The notes under the pieces are model-generated. The model did not search any database. It was not told the origin of the DNA and saw only the letters and a list, made by a program, of their open reading frames with translations. Source: Mycobacterium paragordonae (GTDB lineage Bacteria > Actinomycetota > Actinomycetes > Mycobacteriales > Mycobacteriaceae). From it: DNA of 64,000 nucleotides. A program made the translations under genes and the position numbers. The stretch covers positions 5,456,001 to 5,520,000 of the forward strand of contig NZ_CP025546.1 in assembly GCF_003614435.1 (NCBI RefSeq), written 5' to 3'. Below, in pieces: positions 1-64,000 of the stretch (positions within the stretch are counted from its first letter, which is position 1; each line of letters begins with the position of its first letter).

Positions 1-220
1 ACGGTTCGGCGAGCCCGCCGACCGTGTCCACCACCCGGCAGGAGCCGATGTCGATCACCGAGACGGTGTCGCTGCCGTAGTTGGTCACGAGCAACCGGTT
101 GCCGTCGCTGCTGACCGCGACGTCACTGATGGGGCCCTTGTGCACCGGGATCTGGGTGGCAACCGGGCTCGCCCCGAACTCGAGGATCTCCTGGTCGCTC
201 CCCTTGCTTTCGAAGCTCAC
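1..220 (-). CDS. YncE-like beta-propeller protein (partial, 5' end of gene)
   Basis: The reverse strand from a GTG at 220 reads open to the window edge (about 73 residues). It contains propeller-blade signatures such as SPVATQIPV, ISDVAVSSDGNRLLVTNYGSD and TVSVIDI, with the 'SxDGxxLxVTN...DTVSVID' repeat of YncE/NHL-type seven-bladed propellers. An AAAGG lies 10 nt before the GTG, which supports this start. The C-terminal part lies outside the window. In M. tuberculosis such a protein (Rv1057) is a known TrcR target; given the synteny further right this could be its ortholog, but only one fragment is visible. Family call fairly sure, orthology uncertain. Confidence 0.7.
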   Translation of the reverse strand, partial: MSFESKGSDQEILEFGASPVATQIPVHKGPISDVAVSSDGNRLLVTNYGSDTVSVIDIGSCRVVDTVGGLAEP

Positions 221-630
221 GCTGGCACCGCCTTTGCTCTGTTCGTCGAACTCTCCGGACGGGTGACCGCAGTCGCGCGACTGTGTGCGAACCGGTCATC
301 CGATAAAGCGCATAGCACCGAAAGGGCTGCTTCGGCATGGATAACGGCCATTCTAACGGCCGAATTCCGGGTAAAAAGAATTCAATTTCGCGGTTGTTAC
401 CTACATCACACGGATGGCTCAGTATACGCTCAGGATGCCAAACACCGGTAATTAGAAATAGCCCGCCCGGCGAACCGCGTTGGTGTTCTGAGCTGCTCTT
501 TCCAACTCTTGGCTACTGATTTCAGCCACCTCGAAACACTCAGTAATTAAGAAATTCTTATATTCAACGACCGAACGAGGCGAATATCACACCGCCGCAC
601 TAGGCGTGTCGTTGCAAATTGCGCCGCGCG
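221..630. other. Intergenic region, AT-richer, no gene seen
   Basis: About 410 bp between the 5' end of the propeller gene and the 3' end of the arsR-type gene. It is clearly more AT-rich than its surroundings, especially 340-600. A 13-bp perfect palindrome (TAAGAA-A-TTCTTA) lies at 548-560. The open frames here are short and have no protein-like composition. It probably carries the propeller promoter; no sigma-factor box could be assigned with confidence. Confidence 0.5.
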
Positions 631-987
631 TTAGGCGCCAGAAGTGGGCTGGTTTTGGATCTCGGTGGCACCGGCACCCGTCAGGGCCTGGCTGAGCACC
701 CGCAGAATGTCCTGATCGGCCGGGGAGTAATAGACGAAGGTGCCTTCGCGTCGGGTTTTCACCAGGCCGGCCAGTCGCAATTTCGCCAGGTGCTGGCTGA
801 CGATCGTGGGCGCAACCTGAGCCAGCTCGGCCAGACAGGCCACCGAAGTCTCGCCCTGCAATAACGCCCACAGCACCTTGACCCGGGTGGGATCACTGAG
901 CATGCGGAAGGTTTCCGCGGCTCGGGTCACCTGCTCCTCGGAAGGCATCGAGAAGCCGGCAATCGAGGTGTGCACGCTGCCGATCAT
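631..987 (-). CDS. ArsR/SmtB-family metal-sensing repressor
   Basis: Winged-helix ArsR/SmtB repressor, about 118 aa from the ATG at 987. The core 'FRMLSDPTRVKVLWALLQGE' is helix 1-2, 'VAPTIVSQHLAKLRLAGLVK' the recognition helix, and 'TRREGTFVYYS' the beta wing. It is divergent from a CtpD-like metal ATPase, the classic arrangement of a metal-responsive repressor with its efflux pump. The longest frame starts at 1023, but that start lies inside a probable operator (1001-1032), so 987 or the ATG at 948 is more likely. AAAGG stands just before 987, though unusually close. It resembles the KmtR type more than NmtR. Metal specificity cannot be read off with confidence. Confidence 0.88.
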   Translation of the reverse strand: MIGSVHTSIAGFSMPSEEQVTRAAETFRMLSDPTRVKVLWALLQGETSVACLAELAQVAPTIVSQHLAKLRLAGLVKTRREGTFVYYSPADQDILRVLSQALTGAGATEIQNQPTSGA

Positions 988-1000
988 ACCTTTGACCTGT

Positions 1001-1032
1001 GCAATTGCGCATCCAACTGTCATCGCAATTGC
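1001..1032. promoter_or_regulatory. Probable ArsR operator (two GCAATTGC palindromes) in the divergent promoter
   Basis: Two identical 8-bp palindromes GCAATTGC at 1001-1008 and 1025-1032 are spaced 24 bp centre to centre, putting them on similar faces of the helix. They lie between the two divergent genes and overlap the expected -35 zone of the ATPase promoter. This fits a dimer-pair ArsR site, inferred from position and symmetry only. Confidence 0.5.
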
Positions 1033-1053
1033 ATACCTTCACATATACGCAGC

Positions 1054-1065
1054 TAAACTCGAAGC
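1054..1065 (+). promoter_or_regulatory. -10 box of the ctpD-like gene, leaderless layout
   Basis: TAAACT at 1054-1059 fits the mycobacterial TANNNT -10 box and is followed by only 6 nt before the GTG start at 1066. No ribosome binding site precedes that GTG. Together these suggest that transcription starts at the start codon. Confidence 0.5.
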
Positions 1066-2988
1066 GTGCCCGCAGCCGCACTTCGCAACACCGCCCGCGT
1101 GCCGCATCAGGCATGGTCCGGTCCGGCGGCGCTCTCCGAAGTCCGGTGGGCGCTGGTCGCGACCGGGTTCTTCGCGCTGGGCCTGTTCGCCCAGCTCGCC
1201 GGCTTACCCGGCTGGCTGTATTGGGGGTTGTACCTGACCTGTTACGGGTCCGGCGGGTGGCAACCGGGTCTGGCCGGCCTGCAAGCGTTGCGGAACCGGA
1301 TCTTGGACGTGGACCTGCTCATGGTGGTCGCGGCGCTCGCGGCCGCGGGTATCGGTCAGGTCTTCGACGGCGCACTGCTGATCGTCATCTTCGCCACCTC
1401 CGGCGCGCTGGAGGCCGTAGCAACCCGGCGCACCGAGGACTCGGTACGCGGCCTGCTCGGCCTCACCCCCGAAACCGCTACCCGGGTCGACGAATTCGAT
1501 GTCGAGCGACAGGTGGACACCGCGCAATTGGCGGTCGACGATGTGCTGCTGATCCGCCCCGGTGAGCGCATCGGCGGTGACGGCGTGGTGCTCGAGGGCG
1601 CCAGCGAGGTCGATCAGGCCACCATCACCGGTGAGTCACTGCCGGCCGATAAGGCGCCCGGCGACGAGGTGTTCGCCGGCACCGTCAACGGCACCGGCAC
1701 GCTGCGGATCCGGGTGGTTCGCCCGAGCGCCGACACCGTCATCAGCCGCATCGCCACGATGGTCGCCGAGGCCGGCGCGAGTAAGGCGCGAACTCAACTG
1801 TTCATCGAAAAAATCGAGCAACGCTATTCAGTGCTCATGGTGGCCGCGACCGTCGCCTTGTTGCTCGTTCCCCTGCTGGCGGGAAGCGATCTGCGATCAT
1901 CGCTGCTGCGCGCGATGACGTTCATGATCGTGGCCTCACCCTGCGCGCTGGTGCTGTCCACCATGCCGCCGCTGCTGGCGTCGATCGCCAACGCCGGCCG
2001 CCATGGTGTCCTGGTCAAGTCGGCAGTGGTCCTGGAGAAACTTGCCGACGCCGGCCCCGTCGCGTTCGACAAGACCGGCACCCTCACCAAGGGAGCGCCG
2101 CGGCTGGCCAAAGTTCACTCGGAGAACGGATTCAGCGACATAGCGCTGCTGTCGCTGGCCGCGTCGGCGGAGAACCCTTCCGAGCATCCGCTGGCCCGCG
2201 CCATCGTCGCAGCCGCCCGTGCCGCGGGCGCAGCCGTACGGCCGGCCACGGAGTTCGCCTCCGCACCGGGACGGGGAATCCGCGCGCAGGTCGGCGACCA
2301 TACGGTCGAGGTGGGCAGCCCGGCGCTGCTCCGCGCCTACCCTGTTGCCGAACGGTTCGAGCAGGCCGGATACACCGCGGTCATCGTGGTTGTCGACGGC
2401 GCCCCCGCCGGCGTGCTCGCGCTAACAGATCACCCGCGCGACGAGGCGCGCGCGGCCGTGGCGAAGCTCGAACTCCTCACCGGCAGAACACCTTTACTGA
2501 TGACTGGGGACAACCCCCGGGCCGCCGCCCAGCTGGCCGCCGACGTAGGCATCACCGATGTTCGCGCCGGCCTGCTGCCCGAAGACAAAGTCGGCGTCGT
2601 GCGCGGCCTCGAGGCGGACGGCGCCAGGGTCCTGTTCGTCGGCGATGGTGTCAACGACGCGCCCGCGATGGCCGCCGCCCACGTTGCCGTCGCTATGGGC
2701 CGTTCCGGATCCGACCTTGCTCTGGAAACGTCCGACGCGGTGATCACCCGCGACGACCTGGCGGCGCTACCGGCCGTCGTCGCGCTGGCCCGGCGGGCCC
2801 GGCGCGTGGTCGCCGCCAACCTGGTCATCGCCGCGACCTTCATCGTCGTGCTGGTCACCTGGGACCTGCTGGGACACCTTCCGTTGCCTCTGGGCGTGGC
2901 CGGGCACGAAGGGTCGACGGTCCTCGTCGGCCTCAACGGCCTACGACTGCTGCGCGATCGCGCCTGGCCGGTGCGCGGTCGGTCTTGA
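1066..2988 (+). CDS. CtpD-like P1B-type heavy-metal ATPase
   Basis: Inner-membrane metal-efflux ATPase of 640 aa, very close in layout to mycobacterial CtpD (about 657 aa). Visible motifs: actuator ITGES near residue 190; transmembrane metal site SPC in 'MIVASPCALVLS'; phosphorylation loop FDKTGTLT; nucleotide-binding SEHPLARA; hinge GDGVNDAPAMA; and a C-terminal 'GHEGSTVLVGLNG'. SPC plus HEGxT is the signature of the P1B-4 group, which exports Co, Fe(II) or Ni-like ions. There is no N-terminal CxxC metal domain. It diverges from the ArsR-type repressor, so metal-induced derepression is likely. The GTG start has no ribosome binding site and is probably leaderless. It is a CtpD family member; a second ctpD could exist elsewhere in the genome. 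Confidence 0.93.
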   Translation: MPAAALRNTARVPHQAWSGPAALSEVRWALVATGFFALGLFAQLAGLPGWLYWGLYLTCYGSGGWQPGLAGLQALRNRILDVDLLMVVAALAAAGIGQVFDGALLIVIFATSGALEAVATRRTEDSVRGLLGLTPETATRVDEFDVERQVDTAQLAVDDVLLIRPGERIGGDGVVLEGASEVDQATITGESLPADKAPGDEVFAGTVNGTGTLRIRVVRPSADTVISRIATMVAEAGASKARTQLFIEKIEQRYSVLMVAATVALLLVPLLAGSDLRSSLLRAMTFMIVASPCALVLSTMPPLLASIANAGRHGVLVKSAVVLEKLADAGPVAFDKTGTLTKGAPRLAKVHSENGFSDIALLSLAASAENPSEHPLARAIVAAARAAGAAVRPATEFASAPGRGIRAQVGDHTVEVGSPALLRAYPVAERFEQAGYTAVIVVVDGAPAGVLALTDHPRDEARAAVAKLELLTGRTPLLMTGDNPRAAAQLAADVGITDVRAGLLPEDKVGVVRGLEADGARVLFVGDGVNDAPAMAAAHVAVAMGRSGSDLALETSDAVITRDDLAALPAVVALARRARRVVAANLVIAATFIVVLVTWDLLGHLPLPLGVAGHEGSTVLVGLNGLRLLRDRAWPVRGRS

Positions 2989-2995
2989 GCTCGCG

Positions 2996-3787
2996 CTAGA
3001 GCTCCGACAGGATCTGGCTGCGCAGGGCGGTGTACTCCGCGTCGGTGACTGCCCCGCCGTCGCGCAGCCTTTCGAGCTCCTGAAGTCTCTCGGCTACCGA
3101 CGGCCTGGGCTCTTCCACCGTCGCGGCGCGCCGCACTACAGCCTGAAGCTGTTGGCCCGCAGCCGGGTTGGCGCGGGCGTCGACCATCTGACTCAGCGGG
3201 ATGCCGTGAGACCGCAGGATGCCGAAGATCTCCATCAGCGGCTCGGCTTGTCCCGACAGGTCGTAGGTCCGGTCCGACGACTGGCCGGGGCCCGGCAGCG
3301 TGAAGTGAGCCGGCACCAGTCCGTTGACCAGACTGCTTCGCTCCCAGTCGATTTGATGCTCTCTGGTAACCGGGTCCACCAGGACGACAAGCTTGCGGGA
3401 GGTGATGTTGGAGAACCGCACCACGCTGGCGGTGACCCGGACCTCGGAGTCGAAGGCCGCGAATTCAGGCGCCGCGATGTGTAGTGACACCTTGACGACG
3501 GGCTGGTCGCCGATGCTGACACCGGTCTCGGCGATGCCGGTGATGTCGGCCAGGGCCAGCACCCCGTTCCGCTCGAGCGCCTCTTGTCCCGCGTCCAGCC
3601 GCATGGCGCGGGCGGTCAGCGCCAATGCGAGAAGCACGCCCGCGACCGTGATCAGGAGGCCCGCCCACCACATCCAGGCCGGGACGCCCGGTTCGCCGAC
3701 CGACAGGTAGACGCCCAAGAAGATCGGCCCGACCACCCCGCCGCACAACAGAACCCAGAGCTGAGCCTTGAGATATCGCCAGAACAT
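2996..3787 (-). CDS. Membrane protein with C-terminal SHOCT domain
   Basis: 263 aa. Two transmembrane helices lie in the first 65 residues ('LWVLLCGGVVGPIFLGVYL' and 'MWWAGLLITVAGVLLALAL'). A beta-rich soluble middle contains a 'VSLHIAAPEF' strand. The C-terminus 'ERLQELERLRDGGAVTDAEYTALRSQIL' region has the typical SHOCT pattern (LxxLxxLRxxGxxTxxEFxxxKxxIL). SHOCT domains are short C-terminal oligomerisation or binding modules with no enzymatic role. The gene ends 8 bp from the converging ATPase gene. Function unknown; the domain call is firm. Confidence 0.8.
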   Translation of the reverse strand: MFWRYLKAQLWVLLCGGVVGPIFLGVYLSVGEPGVPAWMWWAGLLITVAGVLLALALTARAMRLDAGQEALERNGVLALADITGIAETGVSIGDQPVVKVSLHIAAPEFAAFDSEVRVTASVVRFSNITSRKLVVLVDPVTREHQIDWERSSLVNGLVPAHFTLPGPGQSSDRTYDLSGQAEPLMEIFGILRSHGIPLSQMVDARANPAAGQQLQAVVRRAATVEEPRPSVAERLQELERLRDGGAVTDAEYTALRSQILSEL

Positions 3788-3808
3788 CGCGCTCCTCCTC
3801 TGCGGGCG

Positions 3809-4579
3809 TCAGCTGAACTGCGTCCGCGGCCGCGGCAGGGCGACGCCGTCGACGTTGAGGTCGAGCTTCTCGTTGTAGAAAGCCACCAGCCCGGCGATCG
3901 GAGCCACCGCCGGCAGCGGGTAGTGGTAGGTCCACGCCAGATCCGGATGCAGCGTCTCGCCCACCCGCACCGACCAGTAACCCGACGTCACCCCCTTGTA
4001 CGGGCACAGCGACTGGGTCGTCGTGGGTTCCAGGTGCTCGAACGCGACATCGGTTGGATCGATGTAATACCTGGTGGGCAAGCCGGTTTCGAAGAGCAGC
4101 ACCGGCGAGTGGGTGTCGGCGAGCAGGACGCCGTCCAGCTCCACCCGGACATGCCGGTGCGAACGCAGCGCATCGACCCGCGCGTACGGATTGCGGGGGT
4201 GGCCGTAGATCTGCTCGTCCTCCTCGAACCAGCGCAGCGGATCCCACTCGAATCGCACCAAACCCGCGACGGGGCTGTCGCTGTCGGCGTCGAACACCCG
4301 CGCGGCCGAGGGGTGCTTCTGTCCCGCGCCCACCACCGAGTACAGCCGCGACGGGCCAAGTTGCACCCGCTGCGGATGGTTCTCGTCGCTCAGAAATTCG
4401 CCGCGAACGTCGGCCAGTGGGATGTAATACGCTGGGTAATAAGGGAATTCCCACACGTAACGGGCCGCGGTGGTGTCGAATAGCAGTTCCGCGCCGAGGT
4501 AACCGCGCACCCGGCGCGGGGCGGGCTCGATCCGCCCTCGCGCGGCAGCCATTTGCGGGAAATCGGGTTCGGTGCTCAT
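3809..4579 (-). CDS. DUF427-family protein with two DUF427 units
   Basis: About 256 aa. The first unit carries 'RYVWEFPYYPAYYIPLADV' (residues about 40-60). The second holds 'RYYIDPTDVAFEHLEP' followed by 'TQSLCPYKGVTSGYWSV', the hallmark CPYKG-x3-YW motif of DUF427. The family is cytosolic and of unknown chemistry. The reading frame extends back to 4792, but the ATG at 4579 overlaps the upstream gene's stop as ATGA, so translational coupling fixes the start there. It forms a pair with the 91-aa gene upstream. Confidence 0.88.
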   Translation of the reverse strand: MSTEPDFPQMAAARGRIEPAPRRVRGYLGAELLFDTTAARYVWEFPYYPAYYIPLADVRGEFLSDENHPQRVQLGPSRLYSVVGAGQKHPSAARVFDADSDSPVAGLVRFEWDPLRWFEEDEQIYGHPRNPYARVDALRSHRHVRVELDGVLLADTHSPVLLFETGLPTRYYIDPTDVAFEHLEPTTTQSLCPYKGVTSGYWSVRVGETLHPDLAWTYHYPLPAVAPIAGLVAFYNEKLDLNVDGVALPRPRTQFS

Positions 4580-4851
4580 GACTGGTCCCGGGAGGCCAGG
4601 CCCGACGGCGCGTGCGCGATGGCCGCGCGGATCGCGTCGGCCAGAGCCAGTGCGCTCTCCTCGGTGAGTTCCAGCGCCACCCGCGCGGACGGCCCCAACT
4701 CCGGATTGATGACGTCGATGTTGACGGTGTGCCCATACTGCGCGTGCACGGGGTGATCGACGTACACCGTTGCGCGGCTGGCCCCGAACCATCCCGTCGC
4801 GCCTTTACCGCTGCCGTCGATCTGAACGTGTTCGGTGAGATAAGTGCACAT
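4576..4851 (-). CDS. Small conserved actinobacterial protein (DUF6295-like)
   Basis: 91 aa, acidic, no signal peptide. It begins MCTYLTEHVQIDGSGKG and contains 'YVDHPVHAQYGHTVNID' and a C-terminal helix 'LTEESALALADAIRAAI'. The YVDHPVHA block is the recognisable family signature; the DUF6295 name is from memory and less certain. Its TGA overlaps the ATG of the DUF427 gene (ATGA at 4576-4579), so the two are co-translated. Function unknown. Confidence 0.75.
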   Translation of the reverse strand: MCTYLTEHVQIDGSGKGATGWFGASRATVYVDHPVHAQYGHTVNIDVINPELGPSARVALELTEESALALADAIRAAIAHAPSGLASRDQS

Positions 4852-4858
4852 GACAGCT

Positions 4859-5614
4859 CTAGCCTTTCAGGTGTGTGGCGAAAAACGCGTCGATGCGGCG
4901 CCAGCCGTCCACCGCCGCTTCCGGGCGGTACGCCGGCCGGTCGACGGAGAAGAAGCTGTGTCCCGCACCGGCATACGAGTGGAATTCGTGCGGCTTGCCC
5001 AGCCGGGTCAGCTCGGCGTCCAGCGTCGCCACTCCATCGGGTGACGGGAAGCGGTCCTCGGCGCCGAACAGGCCCAGCATCGGACAGCTCAGGCCCGCGG
5101 CCAGACCGAGGATGGGCTGCATCGTCTTGGGCATGCCTTCCGGAGCGTCCTCGACGATGAAGGCGCCGTAGCAGTCCACCGCGGCGTCGAACGTCAACGA
5201 GCAGGCCGCGAGGAACGCGTGCCGTCCACCCGAGCAGTGCCCGATGACGCCGAATTTTCCGTTGGCGCCGGGCAGCGACCGCAGGTGCTCGACCGCCCCG
5301 GCGACATCGCCCACCAAGCGCTCATCGGGCACTCCCCCGGCCGCCCGGGCGGCAGCTGCGGCGTCGTCGGGTGCGGCCCCGGGCGCCTCGCGGGAGTACA
5401 GGTTGGGCGCCACCGTCTGGTACCCGGCGACCGCCAGCCGCCGCACGAATTCCTTTGTCTCACGGTCATATCCGGGCATGTGATGGATCCACACCACGGA
5501 ACCGCGCGCGCCTTCCGCGAGTGGTATCGCCCGGTATGCCTCGATCTCGTCACCGCCGTGGCCGGTGATGCTGATCGTTTCTGCCTGGATTGCGTCTGGA
5601 CTGTAGGCGTTCAC
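4859..5614 (-). CDS. Dienelactone hydrolase family protein
   Basis: Alpha/beta hydrolase of 251 aa (usual DLH size about 240). The nucleophile elbow is 'VIGHCSGGRHAF', with Cys at the G-x-C-x-G-G position as in true dienelactone hydrolases. The acid is Asp in 'FGAEDRFPSPDG' and the base His in 'YAGAGHSFFSVDRPAYRPEAA'. The catalytic triad is therefore complete. Cytosolic; substrate unknown, as the family includes many non-chlorocatechol enzymes. Start is a GTG. It is the first gene of a run with the 91-aa and DUF427 genes, separated by only 7 bp. Confidence 0.9.
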   Translation of the reverse strand: MNAYSPDAIQAETISITGHGGDEIEAYRAIPLAEGARGSVVWIHHMPGYDRETKEFVRRLAVAGYQTVAPNLYSREAPGAAPDDAAAAARAAGGVPDERLVGDVAGAVEHLRSLPGANGKFGVIGHCSGGRHAFLAACSLTFDAAVDCYGAFIVEDAPEGMPKTMQPILGLAAGLSCPMLGLFGAEDRFPSPDGVATLDAELTRLGKPHEFHSYAGAGHSFFSVDRPAYRPEAAVDGWRRIDAFFATHLKG

Positions 5615-5663
5615 CGTTTCAGCTTGCCACCCACCGTCTGCACCGGGCGAGAATGCGGCGCAC

Positions 5664-7247
5664 TCAGCTGACTTTGACGGCGACCGTCACCTTCTCGGTC
5701 TTGGCGGGCAGCTGATCGGTGTCGACCGCCAGGATCTCGCCGCTGTCCTGGGTTCCGTTGGGCAGCAGCTTGGGCTTCAGCCGAAACGGCGGAGTGTCCG
5801 AAGCCAGCCCGGCCAGTCCGAAGTCGCTGTCGTTGGACAGCAGCAGGGTCTTTCCACCGTCGCGGGTGGCGACACCCTCGATCTTGTCGTGTCCGAAGAA
5901 GTCACCCTTGGGTGACAGCGTGCGCAGCAGGGCGGCGACATCGACCTGCAAAGTCTTTGTGGCGGCGGTGATTCCGGCGCCCTTGAGTCTGGCCAGTGCT
6001 TCGGCGTCGGTACTGATGCCAACGAGGTTCTCGATCGGCATCTTGTTGATCAGCAGGCCCCCGGCAGCGGCGTCGTAGGTTGCGCCGGGCACGGTCGAGT
6101 TCGGCCCCACGTCGGTGGCGGCGGCGATGTCGGCCACATAGATCTTCGCGTTGCCGTCCGGCGGGTTCTTGCTGTTGCGCTCGTCCACCAGGAACGTGGT
6201 GGCGCTGAGCGCGGTGATCTCCGAAATCCCGACCTTCGACTCCTGTGGGTTCGCCAGCGGGTAGACGTACTCGTGCATGATGTTGCGGTTCACCAGGTTG
6301 ATGGTGACGATGCGGGTGATCGGGACGGACTTGGCCGGGCCCGGCAGGCCCGGCGTCTGCAGCGCCGACTGCATGACGGCCACCAGCGTGTTGCCGTCCG
6401 GCGTGATCGTCAGGCCCTCCAGGCCCTGGTTCGGGGCGCGCAGCGAAAGCTCCCGCGGCAGGGTGTCATCGTAGGGCGAAAGACGTTCCAGCTCTTTGCC
6501 GTTGGAGTCGAAGTGGATGATGTAGGGGCCGTATTCATCGGACACCCAGAAGTTGCCGTCCAGGGTTGCGACCAGTCCCTCGGGGTCGATGCCGTAGTCC
6601 GCGGGCGGCAGCGGCGTGCCGTTGAGGTCGACCATCGTCTCGCCGGGAATGGCATGCGGGTCGAGCAGCCCCTCCAGCGGATGACCGTCCGGCCCCTGCA
6701 GCATGACGGTCCGCTCCACTGTGGCCACGCCGTCGGCGAGCTTGAGCTTGGCGATGTGCGGGTGATATTCGGGGACGGGAAAGACGATTTCGTTCGGTGT
6801 GCGTCCTTCGACGTTGGGGCCGCGGTCGGTGAGTCCGTAGATCTCGTCGCCGCTGCCGGGCACCGGGGCGATGCCGGATCCGTGCGCGCTGGCCTGGATG
6901 TCGATGCCGCCCATGGTGGCCAGGGGTAATTGGTCCTCGGAATAGAGCTTGACGGCCCGGCTGACCGTGACGGGCAGTTCGTCGTTGCCCTTGAAGCCGG
7001 CGTCGGGGGTGTACACCACCGCCCCGTTGGACCCGTAGCTGATCTTGCCGTGCGCGGGCTTGCCGAACGCCACCGGAGTGATACCGCCGGTGGCGGCCAG
7101 CATCCGGTCCGGGGTGATGTTGAGCGGCTTACCCGCCGCCGCGCTGAACTCGGCCTTGCCCGAGGCTGCCGGTAGTGACGGCTTGGCGCTGGATGCGCAG
7201 CCAGCGACGGTTACCAGCACCGTGGCGAACACGGCGACCGTTCTCAT
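5664..7247 (-). CDS. Phytase-like / esterase-like propeller lipoprotein
   Basis: About 527 aa. N-terminal MRTVAVFATVLVTVAGCASS is a lipoprotein signal with lipobox V-A-G-C, which argues for the ATG at 7247 rather than longer starts to 7295. A Big/cadherin-like stretch ('VVYTPDAGFKGNDELPVTVS') comes first. A propeller of the 'esterase-like activity of phytase' family follows, with 'EIYGLTDRGPNVEGR', 'PEGLVATLDGNFWVSDEYGPYI', 'GLEGLTITPDGNTLVAV' and 'KIEGVATRDGGKTLLLSNDSDFG'. The acidic loops fit Ca2+ binding. Predicted to be anchored on the outer face of the cell membrane; possibly a phosphoesterase. Confidence 0.87.
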   Translation of the reverse strand: MRTVAVFATVLVTVAGCASSAKPSLPAASGKAEFSAAAGKPLNITPDRMLAATGGITPVAFGKPAHGKISYGSNGAVVYTPDAGFKGNDELPVTVSRAVKLYSEDQLPLATMGGIDIQASAHGSGIAPVPGSGDEIYGLTDRGPNVEGRTPNEIVFPVPEYHPHIAKLKLADGVATVERTVMLQGPDGHPLEGLLDPHAIPGETMVDLNGTPLPPADYGIDPEGLVATLDGNFWVSDEYGPYIIHFDSNGKELERLSPYDDTLPRELSLRAPNQGLEGLTITPDGNTLVAVMQSALQTPGLPGPAKSVPITRIVTINLVNRNIMHEYVYPLANPQESKVGISEITALSATTFLVDERNSKNPPDGNAKIYVADIAAATDVGPNSTVPGATYDAAAGGLLINKMPIENLVGISTDAEALARLKGAGITAATKTLQVDVAALLRTLSPKGDFFGHDKIEGVATRDGGKTLLLSNDSDFGLAGLASDTPPFRLKPKLLPNGTQDSGEILAVDTDQLPAKTEKVTVAVKVS

Positions 7248-7328
7248 CGTGTAGTCCATCCGCGAATATGCCATGCGCATTACTTGGCAAGCCAAGTTGA
7301 CGTGCCGGTGTACACCCGCCGAGCGCCG

Positions 7329-8111
7329 TTAATGCTTCTTGTCCCTCACCTTGTAGGTCGACGGCCACGATTTCCGCGACTCGTCGCCGGTCAACGGGAC
7401 TCCCATGCCGCCGACCTTCACGTTGTAGGCCTCCTTGCCCGGTCCGACTTCCCGGTTGGCGTGCTCCTGTGCCAGGTAGTACAACTCGTCGATGGTCGCC
7501 TCGTCGTAGGCCACGAAGGAGGTCTCCCGCGCGACGTCCTCGATGCCGGCCAGCATCCGGTCGGGCAGGAAGCGCGACGCCAGGGCTGCGGCACCGAGCA
7601 GCGAGAACGGGACGACCCAGTAACAGACGAACGACAGCGGGGTCTTCGTGTCCAGGATGGTGGCGTTCCCCTCCACCACTGCCGGGATGGCCGACGAGAT
7701 GGTCATCCCGGCGAACGCGGCGACCCAGACCCAGGTCAGCACCGTGGTCACCCGTCTGAACACCTCGGTGTTGACGACGTCGGGTGGTTGCTCGGCGGCG
7801 GCGAACTCACGCACGAACGGTTTGCCGATCAGCACGCCGACCAGCGCCACCAGGAAAATCCCCAGGTTGCTCAGTGGTTGAATCCAGCGCGCCATGAAGT
7901 CCTCGCTCAGCGCGAAGGTCAACACGGCCAGCACCACAAACGTTGCAACAGCGCCGATTTCAAGTGTGTGACCGGGTTTGTCGGTGGTGCGGCCGACGGC
8001 GAACACCGCGATGGCCATCAGCAGCGCGATCGATACGGCCGTGGCGAACGGGACGTTACCGACCAGCACCCAGTACACAATCCACGGCGCAAAGCCAAAA
8101 AGCATGCCCAC
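7329..8111 (-). CDS. Conserved multi-pass membrane protein
   Basis: 260 aa from a GTG at 8111 (an ATG at 8105 is equally possible). About six hydrophobic segments can be seen: 'APWIVYWVLVGNV', 'TAVSIALLMAIAVFAVG', 'IGAVATFVVLAVLTFAL', 'NLGIFLVALVGVLIG', 'VTTVLTWVWVAAFAGMTI' and 'VCYWVVPFSLLGAAALA'. The C-terminal tail is soluble ('EDVARETSFVAYDEATIDELYYLAQEH' region). I do not recognise a named family. A TACACT box ends 8 nt before the GTG, so it too might be leaderless. Function unknown. Confidence 0.75.
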   Translation of the reverse strand: MGMLFGFAPWIVYWVLVGNVPFATAVSIALLMAIAVFAVGRTTDKPGHTLEIGAVATFVVLAVLTFALSEDFMARWIQPLSNLGIFLVALVGVLIGKPFVREFAAAEQPPDVVNTEVFRRVTTVLTWVWVAAFAGMTISSAIPAVVEGNATILDTKTPLSFVCYWVVPFSLLGAAALASRFLPDRMLAGIEDVARETSFVAYDEATIDELYYLAQEHANREVGPGKEAYNVKVGGMGVPLTGDESRKSWPSTYKVRDKKH

Positions 8112-8166
8112 GAGGGGTCAGTGTATGGCTGTGCAGCGCCGGTCCGTGTCGCGGGCGGTCGCCTCC

Positions 8167-8751
8167 TCAGCGATCGCCCAGTTTGGGCGATGGTGTCCGA
8201 TGGAATTGAAGCTGGTATCCGGTTTCACCCACGCAGTGCACACTCGCCATGCTGCCGCTGGCCGTCTCCTCCGCCACCTTCTTGCCATTCTGGAAGATCC
8301 GGCAGGTCAGCGCGCCGCCGGGCGCATCGGCAATCACCCAGACCCGCACGAACAGCACGTCCGACTTGGGGGTCACCTTCTTGCTCCACGGCAGCGAAAC
8401 ACGGTTGTCGGTGACGTCGTCACCGTCGGTCCTGCTGGAGGTGATGCTCACCGATCGAGCGGTTCCCTCGACCTCGTAGCTCATCGTGACGGTCCGGCCC
8501 GACCTGCCGGTAGTGCTCACCAGAACGGCAGCCGCGATCGCGACCATCGCCACGACCAGCAGGGCCACGCCGCCGACCACCCACGGCCACAGCGGTTTCC
8601 GTCGCGGCGCTGGCCCGTATCCGTAAGGGCTTTGCGGGAGCGGGTATCCCGGGAGCGGGTATCCCGGGGGCTGGTTTCCCGGGGGTTGATTTCCCGGGGG
8701 TTGATTTCCCGGGGGTTGATTTCCCGGGGGTTGATAGTTGTACATGTGCAC
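8167..8751 (-). CDS. MmpS-like membrane protein with PPGNQ repeats
   Basis: 194 aa. A cytosolic Pro-rich N-terminus has four PPGNQ units then PPGY/PLPGY. One transmembrane helix follows ('PWVVGGVALLVVAMVAIAAAVLV', about residues 55-77). The C-terminal extracytoplasmic beta domain ends in 'GGALTCRIFQNGKKVAEET' and 'SVHCVG', with two Cys as in MmpS accessory proteins (CRI..G..V.E....A..C pattern). MmpS partners normally serve an MmpL lipid exporter; none lies nearby. A Pro/Gly-rich N-terminal tail is common in mycobacterial single-pass proteins. The repeat DNA is listed separately. Confidence 0.75.
   Translation of the reverse strand: MHMYNYQPPGNQPPGNQPPGNQPPGNQPPGYPLPGYPLPQSPYGYGPAPRRKPLWPWVVGGVALLVVAMVAIAAAVLVSTTGRSGRTVTMSYEVEGTARSVSITSSRTDGDDVTDNRVSLPWSKKVTPKSDVLFVRVWVIADAPGGALTCRIFQNGKKVAEETASGSMASVHCVGETGYQLQFHRTPSPKLGDR
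8675..8734. repeat. Four perfect 15-bp tandem repeats
   Basis: TTTCCCGGGGGTTGA occurs four times head to tail without a mismatch (8675-8689, 8690-8704, 8705-8719, 8720-8734). On the reverse strand it encodes PPGNQ four times in the MmpS-like protein. The unit is a multiple of 3, so copy-number change would keep the frame. Confidence 0.95.
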
Positions 8752-8825
8752 ATCCCGAATCGCGTGGGCGCAACTATCCGTTCATCACAGCAGGTTTTTC
8801 GCTTTATGACCTGCTGTTCGCAGAT

Positions 8826-10166
8826 TCAGTACTGCCGATACCGGCGAGCCACGTGCTCCTGCCGAACCTCGATCTGTGCCGCACGCTCCTCGGCGCTCAC
8901 CGTTGCGGTGCCCGACGGCAACCGGTCCCGCAGGCCGGCGAGCGCGACCTTGTGTACCGCCGTTGTCGGCATCCGCTCCGGGGGCTGCGGGTACGTCCAG
9001 CGCACGGTGAGAAATCCGGTGCGGTGGCCCACGGTGTCCAGCCAGTTCGGCACCCCCGGATCGCGGTGCGCGACCACATACCGCCGCACGCCGTCGGGGT
9101 CGATCGCGGTCTGGAAGCCGTTGAGGCTGGTGACATGGTTGGCGTAGTCCAGTGACTCGCCCCAGACGTTGGACAGGTGGAAGCCCAGATAGGCCGGCTC
9201 GACGGCAACGCTGACCTCAATCAGGAGCGCCTCGTCCTCGTCGAGTTCGAAGACACCCCCGGAATAGACGTTGGTGCTTTGGCCGCCGCCGGACGCGAGA
9301 TTGGCCGCCGCGGGTTCGTTGAGCGCGTTGTGCGGCATGAAGGTGATGCCGTCACCGTTCTTGTCGCCGTTGGACTCCAGCACGATGTCGTAGAACTCAT
9401 TCCAGAACCGCATCTGGTGCTCGACGAGTTCGCCGACCCGCCGGACCGCCGCAGCCGTCCCGGCGGGTCCGACGGGTGAGGGGTGCCGCCCGCGCCGGCC
9501 GATCGGCACGATGCGCAATTCGGGCGATACTTCGTTGGCCCAATCACCGAACAGCGATCGCACGATCAGGTACTGGGCGGTGTCCTTGCCGTCCTTGGCC
9601 GTGGCGATGAAGTTGCCGGTGTGTTCGTCGGGACGCTCTGGCGCACAGAGGATTTCGAACCGACCGTCCGGATCCACGGCCAGGTCGGTGCTGTCCAGCA
9701 GTCCGGTCACCACCCGGCCGCCGGGGGCCAGTTCCATCAGGCTGCCGGTGTCGCCCGCGTAGATGCTGTGCGCCTCGAAAACGACGTACTGCGGTGCCAC
9801 CGGGCCGTTCCCGCGGGCGCCGCCACCCCAGTGCCGGTGGTCGGCCACGCGGCCGGTGATCCGGTAACTCCCGGCGCCGTCGATGCGCGCCGACAGGTAC
9901 AACGCATCGGCGTTGTCGATGGTGGCCTTGTCCTGCGGTTGGATGGCGCGCCGGAAGTACGGGAAATCCGGGTCTTCCAGGCAGGCGCGTTCGATCGAAC
10001 TGAACAGGAATCCCAGCAGGTACCGATGGCCTTCCGCCAACCCCTGCCCGGTCGGCGGCGGTGCGTGCAACTCCGGCGAATCGACGTAGTCGCGGGCCCG
10101 GTTGAGCGCGTCGATCATCTCCGTCCAGGCCGCCCGCAGCGCATCCCGGGTCTGCTCAGTTGACAT
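8826..10166 (-). CDS. DUF1214-domain protein
   Basis: 446 aa, no signal peptide. The C-terminal third matches DUF1214 ('FELDEDEALLIEVSV', 'FHLSNVWGESLDYANHVTSLNG', 'VAHRDPGVPNWLDTVGH', 'LTVRWTYP'). The N-terminal half ('LAEGHRYLLGFLFSSIERA') is typical of mycobacterial proteins of this type next to sulfotransferase genes. Its ATG at 10166 overlaps the 3' end of the sulfotransferase gene by 11 bp, so the two are one operon. Function unknown; the pairing suggests a role around the sulfotransferase reaction or substrate. Confidence 0.82.
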   Translation of the reverse strand: MSTEQTRDALRAAWTEMIDALNRARDYVDSPELHAPPPTGQGLAEGHRYLLGFLFSSIERACLEDPDFPYFRRAIQPQDKATIDNADALYLSARIDGAGSYRITGRVADHRHWGGGARGNGPVAPQYVVFEAHSIYAGDTGSLMELAPGGRVVTGLLDSTDLAVDPDGRFEILCAPERPDEHTGNFIATAKDGKDTAQYLIVRSLFGDWANEVSPELRIVPIGRRGRHPSPVGPAGTAAAVRRVGELVEHQMRFWNEFYDIVLESNGDKNGDGITFMPHNALNEPAAANLASGGGQSTNVYSGGVFELDEDEALLIEVSVAVEPAYLGFHLSNVWGESLDYANHVTSLNGFQTAIDPDGVRRYVVAHRDPGVPNWLDTVGHRTGFLTVRWTYPQPPERMPTTAVHKVALAGLRDRLPSGTATVSAEERAAQIEVRQEHVARRYRQY

Positions 10167-11316
10167 GTGATCTACCTTTTTCCTCAGCGTCCCAGCCGAA
10201 TTCGTCGAAGAAGGACGCCAGCCGGGTCCTGATCTCCGCCGGGTCCAAGCCGAATTCGCCGAGGCTGTAGCGGTGTGCCGTCTCGTGGCCGCCCCGGCGC
10301 CCGGCGGCCTCGAATTCGGTGGCCGCCTCGGGTCCCAGATTCAGCCCCAGTTCCTCGTAGACGCGCCGCATCGTGGCGGTGGGCGCCGCCACCAGTTCTC
10401 GGTAGTCCACCACGCAGGAGCGCACTTCAGGATGTCCGGCCAGCACGTCCAGCGGATGTGTGTAGGAGTGGATGGACTGGTCGGCGAGAACCCGCAGCGA
10501 TTGTGCGATCAGCCGTTCGTCGCGGCCACGCAGGCGCCATTCGGTCTGCAACATCTTCAGCAGGCTGGGAATGGTCTCGTACGGGTTACGCATCGGCACA
10601 ATGAATCTCGCGTCGGGGAAGGTTTCGATCAGGGCCTCCACCCGGCCGCAGAAGGTGGGGTTCTTGCTCAGGTGCGTCAGGTGGCCGCCTCCGCCGTTCA
10701 AGGCCAATTGGCGACGCACACATTCGCGGTAGAACGCCATGACGCGTCGGCGCTTGCGCGCCGTCCAGCGATCGACGTGGTAGAAATCCAGCTCGCCCAT
10801 GTACGGGAACATCACGATCCAGAAACCGGAGTTCAGCGACCAGGTCAGGAAGAAGTCGTCTTCCTCGGGAACGAAGAAACCTGTTTTGTGCATGTCGTCG
10901 GTCTCGGCGAACATCTGCTCTTCCACGGCGTCGAGCCGGCGGCGCAGTGGTTTGCCGAACCTGGCATCGATGCGCAGGATCAGGCGCAGCAACCGTTTCT
11001 GCAGCAGCGACGGGAAGAACAGTTCGTACATCAGCGGGTAGCTGAACTGCGGGTCGGCCGCCATCAACCGGTGCAGGTAGGTGGTGCCGCTGCGGGCGTG
11101 CCCGACGCTGAACGTCGGAGCCCGAACCTGCACGCGCCGCAGCGACGGAAAGAGCACCGGGTCCAGCGCGAAACAGAGCGCGTGCAGCGCCGCGATCATC
11201 GGCAGGGCGACCATGAACGTCAGGTACCGCTTGCGGGGAGTCGCGGGATCGTCGCGAAGCAGCCGCAGCATGGTGGCGAAGTTGGACCAGTCGAAATAGA
11301 AGCGCGACCCGCACAT
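10156..11316 (-). CDS. Stf-type sulfotransferase family protein
   Basis: 386 aa. The PAPS 5'-phosphosulfate loop is visible as 'FSVGHARSGTTYLHRLMAAD' (about residue 70); the PAPS 3'-phosphate loop region as 'DARFIVPMRNPYETIPSLLKM' (about 240). A catalytic-type His lies in 'LTHLSKNPTFCGRVEALIETF'. A hydrophobic stretch near residues 35-55 may bind membranes or lipid. The family moves sulfate from PAPS to hydroxylated lipids or sugars. It is co-transcribed with the DUF1214 gene and diverges from the LLM oxidoreductase gene across a palindromic operator. Confidence 0.87.
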   Translation of the reverse strand: MCGSRFYFDWSNFATMLRLLRDDPATPRKRYLTFMVALPMIAALHALCFALDPVLFPSLRRVQVRAPTFSVGHARSGTTYLHRLMAADPQFSYPLMYELFFPSLLQKRLLRLILRIDARFGKPLRRRLDAVEEQMFAETDDMHKTGFFVPEEDDFFLTWSLNSGFWIVMFPYMGELDFYHVDRWTARKRRRVMAFYRECVRRQLALNGGGGHLTHLSKNPTFCGRVEALIETFPDARFIVPMRNPYETIPSLLKMLQTEWRLRGRDERLIAQSLRVLADQSIHSYTHPLDVLAGHPEVRSCVVDYRELVAAPTATMRRVYEELGLNLGPEAATEFEAAGRRGGHETAHRYSLGEFGLDPAEIRTRLASFFDEFGWDAEEKGRSHVN

Positions 11317-11362
11317 GAAATTCCCTCACCCACACAACCTTTAGCCGCGAGCGTATGCCTCA

Positions 11363-11397
11363 GTATTTGACCTCAAGTATTTGACATTGTCAAATAC
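11363..11397. promoter_or_regulatory. Probable MarR operator: perfect palindrome plus extra half-site
   Basis: A perfect inverted repeat with 9-bp arms (GTATTTGAC ... GTCAAATAC, spacer ATT) covers 11377-11397. A further half-site GTATTTGAC lies at 11363-11371, 14 bp upstream. It sits in the divergent promoter between the sulfotransferase and LLM genes. The core TTGAC-N3-GTCAA is the same as that before the nearby marR gene. Confidence 0.7.
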
Positions 11398-11406
11398 CTT
11401 TTGGGT

Positions 11407-11418
11407 TAAGGTGCCGCT
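11407..11418 (+). promoter_or_regulatory. -10 box of the LLM oxidoreductase gene, leaderless layout
   Basis: TAAGGT at 11407-11412 is followed by exactly 6 nt and the ATG at 11419, with no ribosome binding site. The operator palindrome ends 9 bp upstream of the box. Confidence 0.5.
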
Positions 11419-12450
11419 ATGCAGGTGCTTGCCGCGCTGGCCCCCGAGTTGCCGCTGTCGCAGGTCGGCGACTACGTCCGCCGGGTGGAAGAGCTGGGCT
11501 TCGACGGCGTTCACATCGCCGAGACGATCCACGACTCACTGATGGTCGCCGCGCTGGCCGCTGAGCACACCACCCGGCTGACCATCCGCACCGCGGTGAC
11601 ACTGGCGTTCGTGCGCAGTCCGACGCTGACCGCCTACAGCGCTTGGGACCTGGCGCACCTGTCCGGCGGCCGTTTCGAATTGGGCCTGGGCAGCCAGATC
11701 AAACAGAACATCGAAGACCGGTTCGGGATGCCGTGGTCGGAGCCGCAGGCGCGGATGCGCGAGTATGTCGAAGCGGTGCAGGCGTTGTTCGCGGCCTTCG
11801 GCAGCGGCCGCCCGGTGCATTACACCGGCCAGAGTTACCGGCTGACCCGACTGCAGCCGTATTTCAACCCGGGCCCCAGCGACCTGCCGGCTCCGCCGAT
11901 CTGGCTGGGCGCGGTCAACGCGGGCATGTGCGAACTGGCCGGCCGGTCGGCCCGCGGCGTCGTCACTCATTCCACGAATTCAGATCCCGATTACCTGCGC
12001 GACGTCGTCAGGCCGGCGCTGGAACGCGGCGCCGCCGCTACCGGCCGTAGCCAGGCGCCGTTGCTCATCGTGTCGACGGCCATCGCCACCGGCCACTCCG
12101 ATGACGAGGTGGACGGCGAGTGGGAACGGCAACGACGCATGCTGGCCTTCCTGCTCTCGACGCCGGCCTACGCCGGGGCGCTGCGGAGGCGCGGTCGGAC
12201 GTCACTGCCCGATCGGTTGCGCGCCCTGACCCGCGGTCAACGCTGGGATGAGTTGCCCGGCGTCCTCGACGACACCGTCCTGGCGGAGCTGGTGGTTCGC
12301 GGCCGCTATGAGCAACTCCCCCAACTTCTTTCGGACAGGTACGGCGACATCGCCGACGGCGTGGTGCTGCCGCCGGCTACCGGGCAGGGCGATGAATCGT
12401 TGGCCCGTTGCGTCCGGGAACTGCGCCAGGGTCCGCGGTCAGTCGATTGA
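11419..12450 (+). CDS. LLM-class F420-dependent oxidoreductase
   Basis: Luciferase-like TIM-barrel protein of 343 aa (family about 330-350). Signatures: 'LGFDGVHIAETIHDSLMVAALAAEHT' near the N-terminus, 'FVRSPTLTAYSAWDLAHLSGGRFELGLGSQI' at 80-110, 'PPIWLGAVNAGMCELAGR' at about 165 and 'GVVTHSTNSDPDYLRDVV'. These fit the TIGR03617-type F420 group of mycobacteria, which oxidise or reduce alcohols and ketones with coenzyme F420. It is cytosolic. It lies under the palindromic operator, diverges from the sulfotransferase, and ends 12 bp inside the converging marR gene. Confidence 0.9.
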   Translation: MQVLAALAPELPLSQVGDYVRRVEELGFDGVHIAETIHDSLMVAALAAEHTTRLTIRTAVTLAFVRSPTLTAYSAWDLAHLSGGRFELGLGSQIKQNIEDRFGMPWSEPQARMREYVEAVQALFAAFGSGRPVHYTGQSYRLTRLQPYFNPGPSDLPAPPIWLGAVNAGMCELAGRSARGVVTHSTNSDPDYLRDVVRPALERGAAATGRSQAPLLIVSTAIATGHSDDEVDGEWERQRRMLAFLLSTPAYAGALRRRGRTSLPDRLRALTRGQRWDELPGVLDDTVLAELVVRGRYEQLPQLLSDRYGDIADGVVLPPATGQGDESLARCVRELRQGPRSVD

Positions 12451-12897
12451 CGTCACCGTGGTGTCGGTAAGGAAGCGGGCCAGTAGCCGGTCGAATTCGC
12501 GCAGGTCGGCGGCCGGCCACTGTGCCAGCGCCCGCTGTAGGTGCTCACGCCGCACCTCCTGCAGTGCGCGCGCGGCCCGCTTGCCCCTGGCGGTGGCTTC
12601 CACCCTCGTCTTGCGCGCGTCCGCCAGATCCGGCTTCCTGGCGACCATCCCGTCGTCCAGGAGGCTCTGCACCCGGCGGGCGGCCATGCCGAGATCCATG
12701 TGCGCCAGGCGGGCCAGTTGACCCATCGGCATCGGGCCCTCGTCGGCCAGCACCCGCAGCAAGACGTAGGACGGCTGGGACAGCTCCACCGCGGCCGCGG
12801 CGGCCTGGCGCTTGAACATCGCCCGGCTACCGCTCAAGCGCATGATCCGCGACATCGTCGCACTGATCGAATCGAGCGTGTCGCGTTTGGTGGCCAC
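12439..12897 (-). CDS. MarR-family transcriptional regulator
   Basis: 152 aa with a winged helix-turn-helix: 'QPSYVLLRVLADEGPMPMGQLARLAH' then recognition helix 'MDLGMAARRVQSLLDDGMVARKP' and wing 'DARKTRVEATARGKRAARALQEV'. MarR dimers bind short palindromes and release them when a phenolic or lipophilic ligand binds. A perfect palindrome (12910-12924) overlaps its own promoter, and the same core occurs before the LLM gene, so it probably controls itself plus the divergent sulfotransferase and LLM units. The GTG start follows a -10 box by 6 nt and has no ribosome binding site. Confidence 0.9.
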   Translation of the reverse strand: MATKRDTLDSISATMSRIMRLSGSRAMFKRQAAAAAVELSQPSYVLLRVLADEGPMPMGQLARLAHMDLGMAARRVQSLLDDGMVARKPDLADARKTRVEATARGKRAARALQEVRREHLQRALAQWPAADLREFDRLLARFLTDTTVTSID

Positions 12898-12903
12898 CCG
12901 GCC

Positions 12904-12924
12904 ACTTTACTTGACAAAGTCAAG
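12904..12924 (-). promoter_or_regulatory. marR promoter and self-operator
   Basis: On the reverse strand CTTGAC-TTT-GTCAAG (12910-12924) is a perfect palindrome. It is directly followed by TAAAGT (12904-12909, a -10 box), 6 nt, and the GTG start. A repressor bound here would cover the polymerase contact just upstream of the -10 box. Confidence 0.65.
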
Positions 12925-12983
12925 CATCAGCCCCCCGAAGGCCGATGTGGCGTCCGGCTTTTGAGATTCGGGCCAGTGCAGCG

Positions 12984-13322
12984 CTAGCGCGAATAGATGC
13001 AGTGCGCCGACCCGCCGACCGGCTGCTCGGCGACCACGTGGCCGCCGATCGTGATGCGGCAGCCGGGGCTGGTGGTGCCCGACCCGACGACCACCACCTG
13101 GAACAGGGTGACGTCGGGGCCGGCCTGGATCGTCCGGCTCCACGGCAACGGCGCGTTGTAGACGCGGTCGATCGCCGGATCGGTGTCGATCGTCGTGGCG
13201 GTGCCCGTCCCCAGCGCCTCGAAGATCACGGTGCTCGAATCGGCGAATGCCGGCGGAGCTACCAGTCCGGAGAGCGCGGTGACTGCCAGTGCCGAGAAAG
13301 CGGCTCGGGTGACACGCTTCAT
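12984..13322 (-). CDS. Secreted MmpS-like domain protein
   Basis: About 112 aa from the ATG at 13322, which gives a clean signal peptide (MKRVTRAAFSALAVTALSG... with a likely cut after APPAFA). Longer starts to 13367 exist. The mature part matches the extracytoplasmic half of MmpS proteins: 'YNAPLPWSRTIQAG', 'LFQVVVVGSG', 'GCRITIGGHVVAEQ' and a final 'AHCIY', with two Cys that could form a disulfide. Unlike MmpS it has no membrane anchor. No MmpL lies nearby. It shares the domain with the protein at 8167-8751. Confidence 0.72.
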   Translation of the reverse strand: MKRVTRAAFSALAVTALSGLVAPPAFADSSTVIFEALGTGTATTIDTDPAIDRVYNAPLPWSRTIQAGPDVTLFQVVVVGSGTTSPGCRITIGGHVVAEQPVGGSAHCIYSR

Positions 13323-13478
13323 TTGCATCAGACCCCTCAGATTTGCATGGGTAATGATCCGCCACATGTCACCGACCGCGCGCGTTAAAAGCTGGCGTCT
13401 CCCTTTTCGATGGATTCATCCTTACCCGAGGCGACGCAAAATTAAACCTCTGATGCTCCGGGCCGGTGTGCGAAGCCG

Positions 13479-13949
13479 CTACGCCACTGAGACGATGCGG
13501 GCCACGACCTTGCCACCCCGGCTGACCTCGACGGTCTGTCCCGCCGCCACCCGATCGATGTAGCGGCCGGCACGGTTTCGCAATTCGTCGAGTTCGACGG
13601 GCCGACCCGCGTCCACTGGTACATCTGCGGGTGCAAGAGCCGAATTGCCGGCCGCCACTATCCGCGCCAGTATCCGACCGCCGCGCACCACGAAAAGCGC
13701 CTCTCCGGCCGCTACCCGATCGAAGCACCGCCCAGCGCGTGTCCGTAGTTCATCCAGTCCGATCCAACCGGGGTCCGCAGGCTCAACCGGCCGCGCCGGA
13801 ATCGGAGCCACCCGCCAGTCACCAACCGGCACGATCTGTGCCACCAGCTTGCCGCGCCGGACCACGTCGAGCGTTTCGCCCGCGGCGACCCGCTCGAGGT
13901 ACGCGCAGGCGTCGCTCCGGAGTTGGCCCAGGCCAATCACTTCCGGCAT
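13479..13949 (-). CDS. Orphan protein of three tandem Phd/YefM-type antitoxin DNA-binding units
   Basis: About 156 aa from the ATG at 13949, which has CGGAG just upstream; an ATG at 13970 lacks one. Three units repeat about every 55 residues: 'LGQLRSDACAYLERVAAGET', 'LDELRTRAGRCFDRVAAGEA' and 'LDELRNRAGRYIDRVAAGQT'. Each is followed by a strand pair such as 'VVRRGKLVAQIVPV'. This is the N-terminal Phd/YefM (VapB-like) fold that dimerises and binds DNA; the C-terminal toxin-neutralising tail is absent and no toxin gene is adjacent. It therefore looks like a stand-alone DNA-binding protein. It has its own promoter with a TetR operator in the spacer, linking it to the mce regulon. Confidence 0.72.
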   Translation of the reverse strand: MPEVIGLGQLRSDACAYLERVAAGETLDVVRRGKLVAQIVPVGDWRVAPIPARPVEPADPGWIGLDELRTRAGRCFDRVAAGEALFVVRGGRILARIVAAGNSALAPADVPVDAGRPVELDELRNRAGRYIDRVAAGQTVEVSRGGKVVARIVSVA

Positions 13950-13998
13950 CTCGCTCCGATCCTCGCGCATGACCGACGTGGCTGCGGGTCACTAGCTC

Positions 13999-14029
13999 AT
14001 TATATGACTGTACGTGCGGTCAGTGTCAA
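13999..14029 (-). promoter_or_regulatory. Promoter of the triple-Phd gene with TetR operator (site A) filling the spacer
   Basis: Reverse-strand -35 TTGACA (14024-14029) and a perfect -10 TATAAT (13999-14004) are 19 bp apart. The 18-bp palindrome TGACTGTACGTGCGGTCA (14005-14022 on +) occupies that spacer. It matches three other sites around yrbEA and tetR. The -35 box abuts the mceF stop codon, so this gene is not simply read through from mce. Confidence 0.72.
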
Positions 14030-15580
14030 TCAGTTGTGCGGCGATAGCATGTCCCGCCAGCCGTCGTCCCCGGTCCTGGTCGAGTTCTCGACGGCATATC
14101 TGACTCCGTCGGGCCCGACCAATTCACCGCGCTGCGGGCTGTAGACGGCCACCGGCGGTTCATTCCCGGTGTAGACGCAGGGATTGGGCTGCTGGCCGTT
14201 GCACACCACCGAGCCCGAATGCGGCCGCGACAGCGGGTCGCTGACCGGCGGCGGCGTGCCGGGCACCCGGTCGGCGGGCGCCGGGTTCATGCCGTTGTTG
14301 ATCGACGGAGCCGGGATCACCTGTCCCGGTTTGACCGGCTGGTCGCATCGGGCCGCGGCCGCCGGGCAGGTCAGAATCTGATTCGGGTCGCCGTACCAGG
14401 GGTTGGTGCCTGCTGGCTCATAGGGTTTGGAGTCGCGGCATTCCCGCGGCGTTGCAGCACGTTTGCCGGGCACGTCGACGCACGGCAGGTTTCGCGCTCC
14501 GCGCACGGCGTTGGACGGAGTGTCCTGCGGGATCTTGCAATACGTTCCGGCCGGCATCGGCTGGAGGCTGGTGTCTGCCGGGGACCGCCACTGCGGCGCC
14601 GGGAGGAAACCGGTCAGACATGGTGGCGGCTGATTGATCGTCAGGTGAGTGCCTAGCGAGGCGAACCCGGGAAACGCCGACGTCACCGTCTGGCCTTCGG
14701 AGGCACCCTGCGGATAGGCGACCAGCAGTTGCTCGACGCCCTTGTGGTACCGCTTGAGCATTTCCAGCACGATCTCCAGATTCGCCAGTGTCTGCGGCAG
14801 CGACTCGCGCACATCGCTGAACACCGCGTTCACCAGATCGGTGGTCGGCGTCGCCTGGTTCAGGATGCTCTGTACGTGCGGATCGTTCTCCGCGGCCTGC
14901 GCGGCGAGGGTGTCCAGGTTGTGCGACCAGCGCCCGATCGCGTCACCGGACTCGACCTGGCTGTCGATGATCGGCCCGGAGTTCTGGATGATGTCGTCGA
15001 TTTCGGTCATGTTGGCTTTGAAGTCGCCGGCGATCGCCTGCGTCGCATCGACCAGCCGCTGCAGCGCCGGCCCCAATCCGCCTACGGCTTGGGCTGTTTC
15101 GTCGAGCAGCGCCGGAATCTTGCCGGTGGGCAGCGCGGCCAGACCGCGGTTGGCGGCGTCCAGCGCCGGCCCGATCTCACTGGGCACGGTGCCTTTGTTG
15201 ATGGTTTGTCCGGGCGAGAAGTACCTACCCGGGTTGCCCGCCGACACCAGGTCCAGGTACTGCTCGCCGACCGCCGACATGGAACGGACGTTGGCCGACG
15301 CGTCGACTGGGATTTTGAAGCGTTCCGCGATGCTCATCGTCGCGAGCGCACCGTTTTCCGTCGGCTCGACGGAAGTGACCGTGCCGATGGTTTCTCCGCG
15401 ATAGGTGACGTTGGCCGTCTTGTACAGACCGCCGGAGGTGGGCAGGGCGGCGTGCAACGTGTACTGGCCGATGCCCGCTGCGGTGGGAATCCGTAAGTAG
15501 TACCAGCCCAACGCAACTGCCGTGACCAGACTGATCAGGGTGAACAGGAAGATCTGGCGCCAGATGAAGCGAGTCAGCAT
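14030..15580 (-). CDS. mceF: MceF, mammalian-cell-entry family protein
   Basis: 516 aa, last gene of the mce operon. One N-terminal membrane helix ('IFLFTLISLVTAVALGWYYL') is followed by the MCE/MlaD domain ('GGLYKTANVTYRGETIGTVTSVEPTENG', then 'GEQYLDLVS'). Long helical stretches and a Pro/Cys-rich C-terminal tail with about 8 Cys follow. Mce proteins form a periplasmic tunnel that brings lipids (sterols or fatty acids in known operons) to the YrbE permeases. Its ATG lies inside the end of mceE (7-bp overlap). Confidence 0.92.
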   Translation of the reverse strand: MLTRFIWRQIFLFTLISLVTAVALGWYYLRIPTAAGIGQYTLHAALPTSGGLYKTANVTYRGETIGTVTSVEPTENGALATMSIAERFKIPVDASANVRSMSAVGEQYLDLVSAGNPGRYFSPGQTINKGTVPSEIGPALDAANRGLAALPTGKIPALLDETAQAVGGLGPALQRLVDATQAIAGDFKANMTEIDDIIQNSGPIIDSQVESGDAIGRWSHNLDTLAAQAAENDPHVQSILNQATPTTDLVNAVFSDVRESLPQTLANLEIVLEMLKRYHKGVEQLLVAYPQGASEGQTVTSAFPGFASLGTHLTINQPPPCLTGFLPAPQWRSPADTSLQPMPAGTYCKIPQDTPSNAVRGARNLPCVDVPGKRAATPRECRDSKPYEPAGTNPWYGDPNQILTCPAAAARCDQPVKPGQVIPAPSINNGMNPAPADRVPGTPPPVSDPLSRPHSGSVVCNGQQPNPCVYTGNEPPVAVYSPQRGELVGPDGVRYAVENSTRTGDDGWRDMLSPHN

Positions 15581-16719
15581 TGTCTGTCCGCCCGTTCGAC
15601 CAGCGGGCCGCCGGGGGCGTCGTTGGGGTTCGGCGTGTAGCGGACGTCGGGAATCATCGTCTCCGGGTCACGGCCCCAGGATTGCTCGAGTGCGCGCAGC
15701 GCTCCGGAGAAGCCCGTCCCGGTGAGGACAGCGTTGTCGACGGCACTCATGGTGAGGTCGAGCGTGAGCGACAGGTTGAAGTAGTCGCCGCGGAACGCCT
15801 TGGGCACGGAGTCGACGTCGAACGGCCGGACCAGCATCAGCTTCAGCGCCTGGACCAGATACGGTGCGGCGCGGCCGAACTCCCGCAACGGACACTGCAG
15901 CGCCACCAGGTCCTGGTGCAGGTCGCCACGCGAGGGCGACAGGTACTGGTTGGCGACCTCGCCGAGTCGCCCCACCGAGTCGACCGCATTGATCAGCAGA
16001 TTTTGCTTGTCCGCGAAATGCTTGAGCAGCGGCGGGAAATCGGTGAGAACCCGGTTGAGAACATCCGCGCGACGACCCACATAACTCAGCAGCCGGTTGC
16101 TGGAGTCGATCGCCCGCGTGATGTCGTAGCGTTGCTCGTCGAGCCGGGCGGTGAACGTGTCCAGCTTCCCGAGGAATGCCCTGAGCTCGTTGGCCCGACC
16201 ATGCACGATGTCGTAGACCTCGTTCTGCAACACTTCCACATTCGGCACGCCGCCCCCGCGCAAGATCATGGCCAGACTCGCCAGCGTCTGCTCGGTCGTC
16301 GGATACGTTGACGTGTTCTTCAGCGGGATGGTGTCTCCCGGCCGCAGCCGCTCGGAAGACGGATCGGGTGGCGCGGCCAGCTCGATGTGTTGTGAGCCCA
16401 GCAGGCTGGTCTGCCCGATCTTGGCCGTGGCGTTCCTGGGAAGTTTGACGTTCTTGTCGAGGCGAAGCGTCAGGGTCGCTACCCAGTTCTTCAATTCGAT
16501 CGCGCGCACCGTCCCGACGAACACATCGGCGACCCGGATCCGGCTGTTGGTGTTCAGGGCGAGCGTGTCGGCCATCTGCACGTAGACCGTGTAGGAGCCG
16601 GACCCGCTACCCGGACCGCCGGGCATCGGAATATTAGCTACGCCACGCCAATTCGCGCACGAGGTGAGTGCCAGGGTGGACACGACGAGGGCCAGCGCCT
16701 GGCGGATGCGGGCTTTCAT
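15574..16719 (-). CDS. mceE: MceE, lipoprotein subunit of Mce complex
   Basis: 381 aa from the ATG at 16719, which overlaps the mceD stop (ATGA). Signal peptide with lipobox 'LVVSTLALTSCAN' marks it as the Lpr/MceE lipoprotein of the complex. The MCE domain is 'YTVYVQMADTLALNTNSRIRVADVFVGTVRAIEL', with 'GQTSLLGSQHIEL' closing it. A long helical region follows. The open frame runs back to 17244, but that extension lies within mceD and is low-complexity, so it is rejected. Confidence 0.92.
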   Translation of the reverse strand: MKARIRQALALVVSTLALTSCANWRGVANIPMPGGPGSGSGSYTVYVQMADTLALNTNSRIRVADVFVGTVRAIELKNWVATLTLRLDKNVKLPRNATAKIGQTSLLGSQHIELAAPPDPSSERLRPGDTIPLKNTSTYPTTEQTLASLAMILRGGGVPNVEVLQNEVYDIVHGRANELRAFLGKLDTFTARLDEQRYDITRAIDSSNRLLSYVGRRADVLNRVLTDFPPLLKHFADKQNLLINAVDSVGRLGEVANQYLSPSRGDLHQDLVALQCPLREFGRAAPYLVQALKLMLVRPFDVDSVPKAFRGDYFNLSLTLDLTMSAVDNAVLTGTGFSGALRALEQSWGRDPETMIPDVRYTPNPNDAPGGPLVERADRQC

Positions 16720-18299
16720 GAGCCCGCTCCTGCCGCCACGGCCGCCTCCGCGGGCAACGGCGGTCCGGGCAGCGCCGGGGCCGGTGCGAGCGGGCCCGGG
16801 ATCACCCCCGGCCCGGGTGGCGGCGGCGGAATGGGCACCTGCGCCTGCAGGCCGATCGGCGGCAGTACCGGGTACTCGTCGTAGGCGTTCGGTGGGCCGG
16901 GCGGGGTCTGCAGCCCCGACTCCGGTGGCGCGATGTCCGTGCCGCCCATCAGTTCGGCCAGTGATTCGGGGGTCAGCAGGCCCGCCGTGATCGGCCCCAC
17001 CTGGGCGCCCTGCATGCCTGGCGCGACCACCCAGCCGGGCTGGGTGTTGCGGTGCGAGAAGGGGGTGTCGGGTACCCAGATCCCTGGCACCGTGGTGTCT
17101 TTGTAGCCGTTCGGCGGCTGCAACCGCGGCTCGGAGTAGGCGACCTCTTTGGGGAGCGTCTCGGCCGTGCTGAACAGGTTCAAGCCAAAGGGCAGGTAGT
17201 TGAACTTGATCGCATCGAGAACGGGCGCCAGATATTGCGCACACAACTCGGCCGAGTCTTGGTAGCCCAGTCGGCTACCGGCCTGAATCATGCTGCACAT
17301 GAACTGCATTGGGTTCGCGAAGTTGGGGATGGCCGGTATCGACATGACCGCGCCGTGGGACGGGTGGTAGATCTGGCTGAGGTTGGTCTCCAGAGTCGGC
17401 AGCACGTGCAGGGCGGTTTCCAGACCGTTCAGCGGTTCGGGTTGGACCAGCGTGGTGGTCAGGGTGGACAGGTTGCCGATGTCCTGGGCGAGCACCTCAC
17501 GGTTCTGGGTCAGGAAGGGACGCAGCGTGGCGAGCAGCCCGTCGAACTGCTGAAGGGCATCGGCGAGCGCACGATCGGAACTGGTCAGTTTGTCGGTGAA
17601 TTGGGCCAGGTTGGTGTTCAGCGCGACGAACTGCCTGTCGTCCTTGTGCAGCGCGTTGACGAACCGCGCCAGACTGCGCACCACCGCGAAGAAGTCACCC
17701 CGGCCCTGGTTCAGGGCGGTCAGCGCTCGCGACAGGCTGTCCAGCGTGGTGTTGAACTGCTTGCCCTTGCCGGCCAGCCCATCGGCGAAAGACTCGATCA
17801 CGTCGCCGAACGGGCCCTTGGGCTGTTCGGGTGTCGGACCCAGCTTGTCGATGATGTTGGCGACGCTGGCGCGCAGTTCATCCCACTCCGTCGGCACCTG
17901 GGTGCGCTCGATGGGAATCACCGCGTGGTCGGTCATCACCGGACCACCCCGATAGGGGGGCTCCAACTGAATGCTGCGGGATGCCACCAAAGTTGGGTTG
18001 ACGATCACCGCGGACGCGTTGGCGGGCACCTTGTATTTGTTGGCGTAGTGAAACGTCACCTTCATCTTGTCGCCGGCCGGTTCGATGGAGTCGATGGAAC
18101 CGACCCGCACGCCCATGATCTGGACTTTGTCACCGGAGTACAGCGCGATCGCCGTGGGCAGGTAGGCGACCACGGTGTTGTTGCTCAGCTTCTGATAAAG
18201 CTGCCAGCCGACGAATGCGGCGACCAGGCCCAGCACCACCACCACCGACGCGATGAGGTTGCGGGTCCGCATCCTGCGGTGCGCGATATTGATGCTCAA
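16716..18299 (-). CDS. mceD: MceD, mammalian-cell-entry family protein
   Basis: 527 aa with a TTG start at 18299 that overlaps the mceC stop (TTGA); an internal ATG at 18272 is the alternative. N-terminal helix 'LIASVVVVLGLVAAFVGW', then MCE domain ('YLPTAIALYSGDKVQIMGVRVGSIDSIEP', 'TLVASRSIQLEP'). A helical needle region and an extremely Pro-rich C-terminal tail ('PIPPPPPGPGVIPGPLAPAP') follow. Subunit of the hetero-hexameric Mce tunnel. Confidence 0.92.
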   Translation of the reverse strand: MSINIAHRRMRTRNLIASVVVVLGLVAAFVGWQLYQKLSNNTVVAYLPTAIALYSGDKVQIMGVRVGSIDSIEPAGDKMKVTFHYANKYKVPANASAVIVNPTLVASRSIQLEPPYRGGPVMTDHAVIPIERTQVPTEWDELRASVANIIDKLGPTPEQPKGPFGDVIESFADGLAGKGKQFNTTLDSLSRALTALNQGRGDFFAVVRSLARFVNALHKDDRQFVALNTNLAQFTDKLTSSDRALADALQQFDGLLATLRPFLTQNREVLAQDIGNLSTLTTTLVQPEPLNGLETALHVLPTLETNLSQIYHPSHGAVMSIPAIPNFANPMQFMCSMIQAGSRLGYQDSAELCAQYLAPVLDAIKFNYLPFGLNLFSTAETLPKEVAYSEPRLQPPNGYKDTTVPGIWVPDTPFSHRNTQPGWVVAPGMQGAQVGPITAGLLTPESLAELMGGTDIAPPESGLQTPPGPPNAYDEYPVLPPIGLQAQVPIPPPPPGPGVIPGPLAPAPALPGPPLPAEAAVAAGAGS

Positions 18300-19717
18300 C
18301 TCTGACCTCCCGTCGTTCCTTCGGTGCGCGCGCCCGGTGGCGCATTGGGCGGCAGCGGCACCGGTGTGCCCGGGACGTCTGGCGGCGGCTCACCGGGGCG
18401 GCCGGCGATCGGGATCCCCGGCGTCGGAGGTAGGCCGTTCGGGTTCGGCGGCGAGGTCTGTACGTCGAGCGGGGCCGGGAAGCTGCCGCCGAACGGACCC
18501 ACGTCAACGCCCGCGCAGGGCAACGGATTCCACGGGCGTGGCAACGCGTCGGCCGCCGGGGTATACGAACACGCGGTTCCTGGTGGGACGGCCGGCCCGG
18601 GGTGCTCCGGGGTGCCTTCCAGCACCTGCGGCGCGGGAGGTGGAGCGCCGTTGGGGAACCGGGTGCCGTTGGGATCGGGGAAGCGGAACGCGGGAAGGCC
18701 GGCGCTGCGCCAGAATTCCTCCGGATCCAGGCCGCGCTTCTTGAACGCGGCATCGACGAACGGCTGCAGCATCCAGAACGGCAGCAGGTTGGACAGGACG
18801 ATCTTGAAGAACGGCCCCGACGCGACGGACTCGCCCAGCCCCGCGGCGAATTGGCTTACGAACGTGAGCGTTTGAGCCAGATCGTCCTTGCGCTGTACCA
18901 GCACGTCGGTCAGGGTGTGCAGCTGCTCCAGCGCCGCGTTCAGGTTCGGGTTGTCGTTGATGAATCCCTTTATCTGTGCCGCAACACCCGAAATGTTCTG
19001 TAGCAGAGAGTCGATGGCCCGGCCGCGTTCGTTGAAAGCCACCAGCAGTGTCTTTGCGTTGACCAGCAGTCGGTTGATCTGTTCGCTGCGGTCACCGAGC
19101 ACGCTGGCTACCTGATTGGCTTGCGCGAGCAGATGTTTGATCTCGTCATCGCGTTTGCCGATAGTGTCGGAGAACCTGGCCACGCCGTCGAGGGCGGCAC
19201 TGATGTGCGGGTAGGTCTGATCGATGGTCTGGGACAGGACATTCAGCGATTGCTTGACGGTGTCGATGTTCCATCCGGTTGCGGCCCTGGTGATGTCGAA
19301 GTTCGCGTCGTAGAGCTGATAGGGCGTAGTGCTTTGGCCCAGCGGCAGCACACCTCCGGGCCGCAGGACCTTGGTTCCCCGCGGCTCGATCTCGAGTACT
19401 TTCTTACCCAGGATGGTGTCCGTCTTGATCGCCAGCCGGCTTTCGGTGCCGATTTTGTTGCCGCCGATGGAGAATTTGACCAGGACGTGGTCGCCCTCGA
19501 CCTCGATGCCCTCCACTTTTCCGACATTGACCCCGGTGATGCGCACCTTGTCGTTTTTGTTCAACTGACCCGATTCGGTGAACTGCCCGTAGAAGGCCGG
19601 GGTCGCGAACATCATCGGGACGCTGGTGAAGCTCTGGCCGACGATTACGACGAGCACCAGTACCGCGATGCCCATCAGACCGACCCGGTTGCGGTTGAAT
19701 TCGGTGAGTGTCCTCAT
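18296..19717 (-). CDS. mceC: MceC, mammalian-cell-entry family protein
   Basis: 473 aa from the ATG at 19717, which overlaps the mceB stop as ATGA; the frame extends to 19795 but without protein-like sequence. N-terminal 'MRTLTEFNRNRVGLMGIAVL' with a membrane helix, MCE domain ('FTESGQLNKNDKVRITGVNVGKVEGIEV', 'ILGKKVLEIEPRG'), helices, then a Pro/Gly-rich tail. The N-terminus MRTLxExNR is typical for MceC. Subunit of the lipid-import tunnel. Confidence 0.92.
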   Translation of the reverse strand: MRTLTEFNRNRVGLMGIAVLVLVVIVGQSFTSVPMMFATPAFYGQFTESGQLNKNDKVRITGVNVGKVEGIEVEGDHVLVKFSIGGNKIGTESRLAIKTDTILGKKVLEIEPRGTKVLRPGGVLPLGQSTTPYQLYDANFDITRAATGWNIDTVKQSLNVLSQTIDQTYPHISAALDGVARFSDTIGKRDDEIKHLLAQANQVASVLGDRSEQINRLLVNAKTLLVAFNERGRAIDSLLQNISGVAAQIKGFINDNPNLNAALEQLHTLTDVLVQRKDDLAQTLTFVSQFAAGLGESVASGPFFKIVLSNLLPFWMLQPFVDAAFKKRGLDPEEFWRSAGLPAFRFPDPNGTRFPNGAPPPAPQVLEGTPEHPGPAVPPGTACSYTPAADALPRPWNPLPCAGVDVGPFGGSFPAPLDVQTSPPNPNGLPPTPGIPIAGRPGEPPPDVPGTPVPLPPNAPPGARTEGTTGGQS

Positions 19718-20754
19718 TGGGCCGTGCACCTGCCCGTCGACTGCTTCCAGATCCGGACCGTGCGAACCGGGCCGCCGCCCTGCAGTCCGTTCCACCGGAT
19801 GGAGAGGTCGCAGAGGTAAAAGTTCACCCAGTCGCCGTACAGACCGATGCTGCGTCCGATCAGGTTCAGCGCGGTGGGGGTCTTGTGGATCAGGTCACTG
19901 AGCTGCTCGCGTTGATCGATGAGCGGCTGCTGGAAGGCCTGCAGGTAGTTGATCTCCTTGTGCAACAGCGCACGGTTGTCCGCCAGCAGTTCCGACACCG
20001 TGCCGGCGGCGTTGCTGATGTTGGCCAGTCCCGCCGCCAGCGGATCGGCGTGGTTCTCCAGACCGGTGATCAGCCTCTCGAAGTTGTCGATCGTCTCGTC
20101 GAACTCCTGGCGGTGCCGAACAGTGGTGTCCAGCACGATGTTCAGATTCTTGACCACCTCGCCGATCGCCTCGTCGCGTTCGGCGAGGTGCGAGGTGAGC
20201 TGCGCGGTCTGGTCCAGGATGTCGTTGATGGTTCCGCCCTGACCCTGGAACACGGTGATGATCGACGAGGCGATGGTGTTGACCTTGTCCGGTTCCAGGG
20301 CCTTGAACAGCGGCTTGAATCCACCAATCAGGGCGTCGAGGTCCAGGGCCGGTGACGTCCGGGACAGCGGAATCAGTCCGCCCGCTGGCAATATCTGGTC
20401 TGCTCCGTCACCCATCCCCCGCTTGAGTTCGACGAAGCGGTTGCCGAGCAGGTCGAGATAGCGGATCTGCGCGGTGGTCGACTGGTACAGCTGGATCGAG
20501 CGGTCGATGGCGAAGTCGACCCGCACCCGGTTGCCACCATCGATCAGGTTTACGGATTTGACCTTGCCGATCTCCACTCCGGAGGCGCGCACGAACTGGC
20601 CGTCTTTCAGGCCGCTGCCGTTGGCGAACTCCGCGGAATAGGTGTTGGTGCTGATGAAGCGCAGCTGCGCGAACACCACGAAGATCGATACGACGATCAG
20701 GGTCAGCACCAGCGAGACGATGCCGAGTTTGATTGCGCTGCCGGTGATTTTCAT
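19714..20754 (-). CDS. mceB: MceB, mammalian-cell-entry family protein
   Basis: 346 aa from the ATG at 20754, overlapping the mceA stop (ATGA). N-terminal MKITGSAIKLGIVSLVLTL with membrane helix. MCE domain: 'YSAEFANGSGLKDGQFVRASGVEIGKVKSVNL' and 'YLDLLGNRFVELKRG'. A helical region and a short C-terminus with two Cys ('FYLCDLSIRW', 'STGRCTAQ') follow, as usual for MceB (about 340 aa). Part of the Mce complex in the cell envelope. Confidence 0.93.
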   Translation of the reverse strand: MKITGSAIKLGIVSLVLTLIVVSIFVVFAQLRFISTNTYSAEFANGSGLKDGQFVRASGVEIGKVKSVNLIDGGNRVRVDFAIDRSIQLYQSTTAQIRYLDLLGNRFVELKRGMGDGADQILPAGGLIPLSRTSPALDLDALIGGFKPLFKALEPDKVNTIASSIITVFQGQGGTINDILDQTAQLTSHLAERDEAIGEVVKNLNIVLDTTVRHRQEFDETIDNFERLITGLENHADPLAAGLANISNAAGTVSELLADNRALLHKEINYLQAFQQPLIDQREQLSDLIHKTPTALNLIGRSIGLYGDWVNFYLCDLSIRWNGLQGGGPVRTVRIWKQSTGRCTAQ

Positions 20755-22058
20755 GGGTTGATCGTGTTGTCCCCGACTTGGCGGCCCCACACGTACTCGA
20801 GTGCGTATGGCGAACCGGTGTCCACGTGGTTGTACGGTGCGAGGCTGGCGCCGGTGTCCACCACCAGGCTCGGCGCCGGCCAGAAGTCATGGTTGATCGG
20901 CTGCCAACAGCCCGGCGCGCCGCCCGGTCCACCATGGGCGTTCACCCGCGGCAGATTCTCCGGATAGGTATAGGGATTCGGTGAACCGCCGACCAGCCCG
21001 GCCACCCCCAGGAGTCCCTGCGAGAGCACCGCGCCGGTCAGCCCGGGCAGCGTCAGGATGCCACCCAACCCCGACGTCAGTTCGGTCATGGTTTTCAGCC
21101 CGTAGCCGTTGCCGCCGCCCGTCGTCGCGTATGCCGCCGGCTCGGCGTCGCGGTAATTCCGGATGGTGCAGAAGATTTCGGGACTGTAGGTGTCGAACAG
21201 CTGGGCGGTCGGAAGCAGATCGGAGATGCCGCGCTGCAGGTAGGGCCCACCCCGGGTGAAGATGTCTGCACCGGTGTCTCCCAGGCCGGCGGCGGCCAGC
21301 AGAGCGGAATCCAGTTCGGCTTCCTGCCGGTGCAGTGTGCGCGCGGTCACGACCGCGTGGTCCAGGGCGTTGAAGAGATCCGGCGCGGCGTTGTTGTAGG
21401 TGTCGGCCAGGGCGGCGAGCTGCTGAATGTCGTGCCGCACCTGCGGCATTCGGGGGTTGATGTCGTCGAGGATGGCGTTGGCGTTGACGATCGACTGCCC
21501 GAACTTGTCGCCCAGCCCGGCCAGGGCCTGCGCGGCCGCGGACAACGTCAAGTTCAGCTTGATCGGGTCAACCTTCTCCGCTATCGCGGTGAGGGTCTCG
21601 AAAAGGGTATTGAACTCGGTGGTCACCGACCTCGCATCGATCTCCTGCTTCGATGAAATACGCTGCGCCGTAGGATTTTTCGGAGAGTTGAGGGATACGA
21701 ACTTGTTGCCGAAGACGGTGGTGGCCTTGATGTTGGCCTCCACATTGGCCGGAATCAGCCTGATGTACTCCGGATTGACTTCCATCGAGAACTTGGCCAC
21801 CGGCACGCCGTCGCGCTGGATCTCGGAGATGTTGGTGACACGGCCGATTTCGACCCCGTTGTAGGTGACCTTCGATCCCGGGTCCATCACCAGGCCGGCC
21901 CGGGGAGCCACCATGGTCAGCGGCGTCTTCGGCGTCAGCTTGCCCCGGAACTGAAACCACACGAATCCCAACACAACTGAGAAGACGACGAGGAATGCCA
22001 CCGCGGCGGTCTTGTACGGCGGGATGCGCGGTGGATTCTCTTTGACTGGGGCGGTCAT
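20751..22058 (-). CDS. mceA: MceA, mammalian-cell-entry family protein
   Basis: 435 aa. Membrane helix near residues 13-32 ('TAAVAFLVVFSVVLGFVWF'). MCE domain has 'APRAGLVMDPGSKVTYNGVEIGRVTNI' and 'VFGNKFVSLNSP'. The C-terminus 'ALEYVWGRQVGDNTINP' is the conserved MceA ending. It starts 2 bp after yrbEB and overlaps mceB by 4 bp. Which numbered mce operon this is cannot be settled from the sequence alone. Confidence 0.93.
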   Translation of the reverse strand: MTAPVKENPPRIPPYKTAAVAFLVVFSVVLGFVWFQFRGKLTPKTPLTMVAPRAGLVMDPGSKVTYNGVEIGRVTNISEIQRDGVPVAKFSMEVNPEYIRLIPANVEANIKATTVFGNKFVSLNSPKNPTAQRISSKQEIDARSVTTEFNTLFETLTAIAEKVDPIKLNLTLSAAAQALAGLGDKFGQSIVNANAILDDINPRMPQVRHDIQQLAALADTYNNAAPDLFNALDHAVVTARTLHRQEAELDSALLAAAGLGDTGADIFTRGGPYLQRGISDLLPTAQLFDTYSPEIFCTIRNYRDAEPAAYATTGGGNGYGLKTMTELTSGLGGILTLPGLTGAVLSQGLLGVAGLVGGSPNPYTYPENLPRVNAHGGPGGAPGCWQPINHDFWPAPSLVVDTGASLAPYNHVDTGSPYALEYVWGRQVGDNTINP

Positions 22059-22060
22059 GT

Positions 22061-22921
22061 CTACACGGTGAGGTTGAAGTTCGGGTTCTTGCCGTAGACC
22101 GCCATCGCGGTCAGCACAACCACGACGACGATCGTGATCAAAGACAGCCGCATCGACCGACCGACCGCCTCGCCGACCCCGACCGGCCCGCCGTGAGCGG
22201 TGTAGCCGTAGTAGGAGTGCGTGGTCATCACCACCAACGCGACGAGGATCACCTCGGCGAACGACCAGCCCACATCGTTGAGACGCAGGAACGTGTGGAA
22301 ATAGTGGTTATACGTGCCCGCGGACTGCCCGTACAAGAAAACGGTGGTGACCTGCGTGGACACGAAGGCCATGGTGATGCCCAACGCGTAGAGCGGGATG
22401 ATGACGATGAGACCCGCCACCACCCGGGTGGACGCCAGGAAGGCGATCGACCTGACACTCATCACTTCCAGCGCGTCGATCTCTTCGCTGATGCGCATGG
22501 CGCCCAGTTCGGCGGTGGCGCCGGCGCCAACCGTGGCTGCCAGCGCCTGACCGGCGGCCACCGGCGCCACGAACCGGACATTGACCATTGCGGCCAGAAA
22601 GCCGGTGAAGGCCTCGACACCGATGTTCCCCAGCGACGCGTAGCCCTGGATGGCGACCAACGAGCCCGCGGAGAGGGTGATGAACCCGACGATCGCGGCC
22701 GTGCCACCGGCCACGGCCATAGCACCGGTACCCATCCCCATCTGGGCGACCATGCGTATCAGCTCTTTGGGGTAGCGACGCAGGGCGAACGGAATCTGGG
22801 CGACCGCGGTCACCGCGAACCAGACCATCTGCCCGATCTCGAGCAACACCTTGACCGGGGCTTCGCCGTAGCGGCCGAGGTTTGCTCGGGGAAGTTTGAG
22901 ATACGTTGTGGCAGTGGCCAT
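22061..22921 (-). CDS. yrbEB: YrbEB, MlaE-like permease of Mce transporter
   Basis: 286 aa, five to six membrane helices. The MlaE signature is clear: 'GAGATAELGAMRISEEIDALEVMSVRSIAFL', with the conserved E-D-A-L-E-V loop that contacts the ATPase Mkl/MceG (encoded elsewhere). It is the second permease half and follows yrbEA after 1 bp. Inner-membrane gate for lipids delivered by MceA-F. Confidence 0.94.
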   Translation of the reverse strand: MATATTYLKLPRANLGRYGEAPVKVLLEIGQMVWFAVTAVAQIPFALRRYPKELIRMVAQMGMGTGAMAVAGGTAAIVGFITLSAGSLVAIQGYASLGNIGVEAFTGFLAAMVNVRFVAPVAAGQALAATVGAGATAELGAMRISEEIDALEVMSVRSIAFLASTRVVAGLIVIIPLYALGITMAFVSTQVTTVFLYGQSAGTYNHYFHTFLRLNDVGWSFAEVILVALVVMTTHSYYGYTAHGGPVGVGEAVGRSMRLSLITIVVVVVLTAMAVYGKNPNFNLTV

Positions 22922-22922
22922 G

Positions 22923-23723
22923 TCAGCGCCCCGTTCCGAATCTGACGCCGATTGTGGTCAGGGCCGCGTTGACCGCGAACAGGGCGATGAAACAGAGCAC
23001 AACCGTCTCGTTGACGGCCGTGCCCAGGCCTTTGGACCCGCCGCGGACGATCAACCCGCGATAACAACCGACGAGGCCGGCGATCAGCCCGAAGGTGGCC
23101 GCCTTGATGTTGGCGATCACCACTTCGGGCAGGCCGGTGAGGGCGGTCAGGGTGGAGAGATATGCACCGCTCGAGACGTTCTGCAGGTACACGCTGAACA
23201 GGTAGCCGCCGCCCAATCCGACGGCGATCACCAACCCGTTGAGCAGCACGGCGACGATCGTCGAGGCGACGACCCGGGGCAGCACCAGACGGTGGATCGG
23301 GTCGATGCCGAGCACTTCGAGGGCATCGATCTCCTCGCGGATGGTGCGCGCACCGAGGTCGGCGCAGATGGCAGTACCACCGGCGCCGGCGACGACCAGC
23401 ACCGTCACGATCGGGCCCAACTGGGTGACGGCGCCGATGCCCGCGCCGGCCCCGGAGACGTCGGCCGCACCGAACTCGGCCAGCAGGACGTTGAGGGTGA
23501 AGATGAGCAGCACGGTTTCGGGGATCGATACCGCGATGGTGGGCAGCAGCGACACCCGCATCAGGAACCAGCCGATCCAGATGAACTCGCGCCACTCGAA
23601 CGGCCGTTTCAGGGCTTTGGCGGTCAGCACGCACATTCGGAAGAACCCGCCGGCCACTTCGGTGCCCGGCCGGATCTTGTTGCCCACCCGGCCGGCCATG
23701 GTGTGTGAGGCGGTCATCGGCAT
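22923..23723 (-). CDS. yrbEA: YrbEA, MlaE-like permease of Mce transporter
   Basis: 266 aa from the ATG at 23723, which has GGGAG about 4-8 nt upstream; the frame extends to 23915 with non-protein-like sequence, so the longer version is rejected. MlaE signature: 'GAGGTAICADLGARTIREEIDALEVLGIDPIHRLVLPR'. Five to six helices. First gene of the eight-gene yrbEAB-mceABCDEF operon. A promoter with a TetR operator (site B) lies about 190 bp upstream and a second operator (site C) about 370 bp upstream. Confidence 0.94.
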   Translation of the reverse strand: MPMTASHTMAGRVGNKIRPGTEVAGGFFRMCVLTAKALKRPFEWREFIWIGWFLMRVSLLPTIAVSIPETVLLIFTLNVLLAEFGAADVSGAGAGIGAVTQLGPIVTVLVVAGAGGTAICADLGARTIREEIDALEVLGIDPIHRLVLPRVVASTIVAVLLNGLVIAVGLGGGYLFSVYLQNVSSGAYLSTLTALTGLPEVVIANIKAATFGLIAGLVGCYRGLIVRGGSKGLGTAVNETVVLCFIALFAVNAALTTIGVRFGTGR

Positions 23724-23914
23724 GGACTCCCGAAGGCGGTTGGCCGAACGGCCTTTCGGCGCTCGATTCGGCTGCTGGACATCGTATTTCGGGACACTAC
23801 GGTGTGGTGGTGAGCCGTGACGCCGTCCTGCCGGTGGACCACGTGCTTCGGCTGACCGGCAGTCCCGGTCCCCACCCGTCGGATCGATGCCGCCCGCGAT
23901 TGCGCCACCGCGCA

Positions 23915-23944
23915 ACTATGGCACTAGACCGTACGTGCAGTCAA
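23915..23944 (-). promoter_or_regulatory. Probable mce operon promoter with TetR operator (site B)
   Basis: Reverse-strand -35 TTGACT (23939-23944) and -10 CATAGT (23915-23920) are spaced 18 bp. The 18-bp palindrome AGACCGTACGTGCAGTCA (23926-23943 on +) overlaps the -35 box and spacer. The layout is the same as at site A. Confidence 0.62.
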
Positions 23945-24088
23945 CAGATTGCGAAATGTCGGTGTCGCTGCGGGATCGGGGCATCTCGATCCCGGTCGCC
24001 AGTTCGCCACGCGTACCTGGGCTGAGCAGCACATTTCGTCGAATTCCGCGATCGCCGTGTGGTTTCAGGGGGCTACGCCGCGGGACGA

Positions 24089-24106
24089 AGACTATACGTA
24101 CAGTCA
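24089..24106. promoter_or_regulatory. TetR operator (site C)
   Basis: AGACTATACGTACAGTCA, the third copy of the palindrome, lies between the tetR stop and the mce promoter, 163 bp from site B. No clear -35/-10 pair frames it; it may be an auxiliary site. Confidence 0.6.
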
Positions 24107-24173
24107 ATATCGAGCGCGTGGCGACCCAGCGGCCAATTCGCCACGCAAATCGGAAGATTCGGTGTTCAACCGG

Positions 24174-24845
24174 TCAGTTCGAGCTACCGGTCACCGCGTT
24201 GAGGCACTCGCGTACCACCGAGACGACGTCGGATGACGGACTGGCCCACTTGCTCAGACCCAGCCGGTCCAGTAAGAGTCCGCCGAGGAACACGTCCACG
24301 AAGGCGGCCCCGACTCGTTCGGGGGTTCGCGAGTCGTTGGGGTCGAACCACACCCACATCCATTCGAGCGATCCCCACAGCTGTAGTGCCGCGAGATCGA
24401 CGTCCACACTGCGGAATACACCGGAATCCACTCCGCTGCGAATCTCGTCGATGGTGAGTGCCTGCAGTTGATGGCGCAACTTGCGCACCTGCTGCATTGC
24501 CGGATCGTCCGCCAACTGAACCACCTCGCGCTGGCTTGCCACCGTCGCGTCGCGGGACATCACCTGCAGCAGTGCGGAGGTGAAAATGATTGCGGCGATG
24601 CGCTCGTGCGGGGCCCCTACCCGATCCCACACCATCCGCAACACATCGAGCTGACTGGCCAGATGGGCTTCGGTCAGCTCCCGCAGCATCTGAGCCTTGG
24701 TGCCGAAGTGGTGAACGATGGTGCCCTTCGACATGCCCAACTCATCGGCGATATCACCGATATTTGTTCTCTCATAACCACGTTCGGCGACGTAGCGGAC
24801 AAACGCGTCAAGGATCTCACTACGTCTGCCAGGTGATCTGGGCAT
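24174..24845 (-). CDS. TetR-family regulator of the mce region
   Basis: 223 aa. N-terminal helix-turn-helix 'ILDAFVRYVAERGYERTNIGDIADELGMSKGTIVHHFGTKAQML' is canonical TetR. The C-terminal ligand domain holds 'LWGSLEWMWVWFDPNDSRTPERVGAAFVDVFLGGLLLDRLGL', the pattern of lipid- or acyl-CoA-responsive TetR proteins. Start ATG at 24845 has AAAGG about 6 nt upstream. It lies upstream of yrbEA on the same strand. The four matching palindromes, one in its own promoter, make it the likely repressor of itself, the mce operon and the triple-Phd gene. Inducer unknown. Confidence 0.9.
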   Translation of the reverse strand: MPRSPGRRSEILDAFVRYVAERGYERTNIGDIADELGMSKGTIVHHFGTKAQMLRELTEAHLASQLDVLRMVWDRVGAPHERIAAIIFTSALLQVMSRDATVASQREVVQLADDPAMQQVRKLRHQLQALTIDEIRSGVDSGVFRSVDVDLAALQLWGSLEWMWVWFDPNDSRTPERVGAAFVDVFLGGLLLDRLGLSKWASPSSDVVSVVRECLNAVTGSSN

Positions 24846-24865
24846 TTAACACCTTTGGCGTAGAC

Positions 24866-24883
24866 TAACCGTACGAACGGTCT
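24866..24883. promoter_or_regulatory. TetR self-operator (site D)
   Basis: TAACCGTACGAACGGTCT, with the same 9+9 geometry as sites A-C but weaker dyad, lies 21 bp before the tetR start. A reverse-strand -10-like TATGAT lies directly upstream, so the site would cover the transcription start. Confidence 0.58.
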
Positions 24884-25014
24884 ATCATAACCATCGCCGC
24901 GTGAACATCCCCCAACGACATCCGCCTCTTAACCGGTGCAAGCGCAAGCCGGCGCGTGCATCACGCCGGCCGCGAAGAAAATTGCCCGGAGCGTCCCAGG
25001 CCAGAACTCCGGAA

Positions 25015-25332
25015 CTACAAAGCCTGCAACGGCCTACTGCGAGTGGTTGCGTCAGGGGCCGTGACGACGTACATGTTCGCACCGGGGGCGGCCTTGATTT
25101 CGCCGGTGGTGTACATCGTCATGAGTTCCCGGCCGTCGCTGTCGGCGACGCACACATAGGTGTCGGTCTCCGGGTCGTACTCGAAGCTGTCCCAAGCCAG
25201 TACAAACGCCAAGCAGTTGCCGTCGCGATCGGCGACCACGAGCTTGTGCGCGCCAGACTTCTTGAGTAGCTCCGCATCCTGCGTGCGCCGCTGAGAGACC
25301 CCGTTCTTGTGCATCGGTACGCTGTTCAACAT
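25015..25332 (-). CDS. Hypothetical protein
   Basis: 105 aa, soluble, not recognised. 'HKLVVADRDGNCLAFVLAWDSFEYDPETDTYVC' and 'SDGRELMTMYTTGEIKAAPGANMYVV' look like a compact beta-rich fold. GGGAG lies 8 nt before the ATG, and the codon use fits its neighbours, so it is probably real. The same ribosome-binding context (GGGAGCA) precedes the next gene. Function unknown. Confidence 0.6.
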   Translation of the reverse strand: MLNSVPMHKNGVSQRRTQDAELLKKSGAHKLVVADRDGNCLAFVLAWDSFEYDPETDTYVCVADSDGRELMTMYTTGEIKAAPGANMYVVTAPDATTRSRPLQAL

Positions 25333-25508
25333 CTCTGTGCTCCCTTAGCGAGGTTATCTCCGTCCGGTCCGGGCACGCTACAAATCCCGACCTGGCGGTA
25401 CGTCGGACATTACCTCGCAATACCGGGTGCTACCAGGGCATTAAGGCCCCTGTCAAGGGGTCGTTAGTTGCTACATCGGCACAGGGTGATCACGCTGTGC
25501 GACGAGAT

Positions 25509-25931
<423 letters not shown>

Positions 25932-26040
25932 TTCTGCTCCCGCGCAGTCGCTCGCTGCGCATGGCTTTGAGTCTGCGGCCAGGGCGGTGTGCACTCGCAC
26001 GAATCCGCCCTCCGCGCAGAGTCAACGCGGAGACGAAGCC

Positions 26041-26775
26041 CTAGCCCGGCGGTGCCGCGCCCGCCGCGTCCTGCAGCACCTGCTGCAACTTATCCAGCGG
26101 ATCACCCTCAGTGGGGTCGAGCCGGCGTGGGGGGATCTCTCGCCCGTCGGGTGATACGGCGACCGGCAGTGGGAGCACCACCGGAGCCGGTGGTGGAGGT
26201 GGGGGTGGGGGCTGCAGGGCGGCAGCCGGCGGCGCGTTCAGCGCATTCCTCTTGTCCGTCAACCGTTTTGCCGCATCGCGACGGATGCCCTGCCGCTCGG
26301 TGTCCGGGTCCTTGTTGTCGGCGAAACAGGCCTGCGGTGAGTCACCGATGACGGTCAGCGCGCTCGCGTAGCGTTCGTCGGCGCGTGACCGGTCACCGGC
26401 CGCCACGGCGCGGTCGCCCTGGGTTTCACGGACCAGTTCGAGGTTGACCCGTACCGGGCAGGAGTCTGCGGTGGCGGTGCGGGCCAGCGCTGCGGTGAAT
26501 TCCCGTTCCGCCTCGTCGAGCCGTCCGTCAAGCACGGCGGCGGCGCCCGCGGCGAACGGCGCCTTGGCGGGCTCGATGACGTTGGCCACGCCGAGCACCC
26601 CCGCATCGTCCCGGAGGGCACCCGCGTCGCCGCGCTGGAAAGCCGACGCAGCCGAATCCCCGGCCACCACAACCGATATCAGTTTCGCGACGACCAGCAC
26701 CACGACGAGAACCAGCGGAGCCGAGTAGATCAGCAGCCGCCGTCGCAGCCGCAGCCGTGCCGGTCGCAGCGTCAT
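26041..26775 (-). CDS. Membrane-anchored TPR-like protein of the MoxR operon
   Basis: 244 aa. One helix near residues 15-38 ('LLIYSAPLVLVVVLVVAKLIS'). A helical-repeat region follows ('AAVLDGRLDEAEREFTAALART', 'AGDRSRADERYASALTVIGD') resembling two TPR units. The C-terminal tail is Pro-rich ('ALQPPPPPPPPAPVVLP'). Last gene of a six-gene minus-strand operon; its ATG overlaps the preceding stop (ATGA). In Bat-type operons a TPR protein is the usual partner of the VWA proteins. Role unknown. Confidence 0.75.
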   Translation of the reverse strand: MTLRPARLRLRRRLLIYSAPLVLVVVLVVAKLISVVVAGDSAASAFQRGDAGALRDDAGVLGVANVIEPAKAPFAAGAAAVLDGRLDEAEREFTAALARTATADSCPVRVNLELVRETQGDRAVAAGDRSRADERYASALTVIGDSPQACFADNKDPDTERQGIRRDAAKRLTDKRNALNAPPAAALQPPPPPPPPAPVVLPLPVAVSPDGREIPPRRLDPTEGDPLDKLQQVLQDAAGAAPPG

Positions 26776-27680
26776 GCCGCGTCCCTCCGGGTGAGACGGT
26801 TGCGCCGGAACTCGCGAACCGAGAGGTAGATCTCGCTCAGCAGCAGTACCGCGGCGAGCAGCGCGGGCAGCCAGTACAACTCGAACAGGGCGCCGGCCTC
26901 AGCGCGGGCGCCGGCGGCGCTCGGGCGGTCGGGCAGGTCCGGCTGCAGGGGCTGACCGGGCTCGCGGTGCTGGTAAGGCACGACGAGCTGGCCCGCCACT
27001 TTCCGCAGTTCGGCTTCGTCGATCGCATCGGTGCCGCCGTATCCCAGCACCGCTCCGCCGTCGACCGACCCGCTGTTGAAGTCGCCCTGCGGAGCACGCG
27101 ATCCGGGCGCGCCGGAACCGAAGTACAGCACGACATTTCGCGTACCCGGATACTGCTGGGCCGCCTGAATGAGCTGATACCGCAGCACGTTGCTCGCCGC
27201 CGCGGCGTCGACGTCGAGTCCCGCATTCGGACCGCCGCGGTAGGAATTCAGAGCGGCGATGGTGGGCCGCAGACTCCAGACGTCGTCGGAGAGTGGCCAA
27301 TCCAGCGTGGCCCGGGAGGCGAAGTCGATGAGCGCGTAGCGCGCCGCCGGGTACTGCTTGATGAAGGCCGCGATGTCGTCGCGCATACCTGTCATCACGT
27401 CCGAGTCCACCGATCGATCCACGATCAGAAAGACATTGAGGTTCTCCCCGGCCGCGGCTGTAGTGCCGCCGCGGGTCTTGTCGTCTTGGAGCGCGGGGCG
27501 GGTGGCGGCGGCGATCACCAGCAGCACCGCCAGCGTCACCCCGCCCCAGCGCAGCACCGTGCGGACACGTCTGCCTCCGGCCGACAGCAGCACCTGGCGC
27601 AGCGCAACCACGCGCGCCAGGACCAGCGCGCCGGCGACAACAGCCAAAATCGGCCAGGGCAATACGGGTTGGAACGTCAC
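26772..27680 (-). CDS. VWA-like membrane protein (BatA/B type)
   Basis: 302 aa. Helices at the N-terminus ('WPILAVVAGALVLARVVAL' and 'GGVTLAVLLVIAAATRPAL') and C-terminus ('LYWLPALLAAVLLLSEIYL') flank a von Willebrand A-type domain: 'NLNVFLIVDRSVDSDVMTGM', 'RYALIDFASRATLDWPLSDD', 'GTRNVVLYFGSGAPG'. The metal-site motif DxSxS reads DRSVD, so it is degenerate. Overlaps its neighbours by ATGA on both sides. Probably assembles with the second VWA protein under control of the MoxR ATPase. Confidence 0.8.
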   Translation of the reverse strand: MTFQPVLPWPILAVVAGALVLARVVALRQVLLSAGGRRVRTVLRWGGVTLAVLLVIAAATRPALQDDKTRGGTTAAAGENLNVFLIVDRSVDSDVMTGMRDDIAAFIKQYPAARYALIDFASRATLDWPLSDDVWSLRPTIAALNSYRGGPNAGLDVDAAAASNVLRYQLIQAAQQYPGTRNVVLYFGSGAPGSRAPQGDFNSGSVDGGAVLGYGGTDAIDEAELRKVAGQLVVPYQHREPGQPLQPDLPDRPSAAGARAEAGALFELYWLPALLAAVLLLSEIYLSVREFRRNRLTRRDAA

Positions 27681-28642
27681 CGGCGCAACCCCATCAGCGC
27701 CACCGAAAGCACGGTCGCCGAGAACAGCGCGATCGCCAGCGGCACCACCGGTTGGTCCGCGGAGTCCGCTTTGGCGACGGCGCCGTGGCGTCCCGGGCTG
27801 TTGTGCGCCCGGATGTCGTCAAGGGCTCCGGACACCGACCCCGGCACGAGGTACCGTCCGCCGGTCTGCTCGGTGAGCGCGAGCAACGAGCCGCTCTTCG
27901 GCGACGGTGCCGTGTCGACCACATTGAGCTGGACCCCGGCACGCTCGGCTAGATCGCGCACCGCACTGCCGGTGAACAGCGCGGCGCGTGGCTCCCCCGC
28001 CATGCGCAGATCCGACGGCCCCAGATAAATCACCGAACGGCGTTGCGCCCCGCGCTGCTCGAAGTGCGGGAATCCCGAAATGCACAGCGCCAGAGCATCT
28101 TCCACACTCGTTGCGTAGTCGGTGTACGGCACCGCCGGCGCGAAGAACGCCGACTGCAACCTGGGCGCTCGAGCGAACTCGCCGAACCGTGACACGGCGT
28201 ACTGATGGTCCCGCGTCAGTGGCACCAGCCGGCGGTTCACCGATGTGAGACCGATGCGTTGGGTCTGCGGCGCCGCGCCGGCCTGTTGCGCGAAGTAGTC
28301 CAGCATCTCCACCGTTGCGCGATCGGGCAGCGGCTGCCCGACACACAGCATGATGTCCTCGGGCGTTGCGGCATCGAAGTTTTCACCGGCCGCCGCTGGG
28401 CGGGACGCCGCCCACATGGCGGCGCCGAACATGACCGTCAGCACCACCAGGGTCACGATGGTCGACAGTGAACGCAGCCGGGCCACGCGGGCGTATTCGG
28501 GCAACCGGGTCAATCGTGCGATGTTGGCCAGCGGGCGTAACCGCCGGCGGGCGGCGGTCATCGGCAGCACCGCGGCCAGCACGACGGCGACCACGAAGCA
28601 GCCTGATCCGACGGCCGCTACCGGCCACCACTTCAGGTCCAC
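27677..28642 (-). CDS. VWA-like membrane protein (BatA/B type), second copy
   Basis: 321 aa. Same plan as its downstream neighbour: N-terminal helices ('VGSGCFVVAVVLAAVLPM', 'STIVTLVVLTVMFGAAMWA'), a VWA-like middle ('RSVIYLGPSDLRMAGEP', 'TGGRYLVPGSVSGALDDI') and a C-terminal helix. Where the MIDAS Asp-x-Ser-x-Ser should be, 'PEDIMLCVGQPLPDRATVEM' is found, so metal binding is probably lost. It overlaps the preceding gene by 10 bp. Confidence 0.76.
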   Translation of the reverse strand: MDLKWWPVAAVGSGCFVVAVVLAAVLPMTAARRRLRPLANIARLTRLPEYARVARLRSLSTIVTLVVLTVMFGAAMWAASRPAAAGENFDAATPEDIMLCVGQPLPDRATVEMLDYFAQQAGAAPQTQRIGLTSVNRRLVPLTRDHQYAVSRFGEFARAPRLQSAFFAPAVPYTDYATSVEDALALCISGFPHFEQRGAQRRSVIYLGPSDLRMAGEPRAALFTGSAVRDLAERAGVQLNVVDTAPSPKSGSLLALTEQTGGRYLVPGSVSGALDDIRAHNSPGRHGAVAKADSADQPVVPLAIALFSATVLSVALMGLRR

Positions 28643-29106
28643 GAGCGGATCAACTCCTGCGCCATGGCACTCGCGTCGCCGACGTCGACGCTCGTCTCGG
28701 CGTTGAACTGCGCATCGTCGAGCAGAGTCAGCAGGGGCGCGGCCGCGTCAAGGTGCCCATCGGTCAGGGCGCCGACATGGAGGTACTGCGCCCGGGCACC
28801 GGTTGCCTGGTGCAGAAAGCTGCGTACCGTCCGGGCGATCGCCGCGCTGGCCTGCGGCGCCGACATCCGGCCGGCGCGGTGTTCGTCGGCGAGGTGTCGC
28901 ACGCGGCGAGCGAAGCGGTCGCGGATCACCCGGGCGTGTATCCGCCGCACGACGGGGATGCGGCGCAGCCGGTGCGATGGCAGCGTCCACACGAAAATGC
29001 CTGCGTACCAACCGATGACGGCAACGATCAGGAGCACGGCCCACACCAGCCACTGCGCTGAGTAGGGCTGCGGACCGAAGACGTGGTGCAGCAGGTCATC
29101 CGGCAC
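28633..29106 (-). CDS. Small membrane protein of the MoxR operon (DUF4381-like position)
   Basis: 157 aa from a GTG at 29106, 11 bp inside the end of the DUF58 gene. One helix ('AQWLVWAVLLIVAVIGWYAGIFVW') is followed by a basic, helical cytosolic part ('HRLRRIPVVRRIHARVIRDRF'). Its size, topology and place between DUF58 and VWA genes match the small DUF4381-type component of MoxR clusters, but sequence support for that family is weak. Confidence 0.72.
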   Translation of the reverse strand: MPDDLLHHVFGPQPYSAQWLVWAVLLIVAVIGWYAGIFVWTLPSHRLRRIPVVRRIHARVIRDRFARRVRHLADEHRAGRMSAPQASAAIARTVRSFLHQATGARAQYLHVGALTDGHLDAAAPLLTLLDDAQFNAETSVDVGDASAMAQELIRSWT

Positions 29107-29962
29107 GGCCGGCCACCTCGGTCAGGCCGACGAGTTCGCGGCGGATGTCGTCGCTGCCGGCGATTGTCGCGTGCGGAATCGCACGACGGGTCAGGAACTT
29201 TGCCAGGCGGTCGCGGCGGGCCTGCTCGGCGCGGCGGTAGGCGGCGACGACCCGGGGACCCAGGTCGGCTCCATTCAGGACGAATCGGCCGGTGGCGACG
29301 TCGTACCCGTCGATGTTGTCCGGGCCAACTGCGGGCATGTCGGACACCATCGCCCACAGCATGTCGTGGCGCCCGCTGAGCCTGGCGAGCACTCCGTTGA
29401 GTTCCTCGTCGACATCGGGTTCGTCGGAGACCACGACGATCAGCATGGTGTGGCGGTAATGCGTTGCGACGTAATCGAGTTGGGCGGCGATGGCGCGGGG
29501 GCCGGGGCTGGTCATGGTGTGCTGGTACCAGCGGTGCAGCAGTCCCTCGACGTGAGTTTCGCCGCGGCGCTGGGGAACGTTCACCGAGCCGCGGCTGTCG
29601 CCGAAAACCATGCCGATCTGATCGGAGCGCCGCAGGCCGATCAACCCGACGGCGCCCATGATGTGGGCGGCCACGTCGCGCTTGTACTCCCCGCTGGGGG
29701 CCAGCGCCGACATGTTGCGACCGGCGTCGGCCACCAGCAGGATCTTGTGGTGCTTCTCCGAGATGAACCGTTTGATGAGCACGCTGCCCGACCGCGCGGA
29801 GGCCTTCCAGTCGATGTCGCGGACGTCGTCGCCGGGAACATAGGGGCGCAGGTCGTCGAATTCCATGCTGCGCGTGTGCGACAGGGCGTAGCGGCCGCCT
29901 TCGAGCAGCCCGCGGGTGTCGGTGCCGAAGTGGGCTTTGGCCCGGTTGAGGTGCTTGCCCAA
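29096..29962 (-). CDS. DUF58 family protein
   Basis: 288 aa, soluble. The DUF58 signature is clear: 'GRYALSHTRSMEFDDLRPYVPGDDVRDIDWKASARSG' (residues 23-60), followed by a VWA-like fold ('KILLVADAGRNMSAL', 'LIVVVSDEPDVDEELNGVLARLSGRHDML'). DUF58 proteins accompany MoxR ATPases in nearly all bacteria. The start lies 7 bp after the moxR stop. Confidence 0.9.
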   Translation of the reverse strand: MGKHLNRAKAHFGTDTRGLLEGGRYALSHTRSMEFDDLRPYVPGDDVRDIDWKASARSGSVLIKRFISEKHHKILLVADAGRNMSALAPSGEYKRDVAAHIMGAVGLIGLRRSDQIGMVFGDSRGSVNVPQRRGETHVEGLLHRWYQHTMTSPGPRAIAAQLDYVATHYRHTMLIVVVSDEPDVDEELNGVLARLSGRHDMLWAMVSDMPAVGPDNIDGYDVATGRFVLNGADLGPRVVAAYRRAEQARRDRLAKFLTRRAIPHATIAGSDDIRRELVGLTEVAGRAG

Positions 29963-29969
29963 GGCGAAC

Positions 29970-30971
29970 TCAGGGCACCCGGACGGCCCGCAGGGCGGCG
30001 TCGATCACTGTCTCGGGAGTGACGTTGGCGCTGGCCGCTTCGAAGCCGAGGATGAGCCGGTGCCGCAGCACCCGGTGCGCGAGTTTGGCGATGTCCTCCG
30101 GCAGTACGTGTGCCCGCCCGGACAGCACCGCCTGGGCCCGCGCCGCCCGGCAGAAGGCGATGGTGGCGCGGGGGCTGGCGCCGTACTCGACCAGGCGCGC
30201 GACCTGCTTGGGCAGCGCCCGGCCGGGGTGGCGGGTCAGGTCGACCAGTTGGCTGGCGTAGAGCATCAGCGCCCGGTCCATGTAGACGTGGCGTACGACT
30301 TCCTGCAGGCGCAGCACGTCATCGAGGCTGACGACGGGCGCGGTGGGTCGTCGGGTGTCGTAGACGCCGGCGTCGATCCGCGCCATCACTTCCACCTCTT
30401 CCTCGGGAGAGGGGTAGCGCACGATCTCCTTCAGCAGGAAGCGGTCGGTCTGCGCCTCGGACAGCGGGTAGGTGCCTTCCTGGTCGACGGGGTTCTGGGT
30501 CGCGATGACCAGGAACGGGTCCCCGAGCGTGTGCACCTGGCCGGCGATCGTGGTCTGCCGTTCCTCCATCGCTTCGAGCATCGCGCTCTGGGTCTTGGCG
30601 CTGGATCGGTTGATCTCGTCGAGCAGCACGATGTTGGCGTGCACGGGACCCAGTTGAGTGACGAACGAGTTGGTCGACGAGTCATATATCTGGGTGCCGA
30701 TGATGTCGCTGGGCAGCAGGTCAGGCGTGCATTGGATCCGTTGGAAACGGCCGTGAATCGATTCGGCGAGCACCTTGGCGGCGGTGGTCTTGGCCAGGCC
30801 GGGGACGCTTTCCAGCAGAACGTGACCGCCGGCGAGCAGCCCGATCAGCAGCGATTCCCGCAACTCCTGTTGCCCGACGATCTTGGCGGCGAACGCCTCG
30901 GAAATGGAGTCGACGATCCGCCGGATTCCGTCGAGTTCACGCTGATCCGGTTGTGTCCGTGCGGTAGTCAT
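29970..30971 (-). CDS. MoxR-type AAA+ ATPase
   Basis: 333 aa. Walker A variant 'LLESVPGLAKTTAAKVLAES' (residues about 52-70), Walker B 'IVLLDEINRSSAKTQSAMLEAMEE', sensor 1 'FLVIATQNPVDQEGTYPLSEAQTDRF' and a C-terminal lid with sensor 2 'GASPRATIAFCRAARAQAVL'. MoxR ATPases act as chaperones for the assembly or activation of VWA-bearing complexes. First gene of the operon moxR, DUF58, small TM, VWA, VWA, TPR, all overlapping or within 7 bp. This six-gene order differs from the moxR1 locus of M. tuberculosis as I recall it. Confidence 0.93.
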   Translation of the reverse strand: MTTARTQPDQRELDGIRRIVDSISEAFAAKIVGQQELRESLLIGLLAGGHVLLESVPGLAKTTAAKVLAESIHGRFQRIQCTPDLLPSDIIGTQIYDSSTNSFVTQLGPVHANIVLLDEINRSSAKTQSAMLEAMEERQTTIAGQVHTLGDPFLVIATQNPVDQEGTYPLSEAQTDRFLLKEIVRYPSPEEEVEVMARIDAGVYDTRRPTAPVVSLDDVLRLQEVVRHVYMDRALMLYASQLVDLTRHPGRALPKQVARLVEYGASPRATIAFCRAARAQAVLSGRAHVLPEDIAKLAHRVLRHRLILGFEAASANVTPETVIDAALRAVRVP

Positions 30972-31096
30972 ATCGCCGCTGGGTTACCCGGGGGCTGAGT
31001 TTCCACACGTGTGCCCTGCTGGCTATGCATGCCCCGGAGCGTATCCCGGGGTTGGGAGTGGCCGCCAAGACCGCCCGGGACCTGCGGCTTTGCCTG

Positions 31097-31456
31097 CTAC
31101 TCGTCGGCCTGGGCGTCAGCGTTGTCCTGCAGCGCCGCGCGTCGGTCGGCATCAGCGGCCTCGCGGTGCCGAGCCGCCGAACGGAGGTGCTCTTGGACGT
31201 CGCCGATGCCTTCCGCGGCCGCCCGCTCGTGAACGGAGGCGGCTTCTTCGTGCACCAACGCCGCTTCCTGGTGCCGGCTGGCGGCCGCACGGTGGGCCTC
31301 GGCCGAACGTCGCAGCGATTCCTCGGCATGCTCGCGAGCCACTTCGGCGGACTCCGTCGACGAGCGCCCCTCACTCGTCAGCTGACGGAGTTGCGCCGCT
31401 AATTCCTGTACCCGCCGCTCGGCCATTCGGCCGCGCTCGGCAGCGCTGTCGGCCAT
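31097..31456 (-). CDS. Ala/Glu-rich coiled-coil protein
   Basis: 119 aa of nearly uninterrupted helix: 'AERRVQELAAQLRQLTSE', 'AEESLRRSAEAHRAAASRHQEAALVHEEAASVHERAA' and 'EHLRSAARHREAADADRR'. An approximate 7-residue A-x-x-H-x-x-A pattern repeats, giving a His-rich coiled coil. No signal or membrane segment. Similar small proteins occur in several mycobacteria. Function unknown. It diverges from the lipoprotein gene 55 bp away. Confidence 0.68.
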   Translation of the reverse strand: MADSAAERGRMAERRVQELAAQLRQLTSEGRSSTESAEVAREHAEESLRRSAEAHRAAASRHQEAALVHEEAASVHERAAAEGIGDVQEHLRSAARHREAADADRRAALQDNADAQADE

Positions 31457-31511
31457 CTAGAGAGTGTCTCACCCTGGGCAAGACTTCGCGTCGACCGCGA
31501 CCGCGCCGGGT

Positions 31512-32816
31512 ATGCGTCATCGCGTGCGCATCCCAACTCCGCGTGACGTAGTCGCCGCTGCCCTGGTCGGCATCCTCTTGCTGGCAGCGTGCTCGAGCCC
31601 GTCGCATGATTCGTCCCCCGCCCGGTCTGCGCCGCCCGCGGCGGCGCCAGGCAAGCTGGTGTCCGCCCCAGTCAGCGTCGGCGCCGATCTGGCGAAAGCA
31701 CCGCTCGACCAACCGCGGCAGGCGCTGATTCCCGATGGCTGGACGATGTCGGTGTGGGCGCGAATCCCCAAGGCGCGCTTGGCGACCTGGACGCCCGATG
31801 GCGCCCTGCTGGTGTCGGTCCCGGCCAGCGGGCAGATCGTCAAGCTGACCCCGAAATCCGTTGCGGCGCCTCAACAGTCGACGCTATTGGGCGGGCTTGA
31901 CCAACCGCATGGCATGGCGTTCGCGGGGTCGACGCTGTACGTCGCCGAAAGCGATCAGATCGACGCCTACGACTACTCCAATGGAATGGCCGTCAACCGT
32001 CGGACCGTCGCCGCCGGCCTGCCCGACGCGCGCAGCGCCGATCTGCACGGCGCTTACGCGCATGCGCTCAAGAGCGTGGCCGTCGGTCCCGATGGCGCGG
32101 TGTACTTCTCGATCGGTTCGACGGCCAACATCTCGCCGCAGGACCGCACCGCGACGCCGCCCAGGGCGACGATCATGCGGATCCCGCCCGGCGGCGGCCC
32201 TGCTCAGCCGTTCGCGACCGGTGTCCGCAACGGAACCGGCCTCGCCGTCGCGCCGGACGGCTCGTTGTGGACCGCGGTCAACAATCGCGACAACACACCT
32301 GACCCCGGGGGCAAGGTCGACGTCGGCTACGTCAACGACCATCCGCCCGAGTCGCTCGCCCGGCTGACTTCCGGACGCGAATTGGGTTGGCCCTATTGCA
32401 ATCCCGACGGCGGGCCGGCGAACTTGCCGTTCATCCGCGACATGACCACGAATAAGGACGGGTCTGCGCTGGACTGCGCGACGCTGCCGCCAGTGGAGCA
32501 GAGCATGGGTGCGCACTCGGCGCCGTTGGGTTTGGCGTTCACCACGGGTGCGCTGCCGCAGCCCTACGCTGACGGCGCTCTGGTCGGCATCCACGGTTCG
32601 TGGAACCGGAAGCCGCCGCAGGCACCCGAGGTGTCGTTCTTCGCCTGGCGCGACGGCGGTCTCGGCGATCAGCAGACTTTGGTCGGCGGTTTTCAGGGCG
32701 CGGACGGATCCCGCTGGGGCCGTCCGGTCGCGGCCGTCGTCGGGCCGGACGGGGCGGTGTACATCACCGACGACGACGCGGGCGCTGTGTATCGGTTGGC
32801 GCCGCCGGGGCGGTAG
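31512..32816 (+). CDS. Sorbosone/glucose dehydrogenase-like propeller lipoprotein
   Basis: 434 aa from the ATG at 31512. Signal peptide with lipobox 'ALVGILLLAACSS'; the longer frame from 31464 would bury the signal, so it is rejected. Six-bladed propeller of the PQQ-type sugar dehydrogenase (GSDH/L-sorbosone) family: 'GLDQPHGMAFAGSTLYVAESDQI', 'LKSVAVGPDGAVYFSIGSTANI', 'FATGVRNGTGLAVAPDGSLWTAVNNRDN', 'HSAPLGLAF' and 'HGSWNRKPP'. Acts outside the cell membrane; whether it holds PQQ is unknown. Confidence 0.87.
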   Translation: MRHRVRIPTPRDVVAAALVGILLLAACSSPSHDSSPARSAPPAAAPGKLVSAPVSVGADLAKAPLDQPRQALIPDGWTMSVWARIPKARLATWTPDGALLVSVPASGQIVKLTPKSVAAPQQSTLLGGLDQPHGMAFAGSTLYVAESDQIDAYDYSNGMAVNRRTVAAGLPDARSADLHGAYAHALKSVAVGPDGAVYFSIGSTANISPQDRTATPPRATIMRIPPGGGPAQPFATGVRNGTGLAVAPDGSLWTAVNNRDNTPDPGGKVDVGYVNDHPPESLARLTSGRELGWPYCNPDGGPANLPFIRDMTTNKDGSALDCATLPPVEQSMGAHSAPLGLAFTTGALPQPYADGALVGIHGSWNRKPPQAPEVSFFAWRDGGLGDQQTLVGGFQGADGSRWGRPVAAVVGPDGAVYITDDDAGAVYRLAPPGR

Positions 32817-32966
32817 CGCCCGTCCATGCTTGTCTCCGTCGGATGCGGTCCGAAAATTAGCAGGTAATTCCCAACAGGGGTGACTTCACATAAACCCCGG
32901 CCGGGCGCACGATACCGACATGTACCCGAACCCCAAGGGGCAGGCACCGAACGCGGGGCTGCAGTA

Positions 32967-33719
32967 ATGTCCCCGCCTGGCCGTCAGGCGTACCGCCAGC
33001 TCCCGCGCGGGAGTCGCAAGGCGGAATCGAAATACGCCGACCGTCTCGACCATATCGTCGACACGTTGGCCCTTCCTCCGCACAACACGACGCCGGTGAT
33101 CGAACTGGCCGACGACTTGTCGGGTGTCTACGGGCCGTTCGCGGTGGAGTGGACCGGAAGCGCCGGTTACTACCAGGAGGCCACGATCGACGGAGTTGTT
33201 TGCGACGGACCAGCTGCGGTGGTTGGCCAGAGCACGCGGACGTTCGCCCGCGATGGGTACGACTACTTGATCGTCAGCAACGACTACTTGGCGCTGCGCC
33301 CTGCGGCCCAGGGGCGGGGTTTCGCCACCGCGCTGTACGACGAACTTGAGATTTACTACCGAAGGTCGGAGGTGGACGTGATAAAGGTCCACGCGGCGCT
33401 GCAAAACGGCGGGTATGCCTGGGCGCGGAGAGGCTTCGATTGGGATCCGCGCGAGTTGTGGGCCTCGTTCTCCGACATCCGGGCACGCATCAGCGAACTC
33501 ATCGACGATCACACGGTCGCCGAGGAGGACAAGCGCGTACTCAGCCGGATAGCGGATCGCCTCGACGAAAACGACCCAGGTCAGGACTGGCCAACACCGA
33601 ATGAGCTTGCTCGGCTGAGCGGCAAAGATCCCGACCTCGGACGTACCCTGATGGCAGGATCCAATTGGTATGGGGTCTTCCCGCTCAGCGATAAGGGGTT
33701 GAGCTATGGCACGGATTAG
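32967..33719 (+). CDS. GNAT-like domain protein
   Basis: 250 aa from the ATG at 32967; a GTG at 32880 would add 29 residues and is possible. The centre has an acetyl-CoA-loop-like 'LALRPAAQGRGFATALYDELEIYYRRSEVDVIKVHAAL', followed by 'GYAWARRGFDWDP', as in GNAT folds. The C-terminal region ('WPTPNELARLSGKDPDLGRTLMAGSNWYGVFPL') is unfamiliar. No signal peptide. Its end overlaps the next gene by 14 bp. Substrate unknown; it could be a modifying enzyme or an effector. Confidence 0.7.
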   Translation: MSPPGRQAYRQLPRGSRKAESKYADRLDHIVDTLALPPHNTTPVIELADDLSGVYGPFAVEWTGSAGYYQEATIDGVVCDGPAAVVGQSTRTFARDGYDYLIVSNDYLALRPAAQGRGFATALYDELEIYYRRSEVDVIKVHAALQNGGYAWARRGFDWDPRELWASFSDIRARISELIDDHTVAEEDKRVLSRIADRLDENDPGQDWPTPNELARLSGKDPDLGRTLMAGSNWYGVFPLSDKGLSYGTD

Positions 33720-33966
33720 TCCGGAGATGGCCCAGCTGCGGGGCCGGCACACCCAGAGAATGGGCGAACTGTACCGCGCCTTCTTGGAGGAAAACCAAAA
33801 CATCGACGCCGACCTTCCCGAGGACAGCTGGACGCCGGAGCAAACCAAAATGTGGTGGGAGTTCACGGCGGAGGAAACCAAGCGCTTCGCCGAGGAACGA
33901 GCAGCGCTTGCGGAGCGTCTGAGGACTGAGCATCGGCGCGAACGCGAACGCGGCGCGCCCGCATAG
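33706..33966 (+). CDS. Small Glu-rich partner protein
   Basis: 86 aa, charged, helical ('GRHTQRMGELYRAFLEENQNI', 'WTPEQTKMWWEFTAEETKRFAEERAALAERLRTEHRRER'). The ATG lies inside the end of the GNAT-like gene (14-bp overlap), so they are co-translated. Not recognised. The layout, a larger enzyme-like protein followed by a small acidic partner, resembles effector-antidote pairs, but nothing in the sequence proves that. Confidence 0.68.
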   Translation: MARISPEMAQLRGRHTQRMGELYRAFLEENQNIDADLPEDSWTPEQTKMWWEFTAEETKRFAEERAALAERLRTEHRRERERGAPA

Positions 33967-34045
33967 CCTGACGCGGGCAGGCGTGCTTCGCCTTGCCGAT
34001 CACGTCCTGCATGGCTAAACGTTGGTTTCACCAGCCAAAACGCTG

Positions 34046-34119
34046 TGCCCCCAGTCGGACTCGAACCGACACTTGGCGGATTTTAAGTCCGCTGCCTCTG
34101 CCAATTGGGCTATGGGGGC
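34046..34119 (-). tRNA. leuX: tRNA-Leu (anticodon UAA), short variable arm
   Basis: 74 nt on the reverse strand. Acceptor GCCCCCA/TGGGGGC with discriminator A; anticodon stem GCGGA/TCCGC with loop CTTAAAA (anticodon TAA); variable loop of 5 nt; T arm GTCGG/CCGAC with TTCGAGT. CCA is not encoded. Bacterial tRNA-Leu normally has a long variable arm; this one is class I in shape. M. tuberculosis has a leuX gene next to the PE8/PPE15 locus in my recollection, which fits. Confidence 0.88.
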
Positions 34120-34479
34120 TTGCACGATAAACAGTGGCGAATCTAGCGCGCGCAGGCTAGATCCGGGACGCTGCATACCCCGAAACGCTAGCGTGCGCGA
34201 CAGCCGCTTCCTATGTAGGATCGCGCGCCGCGCGCCCAAAGATGGCCCCAGACCCCATGGGCAAGATGACGCGGCCGTATCGCCCGCCAAGAGCTTGTTA
34301 AAACTGCGAGCGCCCTCGTTAAGAAGCCGTAAACGTCCGTCACGCTGCGCTTTTCGACCATAACTGTGGAGCTCGGGCTAGTTAGCGTTACGCCAACGCA
34401 CAGGGGCCGGTACGCAAACACACAGGGGCGACCAGGGGATTCAACGGTCGCCATGTCTTCACACCATAAGGAGCAATAG
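34120..34479. other. Upstream region of the PE gene, no gene seen
   Basis: 360 bp between the tRNA and the PE gene without a credible coding frame. Presumably contains the promoter of the PE/PPE/esx operon. AAGGAG stands 6 nt before the PE start at 34480. Confidence 0.5.
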
Positions 34480-35358
34480 ATGTCATTCCTGACAGCAGTG
34501 CCCGCAGAATTGGCCGCCGCGGCGGCGCAGTTGGGAGCGATCGGCAGTGCACTCGCGGCGCAGAACGCCGGTGCCGCGGCCCCGACCACCGCGATCGCGC
34601 CGGCGGCCGCCGACCAGGTCTCGCTCATCCAATCCGGCATCTTCACCGCGTACGGCGCGCTGTATCAGCAGATCGCTGCCGAAGCGCAGGCGATGCAAGA
34701 GCAGTTTGTGCAGACCCTGGGCCTCAGCAGCGGCACGTACGAGTCATCCGAGGCGGCCAACGCAGCCGCGGCAACGTTGAGTTCCGGCACGGGGTCCGCG
34801 GCAGCTACGGCCGCCTCTTCGCCGATTGACGACTTCGTCAACCAGATATCCACGCTGCTCGGTGGCCCCGTTACCAGCGTCGGCGGGCAGCCGTTCAGCT
34901 TGTCGGGCAACATGGCCAACATCGGGAGCTACGAGATCGGTAACTTCGCCTCGGCCTCCTCGAACATGCTGGGTCTGACCAGCGGTGGCCTGTTCCCCGA
35001 GGGCTTCGGTGTCCCCGAAGACATCGCGGCCGACGCCGCGGTCGAAGGTGCGGCAATCGAAGGCGGTCTCACCGGCGCCGGTGGTGCTGTGGGTCCGGTG
35101 GCTGCCAGCGTCGGAAACTCGACGCTGGTCGGCGCGATGTCGGCCCCGCCGAGCTGGGCCGCCGGAACCACGCTGGTGTCCAGCACGGCACCGTCCGCGC
35201 TGTCCGGTGCCAGCATCACGGCCGCCCCGGCGGCCGGCGCCGGGGGCATCTACCCCGGTGTTCCGGGCCTGGCCTCGGCTGCACGCAACAGCGCCGGCTT
35301 CGGGGCACCGCGCTACGGCGTGAAGCCGATCGTCATGCCGAAACTGACTGCCGTCTAA
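34480..35358 (+). CDS. PE family protein, PE8-like
   Basis: 292 aa. N-terminal PE helical hairpin (residues 1-95) starts MSFLTAVPAELAAAAAQLGA; the helix pair ends with 'GLSSGTYESSEAANAAAA', whose YESSE is the YxxxD/E secretion signal for type VII systems. The C-terminal half ends in 'FGAPRYGVKPIVMPKLTAV'. Together with the following PPE gene it should form the PE-PPE dimer recognised by EspG5 and exported by ESX-5, as for PE8-PPE15 of M. tuberculosis, with which gene order agrees. AAGGAG ribosome site. Confidence 0.88.
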   Translation: MSFLTAVPAELAAAAAQLGAIGSALAAQNAGAAAPTTAIAPAAADQVSLIQSGIFTAYGALYQQIAAEAQAMQEQFVQTLGLSSGTYESSEAANAAAATLSSGTGSAAATAASSPIDDFVNQISTLLGGPVTSVGGQPFSLSGNMANIGSYEIGNFASASSNMLGLTSGGLFPEGFGVPEDIAADAAVEGAAIEGGLTGAGGAVGPVAASVGNSTLVGAMSAPPSWAAGTTLVSSTAPSALSGASITAAPAAGAGGIYPGVPGLASAARNSAGFGAPRYGVKPIVMPKLTAV

Positions 35359-35410
35359 GCCACCGAATCCACCAGCGACCACCAACAAGCCAAGAGAGAC
35401 GGGATAGCAA

Positions 35411-36589
35411 ATGTCTTACGCAGGTTTCCCCCCTGAGGTGAACTCCGGGCTCATGTACAGCGGCGCGGGCGCCGGACCGTTCATGGCTGCCGCGGCAGCC
35501 TGGAACAACCTGGCCTCCGAGCTGAGCACCACAGCCGCACAGTACGAGTCGATCATCACCTCGCTGACCACCGAGCAGTGGACCGGTGCCGGGTCGGCGT
35601 CGGCGGCCGCTGCCGCCCAGCCCTACGTGGAATGGCTGACCACGACGGCGACAGCCGCCGAGCAGGCGGGCATCCAGGCCGCCGCATCGGCGGCCGCCTA
35701 TGAGGCGGCGTTCACCGCGACGGTGCCGCCGCCGGTGATCGCGGCCAACCGGGCATTGCTCGCCGCGCTGGTGGCCACCAACTTCCTGGGCATCAACACG
35801 CCGGCGATCATGGCGACCGAGGCCCAGTACATGGAAATGTGGGTCCAGGACGTTGTCGCGATGACCACCTACCAGGCCGGCGCGGCAGCAGCAGCGGTTC
35901 TTGAGCCACTGGTGCCGGCGACACAGACCACCAACCCGGGTGGCGCGGGCGCCCAGGCCGCCGCTGTGTCTGCTGCCCAGGCCGTTGGTCCCGCCGCCTC
36001 CTTGGGCGACATCGTCACCGGCCTGCAGAGCGAGTTGTCCAACCTGACCCTCGGCACCTCCTCGATCGGGACTGGCCTGTTCAATGCCTTGCCTGTCCCC
36101 GTGCAGGAAGCGCTCACCGCGTTGGACGGCTTCCTTGGCACCCCGCTGATCTTCAACGGCATCCAGCAGGTCGGTGTCACGGCGTCGTGGTTCATGTTCG
36201 CCGCCATCCCGAACGGCATCTTCGCCGGTCACACGATCGACGCCAACATCGCGGCCGCAGCCGCGGAGGCGGCCGCCCCGGCGGCGGCCGCGGCCGAGGG
36301 CGCGGCCGCCGGCCTGGCCAGCGAGGTGGGAGCCGCGGGCGCCCTGGGCGAGGCGTCCCTCGTCGGGAGCCTGTCGGTGCCGGCCAGCTGGGCCGGCGCT
36401 GCTCCGGTGGCGCAGGCGGCCGGAACCGCGCTGGCGGGCAGCGGCTGGACCGTCCCCGAGGAAGGCGCGGCTCCGGGAATGATGGCCGGCATGCCTGGCA
36501 TGGCCGCGGCCGCCAAGGGCGCCGGCGCCTACGCCGGGCCGCGGTACGGCTTCAAGCCGATCGTCATGCCCAAGCAGGTCGTTGTGTGA
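35411..36589 (+). CDS. PPE family protein (SVP subclass), PPE15-like
   Basis: 392 aa. PPE domain (residues 1-175) begins 'SYAGFPPEVNSGLMYSGAG' and holds the WxG-type turn 'LTTEQWTGAGSASA'. The SVP-subclass motif is 'GSLSVPASWAGAAP' near residue 318. The C-terminus 'GAYAGPRYGFKPIVMPKQVVV' is nearly the same as that of the preceding PE protein. Length is as for PPE15 (about 391). Follows the PE gene by 52 bp and precedes the esx pair; an ESX-5 substrate by family rules. Confidence 0.9.
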   Translation: MSYAGFPPEVNSGLMYSGAGAGPFMAAAAAWNNLASELSTTAAQYESIITSLTTEQWTGAGSASAAAAAQPYVEWLTTTATAAEQAGIQAAASAAAYEAAFTATVPPPVIAANRALLAALVATNFLGINTPAIMATEAQYMEMWVQDVVAMTTYQAGAAAAAVLEPLVPATQTTNPGGAGAQAAAVSAAQAVGPAASLGDIVTGLQSELSNLTLGTSSIGTGLFNALPVPVQEALTALDGFLGTPLIFNGIQQVGVTASWFMFAAIPNGIFAGHTIDANIAAAAAEAAAPAAAAAEGAAAGLASEVGAAGALGEASLVGSLSVPASWAGAAPVAQAAGTALAGSGWTVPEEGAAPGMMAGMPGMAAAAKGAGAYAGPRYGFKPIVMPKQVVV

Positions 36590-36707
36590 CGTCAGAAAAA
36601 AGGGGGGACAAGTCACTCGTTTAGGCCAGCAATCAGCCGCCGAGCCGTAGTCTCTACCGCTGGACGGCAAGCACAAGCACGATCAACTACGAGATAGGAG
36701 ACGCACT

Positions 36708-37004
36708 ATGGCAGCACGTTTCATGACCGACCCGCACGCGATGCGCGACATGGCGGGCCGGTTCGAGACCCACGCTCAGACCGTCGAGGACGAGGCCCGT
36801 CGCATGTGGGCGTCCTCGCAGAACATCGCCGGCGCCGGCTGGAGCGGTCTGGCCTCGGCCACCTCGCTGGACACCATGGGCCAGATGAACACGGCCTTCC
36901 GCAACATCGTCAACATGCTGCACGGCGTTCGTGACGGACTGATCCGCGACGCGAACAACTACGAGCAGCAAGAGCAGGCCTCCCAGCAGATCCTCGGCAG
37001 CTAA
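36708..37004 (+). CDS. EsxJ/K-type (CFP-10-like) WXG100 protein
   Basis: 98 aa, the exact length of the EsxJ/K/M/P/W group, and ends in QILGS as that group does. WxG turn in '[15 protein letters not shown]'; secretion motif YxxxE in '[12 protein letters not shown]'. Forms a four-helix dimer with the next protein and leaves through ESX-5. AGGAG ribosome site. By synteny this is the esxJ position (Rv1038c). Confidence 0.92.
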
Positions 37005-37033
37005 GTACGGGACCCAGGAAAGGACTTCGAAAA

Positions 37034-37318
37034 ATGACGATCAATTACCAGTTCGGCGACGTCGACGCCCACGGTGCGCTCATCCGCGCACAGGCCGCGA
37101 ACTTGGAGGCCGAGCACCAGTCCATCGTTCGCGATGTGCTGGCTGCCGGTGACTTCTGGGGCGGCGCCGGTTCGGTGGCTTGCCAGGAGTTCATCGCCCA
37201 GTTGGGCCGCAACTTCCAGGTGATCTACGAGCAGGCCAACGCCCACGGCCAGAAGGTCCAGAGCGCCGGCAACAACATGGCGCAGACCGACAGCGCCGTC
37301 GGGTCCAGCTGGGCCTGA
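37034..37318 (+). CDS. EsxI/L-type (ESAT-6-like, Mtb9.9 family) WXG100 protein
   Basis: 94 aa, the exact length of the EsxI/L/N/O/V group; begins MTINYQFGDVDAHGA as they do. The turn is 'AAGDFWGGAGSVACQEF'. No YxxxD/E tail, as expected since the partner carries it. Follows the EsxJ-type gene by 29 bp with AAAGGA before the start. By synteny the esxI position (Rv1037c). Confidence 0.92.
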   Translation: MTINYQFGDVDAHGALIRAQAANLEAEHQSIVRDVLAAGDFWGGAGSVACQEFIAQLGRNFQVIYEQANAHGQKVQSAGNNMAQTDSAVGSSWA

Positions 37319-37336
37319 CACAGCTTTCATCAACGG

Positions 37337-37369
37337 CGTGGCCGCACACCGTCAAGGTGTGCGGCCACG
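37337..37369 (+). terminator. Strong hairpin terminator after the esx pair
   Basis: Perfect 14-bp stem (CGTGGCCGCACACC with GGTGTGCGGCCACG) and a 5-nt loop GTCAA, 19 bp after the EsxI-type stop codon. It is followed by TCGTTTCTG, so it is an I-shaped mycobacterial terminator with only a weak U tract. Confidence 0.85.
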
Positions 37370-37807
37370 TCGTTTCTGGGCTGCCCGCCCGCTCGCCCAT
37401 CGTTTGCCAGCGGGCACTGTTTCGATAGTCGAGGACAGCGGGTACCGCCGTTGCGCGGGCCCGCACACCACATCCGGCCACGGGCAGAACAGTCGGCGGA
37501 CATCCGCGCTGAGGACCCGGCTGCCACCATGTCGTCCACAGGAATAGGCGTCGGCACACGGCGCCGGCGATTTGCTCGCTGAGCCCCCTCCCCCGATACC
37601 CGGTCAGCCTGCACCTCGTGCGCCGTTACGACTAATCAGGTTGTGCCACAGATCTTTTGCTGTCCGCAATACGAGCTGACGACGGGTAGCCGAGTGTCAC
37701 CGGCCCACCCGCGACCGACGCTCGGACACGGTTGCCCGGTATCATTACATTTGAGGTTTCTATGAAGACCGTGACAACCATATGTGTGGTTGAAAGAATG
37801 ATCCAAT
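37370..37807. other. Intergenic region before trcR, no gene seen
   Basis: 438 bp without a credible coding frame. The last about 120 bp (37690-37807) are AT-richer than the rest. TrcR is known to bind AT-rich sequence in its own promoter, so this is the likely control region. In M. tuberculosis insertion-sequence genes sit between esxI and trcR; nothing like a transposase is seen here. Confidence 0.5.
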
Positions 37808-38581
37808 ATGACCGCAATGCAGGGATACGCGCGTAGCCAACGTCCACGGCAGGCGATTCTGGGGCAGTTGCCCCGGATTAACCGGGCTGACGGTTCACCG
37901 ATCCGGGTGTTGCTGGTCGACGACGAACCGGCCCTGACCAATCTGGTCAAGATGGCGCTGCACTACGAGGGCTGGGACGTTGAGATCGCCCACAACGGGC
38001 GCGAGGCCATCGCCAAGTTCGACCGAATCAACCCCGACGTGCTGGTCCTGGACATCATGCTGCCCGACGTGGACGGCCTGCAGATCCTGCAGCGGGTCCG
38101 GGAATCCGAGTCCTACACGCCCACCCTGTTCCTCACCGCGCGCGACTCGGTGATGGACCGAGTCACCGGTCTCACCGCCGGCGCCGACGACTACATGACC
38201 AAGCCGTTCAGCCTCGAGGAGCTGGTGGCCCGGCTACGCGGCCTGCTGCGGCGTTCCAGCCACCTGGCCCCGCCCGCCGACGAGTCCCTCAAGGTGGGCG
38301 ACCTCAAGCTGGACGCGGCCAGCCGGGAGGTCACCCGTGGCGGCACCCCGATGTCGCTGTCGTCGACCGAGTTCGAATTGCTCCGGTTCCTGATGCGCAA
38401 TCCGCGACGCGCGCTCAGCCGCACCGAGATCCTGGACCGCGTGTGGAACTACGACTTCGCCGGCCGCACCAGCATCGTCGACCTGTACATTTCTTACTTG
38501 AGAAAGAAGATCGACGCCGATAGAGAGCCGATGATCCACACCGTCCGTGGCATTGGATACATGCTCCGACCACCGGAATGA
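37808..38581 (+). CDS. trcR: Two-component response regulator TrcR
   Basis: 257 aa, the same length as M. tuberculosis TrcR. Receiver domain (residues about 33-150): acidic pair in 'RVLLVDDEPALTNLV', phospho-acceptor Asp in 'VLVLDIMLPDVDGLQ', Lys in 'DDYMTKPFSLEELVARL'. OmpR/PhoB winged helix at the end: 'LSSTEFELLRFLMRNPRRALSRTEILDRVW', 'TSIVDLYISYLRKKID', 'HTVRGIGYMLRPPE'. A 32-residue extension precedes the receiver. It lies 8 bp before trcS. TrcR autoregulates and represses Rv1057 in M. tuberculosis. Confidence 0.85.
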   Translation: MTAMQGYARSQRPRQAILGQLPRINRADGSPIRVLLVDDEPALTNLVKMALHYEGWDVEIAHNGREAIAKFDRINPDVLVLDIMLPDVDGLQILQRVRESESYTPTLFLTARDSVMDRVTGLTAGADDYMTKPFSLEELVARLRGLLRRSSHLAPPADESLKVGDLKLDAASREVTRGGTPMSLSSTEFELLRFLMRNPRRALSRTEILDRVWNYDFAGRTSIVDLYISYLRKKIDADREPMIHTVRGIGYMLRPPE

Positions 38582-38588
38582 GCTTGGC

Positions 38589-40115
38589 ATGACGGGGGAC
38601 CGCCAAATCCCGCGGTGGCTCCCCCGTTCTTTGCGCCGGCAGCTGTTGCTGGGCGTACTGACGGTGGTGACACTCGTGTTGGTGGCGGTCGGCGTCGTCT
38701 CGGTGCTGACCCTGCGTGGCTACGTCACCGCGATGAACGACGCCGAAGTCGCCGAGTCGATGCACGCGTTCACGCACGCTTACGGCCGGTACCGCAACGG
38801 CGAACACACCTCGATCCACAAAGGAAACCCGCCCGTCTCCGAGGCCCTGCTAGAGTTCACCGGGCAGACACCCGGAAACCTGATCGCCGTTGTCCGCGAC
38901 GGCAAAGTCGTTGCCTCGGCGGTCTTTTCCGAGGATGAACCGCGGCCCGCGCCACCCGACGTCGTCCGGGCCATCGAAGCGCAGTCGTGGACCGACGGCC
39001 CGTCCCGGGTCGAGAACCTGGGCAGCCTCGGCCCGCATCAGGTCGACAGCCGCACCGCCGGGTCCGACCGGCTGGTGGTCGGGGTTTCCCTGAGCCTCGC
39101 CGACCAGATCATCGCCCGCAAGCAACTCACCACCGCTCTGCTGGTGGCCACCGCGTTGGTGATCACGGCCGCGCTGACCGCCTGGGTGGTGGGTTACGCC
39201 CTACGCCCGCTGAGCCGCGTGGCCGCGACGGCCGCTGAGGTCGCCGCCATGCCTCTGGCCGACGAAGACCACAAGATCAGCGTGCGGGTCCGGCGCGAAG
39301 ACACCGACCCCGACAACGAGGTCGGAATCGTCGGGCACACCCTCAACAAACTGCTCGACAACGTCGACAGCGCGCTGGCACATCGCGTCGAATCCGACTT
39401 GCGGATGCGGCAATTCATCACCGACGCCAGTCACGAACTGCGGACGCCGTTGGCGGCTATCCAGGGTTACGCCGAATTGACCCGTCAGGACAGCTCGGCG
39501 CTGCCTCCGACCACCGAATACGCCTTGGCGCGCATCGAGTCCGAGGCGCGGCGAATGGCCTCACTGGTCGACGAACTGCTGCTGCTCTCCCGCCTCGGTG
39601 AAGGGCAGGATCTGGAGTCCGAAGATCTGGACTTCACCAACCTGGTGATGAATGCGGTCAACGACGCGGCCGTCGCGGCACCGACGCACCAGTGGGTCAA
39701 AAAGCTGCCCGAGCAACCGGTGTGGGTCACCGGAGACCACGCCCGGCTCCATCAGGCCGTCAGCAACCTGCTCACCAACGCCTGGGTGCACACGCCTCCC
39801 GACGTTACGGTGACCACGGGCATCACCTGCCATCAGTCCGCCGACCCCGACGGCCCGAGCGCGCCCTATGTCGAATTGACCGTTACCGACGACGGACCCG
39901 ACATCGACCCCGATGTCCTGCCCAGATTGTTCGAGCGATTCGTCCGTGCCGACAAAGCCCGCTCCAACGGAGCGGGCCACGGACTGGGTCTGGCGATCGT
40001 GAATTCGATCGTCAAGGCGCACGGGGGGACGGTCTGCGCCGAATCCGCCAACGGCGAAACGGTTTTTCGCGTGCGGATCCCGATGATCACCCGCCCGCGG
40101 GTGAAGAACTCCTGA
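38589..40115 (+). CDS. trcS: Sensor histidine kinase TrcS
   Basis: 508 aa from the ATG at 38589 (TrcS about 509). Two membrane helices ('QLLLGVLTVVTLVLVAVGVVSV' and 'LLVATALVITAALTAWVVGY') enclose an outside sensor of about 125 residues. HAMP region follows. Phospho-acceptor His in 'FITDASHELRTPLAAIQGY'. ATPase boxes: N 'QAVSNLLTNAWVHTPP', G1 'VTDDGPDIDPDVLPRLFERF', G2 'GAGHGLGLAIVNSIV'. Phosphorylates TrcR; stimulus unknown. Confidence 0.86.
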   Translation: MTGDRQIPRWLPRSLRRQLLLGVLTVVTLVLVAVGVVSVLTLRGYVTAMNDAEVAESMHAFTHAYGRYRNGEHTSIHKGNPPVSEALLEFTGQTPGNLIAVVRDGKVVASAVFSEDEPRPAPPDVVRAIEAQSWTDGPSRVENLGSLGPHQVDSRTAGSDRLVVGVSLSLADQIIARKQLTTALLVATALVITAALTAWVVGYALRPLSRVAATAAEVAAMPLADEDHKISVRVRREDTDPDNEVGIVGHTLNKLLDNVDSALAHRVESDLRMRQFITDASHELRTPLAAIQGYAELTRQDSSALPPTTEYALARIESEARRMASLVDELLLLSRLGEGQDLESEDLDFTNLVMNAVNDAAVAAPTHQWVKKLPEQPVWVTGDHARLHQAVSNLLTNAWVHTPPDVTVTTGITCHQSADPDGPSAPYVELTVTDDGPDIDPDVLPRLFERFVRADKARSNGAGHGLGLAIVNSIVKAHGGTVCAESANGETVFRVRIPMITRPRVKNS

Positions 40116-40127
40116 CGCCGTGGGCCG

Positions 40128-40760
40128 CTATTTCACGACGCGTGACCACTCCTCCAGACGGTCGTATGCCTGCCACCAGATCGCCTCGTGCTGAACTAAA
40201 GAGAGGTCACCGGCTGCCAGCCGACGGTCGGCGTCAGTCAGCATGTCGACCAGGGCTCGCCAGTAGGTGTAGCGGCACAACTCTTGCACATCAGCGCTTT
40301 TGGGCATCAGGACAACTGTCAGGTTTCTGACCGGCACCCGGCCGGGACCGCCCCGAACAAACAGCAGCGCACCAATGGCCAAGTAGACGCCCGCGGCGAA
40401 TACCAGCACGGTGGCGGCTGATGCCAGCACATCTCCAAGCAGCATCTCCGCCAACACCATCAGTGCCGCGCCACCTATCGGCCAGCTCCGCCACAGCAAG
40501 GCTGCATACCGATCATCGATACCCGTGCCCGGTGGGTAGATCGTCAGGCGATAACGACGGACGCCGTACTGACCGACCGCGGCGTCGAACGAGCCCCACC
40601 GACGGCTGCCGTCGAGCAGGTGCCCGCGGGCCGGCGATGGGGGCGGCGTCTCGTTAATCGATTGTGGCGGAACCGGTTCGGTTACTCGGTATCGCGTGAT
40701 CTGCATCCCACTGGTGTACACCGGGCCGACCAACAGCGCCGGGTCCCAAACAGCATCCAT
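40128..40760 (-). CDS. Membrane protein, DUF6611-like
   Basis: About 210 aa from the ATG at 40760 (an ATG at 40706 is also possible; the frame runs to 40910). 'RRWGSFDAAVGQYGVRRYRLTIYPPGTGIDDRYAALLWRSWPIGG' is followed by two membrane helices ('AALMVLAEMLLGD', 'AATVLVFAAGVYLAIGALLFV') and a soluble tail 'TYWRALVDMLTDADRRLAAGD'. The family name is from memory. Sits between trcS and kdp, converging on trcS with a 12-bp gap. Function unknown. Confidence 0.72.
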   Translation of the reverse strand: MDAVWDPALLVGPVYTSGMQITRYRVTEPVPPQSINETPPPSPARGHLLDGSRRWGSFDAAVGQYGVRRYRLTIYPPGTGIDDRYAALLWRSWPIGGAALMVLAEMLLGDVLASAATVLVFAAGVYLAIGALLFVRGGPGRVPVRNLTVVLMPKSADVQELCRYTYWRALVDMLTDADRRLAAGDLSLVQHEAIWWQAYDRLEEWSRVVK

Positions 40761-40946
40761 ACGTAATGACCGCAAACCTTTACAAGACTTTTTCGGCCCC
40801 GGGCCAACTGTGCGCTCTGCGCCCCCTGTGACCGACACCGCATCGTTTCGCTGAGGCCGTAAATATTCCGTAAAGGCGCGCCCCGGTGCCGTTAGGAAAG
40901 TGTCAACCAAAGGCCCTAGCTGGGATGTGCCAATTAGCGTCAGGCT

Positions 40947-40996
40947 GGCCTTGCCTCCGAGTAGTGCGCCAGGGGCTGACTCGACGAGGCCTTTTT
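40947..40996 (+). promoter_or_regulatory. Terminator-like hairpin in the kdp leader
   Basis: GGCCT (40947-40951) pairs with AGGCC (40987-40991), and inside it CGAGT (40958-40962) pairs with ACTCG (40979-40983). Five T residues follow at once (40992-40996). It stands 34 bp before the first kdp-leader reading frame. The form is that of an intrinsic terminator or attenuator; whether an alternative fold exists could not be shown. Confidence 0.45.
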
Positions 40997-41030
40997 GTCT
41001 GCACGGACTATCGCCGAACGGAGTTGCACC

Positions 41031-41114
41031 ATGAGCGTGTTGGCATACATCGCCCTGACTGTGGCGGTGTTCGCCCTGCTCGGTCTGACACAGAAGTTGG
41101 TCGAGCGGTTATGA
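41031..41114 (+). CDS. 27-aa single-helix membrane peptide upstream of kdpF
   Basis: Reads [20 protein letters not shown] and then QKLVERL, stop: one hydrophobic helix with a basic end, much like KdpF in size and plan. Its TGA overlaps the kdpF ATG (ATGA at 41111-41114). It would be inserted in the cell membrane and might help assemble or regulate KdpFABC. Too short for most gene finders; supported by coupling and hydrophobicity only. Confidence 0.62.
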
Positions 41115-41200
41115 GTTACCAGAACATCGTCGGCCTGGTGCTGGCAATCCTTCTCGCGCTGTTCATGGTTGGCGCGCTGCTGTTTCCGGAGAGGTTCTAG
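41111..41200 (+). CDS. kdpF: KdpF, small subunit of K+-transporting ATPase
   Basis: 29 aa: [20 protein letters not shown] then GALLFPERF, the usual KdpF pattern (NIVGLVLA...ALL.PE.F). A single membrane helix that stabilises the KdpABC complex. Start overlaps the upstream peptide by ATGA; stop overlaps the kdpA GTG by 1 bp. Confidence 0.9.
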
Positions 41201-42870
41201 TGAGCCAAACGATAGCGGGGATCATCTTCCTCGCCGCTCTCGTCGTGGCACTGGCATTGGTCCACGTACCGTTCGGCGACTACATGTACCGGGTCTACTC
41301 CTCGGACAACGACTCACGGGTCGAGTCAATGATCTACCGCCTCATCGGTGTCGACGCGCGCTCGGAACAAACGTGGGGCGCCTACACCCGCAGCGTGCTG
41401 GCGTTCTCGTCAATCAGCATCCTGTTCTTGTTCGCCTTGCAACTGCTGCAGGGCGGATTGCCGTTACACCTGCACGACCCCGCCACGAAGATGACGCCGG
41501 CACTGGCCTGGAATACCGCGGTCAGCTTCGTCACCAACACCAACTGGCAGGCCTACTCCGGGGAATCGACGCAGGGACATCTGGTTCAGATGGCTGGCCT
41601 GACGGTGCAGAACTTCGTCTCAGCGGCCGTCGGCATGGCGGTGGCGATTGCGCTGGTGCGCGGGTTCGCCCGCACGCGCACAGGCGAACTGGGCAACTTC
41701 TGGGTGGACCTGGTCCGCGGCACCTTGCGCATCCTGCTGCCCATTGCCGTCGTCGGCGCCATCCTGCTCGTCGCGGGCGGGGTGATCCAGAACTTCCACC
41801 TGCACGATCAGGTGGTGACCACGCTGGGCGGCGCCCAGCAGACGATCACCGGCGGCCCGGTGGCCAGCCAGGAAGTCATCAAAGAGCTGGGCACCAACGG
41901 CGGTGGCTTCTACAACGCCAACTCCGCGCACCCGTTCGAGAATCCCACCGCGTGGACGAACTGGCTGGAAATCTTTCTGCTGCTGGTGATCAGCTTTTCG
42001 CTGCCGCGCACCTTCGGGCGCATGGTCGGCAGCAAGAAGCAGGGTTACGCGATCGCGGCCGTCATGACGACGCTGGCCGGCGTCAGCGTGTCGTTGATGA
42101 TGTGGTTCCAGCTGCAGCACCACGGCACCGTCCCGAATGCCCTCGGCGCGGCCACCGAGGGCGTCGAGCAGCGGTTCGGCGTCGCGGACTCGGCCGTGTT
42201 CGCCGACGCCACAACGCTCACCTCCACCGGCGCTGTCGACTCGTTCCACGACTCCTACACCAGCCTGGGCGGCATGATGACGATGTTCAACATGCAGCTC
42301 GGCGAGGTCGCCCCCGGCGGCACCGGTTCGGGCCTGTACGGCATGTTGATTCTCGCGTTGATCACCGTCTTCGTCGCCGGGCTGATGGTCGGCCGGACCC
42401 CGGAATACCTGGGCAAGAAGATCAATCCACGCGAAATCAAGCTCGCCGCAAGCTATTTCCTGGTGACACCGCTGATCGTGCTGACCGGCACCGCGATAGC
42501 CATGGCGCTGCCGGGTGAACGTGCGGGCATGCTCAACAGTGGGCCGCACGGACTCTCGGAGATCCTGTACGCGTTCACCTCCGCGGCCAACAACAACGGG
42601 TCGGCCTTCGCCGGGCTGAGCGTCAACACCGACTGGTACAACACAGCTTTGGGACTGGCCATGCTCTTCGGCAGGTTCCTGCCCATCGTGGTGGTGCTCG
42701 CCCTGGCCGGATCGCTGGCCAAACAGGGCACCACCCCGGAATCGGCGGGCACGCTGCCCACCCATCGGCCGCAGTTCGTCGGAATGGTCGCCGGTGTCAC
42801 CTTGATTCTGGTGGCGCTCACGTTCCTGCCCATGCTGGCGCTCGGCCCTCTTGCTGAAGGAATCCATTGA
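41200..42870 (+). CDS. kdpA: KdpA, K+-binding channel-like subunit
   Basis: 556 aa, ten predicted helices. Selectivity-filter-like loops: '[16 protein letters not shown]', '[21 protein letters not shown]', '[13 protein letters not shown]', and an N-terminal '[11 protein letters not shown]'. Takes up K+ with high affinity at the cost of ATP, as part of KdpFABC. The GTG start overlaps kdpF by 1 bp; the end overlaps kdpB as TGATG. Confidence 0.96.
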
Positions 42871-44975
42871 TGAGCGCGAACACCAAGCGGCTCGGCGGCG
42901 GCGTCCTTGATCCGGCGATGCTGTGGAAATCGACCCCCCAGGCGCTGAGCAAGCTCGACCCGCGCACGTTGTGGCGCAACCCGGTCATGTTCATCGTCGA
43001 GGTCGGTGCCGTCTGGGCTACCGCGCTGGCGATCGCCGAACCGACCTGGTTCGCCTGGCTGATCGTGGTGTGGCTGTGGCTGACGGTCGTGTTCGCCAAC
43101 CTCGCCGAGGCGGTTGCCGAAGGCCGCGGCAAGGCCCAGGCCGAGACACTGCGCAAAGCGAAGACCCAGACGATGGCGCGGCGCCTCACCGGGTGGACAC
43201 CCGGCTCGCCGCTGGTGGAGGAAGAAGTCGCGGCCCCGCTGCTGCGACAGGGCGACATCGTCGTCGTCGAAGCCGGACAGGTGATCCCGGGCGACGGCGA
43301 CGTCGTGGAAGGCATTGCCTCCGTGGATGAGTCGGCGATCACGGGCGAATCGGCACCGGTGATCCGGGAGTCCGGTGGTGACCGCTCGGCCGTCACCGGC
43401 GGCACCACCGTGCTGAGCGACCAGATCATCGTCCAGATCACTCAGAAGCCCGGTGAGAGCTTCATCGACCGCATGATTGCGCTCGTCGAGGGCGCCAACC
43501 GGCAGAAGACGCCGAACGAGATCGCACTCAACATTCTGCTGGCCGCATTGACGATGATCTTCATCTTCGCCGTCACGACGCTGCAGCCGTTGGCGATCTA
43601 CTCCAAGCTGAACAATCCCGGCGTGCCAGACACCCAGGCGCTCAACGGAAGTGGCGTCACCGGCATCGTCATGGTGTCGCTGCTGGTGTGCCTGATCCCC
43701 ACCACCATCGGCGCGCTGCTGTCGGCCATCGGCATCGCCGGCATGGATCGGCTGGTGCAGCGCAATGTGCTGGCGATGTCCGGACGCGCGGTCGAGGCCG
43801 CGGGCGACGTGAACACCCTGCTGCTGGACAAGACCGGCACCATCACGCTGGGCAACCGTCAGGCCGCCGCCTTCATCCCGGTCGACGGCGTCTCGCCGGA
43901 GGAGTTGGCCGACGCCGCGCAGTTGTCCAGCCTCGCCGACGAAACACCGGAGGGCCGTTCGGTCGTCGTCTTCGCCAAGGAGCACTTCGGATTACGTGCG
44001 CGCACTCCGGGTGAACTCGCGCACGCCCAGTGGGTGACGTTCTCGGCCGCCACGCGGATGTCCGGTGTTGACGTCGACGATCACCAGTTGCGCAAGGGCG
44101 CCGCCAGCTCCGTCGCGGAATGGGTTCGGGCACAGGGCGGTAAGGTGCCCAGGCAGCTCGGGGAGATCGTCGACGGTGTCTCGGCCGGCGGCGGCACACC
44201 ACTGGTTGTCGGCGAGTGTCGCAGCGGCGAAGCATCGGTCCTTGGCGTCATCCATCTCAAGGACGTCGTCAAGCAGGGCATGCGCGAGCGGTTCGACGAG
44301 ATGCGCCGGATGGGTATTCGTACCGTCATGATCACCGGCGACAATCCGTTGACCGCCAAAGCGATAGCCGACGAGGCCGGGGTCGACGATTTCCTCGCCG
44401 AAGCCACACCCGAAGACAAACTCGCGTTGATCAAGCGGGAGCAGGCAGGCGGCAAGCTGGTCGCGATGACCGGTGACGGCACCAACGACGCGCCGGCGCT
44501 GGCCCAGGCCGACGTAGGTGTGGCGATGAACACCGGGACCTCGGCCGCCAAAGAAGCCGGCAACATGGTGGATCTCGACTCCGACCCCACCAAGCTGATC
44601 GAGATCGTGGAAATCGGCAAGCAGCTGCTGATCACCCGGGGCGCTTTGACGACCTTCTCGATCGCCAACGACATCGCCAAGTATTTCGCGATCATTCCGG
44701 CGATGTTCGTCGCCCTGTTCCCCGGCCTGGACCTGTTGAACGTGATGCGATTACACAGCCCGGAATCGGCGATCCTGTCGGCGGTGATCTTCAACGCGAT
44801 CATCATCGTCCTGCTGATCCCGCTGTCGTTGCGGGGCGTGCGTTACAAGCCTAGCAGCGCGTCAAAACTGTTGAGCCGCAACCTGTATGTCTACGGTCTC
44901 GGGGGGATCGTCGCCCCGTTCATCGGGATCAAGCTGATCGACTTGATCGTCCAATTCGTCCCTGGGATGTCCTGA
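42870..44975 (+). CDS. kdpB: KdpB, P-type ATPase subunit
   Basis: 701 aa from the ATG at 42870 (a TTG at 42867 is one codon earlier). Actuator '[17 protein letters not shown]', phosphorylation loop '[16 protein letters not shown]', hinge '[23 protein letters not shown]', then '[24 protein letters not shown]'. Seven helices. ATP hydrolysis here drives K+ movement through KdpA. Confidence 0.97.
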
Positions 44976-44976
44976 C

Positions 44977-45831
44977 ATGAAGTTCTCCAGTTTTCTTCGG
45001 GTCCACTGGGCCGCGGTGCGCGCGCTGCTGGTGCTGACCGTCATCACCGGATTGATCTACCCGTTGTTCATCTGGTTGGTGGCGCAGATCCCAGGGCTGC
45101 ACGACAAGGCCGAAGGGTCGATCGTCAGCGTCGGCGGCAAGCCGGTGGGTAGCCGGCTGATCGGCCAGCTGTTCACCGACGCCAGCGGCAACCCGCTGCC
45201 GCAGTATTTTCAGAGCCGTCCGTCGGCGGCCGGTAACGGGTACGACCCGCTGTCCACCGGAGCGAGCAACCTCGGACCGGAGAGCATGAGCCTGCTCAAT
45301 CAGGTGTGCTCGCGCAGCGTGGCTATTGGCAAGCTCGAAGCAGTGGACGGGTCACGTCCGTTCTGCACCGGTGGTGGCGTCGGGGCGGTGCTGGCGGTGA
45401 TCGGCCCCCGCGATGCGCGCGGGGCCGTCATCCATCCCACCCGGGTCATCAGCGTCAACGAGCCCTGCGAGACGACGTCGGCGCCCTTCCTGACCAGCTA
45501 TGAGGGTGTGCGGGTGGAGTGCGCCAAAAAAGGCGAGGACTACTCGATCGGCCAGATGGTGCCGATTCGCGGGGCCGCGCCCGCCGACCCCGTCGTGCCC
45601 GCCGATGCGGTGAGCGCCAGCGGCAGCGGACTGGACCCGGATATCTCGGTGGCCTACGCCAACCTTCAGGTGGCGCGGGTGGCCAAAGCCCGCCACGTCA
45701 GCCCGGAGCAGGTGCGGGACGTGCTGGCCCAGTACCGAACCGGGCGCGTGCTCGGCTTCATCGGGGAACCTTCTGTCAACGTCCTGCAGCTCAACCTGCA
45801 ACTCGACCGCCGATACCCGGTCACCGGCTAG
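44977..45831 (+). CDS. kdpC: KdpC, with a long internal insertion
   Basis: 284 aa, against about 190 for typical KdpC. Membrane helix near residues 15-38, then the family blocks 'GSRLIGQLFTDASGNPLPQYFQSRPSAAGNGYDPLSTGASNLGP' at 60-105, and at the C-terminus 'GSGLDPDISVAYANLQVARVAKAR' and 'GFIGEPSVNVLQLNLQLD'. Between them about 95 extra residues are inserted, with Cys in 'QVCSRSVAI', 'SRPFCTGGG', 'NEPCETTS' and 'VECAKKG', placed outside the membrane. Starts 1 bp after kdpB. Confidence 0.94.
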   Translation: MKFSSFLRVHWAAVRALLVLTVITGLIYPLFIWLVAQIPGLHDKAEGSIVSVGGKPVGSRLIGQLFTDASGNPLPQYFQSRPSAAGNGYDPLSTGASNLGPESMSLLNQVCSRSVAIGKLEAVDGSRPFCTGGGVGAVLAVIGPRDARGAVIHPTRVISVNEPCETTSAPFLTSYEGVRVECAKKGEDYSIGQMVPIRGAAPADPVVPADAVSASGSGLDPDISVAYANLQVARVAKARHVSPEQVRDVLAQYRTGRVLGFIGEPSVNVLQLNLQLDRRYPVTG

Positions 45832-45843
45832 GGTCGCGGAGGG

Positions 45844-48393
45844 ATGATGGTTGACGTGACCGACGTCAACCTCGGCGAGCACCGGACCAAGCGTGGTGAG
45901 CTGCGCATCTATCTCGGCGCCGCGCCAGGAGTCGGCAAGACCTACGCGATGCTCGGCGAGGCCCATCGGCGCCTGGAGCGCGGCACCGACGTCGTCGCGG
46001 CAGTCATCGAAACCCACGGCCGCGCGAAAACCGCTGAGCTGCTTACCGGCATAGAAACCATTCCGCCGCGGCTCATCGAATACCGGGGCGGCAGTTTCCC
46101 CGAACTCGACGTGCCAGCCGTACTGGCGCGCCATCCGCACGTGGTGCTGGTCGACGAGCTTGCCCACACCAACACACCGGGCAGCAAGAACGCCAAGCGC
46201 TGGCAGGATGTCGAAGAATTGCTCGACGCCGGCATCACGGTGATCTCCACGGTGAACATCCAGCACCTGGAGAGCTTGAACGACGTCGTCGCCCAGATCA
46301 CCGGCATCGAGCAGAAGGAGACCATCCCCGACTCGATCGTCCGGCAGGCGTCGCAGGTCGAGCTGATCGATATCACCCCGGAAGCGTTGCGCCGCAGACT
46401 TTCTCATGGCAACGTCTACACCTCGGAACGGATCGACGCGGCACTGTCCAACTATTTCCGTCCCGGAAACCTCACTGCCCTGCGGGAATTGGCGCTGCTG
46501 TGGCTGGCCGACCAGGTCGACACGGCGCTGGCCAAGTACCGCGCGGAGAACAAGATCACCGCGATGTGGGAGGCCCGTGAACGCGTCGTCGTAGCCGTCA
46601 CGGGTGGTCCGGAGTCGGAGACATTGGTGCGCAGAGCGTCCCGAATCGCATCCAAGTCCACCGCCGAGTTGATGGTGGTTCACGTGGTGCGCGGTGACGG
46701 GTTGGCGGGCCTGTCCGAGACCCGGATGGCCAAAATCCGGGAACTGGCCAACAGCCTGGACGCCTCCCTGCACACCGTCGTCGGCGACGACGTGCCCAGC
46801 GCGCTGCTGGATTTCGCGCGCGAGATGAACGCGACCCAACTGGTGGTCGGCACCTCCCGGCGGCCGCGGTGGGCACGCATCTTCGATGAGGGCATCGGCC
46901 CGGCCATCGTCGAGCATTCCGGCAAGATCGACGTGCACATGGTGACCCACGAGGAATCCAAACGCGGACTTCGCACCTCATCGATTTCGCGGCGTGAGCG
47001 CCGGGTCGCGTCCTGGCTGGCGGCCGCGATCGTCCCGTCGCTGATCTGCTTTGGCACGGTGGCGTGGCTGGACCGGTATCTGGACAACGGCGGAGAAAGC
47101 GCGCTGTTCTTCGTCGGTGTGCTGCTGGTGGGTCTACTGGGAGGCGTTGCGCCCGCGGTGCTTTCAGCGGTGTTATCCGGCCTGCTGTTGAACTACTTCT
47201 TGATCACGCCACGTCACAGCTTCACGATCGCGGAGCCGAACAGTGCGGTCACCGAACTGGTGCTGCTATTGATTGCGGTGGCGGTCGCGGTGCTGGTCGA
47301 TGGGGCGGCCAAACGGTCGCGCGAGGCACGCCGTGCTTCCCAGGAAGCCGAATTGCTGACGTTGTTCGCCGGGTCGGTGTTGCGCGGCGCGGACCTGGAC
47401 ACGTTGCTGGAGCGAGTGCGCGAGACGTACTCGCAGCGCGCCGTGAGCATGTTGCGCGAAGACACCGTCGACGGGCGCCCGCGAAGCCGTGTGGTCGCGT
47501 CGGTGGGCAAGGATGCCTGTGCCACCGTCGATTCCGCCGATACCGCGATCGAGGTTGGCGACGACGAGTTCTGGATGCTGCTGGGGGGTCGCCGGCTTTC
47601 CGCGCGGGATCGCCGCGTGCTCCATGCCGTGGCGACACAGGCGGCGGGTCTGATCAAGCAAAGTGAACTCGCCGCCGAAGCCAGCCGCGCCGAGGCGATC
47701 GTCCGGGCCGACGAGCTGCGTCGCTCATTGTTGTCGGCGGTCAGCCACGATCTGCGAACGCCGTTGGCGGCGGCCAAGGTTGCGGTGTCCAGCCTGCGCG
47801 CAGGAGATGTCGCCTTCTCCGCCGAAGACACCGCCGAACTGCTGGCGACGATCGAGGAGTCCATCGATTCGTTGACCGCGCTGGTGGGCAACCTGCTCGA
47901 TTCGTCGCGGTTGGCGGCCGGTGTGGTCCACCCGAATCTGCAGCGGGTGTATCTGGAGGAGGTGGTGCAGCGGGCGCTGGTCAGCATCGGGCAGGGCGCT
48001 ACCGGCTTCTTCCGTTCGGCGATCGACCGCGTCAAAGTCGACGTCGGCGACGCGGTGGCGATGGCCGATGCCGGCCTGCTGGAACGGGTGCTGGCCAACC
48101 TGATCGACAACGCCCTGCGTTATGCGCCCGACTGCGTGGTGCGGGTGAACGCGGGCCGGGTCGGCGATCGGGTGCTGATCAATGTCATCGACGAGGGTCC
48201 CGGCATCCCCCACGGCGCCGAGGAGCAGATCTTCGAGGCGTTCCAGCGGCTCGGCGATCACGACAACACCACCGGTGTCGGCCTGGGTATGTCGGTGGCG
48301 CGGGGCTTCGTTGAGGCGATGGGCGGAACGATCTCGGCCGGTGACACTCCCGGTGGCGGGCTTACCATCGTGGTGGAGCTGGGGGCGCCATGA
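45844..48393 (+). CDS. kdpD: KdpD, K+-sensing histidine kinase
   Basis: 849 aa. N-terminal KdpD domain with Walker-type 'YLGAAPGVGKTYAMLGEAHRRLERG' and 'VVLVDELAHTNTPGSKNAKRWQDVEELL'; a universal-stress-like domain ('MVVHVVRGDGLAGL', 'QLVVGTSRRPRW'); four close helices (about 385-490); a GAF-like part; HisKA 'LLSAVSHDLRTPLAAAKVAVSS'; ATPase 'RVLANLIDNALRYAPD' and 'TGVGLGMSVARGFVEAMGG'. Two ATGs (45844, 45847) are possible. Located 12 bp after kdpC on the same strand; in M. tuberculosis kdpDE diverges from kdpFABC. Confidence 0.95.
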   Translation: MMVDVTDVNLGEHRTKRGELRIYLGAAPGVGKTYAMLGEAHRRLERGTDVVAAVIETHGRAKTAELLTGIETIPPRLIEYRGGSFPELDVPAVLARHPHVVLVDELAHTNTPGSKNAKRWQDVEELLDAGITVISTVNIQHLESLNDVVAQITGIEQKETIPDSIVRQASQVELIDITPEALRRRLSHGNVYTSERIDAALSNYFRPGNLTALRELALLWLADQVDTALAKYRAENKITAMWEARERVVVAVTGGPESETLVRRASRIASKSTAELMVVHVVRGDGLAGLSETRMAKIRELANSLDASLHTVVGDDVPSALLDFAREMNATQLVVGTSRRPRWARIFDEGIGPAIVEHSGKIDVHMVTHEESKRGLRTSSISRRERRVASWLAAAIVPSLICFGTVAWLDRYLDNGGESALFFVGVLLVGLLGGVAPAVLSAVLSGLLLNYFLITPRHSFTIAEPNSAVTELVLLLIAVAVAVLVDGAAKRSREARRASQEAELLTLFAGSVLRGADLDTLLERVRETYSQRAVSMLREDTVDGRPRSRVVASVGKDACATVDSADTAIEVGDDEFWMLLGGRRLSARDRRVLHAVATQAAGLIKQSELAAEASRAEAIVRADELRRSLLSAVSHDLRTPLAAAKVAVSSLRAGDVAFSAEDTAELLATIEESIDSLTALVGNLLDSSRLAAGVVHPNLQRVYLEEVVQRALVSIGQGATGFFRSAIDRVKVDVGDAVAMADAGLLERVLANLIDNALRYAPDCVVRVNAGRVGDRVLINVIDEGPGIPHGAEEQIFEAFQRLGDHDNTTGVGLGMSVARGFVEAMGGTISAGDTPGGGLTIVVELGAP

Positions 48394-49070
48394 CGCGGGT
48401 ACTGGTGATAGACGACGAGCCGCACATTCTGCGGGCTCTGAAGATCAATTTGACGGTGCGCGGGTACGAGGTCACGACCGCCTCGACCGGTGCCGGCGCG
48501 TTGCGCGCCGCTGCCGAGCACCCGCCCGACGTCGTGATCCTGGACCTGGGGTTGCCGGACATCTCGGGTATCGAGGTGCTGGGCGGGTTGCGCGGGTGGC
48601 TTTCGGCGCCGGTGATCGTGCTGTCGGCGCGCAGCGATTCCGCGGACAAGGTGGAGGCGCTGGATGCCGGGGCCGACGACTATGTGACGAAACCCTTTGG
48701 TATGGACGAGTTTCTGGCCCGGTTACGCGCGGCGGTGCGCCGCAACACGGCGGCGTCCGAGATCGATCAGCCGGTTATCGAGACGTCGGCTTTCACGATC
48801 GATTTAGCGGCGAAGAAGGTCGTGAAGAATGGTGCGGAGGTGCACCTGACGCCGACCGAGTGGGGGATGCTGGAGGTGCTGGCCCGCAATCGTGGCAAGC
48901 TGGTCGGCCGCGAGGAACTGCTGAAGGAAGTGTGGGGGCCCGGATATGCGACCGAAACCCATTATCTCCGTGTCTATTTGGCGCAGCTGCGACGTAAGCT
49001 CGAGGATGACCCGTCGCACCCCCGGCACTTGCTGACCGAGTCCGGTATGGGTTACCGCTTCGAGGAGTGA
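48390..49070 (+). CDS. kdpE: KdpE response regulator
   Basis: 226 aa. Receiver: 'RVLVIDDEPHILRALKINL', phospho-Asp in 'VVILDLGLPDISGIEVL', Lys in 'ADDYVTKPFGMDEFLARL'. Winged helix: 'LTPTEWGMLEVLARNRGKLVGREELLKEVWG', 'THYLRVYLAQLRRKLEDDPS', 'ESGMGYRFEE'. ATGA overlap with kdpD. Activates the kdp operon at low K+ or osmotic stress, so the operon here would be self-amplifying. Confidence 0.95.
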   Translation: MTRVLVIDDEPHILRALKINLTVRGYEVTTASTGAGALRAAAEHPPDVVILDLGLPDISGIEVLGGLRGWLSAPVIVLSARSDSADKVEALDAGADDYVTKPFGMDEFLARLRAAVRRNTAASEIDQPVIETSAFTIDLAAKKVVKNGAEVHLTPTEWGMLEVLARNRGKLVGREELLKEVWGPGYATETHYLRVYLAQLRRKLEDDPSHPRHLLTESGMGYRFEE

Positions 49071-49390
49071 GTCCGCCGTGGCTGCGTCCGGCAGGTTGAT
49101 CGCTTTTCCATGGTAGTCACATCGGTCACTTCAGCCCCTGGAAAAGTTCGCATTGCCTTTGCCCGCCTTTCCGCGACAAGGGGCCGCAATCGCCATGCGC
49201 GGCAGGGACACCCCAGCGTCAATCACGTCGGTCACTTCGGCCCCTAGAAAAGTTCGTAATGTCTTCGCCCGCCTTTCCAGGGTCTGGTGAGGAGCAGGCG
49301 ATGCGCACCCATCCACGGGCAGCGCGCCAATCACCTGTCGCGGAGAGGTGGGCAAACATCCACTCGACTTCCCCACGGCGACGCTTGTGA
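49071..49390. other. Intergenic region with repeated segment, no gene seen
   Basis: 320 bp between the converging kdpE and ppx genes. It contains the 56-bp imperfect direct repeat listed separately. Short frames across it have no protein-like composition. Confidence 0.55.
49117..49278. repeat. 56-bp imperfect direct repeat
   Basis: 49117-49172 and 49223-49278 agree at most positions (shared blocks: CGGTCACTTC, GAAAAGTTCG, CGCCCGCCTTTCC-like end), offset 106 bp. It lies in non-coding DNA between two converging genes. The size is like mycobacterial interspersed repeats, but no match to a named family can be claimed. Confidence 0.75.
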
Positions 49391-50341
49391 CTACGCGATC
49401 GAGAGCACGATCCCGTCCAGGATGTCGTGCTCACTGACCACCAACTCCGAAATGCCGGCCCGCGAACCCAATTCCCGCGCCAACTCCTGAACCACGATGG
49501 CGCCGCCGCCGATCACGTCAACCCGACCCTCATGCATGGGCCCCAGCGCGGCCCGCTCGGCCCGGGTCATCCCAATCAACCGCTCACACACCCCGAGCAG
49601 CTCACTGAACGGCACCCGCGAAAGGTGAATCGCCGCAGCATCATAGCGACTCAGACCCTGCGCCAGCGCCGACAGCGTTGTCATCGTCCCGGCCAGCCCG
49701 ACCCAGGTCCGCGCCCCGTCCACCGGCACCGCGCGCAACGCGACGTCCAGCCGCTCGCGCACCACGTCGCGGGCCGCGGCCACTTCATCCTCAGATGGTG
49801 GGTCCGAGTGCAGACACCGTTCGGTCAAACGCACACATCCGATGTCGGCCGAGTAGCTCGCCGCGATCTCTCCGGCTGCCTTGCCGACCACGATCTCCGT
49901 CGAACCCCCACCCAGGTCCACGACGACGAAAGGCGCACCGGCACTGTCCAACTCGCCGACCGCACCCCGGAATGACAGACCAGCCTCCTCGGCGCCCGTA
50001 ATAACCTCGGCGACCGACCCCGGGATCACCGCCCCCAGCACCTCGGCAGTCATCGCAAAGAAAACATCGCGATTGGCAGCATCCCGCGTCGCCGAAGTCG
50101 CGACCATCCGCACCCGCGAAACATCGTGCACGCGCAGCAATTCGGCATAGTCAACCAACGCGGCTCGGGTTCGGGCGATCGCCTCCGCCGCGAACTCACC
50201 CGTTGCGTCGACACCTTGACCCAGCCGCACAATGCGCATCTCCCGATGGACATCGCGCAACCGCTCCCCCTCGACGTCGGCGATCAGTAACCGAATCGAG
50301 TTGGTTCCGCAGTCGATCCCGGCAAGTCGCGTCAAAGCCAT
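49391..50341 (-). CDS. ppx: Ppx/GppA exopolyphosphatase family protein
   Basis: 316 aa. Sugar-kinase/actin-like fold: first phosphate loop 'LAGIDCGTNSIRLLIADV', 'VRMVATSATRDAANR', 'VITGAEEAGLSFRGAVGE', second loop 'FVVVDLGGGSTEIVVG', and 'VGLAGTMTTLSAL'. Hydrolyses polyphosphate or pppGpp; in M. tuberculosis the syntenic protein is Rv1026 (PPX2). It overlaps the DUF501 gene by 10 bp, forming the end of the eno-ftsB-DUF501-ppx operon. Confidence 0.94.
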   Translation of the reverse strand: MALTRLAGIDCGTNSIRLLIADVEGERLRDVHREMRIVRLGQGVDATGEFAAEAIARTRAALVDYAELLRVHDVSRVRMVATSATRDAANRDVFFAMTAEVLGAVIPGSVAEVITGAEEAGLSFRGAVGELDSAGAPFVVVDLGGGSTEIVVGKAAGEIAASYSADIGCVRLTERCLHSDPPSEDEVAAARDVVRERLDVALRAVPVDGARTWVGLAGTMTTLSALAQGLSRYDAAAIHLSRVPFSELLGVCERLIGMTRAERAALGPMHEGRVDVIGGGAIVVQELARELGSRAGISELVVSEHDILDGIVLSIA

Positions 50342-50823
50342 TGCCTCCCAATCAAAGAAGCCGCAGCGCCGTCCTCGGCGGTCAGCAGCGCCAACGCCTC
50401 GTCACCGAAGGGATTAACCCCTGGCCCCTTGGCCAGCGAGTGCGCGATCAGCACGTGCAGGCATTTGACCCGGTCCGGCATGCCGCCGCCGGAAAAAGTG
50501 GTGCCCAACGATTCGATCGCGTCCCGCTCGGCCAGATACGACTCGTGCGCCCGCCGATACGCGGCGGCCAAATCTGTATCAAAGCCCAATCTTTCGGTCA
50601 TGTCGCGCATGAGCCCCGTCGTTTCCAATCGGCTCGCCGCCGCGGTCAGCACCGGATGTGTCAGGTAGTACAACGTCGGAAACGGCGTCCCGTCGGGCAG
50701 CTTCGGCGCGGTCTTCACCACCCCCGGTTCTCCGTCCAGGCACCGATAGGCGACTTCGAGCACACCGCGAGGCTCGCGACCCAGCTGACGCGCCACCGCC
50801 TCCAGGTCCGCCGAATCAACCAC
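50332..50823 (-). CDS. DUF501 family protein
   Basis: 163 aa from a GTG at 50823 that lies 8 bp inside the end of ftsB; the frame extends to 50967 with Arg-rich shadow sequence, rejected. DUF501 blocks: 'RGVLEVAYRCLDGEPGVVKTAPKLPDGTPFPTLYYLTHP' and 'MPDRVKCLHVLIAHSLAKG', with Cys and His residues that are conserved in the family. Always next to ftsB and ppx in actinobacteria. Function unknown. Confidence 0.88.
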   Translation of the reverse strand: MVDSADLEAVARQLGREPRGVLEVAYRCLDGEPGVVKTAPKLPDGTPFPTLYYLTHPVLTAAASRLETTGLMRDMTERLGFDTDLAAAYRRAHESYLAERDAIESLGTTFSGGGMPDRVKCLHVLIAHSLAKGPGVNPFGDEALALLTAEDGAAASLIGRQWL

Positions 50824-51511
50824 CGGGCGACGTCGGGTTGGGCGCCACCGGCGGCGCCTGCTCGGGTGCCGGACCGGCCGCGGGCGGCAGGTGCGGCGCG
50901 TCGGCGATGGTGTGCCACAACGAGGTGTACCAGGGCTCGTTCTTGGCCGCGCCACCCGCCTCCGCACCCGGCTGTGGAGTCGCCGCGGCGCCGGGCGGAA
51001 GCTGAACCTGGAACGGAATGTCCCCCGGCTTGACGAACCCGAGGCGCTCCCGCGCCTGCGCCGCGACGTAGGCGGGGTCGGCCAGCTGGCCCTTGCGTTG
51101 TTCCAGGTCCGCGATCTGGCGACGCAGCGCGGCCTCGGTTGCCGTCAGCTGCGCCATCTCGGTGCGCTGAGCGAAGTAGGTGCGCACCGGTCCGGCGATG
51201 GTCAGCGTCAGCACACACACCACCGCCGCCAGGATCGCGGCCCGCCGGGCGGTGAACCCCAGCCGCTGATCCGACCGCTGCTCAACGGATTCGGTGAAGG
51301 ACCGCTTGATGGGATCCACCACATGCTCGTGCAACGAGCCGGTGGACCGGCTTTCGTCGGGAGCTGTCTGCGCCGGCTTCGAAACCGGCCTCGAAACAGG
51401 ACTGGCGTAGGACTTCGACGCACCGCCGGAGCGACGAGCCCGAGCCGAATCACCCGGCTTCCCCGGCCGTGACGCCGGGGATCGCCGTTTCGGATCGGGC
51501 TTGGGAGACAA
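50816..51511 (-). CDS. ftsB: FtsB/DivIC-type septum protein
   Basis: 231 aa with a TTG start at 51511, 1 bp after the eno stop codon; no ATG fits. Basic, Ser/Pro-rich cytosolic N-terminus, helix 'AAILAAVVCVLTLTIAGPVRTYF', coiled coil 'MAQLTATEAALRRQIADLEQRKGQLADPAYVAAQARERLGFVKPGD', then a Pro/Ala-rich tail. This is the FtsB plan (helix, leucine coiled coil, RxxLGxVxPGE). Links FtsQ and FtsL in the divisome. About the size of Rv1024. Confidence 0.9.
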   Translation of the reverse strand: MSPKPDPKRRSPASRPGKPGDSARARRSGGASKSYASPVSRPVSKPAQTAPDESRSTGSLHEHVVDPIKRSFTESVEQRSDQRLGFTARRAAILAAVVCVLTLTIAGPVRTYFAQRTEMAQLTATEAALRRQIADLEQRKGQLADPAYVAAQARERLGFVKPGDIPFQVQLPPGAAATPQPGAEAGGAAKNEPWYTSLWHTIADAPHLPPAAGPAPEQAPPVAPNPTSPGG

Positions 51512-51512
51512 G

Positions 51513-53587
<2,075 letters not shown>

Positions 53588-53765
53588 AACTCTCCCTGTC
53601 GATCTCCCTATCGGGGCCCCTCACCCGTTTCGGCCTAGATCATCGTCCCATGAGTCGCGGGAGTGCCCGGCTCGCCGAACCGCTCAGCACACAGAATTTG
53701 CATCAGCTATCGACGCGCGAGCTGGCTGTTTGTGCGGCTTCTCTGAGTTGTCGCAAACCTGGCGG

Positions 53766-54865
53766 TCAGCGCCGTCCCTTGCGCTTTTTGGGCCGGGACT
53801 CTTTGGGCGCTTCGGGCAGGTCACCCGTCACCTCGGAGTCGACCCCGGAGTCCAACTCGGGCTCAAATTCGGTCTCGAGGTCGGGCTCCGGCTTTGGTTC
53901 TGGCTCCGGCTCCACAAGGCCCGCCTCGTCGGACGGCCAGTGCGCCCGCCACTCCTCTGCGGTGACGAAGCCCAGCGGCGTCATGTCGAGTTCTTCGGCG
54001 ATGCTGTCGCCGCGGCGGCTGGCGGCGATCGACTTCTCGACATCGCGAACCGATTCGACGAAATCCAATACGGCTGCGCGCAGGGTGTTTTCCGCGTCGA
54101 CATCGGCCGACAGCGTGATCGTGGTGAGCTCGGCGGGAATGAACTCGGCGGGCAGACCGGCCTGGCACACCCGCTGAATGACCTTCTGCGCCAGCGCCAA
54201 CGCCGGCTGACCGGTGTGGACGTCGTCCAGCACCGAGTTGCGCGACTTCTGCGACCGCTCGGCGGCCTTGGCCTCTTCCCATTTGGCCAGCTGGTCCTGC
54301 AGCGAAATCTCTTCGCCCGCAAGCACTCCCGGCACCCGGTTGCCGAGTTTGCGCATCAGCGTGTCGGCGACGTCGTCGATGGTGAAGGGCAGCAACGCCG
54401 CATCCTCGGCGATGCGGGAGTGGAACAGCACCTGCAGCAACAGGTCACCGAGTTCCTCCCGCAGTTGGTCGACGTTGCCGCTGTGCACCGCGTCCAGCAG
54501 CTCGTAGGTCTCTTCCAGCAGGTATCGGCGCAGCGAGTCGTGAGTCTGTTCGCTTTCCCACGGCCCGGCGGTGCGCAATTTGTCCATCATCGCGACGGCG
54601 TCGATCAGCCGTTCGCCGCGCTGACGTTCCGGCGCCGCAATCAGGCGGGCACCGGCGGCCAGCCGCGCGGTGACCGCGGGATGGTTGGGATCCGACGACA
54701 ACAGCACCGGCGCGTCCTCACCGGTGTAGGCGGGGTGCGCGTCCGGTAGCGACCAGGGCACCGCGATCGGCATCTCCTCGGTGTACTGCACGGGGCCGGA
54801 GAGCAACTCGATGGCTTCCACCGGTACCAGCGCCGGACGGCGGGGGTCGACCAGGACGACAATCA

Positions 54866-54866
<1 letters not shown>
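53766..54866 (-). CDS. mazG: MazG nucleoside triphosphate pyrophosphohydrolase
   Basis: 366 aa (about 325 in M. tuberculosis). MazG core: 'MDKLRTAGPWESEQTHDSLRRYLLEETYELLDAVHSG' and 'LREELGDLLLQVLFHSRIAED', giving the EExxE-D metal site; a second helical part 'KLGNRVPGVLAGEEISLQDQLAKWEEAKAAERSQK'. Removes damaged or non-canonical NTPs. About 45 extra C-terminal residues are a Glu/Pro repeat (EPEPEPKPEPDLETEFEPEL) ending KKRKGRR, which explains the length. ATG overlaps the mfd stop by 1 bp. Confidence 0.93.
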
Positions 54867-58513
<3,647 letters not shown>

Positions 58514-58620
58514 GATGTGCACCATTCTAGGGCGCGGCAGTTCGTCAATTTTGGGCCCGGCGGCGTCAAGAATGCGTAAGGAAAGGGCCATTCGGACCGG
58601 TATCGGCGCAGTTTAGAGGC

Positions 58621-59442
58621 ATGACACTGCTGCACATGCTGCCCTCGGCCGGCCGGGCAGCCCCACGGATTTTCGGCCGTGCAAGCGAGCCGACGACCGC
58701 CGTTTGTGACGAAGCTGACTTCCGGCACCGCGCCCGCCGCGCCCACAAAGCGTTGCGGGGGGTCGAGATGGTCTACGCGGGAAGGTCGCTGTCGGCCACG
58801 GCGGTGGCCCGCTGGGTGCGTGAGGAGCGGCTCGGCGTCGACGTCTGCTCGTCCGGTGAACTGGCGGTCGCCCTGTCCGGCGGAATCGACGCCGCCCGCG
58901 TCATCGTGCACCTGAACGCGATGTCCCTTGACGAGCTAGGCGGCGCGGTAGCCACCGGGGTGGGCCGCATCGTTGTCGACGACCCGCTGGAAGTCGGCTA
59001 CCTGGCCAATTTGGTCCGCCACCAACGCGTGCTCATCCAGGTGATCCCGGATGTCGACAGCCACGGGCACCGCGGCGCCGATATCAGTGACCAGGAGTTC
59101 GGGTTCACCGTGGGTGGCGATCACGCCGCCGACGCCGTGCGATGGGTGCTCGCGCACCGCACTCTCGACCTGGTCGGGTTGCACTGCCATATCGACGACG
59201 CGGCCCTGTGCGGCGAGGCGATTCGGCGGATGATCGCCGCGATGGCCGACGTCCGCGCCCACCACGGCGTCATCCTCACCGAACTCAGCCTCGGCGGGAT
59301 GCGCTGGAGCGATCCCCGCCAGTTGGCCGGGGCGATCGAGGACGCGCTCGACGATGGCTGCGCGGCCGAGCATTTCCCGCGGCCCGCCGTCGTCGTCGAG
59401 GTGCCGGCCGGTGACTACCAGGGCATCGTGGCCCAGGAGTAG
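58621..59442 (+). CDS. Truncated LysA-like (fold-III PLP decarboxylase) paralog lacking the PLP lysine
   Basis: 273 aa against about 450 for diaminopimelate decarboxylase. It aligns along the TIM barrel: 'ARWVREERLGVDVCSSGELAVALSGGI' (LysA: ARW.SEEGL.LDV...GELAVAL), 'ELGGAVATGVGRIVVDDPLEV', 'VDSHGHRGADISDQEFGFTVGG', 'LVGLHCHIDDA'. The PLP-binding Lys of the YAxKAF motif is Arg here (VYAGRSL), and the protein stops where the EPGR phosphate loop should be (VVVEVPAGDYQ). The whole C-terminal beta domain is missing. It cannot be a normal decarboxylase: either a pseudoenzyme or a gene in decay. Confidence 0.75.
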   Translation: MTLLHMLPSAGRAAPRIFGRASEPTTAVCDEADFRHRARRAHKALRGVEMVYAGRSLSATAVARWVREERLGVDVCSSGELAVALSGGIDAARVIVHLNAMSLDELGGAVATGVGRIVVDDPLEVGYLANLVRHQRVLIQVIPDVDSHGHRGADISDQEFGFTVGGDHAADAVRWVLAHRTLDLVGLHCHIDDAALCGEAIRRMIAAMADVRAHHGVILTELSLGGMRWSDPRQLAGAIEDALDDGCAAEHFPRPAVVVEVPAGDYQGIVAQE

Positions 59443-59693
59443 AAGGCTCCGGTGCCCACGTCGTGCACGCCGTAGGAGTCCCAGTAGTAGTCGTGGCAGA
59501 CGTTGCCGTCCCACGGCACCGGCCGTCCCGCCGGGTTGGGGTCGCCGGGGCACCAGGTGGTGCAGGCCTGTAGACGCGGGCAGTTGCCCTGATCGGCGTG
59601 AGCGGGCGGCGAGAGGGTCAACCCCACGGACACCAGGACGGTGATCGCGAGGCCGGTCAGACCGTTGGACAACGCAGGTAACAGTGAACGCAT
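59415..59693 (-). CDS. Small secreted Cys-containing protein
   Basis: 92 aa from the ATG at 59693, with AAAGG 6 nt upstream. Signal peptide 'LTGLAITVLVSVGLTLSPPAHA' with a clean A-H-A cut site. Mature part about 60 aa with four Cys: 'GNCPRLQACTTWCPGDPNPA' and 'GNVCHDYYWDSYG', likely two disulfides. The Trp/Tyr-rich CPGDP...CHDYYWD pattern recurs in small secreted proteins of mycobacteria. Its 3' end overlaps the converging LysA-like gene by 28 bp. Function unknown. Confidence 0.75.
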   Translation of the reverse strand: MRSLLPALSNGLTGLAITVLVSVGLTLSPPAHADQGNCPRLQACTTWCPGDPNPAGRPVPWDGNVCHDYYWDSYGVHDVGTGAFYSWATMPW

Positions 59694-59821
59694 GATGAGC
59701 CTTTCGTTCGGGTCCATTGATGCACTTCGGGTTCGTTGGCCACCAGTGCACACGGCTCGGGCTGCTACCGATCCCAACAGCAGGCGCTTGCGAAGTTCTT
59801 GCCTGCTTTTGCCGCGGAGTG

Positions 59822-60445
59822 CTACTCGTCCCGCAGTTGCGGGTCGGCCTCCAGGTGGGTCAGGCCATTCCACATCAAATTGACCAGGTGCGCGGCCACA
59901 ACTTCTTTTTTCGGCTCGCGTGTATCCAGCCACCACTGGGCCGTCATCGACACCGACCCCACCAGCGCCTGGGCATACAGCGGCGCGAGGTCGGGATCCA
60001 GTCCGCGGCGGGCGAAGTCCCCGGCGAGGATGGAGCTGACCTGGCTGACGGCGTCGTTGAGCAGGCTGGAGTAGGTGCCCGAGCTGATCGCGGCGGGCGA
60101 GTCGCGGAGCATGATGCGGAAGCCGTCGGTGCGTTCCTCGACGTAGGTGAGCAACGCCAGGGCGACCCGCTCGACGCGCACCCGGGACCGGTTGTTGGTC
60201 AACGACGAGGTGATGCCGTCCAGCAGCGCGGACATCTCCCGGTCCACCACGACGGCGTAGAGGCCTTCCTTGCCGCCGAAATGCTCGTATACGACCGGTT
60301 TGGACACGTTGGCGCGCTGGGCGATCTCTTCGATCGAGGTGCCTTCGTAGCCGCGCTCGGCGAACAGCGACCGGGCGATGCCGATGAGTTGGCGCCGGCG
60401 CTCGCTACCGGTCATCCGGGCGCGCGGTGCACGTGGTTCAGCCAC
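59822..60445 (-). CDS. TetR-family regulator (Rv1019-like)
   Basis: 207 aa from a GTG at 60445. Helix-turn-helix: 'QLIGIARSLFAERGYEGTSIEEIAQRANVSKPVVYEHFGGKEGLYAVVVDREM'. Ligand domain 'GFRIMLRDSPAAISSGTYSSLLNDAV' and 'AQALVGSVSMTAQWWLDTREPKKEVVAAHLVNLMWNGL'. By synteny it matches Rv1019. Upstream frame to 60550 is not protein-like. Target unknown; the palindrome of the mce-linked TetR was not seen here. Confidence 0.9.
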   Translation of the reverse strand: MAEPRAPRARMTGSERRRQLIGIARSLFAERGYEGTSIEEIAQRANVSKPVVYEHFGGKEGLYAVVVDREMSALLDGITSSLTNNRSRVRVERVALALLTYVEERTDGFRIMLRDSPAAISSGTYSSLLNDAVSQVSSILAGDFARRGLDPDLAPLYAQALVGSVSMTAQWWLDTREPKKEVVAAHLVNLMWNGLTHLEADPQLRDE

Positions 60446-60649
60446 GCGATCAGGGTATCGGGGCGTCGAGCGTGCGCTGGCTGCTTTGCGCGCGCGTCCA
60501 CCGCGGTGAAATCGCGATCCGGCCACCCTCAGACTCAGGTGGACGCACACTCAGAGCGGTAGACGGTGACTGGACTAACGTCGATGGTCTGCCTCCGCCT
60601 CCGGCCGCAAGCGGCCGGCATCGTCGGCCGACTAAAGTCTCAGGAGCGA

Positions 60650-60721
60650 TCCGTCGTGGTGTAATCGGCAGCACCTCTGATTTTGGTTCAGATAGTTCAG
60701 GTTCGAGTCCTGGCGACGGAG
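60650..60721 (+). tRNA. tRNA-Gln (anticodon UUG)
   Basis: 72 nt. Acceptor TCCGTCG/CGACGGA with discriminator G; D arm GTGTAATCGGCAGCAC; anticodon stem TCTGA/TCAGA with loop TTTTGGT (anticodon TTG); T arm TTCAGG..CCTGG with TTCGAGT. CCA is not encoded. It lies between the TetR gene and glmU. Confidence 0.95.
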
Positions 60722-60828
60722 CTTCGGAATTTGCCGCTTTTTGCCGCGAGCGTGCACTCAATGCCACTCTTAACGGCGTGTCGGCGTGCAAGTGTGCACG
60801 CTCGCCGGGCGAAACTTGAGGAGAGTTG

Positions 60829-62292
60829 ATGAGTTTTCGTGGTGACACCGCGGTTCTGGTCCTCGCGGCCGGGCCCGGCACCCGGATGCGGTCAGACACC
60901 CCCAAAGTGCTGCACGTCCTCGGCGGGCGCAGCATGCTGTCGCACTCCCTGCACGCGATGACCAAGCTCGCGCCCCAGCATCTCGTCGTTGTGCTGGGCC
61001 ACGACCATGAGCGCATCTCGCCGCTGGTCGCTGAGCTGGCCGACAGCCTGGGCCGCACCATCGATGTCGCCCTGCAGGACAAGCCGCAGGGAACCGGCCA
61101 CGCAGTGCTGTGCGGCCTGTCCGCGCTGCCCGAGGACTACGCCGGCATCGTCGTCGTCGCCGCGGGTGACACCCCGTTGCTGGACGCCGACACCCTGGCC
61201 GACCTCATCGCCACGCACAGCTCGGCGGGTGCGGCCGTCACGGTGCTCACCACCACGCTCGACGATCCGCACGGCTACGGCCGCATCCTGCGCACCCAGG
61301 ACAACGAAGTGATGGCGATCGTCGAGCAGACCGACGCGACGGCGTCGCAGCGCGGGATCCGCGAGGTCAACACCGGCGTCTACGCCTTCGACATCGCGGC
61401 GCTGAAGTCCGCGCTCAGCCGGCTGAGCTCCGACAACGCCCAGCAGGAGCTCTACCTCACCGACGTCATCGCGATCCTGCGCCGCGACGGCCACACCGTC
61501 AGCGCCCAGCACATCGACGACAGCGCCGTGGTCGCGGGCGTCAACAACCGGGTTCAGCTCGCCGAACTGGGCGCGGAGCTCAACCGCCGGATCGTCGCCG
61601 CCCACCAACTGGCCGGGGTCACCGTCATCGACCCGGCGACGACCTGGATCGACGTGGACGTGACCATCGGCCGCGACACCGTGATCCACCCCGGCACCCA
61701 GCTGCTCGGACGCACCCAGATCGGCGGTCACTGCAGTATCGGGCCCGATACGACGCTCGCCGACGTCAGCGTCGGCGACAAGGCCACCATCTGCCGCACG
61801 CACGGCTCGTCGGCGACCATCGGCGGCGGCGCCACGGTCGGCCCCTTCACCTTCCTACGGCCCGGAACCGTGCTGGGTGCCGAAGGAAAGCTGGGCGCAT
61901 TCGTCGAGACCAAGAACGCCACCATCGGCACCGGCACCAAGGTGCCGCACCTGACCTACGTGGGCGACGCCGACATCGGCGAACACAGCAACATCGGCGC
62001 ATCCAGCGTGTTCGTCAACTACGACGGCACCTCCAAGAGCCGGACCACGATCGGCTCACACGTGCGCACCGGCTCGGACACCATGTTCGTCGCCCCGGTG
62101 ACCGTCGGCGACGGCGCTTACACCGGCGCCGGCACCGTAGTGCGCGAGGACGTCCCGCCGGGTGCGCTGGCGGTTTCGGCCGGTCCGCAGCGCAACATCG
62201 AGAACTGGGTCCAGCGCAAGCGACCCGGCACGGCGGCCGCCGAAGCCGCTGATCGGGCTACCCGCAACTCCACAGCCGGTGAGACACCGTGA
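60829..62292 (+). CDS. glmU: GlmU bifunctional UDP-GlcNAc synthesis enzyme
   Basis: 487 aa from the ATG at 60829, preceded by GAGGAG. Uridyltransferase half: '[20 protein letters not shown]', '[16 protein letters not shown]', '[15 protein letters not shown]', '[11 protein letters not shown]'. Acetyltransferase half is a left-handed beta-helix of hexapeptides: '[20 protein letters not shown]', '[26 protein letters not shown]', '[24 protein letters not shown]'. Makes UDP-N-acetylglucosamine for peptidoglycan. Runs with prsA downstream. Confidence 0.97.
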
Positions 62293-62365
62293 TTTCGCTT
62301 TGCGGTAACCCGGCTACGATGGGGCGTTCCTTTTCTTTCGATCTAGACACGGCGAGGGCAGCCCG

Positions 62366-63346
62366 GTGAGCCACGACTGGACCGATAACCGCAAAAATCT
62401 GATGCTCTTCAGCGGCCGGGCCCACCCGGAGCTGGCCGAGCAGGTAGCCAAAGAACTCGACGTCCACGTCACCGCGCAGACGGCGCGGGATTTCGCCAAC
62501 GGTGAGATCTTCGTGCGCTTCCAGGAGTCGGTGCGCGGATGCGACGCGTTCGTGCTGCAGTCCTGCCCGATGCCGGTGAACCAGTGGCTCATGGAGCAGC
62601 TGATCATGATCGACGCGCTCAAGCGGGGCAGCGCCAAGCGGATCACCGCGGTCATGCCGTTCTACCCGTATGCCCGCCAGGACAAGAAGCACCGCGGCCG
62701 CGAACCGATTTCGGCCCGCCTGGTGGCCGACCTGCTCAAGACCGCCGGCGCCGACCGGATCGTGACTGTCGACCTGCACACCGATCAGATTCAGGGCTTC
62801 TTCGACGGACCCGTGGACCACATGCGCGGGCAGAACCTGTTGACCGGCTATATCCGGGACAACTACCCCGACGGCAACATGGTCGTCGTCTCCCCCGACT
62901 CCGGCCGGGTGCGCATCGCCGAGAAGTGGGCCGACGCGCTGGGCGGCGTGCCGCTGGCATTCATCCACAAGACCCGCGACCCGCGGGTGCCCAACCAGGT
63001 GGTGTCCAACCGGGTGGTCGGCGAGGTGGCCGGGCGCACCTGTGTGCTGATCGACGACATGATCGACACCGGTGGAACGATCGCCGGCGCCGTGAAGCTG
63101 CTGCACAACGACGGCGCCAAGGACGTGATCATCGCGGCCACCCACGGGGTACTCTCCGACCCGGCGGCCGAGCGACTGGCCTCGTGTGGCGCCCGCGAGG
63201 TGATCGTGACCAACACCCTGCCCATCGGCGAGGAGAAGCGCTTCCCGCAGCTCACCGTGCTGTCCATCGCGCCGCTGCTGGCCAGCACCATCCGCGCGGT
63301 CTTCGAAAACGGCTCAGTCACAGGACTGTTCGACGGGGACGCCTAG
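62366..63346 (+). CDS. prsA: Ribose-phosphate pyrophosphokinase (PRPP synthetase)
   Basis: 326 aa, GTG start. 'LMLFSGRAHPELAEQVAKEL', 'GEIFVRFQESVRGCDAFVLQS', 'FYPYARQDKKHRGREPISARLVADLL', 'VDLHTDQIQGFF', 'VVSPDSGRVRIAEKWADAL' and PRPP loop 'CVLIDDMIDTGGTIAGA' are all present. Makes PRPP for nucleotides, His, Trp and, in mycobacteria, the arabinan precursor decaprenyl-phosphoryl arabinose. Confidence 0.97.
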   Translation: MSHDWTDNRKNLMLFSGRAHPELAEQVAKELDVHVTAQTARDFANGEIFVRFQESVRGCDAFVLQSCPMPVNQWLMEQLIMIDALKRGSAKRITAVMPFYPYARQDKKHRGREPISARLVADLLKTAGADRIVTVDLHTDQIQGFFDGPVDHMRGQNLLTGYIRDNYPDGNMVVVSPDSGRVRIAEKWADALGGVPLAFIHKTRDPRVPNQVVSNRVVGEVAGRTCVLIDDMIDTGGTIAGAVKLLHNDGAKDVIIAATHGVLSDPAAERLASCGAREVIVTNTLPIGEEKRFPQLTVLSIAPLLASTIRAVFENGSVTGLFDGDA

Positions 63347-63691
63347 ATGGGTGAGGCGGTCATCTATCACAACCCCAAGTGCAGCACCTCACGCAACACG
63401 TTGGAGCTGTTGCGGGACAACGGCATTGAGCCGGAAGTGATTCAGTACCTGAAGACGCCGCCGTCCAGGGACGAGTTGGTGCGGATGATCCGCGACGCGG
63501 GGATCGAGGTCCGCGCCGCGGTCCGCAAACGCGAATCGCTCTACACCGAACTCAACCTCGCCGACGCGAGCGACGACGAGTTGCTGGATGCCATGGCATC
63601 TCATCCCATCTTGATCGAACGGCCGTTCGTCGTCACTCCAAAAGGCACCCGGTTGGCTCGGCCGATCGACGGGGTGCGCGAGATTCTGTGA
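63347..63691 (+). CDS. ArsC/Spx-like arsenate reductase family protein
   Basis: 114 aa (ArsC about 115-140). Thioredoxin-like fold with the redox Cys in 'IYHNPKCSTSRNTLELLRDNG', then 'VIQYLKTPPSRDELVRMI', and the Arg-bearing loop 'HPILIERPFVVTPKGTRLARP'. This is the glutaredoxin-dependent ArsC type; in mycobacteria it may rather be a general thiol reductase. Begins directly after the prsA stop and overlaps the lpqT start by GTGA. No ars genes nearby. Confidence 0.92.
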   Translation: MGEAVIYHNPKCSTSRNTLELLRDNGIEPEVIQYLKTPPSRDELVRMIRDAGIEVRAAVRKRESLYTELNLADASDDELLDAMASHPILIERPFVVTPKGTRLARPIDGVREIL

Positions 63692-64000
63692 CCGCCAGGG
63701 TGATACGCGCGTGCGCGGCTGCGGTGGGGGTTGCCGCATTGACCCTGACCACCGCCTGTGGGCCGAAAGCCGCTGACTACCAGTCGATCTGGACGACACC
63801 GTCATCGGCTACCAGCACCTCACCGAAACCCACCGAGCCCCCGGTTCCGCTGTCGAAGTACCTGGAAGGCGAAGGCGTCCTGGGTGATCCGGTGCTGCCG
63901 AGCGACCTGACCGACATGGTCGTCTCGATCCCGACACCCCCCGGCTGGAAACCGCGCGCCGTCGACTCGAAGACCAGCCCGAAAGCGGTGATGATCTCCA
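63688..64000 (+). CDS. lpqT: LpqT-like lipoprotein (partial, 3' end cut)
   Basis: GTG at 63688 overlaps the arsC-type stop (GTGA). Reads MTARVIRACAAAVGVAALTL then TTACGPKAADYQS: a signal with lipobox T-T-A-C. A Ser/Thr/Pro linker ('SSATSTSPKPTEPPVP') and 'VLPSDLTDMVVSIPTPPGWKP' follow, the start of the LpqT/LpqN family domain. About 104 codons are inside the window. Cell-surface lipoprotein of unknown role. Confidence 0.88.
   Translation, partial: MTARVIRACAAAVGVAALTLTTACGPKAADYQSIWTTPSSATSTSPKPTEPPVPLSKYLEGEGVLGDPVLPSDLTDMVVSIPTPPGWKPRAVDSKTSPKAVMIS

Follow-up and report, generated by a model that had tools for sequence, protein, structure and literature searches.

A single TetR-type repressor probably controls its own gene, a ten-kilobase mce operon for lipid import, and a gene encoding a three-domain Phd protein in Mycobacterium paragordonae, and this wiring appears to be kept in related mycobacteria. 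The proposal is built on four 18-bp palindromes, i.e., sites A–D, found in the window, the whole 64,000-nucleotide stretch of DNA that was analyzed, and on the promoter geometry, conservation, and gene arrangements around them, all of which are read from sequence. In its fuller form, which we regard as very likely, an autoregulated TetR represses tetR, mce, and phd3 and lets go on a lipid-derived signal.

The mce operons of M. tuberculosis have known regulators. For the additional mce operon carried by M. gordonae and related species, the literature search found no regulator, nor a paper joining prevent-host-death with an mce operon, and no title dealt with a TetR–mce–Phd set, within a coverage that leaves out most subscription papers. 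The mce1–8 operons have been described by Casali and Riley (PMC1810536). With the features listed below, a regulator, its operator, and three targets now seem defined firmly enough to be tested.

13479..13970, minus strand: phd3, three tandem Phd/YefM-type domains without the toxin-binding part; likely start 13949
13999..14004, minus strand: phd3 −10 box, TATAAT
14005..14022, no strand: site A, putative operator in the phd3 promoter
14024..14029, minus strand: phd3 −35 box, TTGACA
14030..23717, minus strand: mce operon, gene order kept in relatives, with the following eight genes
14030-15580, minus strand: mceF
within 15574-16728, minus strand: mceE
16716-18299, minus strand: mceD
18296-19795, minus strand: mceC
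19714-20790, minus strand: mceB
20751-22058, minus strand: mceA
22061-22921, minus strand: yrbEB
22923-23717, minus strand: yrbEA
23926..23943, no strand: site B, putative operator over the −35 box and spacer of the mce promoter
24089..24106, no strand: site C, additional putative operator in the tetR–yrbEA gap; not found in all relatives
24174..24845, minus strand: tetR, TetR_N and TetR_C_24 domains, predicted repressor, 223 aa
24866..24883, no strand: site D, putative operator adjoining the tetR −10 box; kept in 24/24 relatives

Sites A–D in the window, the genome, and the genus

All four 18-mers that an earlier note on this DNA had reported were found at their coordinates when the window sequence was read directly, and their consensus palindrome is near TGACYGTACGTRCRGTCA. 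A degenerate consensus allowing ≤3 mismatches gives 9 matches in the window versus 0.94 expected (sd 1.39), and none of 100 shuffles reached this number, the maximum being 6. When a matrix is built from any three sites and the fourth is then scored in the window, the latter ranks among the window's top four whichever three are chosen. A, B, and C then score 24–26 bits and D scores 17.5, as compared with 11–13 for the best non-site.

Within the 7.2-Mb genome, the only exact matches to the consensus are A–D, a result that speaks for uniqueness and not for independent discovery because the pattern was drawn from these sites. At ≤2 mismatches there are 34 strand-matches, of which 8 are A–D on both strands; the 26 others are to be compared with the 27 matches obtained by reading the pattern backwards, and are therefore taken as background. 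A genome-wide regulon was rejected, the genome having no additional match at 0–1 mismatches.

Conservation was followed in 148 genomes of the same genus, 25 of which have tetR, hence 24 relatives besides the genome under study. Site D lies upstream of tetR and at least one site lies before yrbEA in all 24, and both D and a tetR–yrbEA site occur in 49/49 named mycobacterial loci, a set that overlaps in genomes with the 24 relatives. At least two tetR–yrbEA sites are found in 11/24 relatives and 17/49 named loci; not all relatives have site C. Among the outcomes that the earlier note had named as counting against it was, on the computational side, a motif common at unrelated genes and unconserved at orthologous mce loci, and the searches returned the opposite on both points. 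Chance repeats were rejected as the origin of the palindromes, since these are unique in the genome and conserved. For the closest mce paralogue of this genome (YrbEA 79%), the surrounding 19.9 kb contain neither a tetR nor a phd gene nor the motif.

The triple-Phd gene and its product

That the triple-Phd gene belongs to the same regulon, as first proposed from site A, is supported at the sequence level because this site is present in 13 of the 21 genomes with a close orthologue, the 8 siteless orthologues stand 16–86 bp behind mceF, and in one distant mycobacterium a relocated Phd gene of two domains, which diverges from tetR, is accompanied by a motif copy of its own. Site A falls between a recognizable −35 box (TTGACA or TTGATA) and −10 box (TATAAT or TATACT) in 12 of these 13 genomes; in G143 the site is present and both boxes are absent. 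The gap between mceF and phd3 is also short (59–71 bp) in some site-A genomes, so that read-through might control phd3 there too. As a raw count that ignores kinship, 21/21 close triple-Phd genomes fall among the 25 with tetR. Two genomes (G071, G117) have tetR and mce and lack a Phd3 match, and another (G030) has a 56%-identical triple-Phd gene without the TetR of interest and without the motif.

The more likely start of phd3 is Met8 (13949), which is preceded by a conserved GATCGGAGCGA. The protein exceeds the PF02604 cut-off (56.2 bits vs 29.8, three repeats), and both Pfam and NCBIfam name it a Phd/YefM antitoxin, a label that would fit a working antitoxin for a toxin encoded elsewhere and co-induced with lipid import. 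We consider this unlikely, because the Pfam profile is matched at positions 4–42 of 74 only, the protein ends with its third DNA-binding repeat so that the C-terminal toxin-binding part is absent, and no toxin gene adjoins phd3 within the window, its neighbors being mceF and a Mycobact_memb protein. The structure model (mean pLDDT 74.5, pTM 0.59) is confident in the repeats only and low in both linkers. In a Foldseek search no match had E <0.001, and the meaningful matches were restricted to the 40-residue domain, the best being the N-domain of VapB46 (40 columns, rmsd 0.6); PADLOC gave no result for Phd3. In summary, the Phd3 repeats have in common with Phd/YefM/VapB46-type antitoxins the fold of the N-terminal domain, and differ from them in being three in tandem without the toxin-binding part and in being placed under a putative TetR operator. 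The likeliest role of Phd3 would be that of a DNA-binding regulator devoid of toxin function.

The TetR protein and its probable operator

The product of tetR exceeds the cut-offs of both PF00440 and PF17932, and has the palindrome at its own promoter (site D) in the window as well as in the 24 relatives. Outside the mycobacteria, the motif precedes tetR in 5/5 relatives (Nocardia, Amycolatopsis, Catelliglobosispora). TetR relatives with an identical recognition helix retain the motif down to 48% identity: the helix SKGTIVHHFGTK occurs in all 7 aligned TetRs having the motif, and SRGLIAHHFGTK in the 2 paralogues, at 40% identity, whose palindrome has a different core. The outer half-sites TGACTG/CAGTCA are still shared by these paralogues, and the helix argument therefore covers the core only. 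From the position of the motif in the non-mycobacterial relatives and the co-variation of helix and core, we infer that A–D are recognized by the locally encoded TetR.

Alternatively, the palindromes could be the operator of a regulator encoded elsewhere, with the neighboring TetR as a bystander. One genome (G076) favors this possibility, as its disrupted phd gene is still preceded by a site-A sequence and no such tetR was found there. A 16-base pattern has at least one match in 22/123 tetR-free genomes versus 18/25 tetR genomes, and of the 4 tetR-free matches viewed among these 22, those in G088, G092, and G091 are inside an ORF and that in G076 is in the phd promoter. We hold the bystander reading to be quite improbable, given that the motif is just upstream of tetR in all mycobacterial and non-mycobacterial relatives and that recognition helix and motif core change together.

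The local TetR resembles, and differs from, several regulators described in the available passages of the cited reports. KstR (Rv3574), the repressor of the mycobacterial lipid/cholesterol regulon, is a TetR protein that represses lipid genes and its own gene at a conserved palindrome over promoter boxes, as is proposed here, but its operator is TnnAACnnGTTnnA and its predicted regulon comprises 74–83 genes (PMC1995591); the present TetR scores 18.8 bits against the NCBIfam KstR model (cut-off 280) and is not KstR by this model. Its nearest relative with a solved structure is KstR2 (Rv3557c; E 1.3e-20), whose regulon is likewise small and lies close to the regulator gene. That regulon comprises 15 cholesterol genes, however, the KstR2 operator is AnCAAGnnCTTGnT whereas the conserved site D is AGACCGTTCGTACGGTTA, and the available passages of the report do not mention a Phd gene for that regulon (PMC3068626). 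Mce3R, too, is a TetR-type repressor adjoining an mce operon, but it is a double TetR polypeptide acting on a non-palindromic operator (PMC11667970), with a chain of 406 residues, while the present TetR is a single 223-aa chain with one TetR_N match and a palindrome.

Promoter geometry and the proposed switch

The placement of A and B in or over −35/−10 spacers, and of D at the tetR start region, stands as the earlier note had it. The phd3 −35 box sits immediately after the mceF stop, and of the 19-bp spacer that separates TTGACA (14024-14029) from TATAAT (13999-14004), site A takes up 18 bp. The mce promoter is TTGACT-N18-CATAGT (23939-23944, 23915-23920), with site B overlapping its −35 box and part of the spacer. 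Site D abuts the tetR −10 box, TATGAT (24884-24889), about 20 bp upstream of the ATG.

Binding by TetR, repression, the ligand class, and the action of Phd3 are proposed as follows. Dimers of the autoregulated TetR would bind the palindromes, covering the presumed start point of tetR at D, the −35 box and spacer of the mce promoter at B, with nearby C as an auxiliary site, and the phd3 promoter spacer at A, and RNA polymerase would thus be excluded from all three promoters. TetR would be released by a small ligand, for which an acyl-CoA or some other product of the Mce-imported lipid is the most likely candidate, so that import, more TetR, and Phd3 would be switched on together; Phd3, lacking the toxin-binding part, would then probably serve as a secondary DNA-binding regulator. 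With an operator inside its 19-bp spacer, the phd3 promoter resembles those of the MerR type, and this spacer and the near-consensus boxes might suggest that TetR at A adjusts the spacing and activates the gene instead of plainly blocking it, which is very improbable considering that B and D are placed where a repressor would exclude polymerase and that TetR-family proteins are usually repressors.

Within the repressor model, a tentative but plausible extension is that Phd3 is a transcription factor made of three antitoxin DNA-binding domains that lost the toxin function and forms a second layer of the mce lipid-import switch, perhaps at the mce promoter, with selection having maintained its place under this one TetR across three arrangements (own operator-promoter, mce-operon tail, and divergent from tetR). 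More generally, the system suggests that a toxin–antitoxin DNA-binding domain was recruited to ordinary metabolic control. A conserved block of the mce leader, examined as a candidate target of Phd3, is altered in the two sister genomes without Phd3 (L092, L093), yet it also varies in several that bear Phd3 (L078, L083, L089, L090) and thus speaks neither for nor against this role. The motif is also found at clusters of lipid-catabolism genes in Nocardia and Amycolatopsis, and these clusters hint at the kind of lipid enzymes involved.

Predicted operator sites and genes of the regulon

The earlier note had drawn tetR, an mce operon and a gene for a protein of three tandem Phd/YefM-type domains (phd3, Phd3) together into one TetR regulon on the strength of four 18-bp palindromes, and this reading is supported, with binding predicted from sequence. 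All four palindromes, A to D, are borne out at their proposed coordinates, and the genes are read from the minus strand in the order tetR, eight-gene mce operon, phd3:

24866-24883, site D, before tetR
24845-24174, minus strand, tetR, putative repressor gene
24089-24106, site C, further site between tetR and yrbEA
23926-23943, site B, mce promoter
23717 (yrbEA) to 14030 (mceF stop), minus strand, mce operon of eight genes
14005-14022, site A, phd3 promoter
13970-13479, minus strand, phd3 frame, likely start 13949

The TetR is 95% identical to that in two M. gordonae records, the host being a Mycobacterium close to M. gordonae. Across the whole genome, exact matches to the degenerate consensus are limited to A-D; when up to two mismatches are allowed, there are 34 strand-matches, 8 of which are A-D themselves, and the backward-read control gives 27. 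A matrix built from any three of the sites always places the fourth within the window's top four. The genome has ten YrbEA-type places (contigs C1 and C2) and thus about ten mce-type loci, among which only the window locus carries the motif at zero or one mismatch.

Of 148 genomes of the same genus, 25 carry a TetR orthologue (E < 1e-100). A close triple-Phd orthologue (at least 70% identity) is found in 21, every one of them belonging to the 25 (Fisher p 8e-22, kinship ignored). The locus was mapped in the 24 tetR genomes other than our own and sites were counted at a matrix score > 13.5: site D is present in 24/24, as are one or more sites in the tetR-yrbEA interval, and 11 have two or more there. 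In a set of 56 named loci (49 mycobacterial, 5 from other genera and 2 unrelated weak matches), all 49 mycobacterial loci, partly from the same genomes as the 24, have D and a tetR-yrbEA site, with at least two such sites in 17. The system is a well-defined, conserved local regulon, not a new mechanism. A 105-aa protein without a Pfam match is encoded ahead of tetR in the same orientation (25015-25332) and recurs in that place in 23/24 relatives. The product of a frame at 25509-26000 has a terminal stretch of about 50 residues, nearly all Asp/Glu.

Promoter geometry

At phd3, the gap between TTGACA and TATAAT is 19 bp, 18 of which are occupied by site A. The boxes TTGACA or TTGATA and TATAAT or TATACT stand at these places in 12 of the 13 genomes with site A before an intact phd3; the thirteenth, G143, has neither, and the decayed phd locus of G076 retains the -35 and has lost the -10. 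At the mce promoter, TTGACT-N18-CATAGT, site B overlaps both the -35 box and a portion of the spacer, and the layout TTGAC, operator, ATAGT is found in the window and in 23/23 aligned relatives, many of which carry the operator variant TGACTGACCGTACGGTCT. Site D directly adjoins the tetR -10 box (TATGAT in the window) and therefore covers the inferred tetR start point. Judging from these positions, a dimer bound at A, B or D should exclude RNA polymerase.

Just behind the mce -10 (23880-23915, minus strand) lies a further conserved leader block, roughly TTGC-N4-GTGGCGCAAAC-N2-GGGCG. It is distinct from operator and promoter, varies in several relatives, and may be an RNA element or the site of a second regulator.

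The predicted binder and its relatives

In 5/5 non-mycobacterial loci, the motif stands just before tetR, whose products are 62% and 65% (Nocardia), 63% and 65% (Amycolatopsis) and 48% (Catelliglobosispora) identical to the TetR of the window. The recognition-helix region SKGTIVHHFGTK is common to all seven aligned TetRs with the motif. Two paralogues of 40% identity, also beside mce operons (G122, locus L073, 8627; G107 contig C2, locus L074, 4270), have the helix SRGLIAHHFGTK and the palindromes TGACTGTCTGCGCAGTCA and TGACTGCGCAAGCAGTCA, of the type TGACTG-N6-CAGTCA, in which the outer half-sites are kept but the TACG core is not; these loci apparently represent a sister regulon with a changed operator core. 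This joint change of recognition helix and motif core is the best evidence for the local TetR as the predicted binder.

The palindrome differs from the operators of KstR (TnnAACnnGTTnnA, PMC1995591), KstR2 (AnCAAGnnCTTGnT, PMC3068626), BkaR (GTTA-N-T-N4-A-N-TAAC, PMC3920632) and Mce3R (non-palindromic, PMC11667970). A survey of mycobacterial TetR genes looked for motifs of conserved regulators in divergent orientation (PMC4482099); the word gordonae is absent from its accessible text, and overlap with the motifs it pictures is possible. TetR repressors next to mce operons are already a known kind; as far as literature searches show, the novelty lies in the operator, in Phd3 as a target and in the shifting gene arrangements.

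In whole-genome pattern searches, the surroundings of tetR in the two Nocardia genomes contain 8 motif places in 28 kb and 9 in 40 kb, against 2 and 4 elsewhere. Both Amycolatopsis genomes have 5 places within 11-12 kb (one at a contig end), with 0 and 3 in the rest of the genome; in Catelliglobosispora the tetR site alone stands out, with 6 others scattered. In Nocardia, a site lies ahead of an mce operon from another clade (YrbEA 38-41%), and no mce operon was seen in the Amycolatopsis stretches examined. The Nocardia cluster encodes an acyl-CoA ligase, whose best model, FadD11, scores below its cut-off, and enoyl-CoA hydratases, one of which passes the cut-off of a crotonase-family model, the EchA19 model falling short of its own. 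It also includes an esterase, a zinc alcohol dehydrogenase and aldehyde dehydrogenases. P450s, a hydrolase, acyl-CoA ligases and an enoyl-CoA hydratase are encoded in the Amycolatopsis stretches. On the basis of KstR2, the nearest relative with a solved structure, we infer an inducer of the acyl-CoA type. Lipid-catabolism clusters marked by the motif are L143, L146 and L154-L158 (Nocardia) and L144 and L151 (Amycolatopsis).

Phd3 and its changing locus

Phd3 is the more interesting part of the regulon. Site A is present in 13 of the 21 close phd3 orthologues, our own genome counted, and absent in eight (G036, G080, G062, G001, G038, G048, G100 and G029), in which phd3 lies 16-86 bp behind mceF and could be served by read-through from the mce promoter. 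Gap length by itself does not divide the two classes, because site A is also present in the M. gordonae group, whose mceF-phd3 gaps measure 59-71 bp. In a protein tree of five genes, several forks of which are unresolved, presence or absence of site A requires at least two changes. The most distant of the 25 genomes, G107, has a Phd gene of two domains that is divergent from tetR and lies behind TTGACACTGACCGTACGTACAGTCA; three arrangements therefore keep the Phd gene under the motif, namely a site-A promoter, a place close behind mceF, and divergence from tetR.

Other genomes are contrary to this pattern or neutral. G030 has a triple-Phd gene (56% identical), no such TetR (best match 28% identity) and no motif found within 374 bases upstream of that gene. 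G071 and G117 have tetR and mce and no Phd3 match. The contig of G015 stops inside mceF. In G076, site A precedes a broken phd gene, and no such tetR was found.

The protein consists of three repeats of about 40 residues. Two arginines per repeat (R18/R38, R76/R96, R131/R151) are identical in 35 aligned homologues, a selection from 120 listed of 380 matches, and we take these to be the probable counterparts of YefM R10 and R31, a placement of our own rather than a computed alignment. Both YefM residues are required for operator binding, according to one report (PMC4803016). The Pfam match stops at position 42 of 74, the structure model has three such domains joined by low-confidence linkers, and the best structural match of the domain is VapB46. 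For Phd3, a toxin-free DNA-binding role is likelier than service as an antitoxin.
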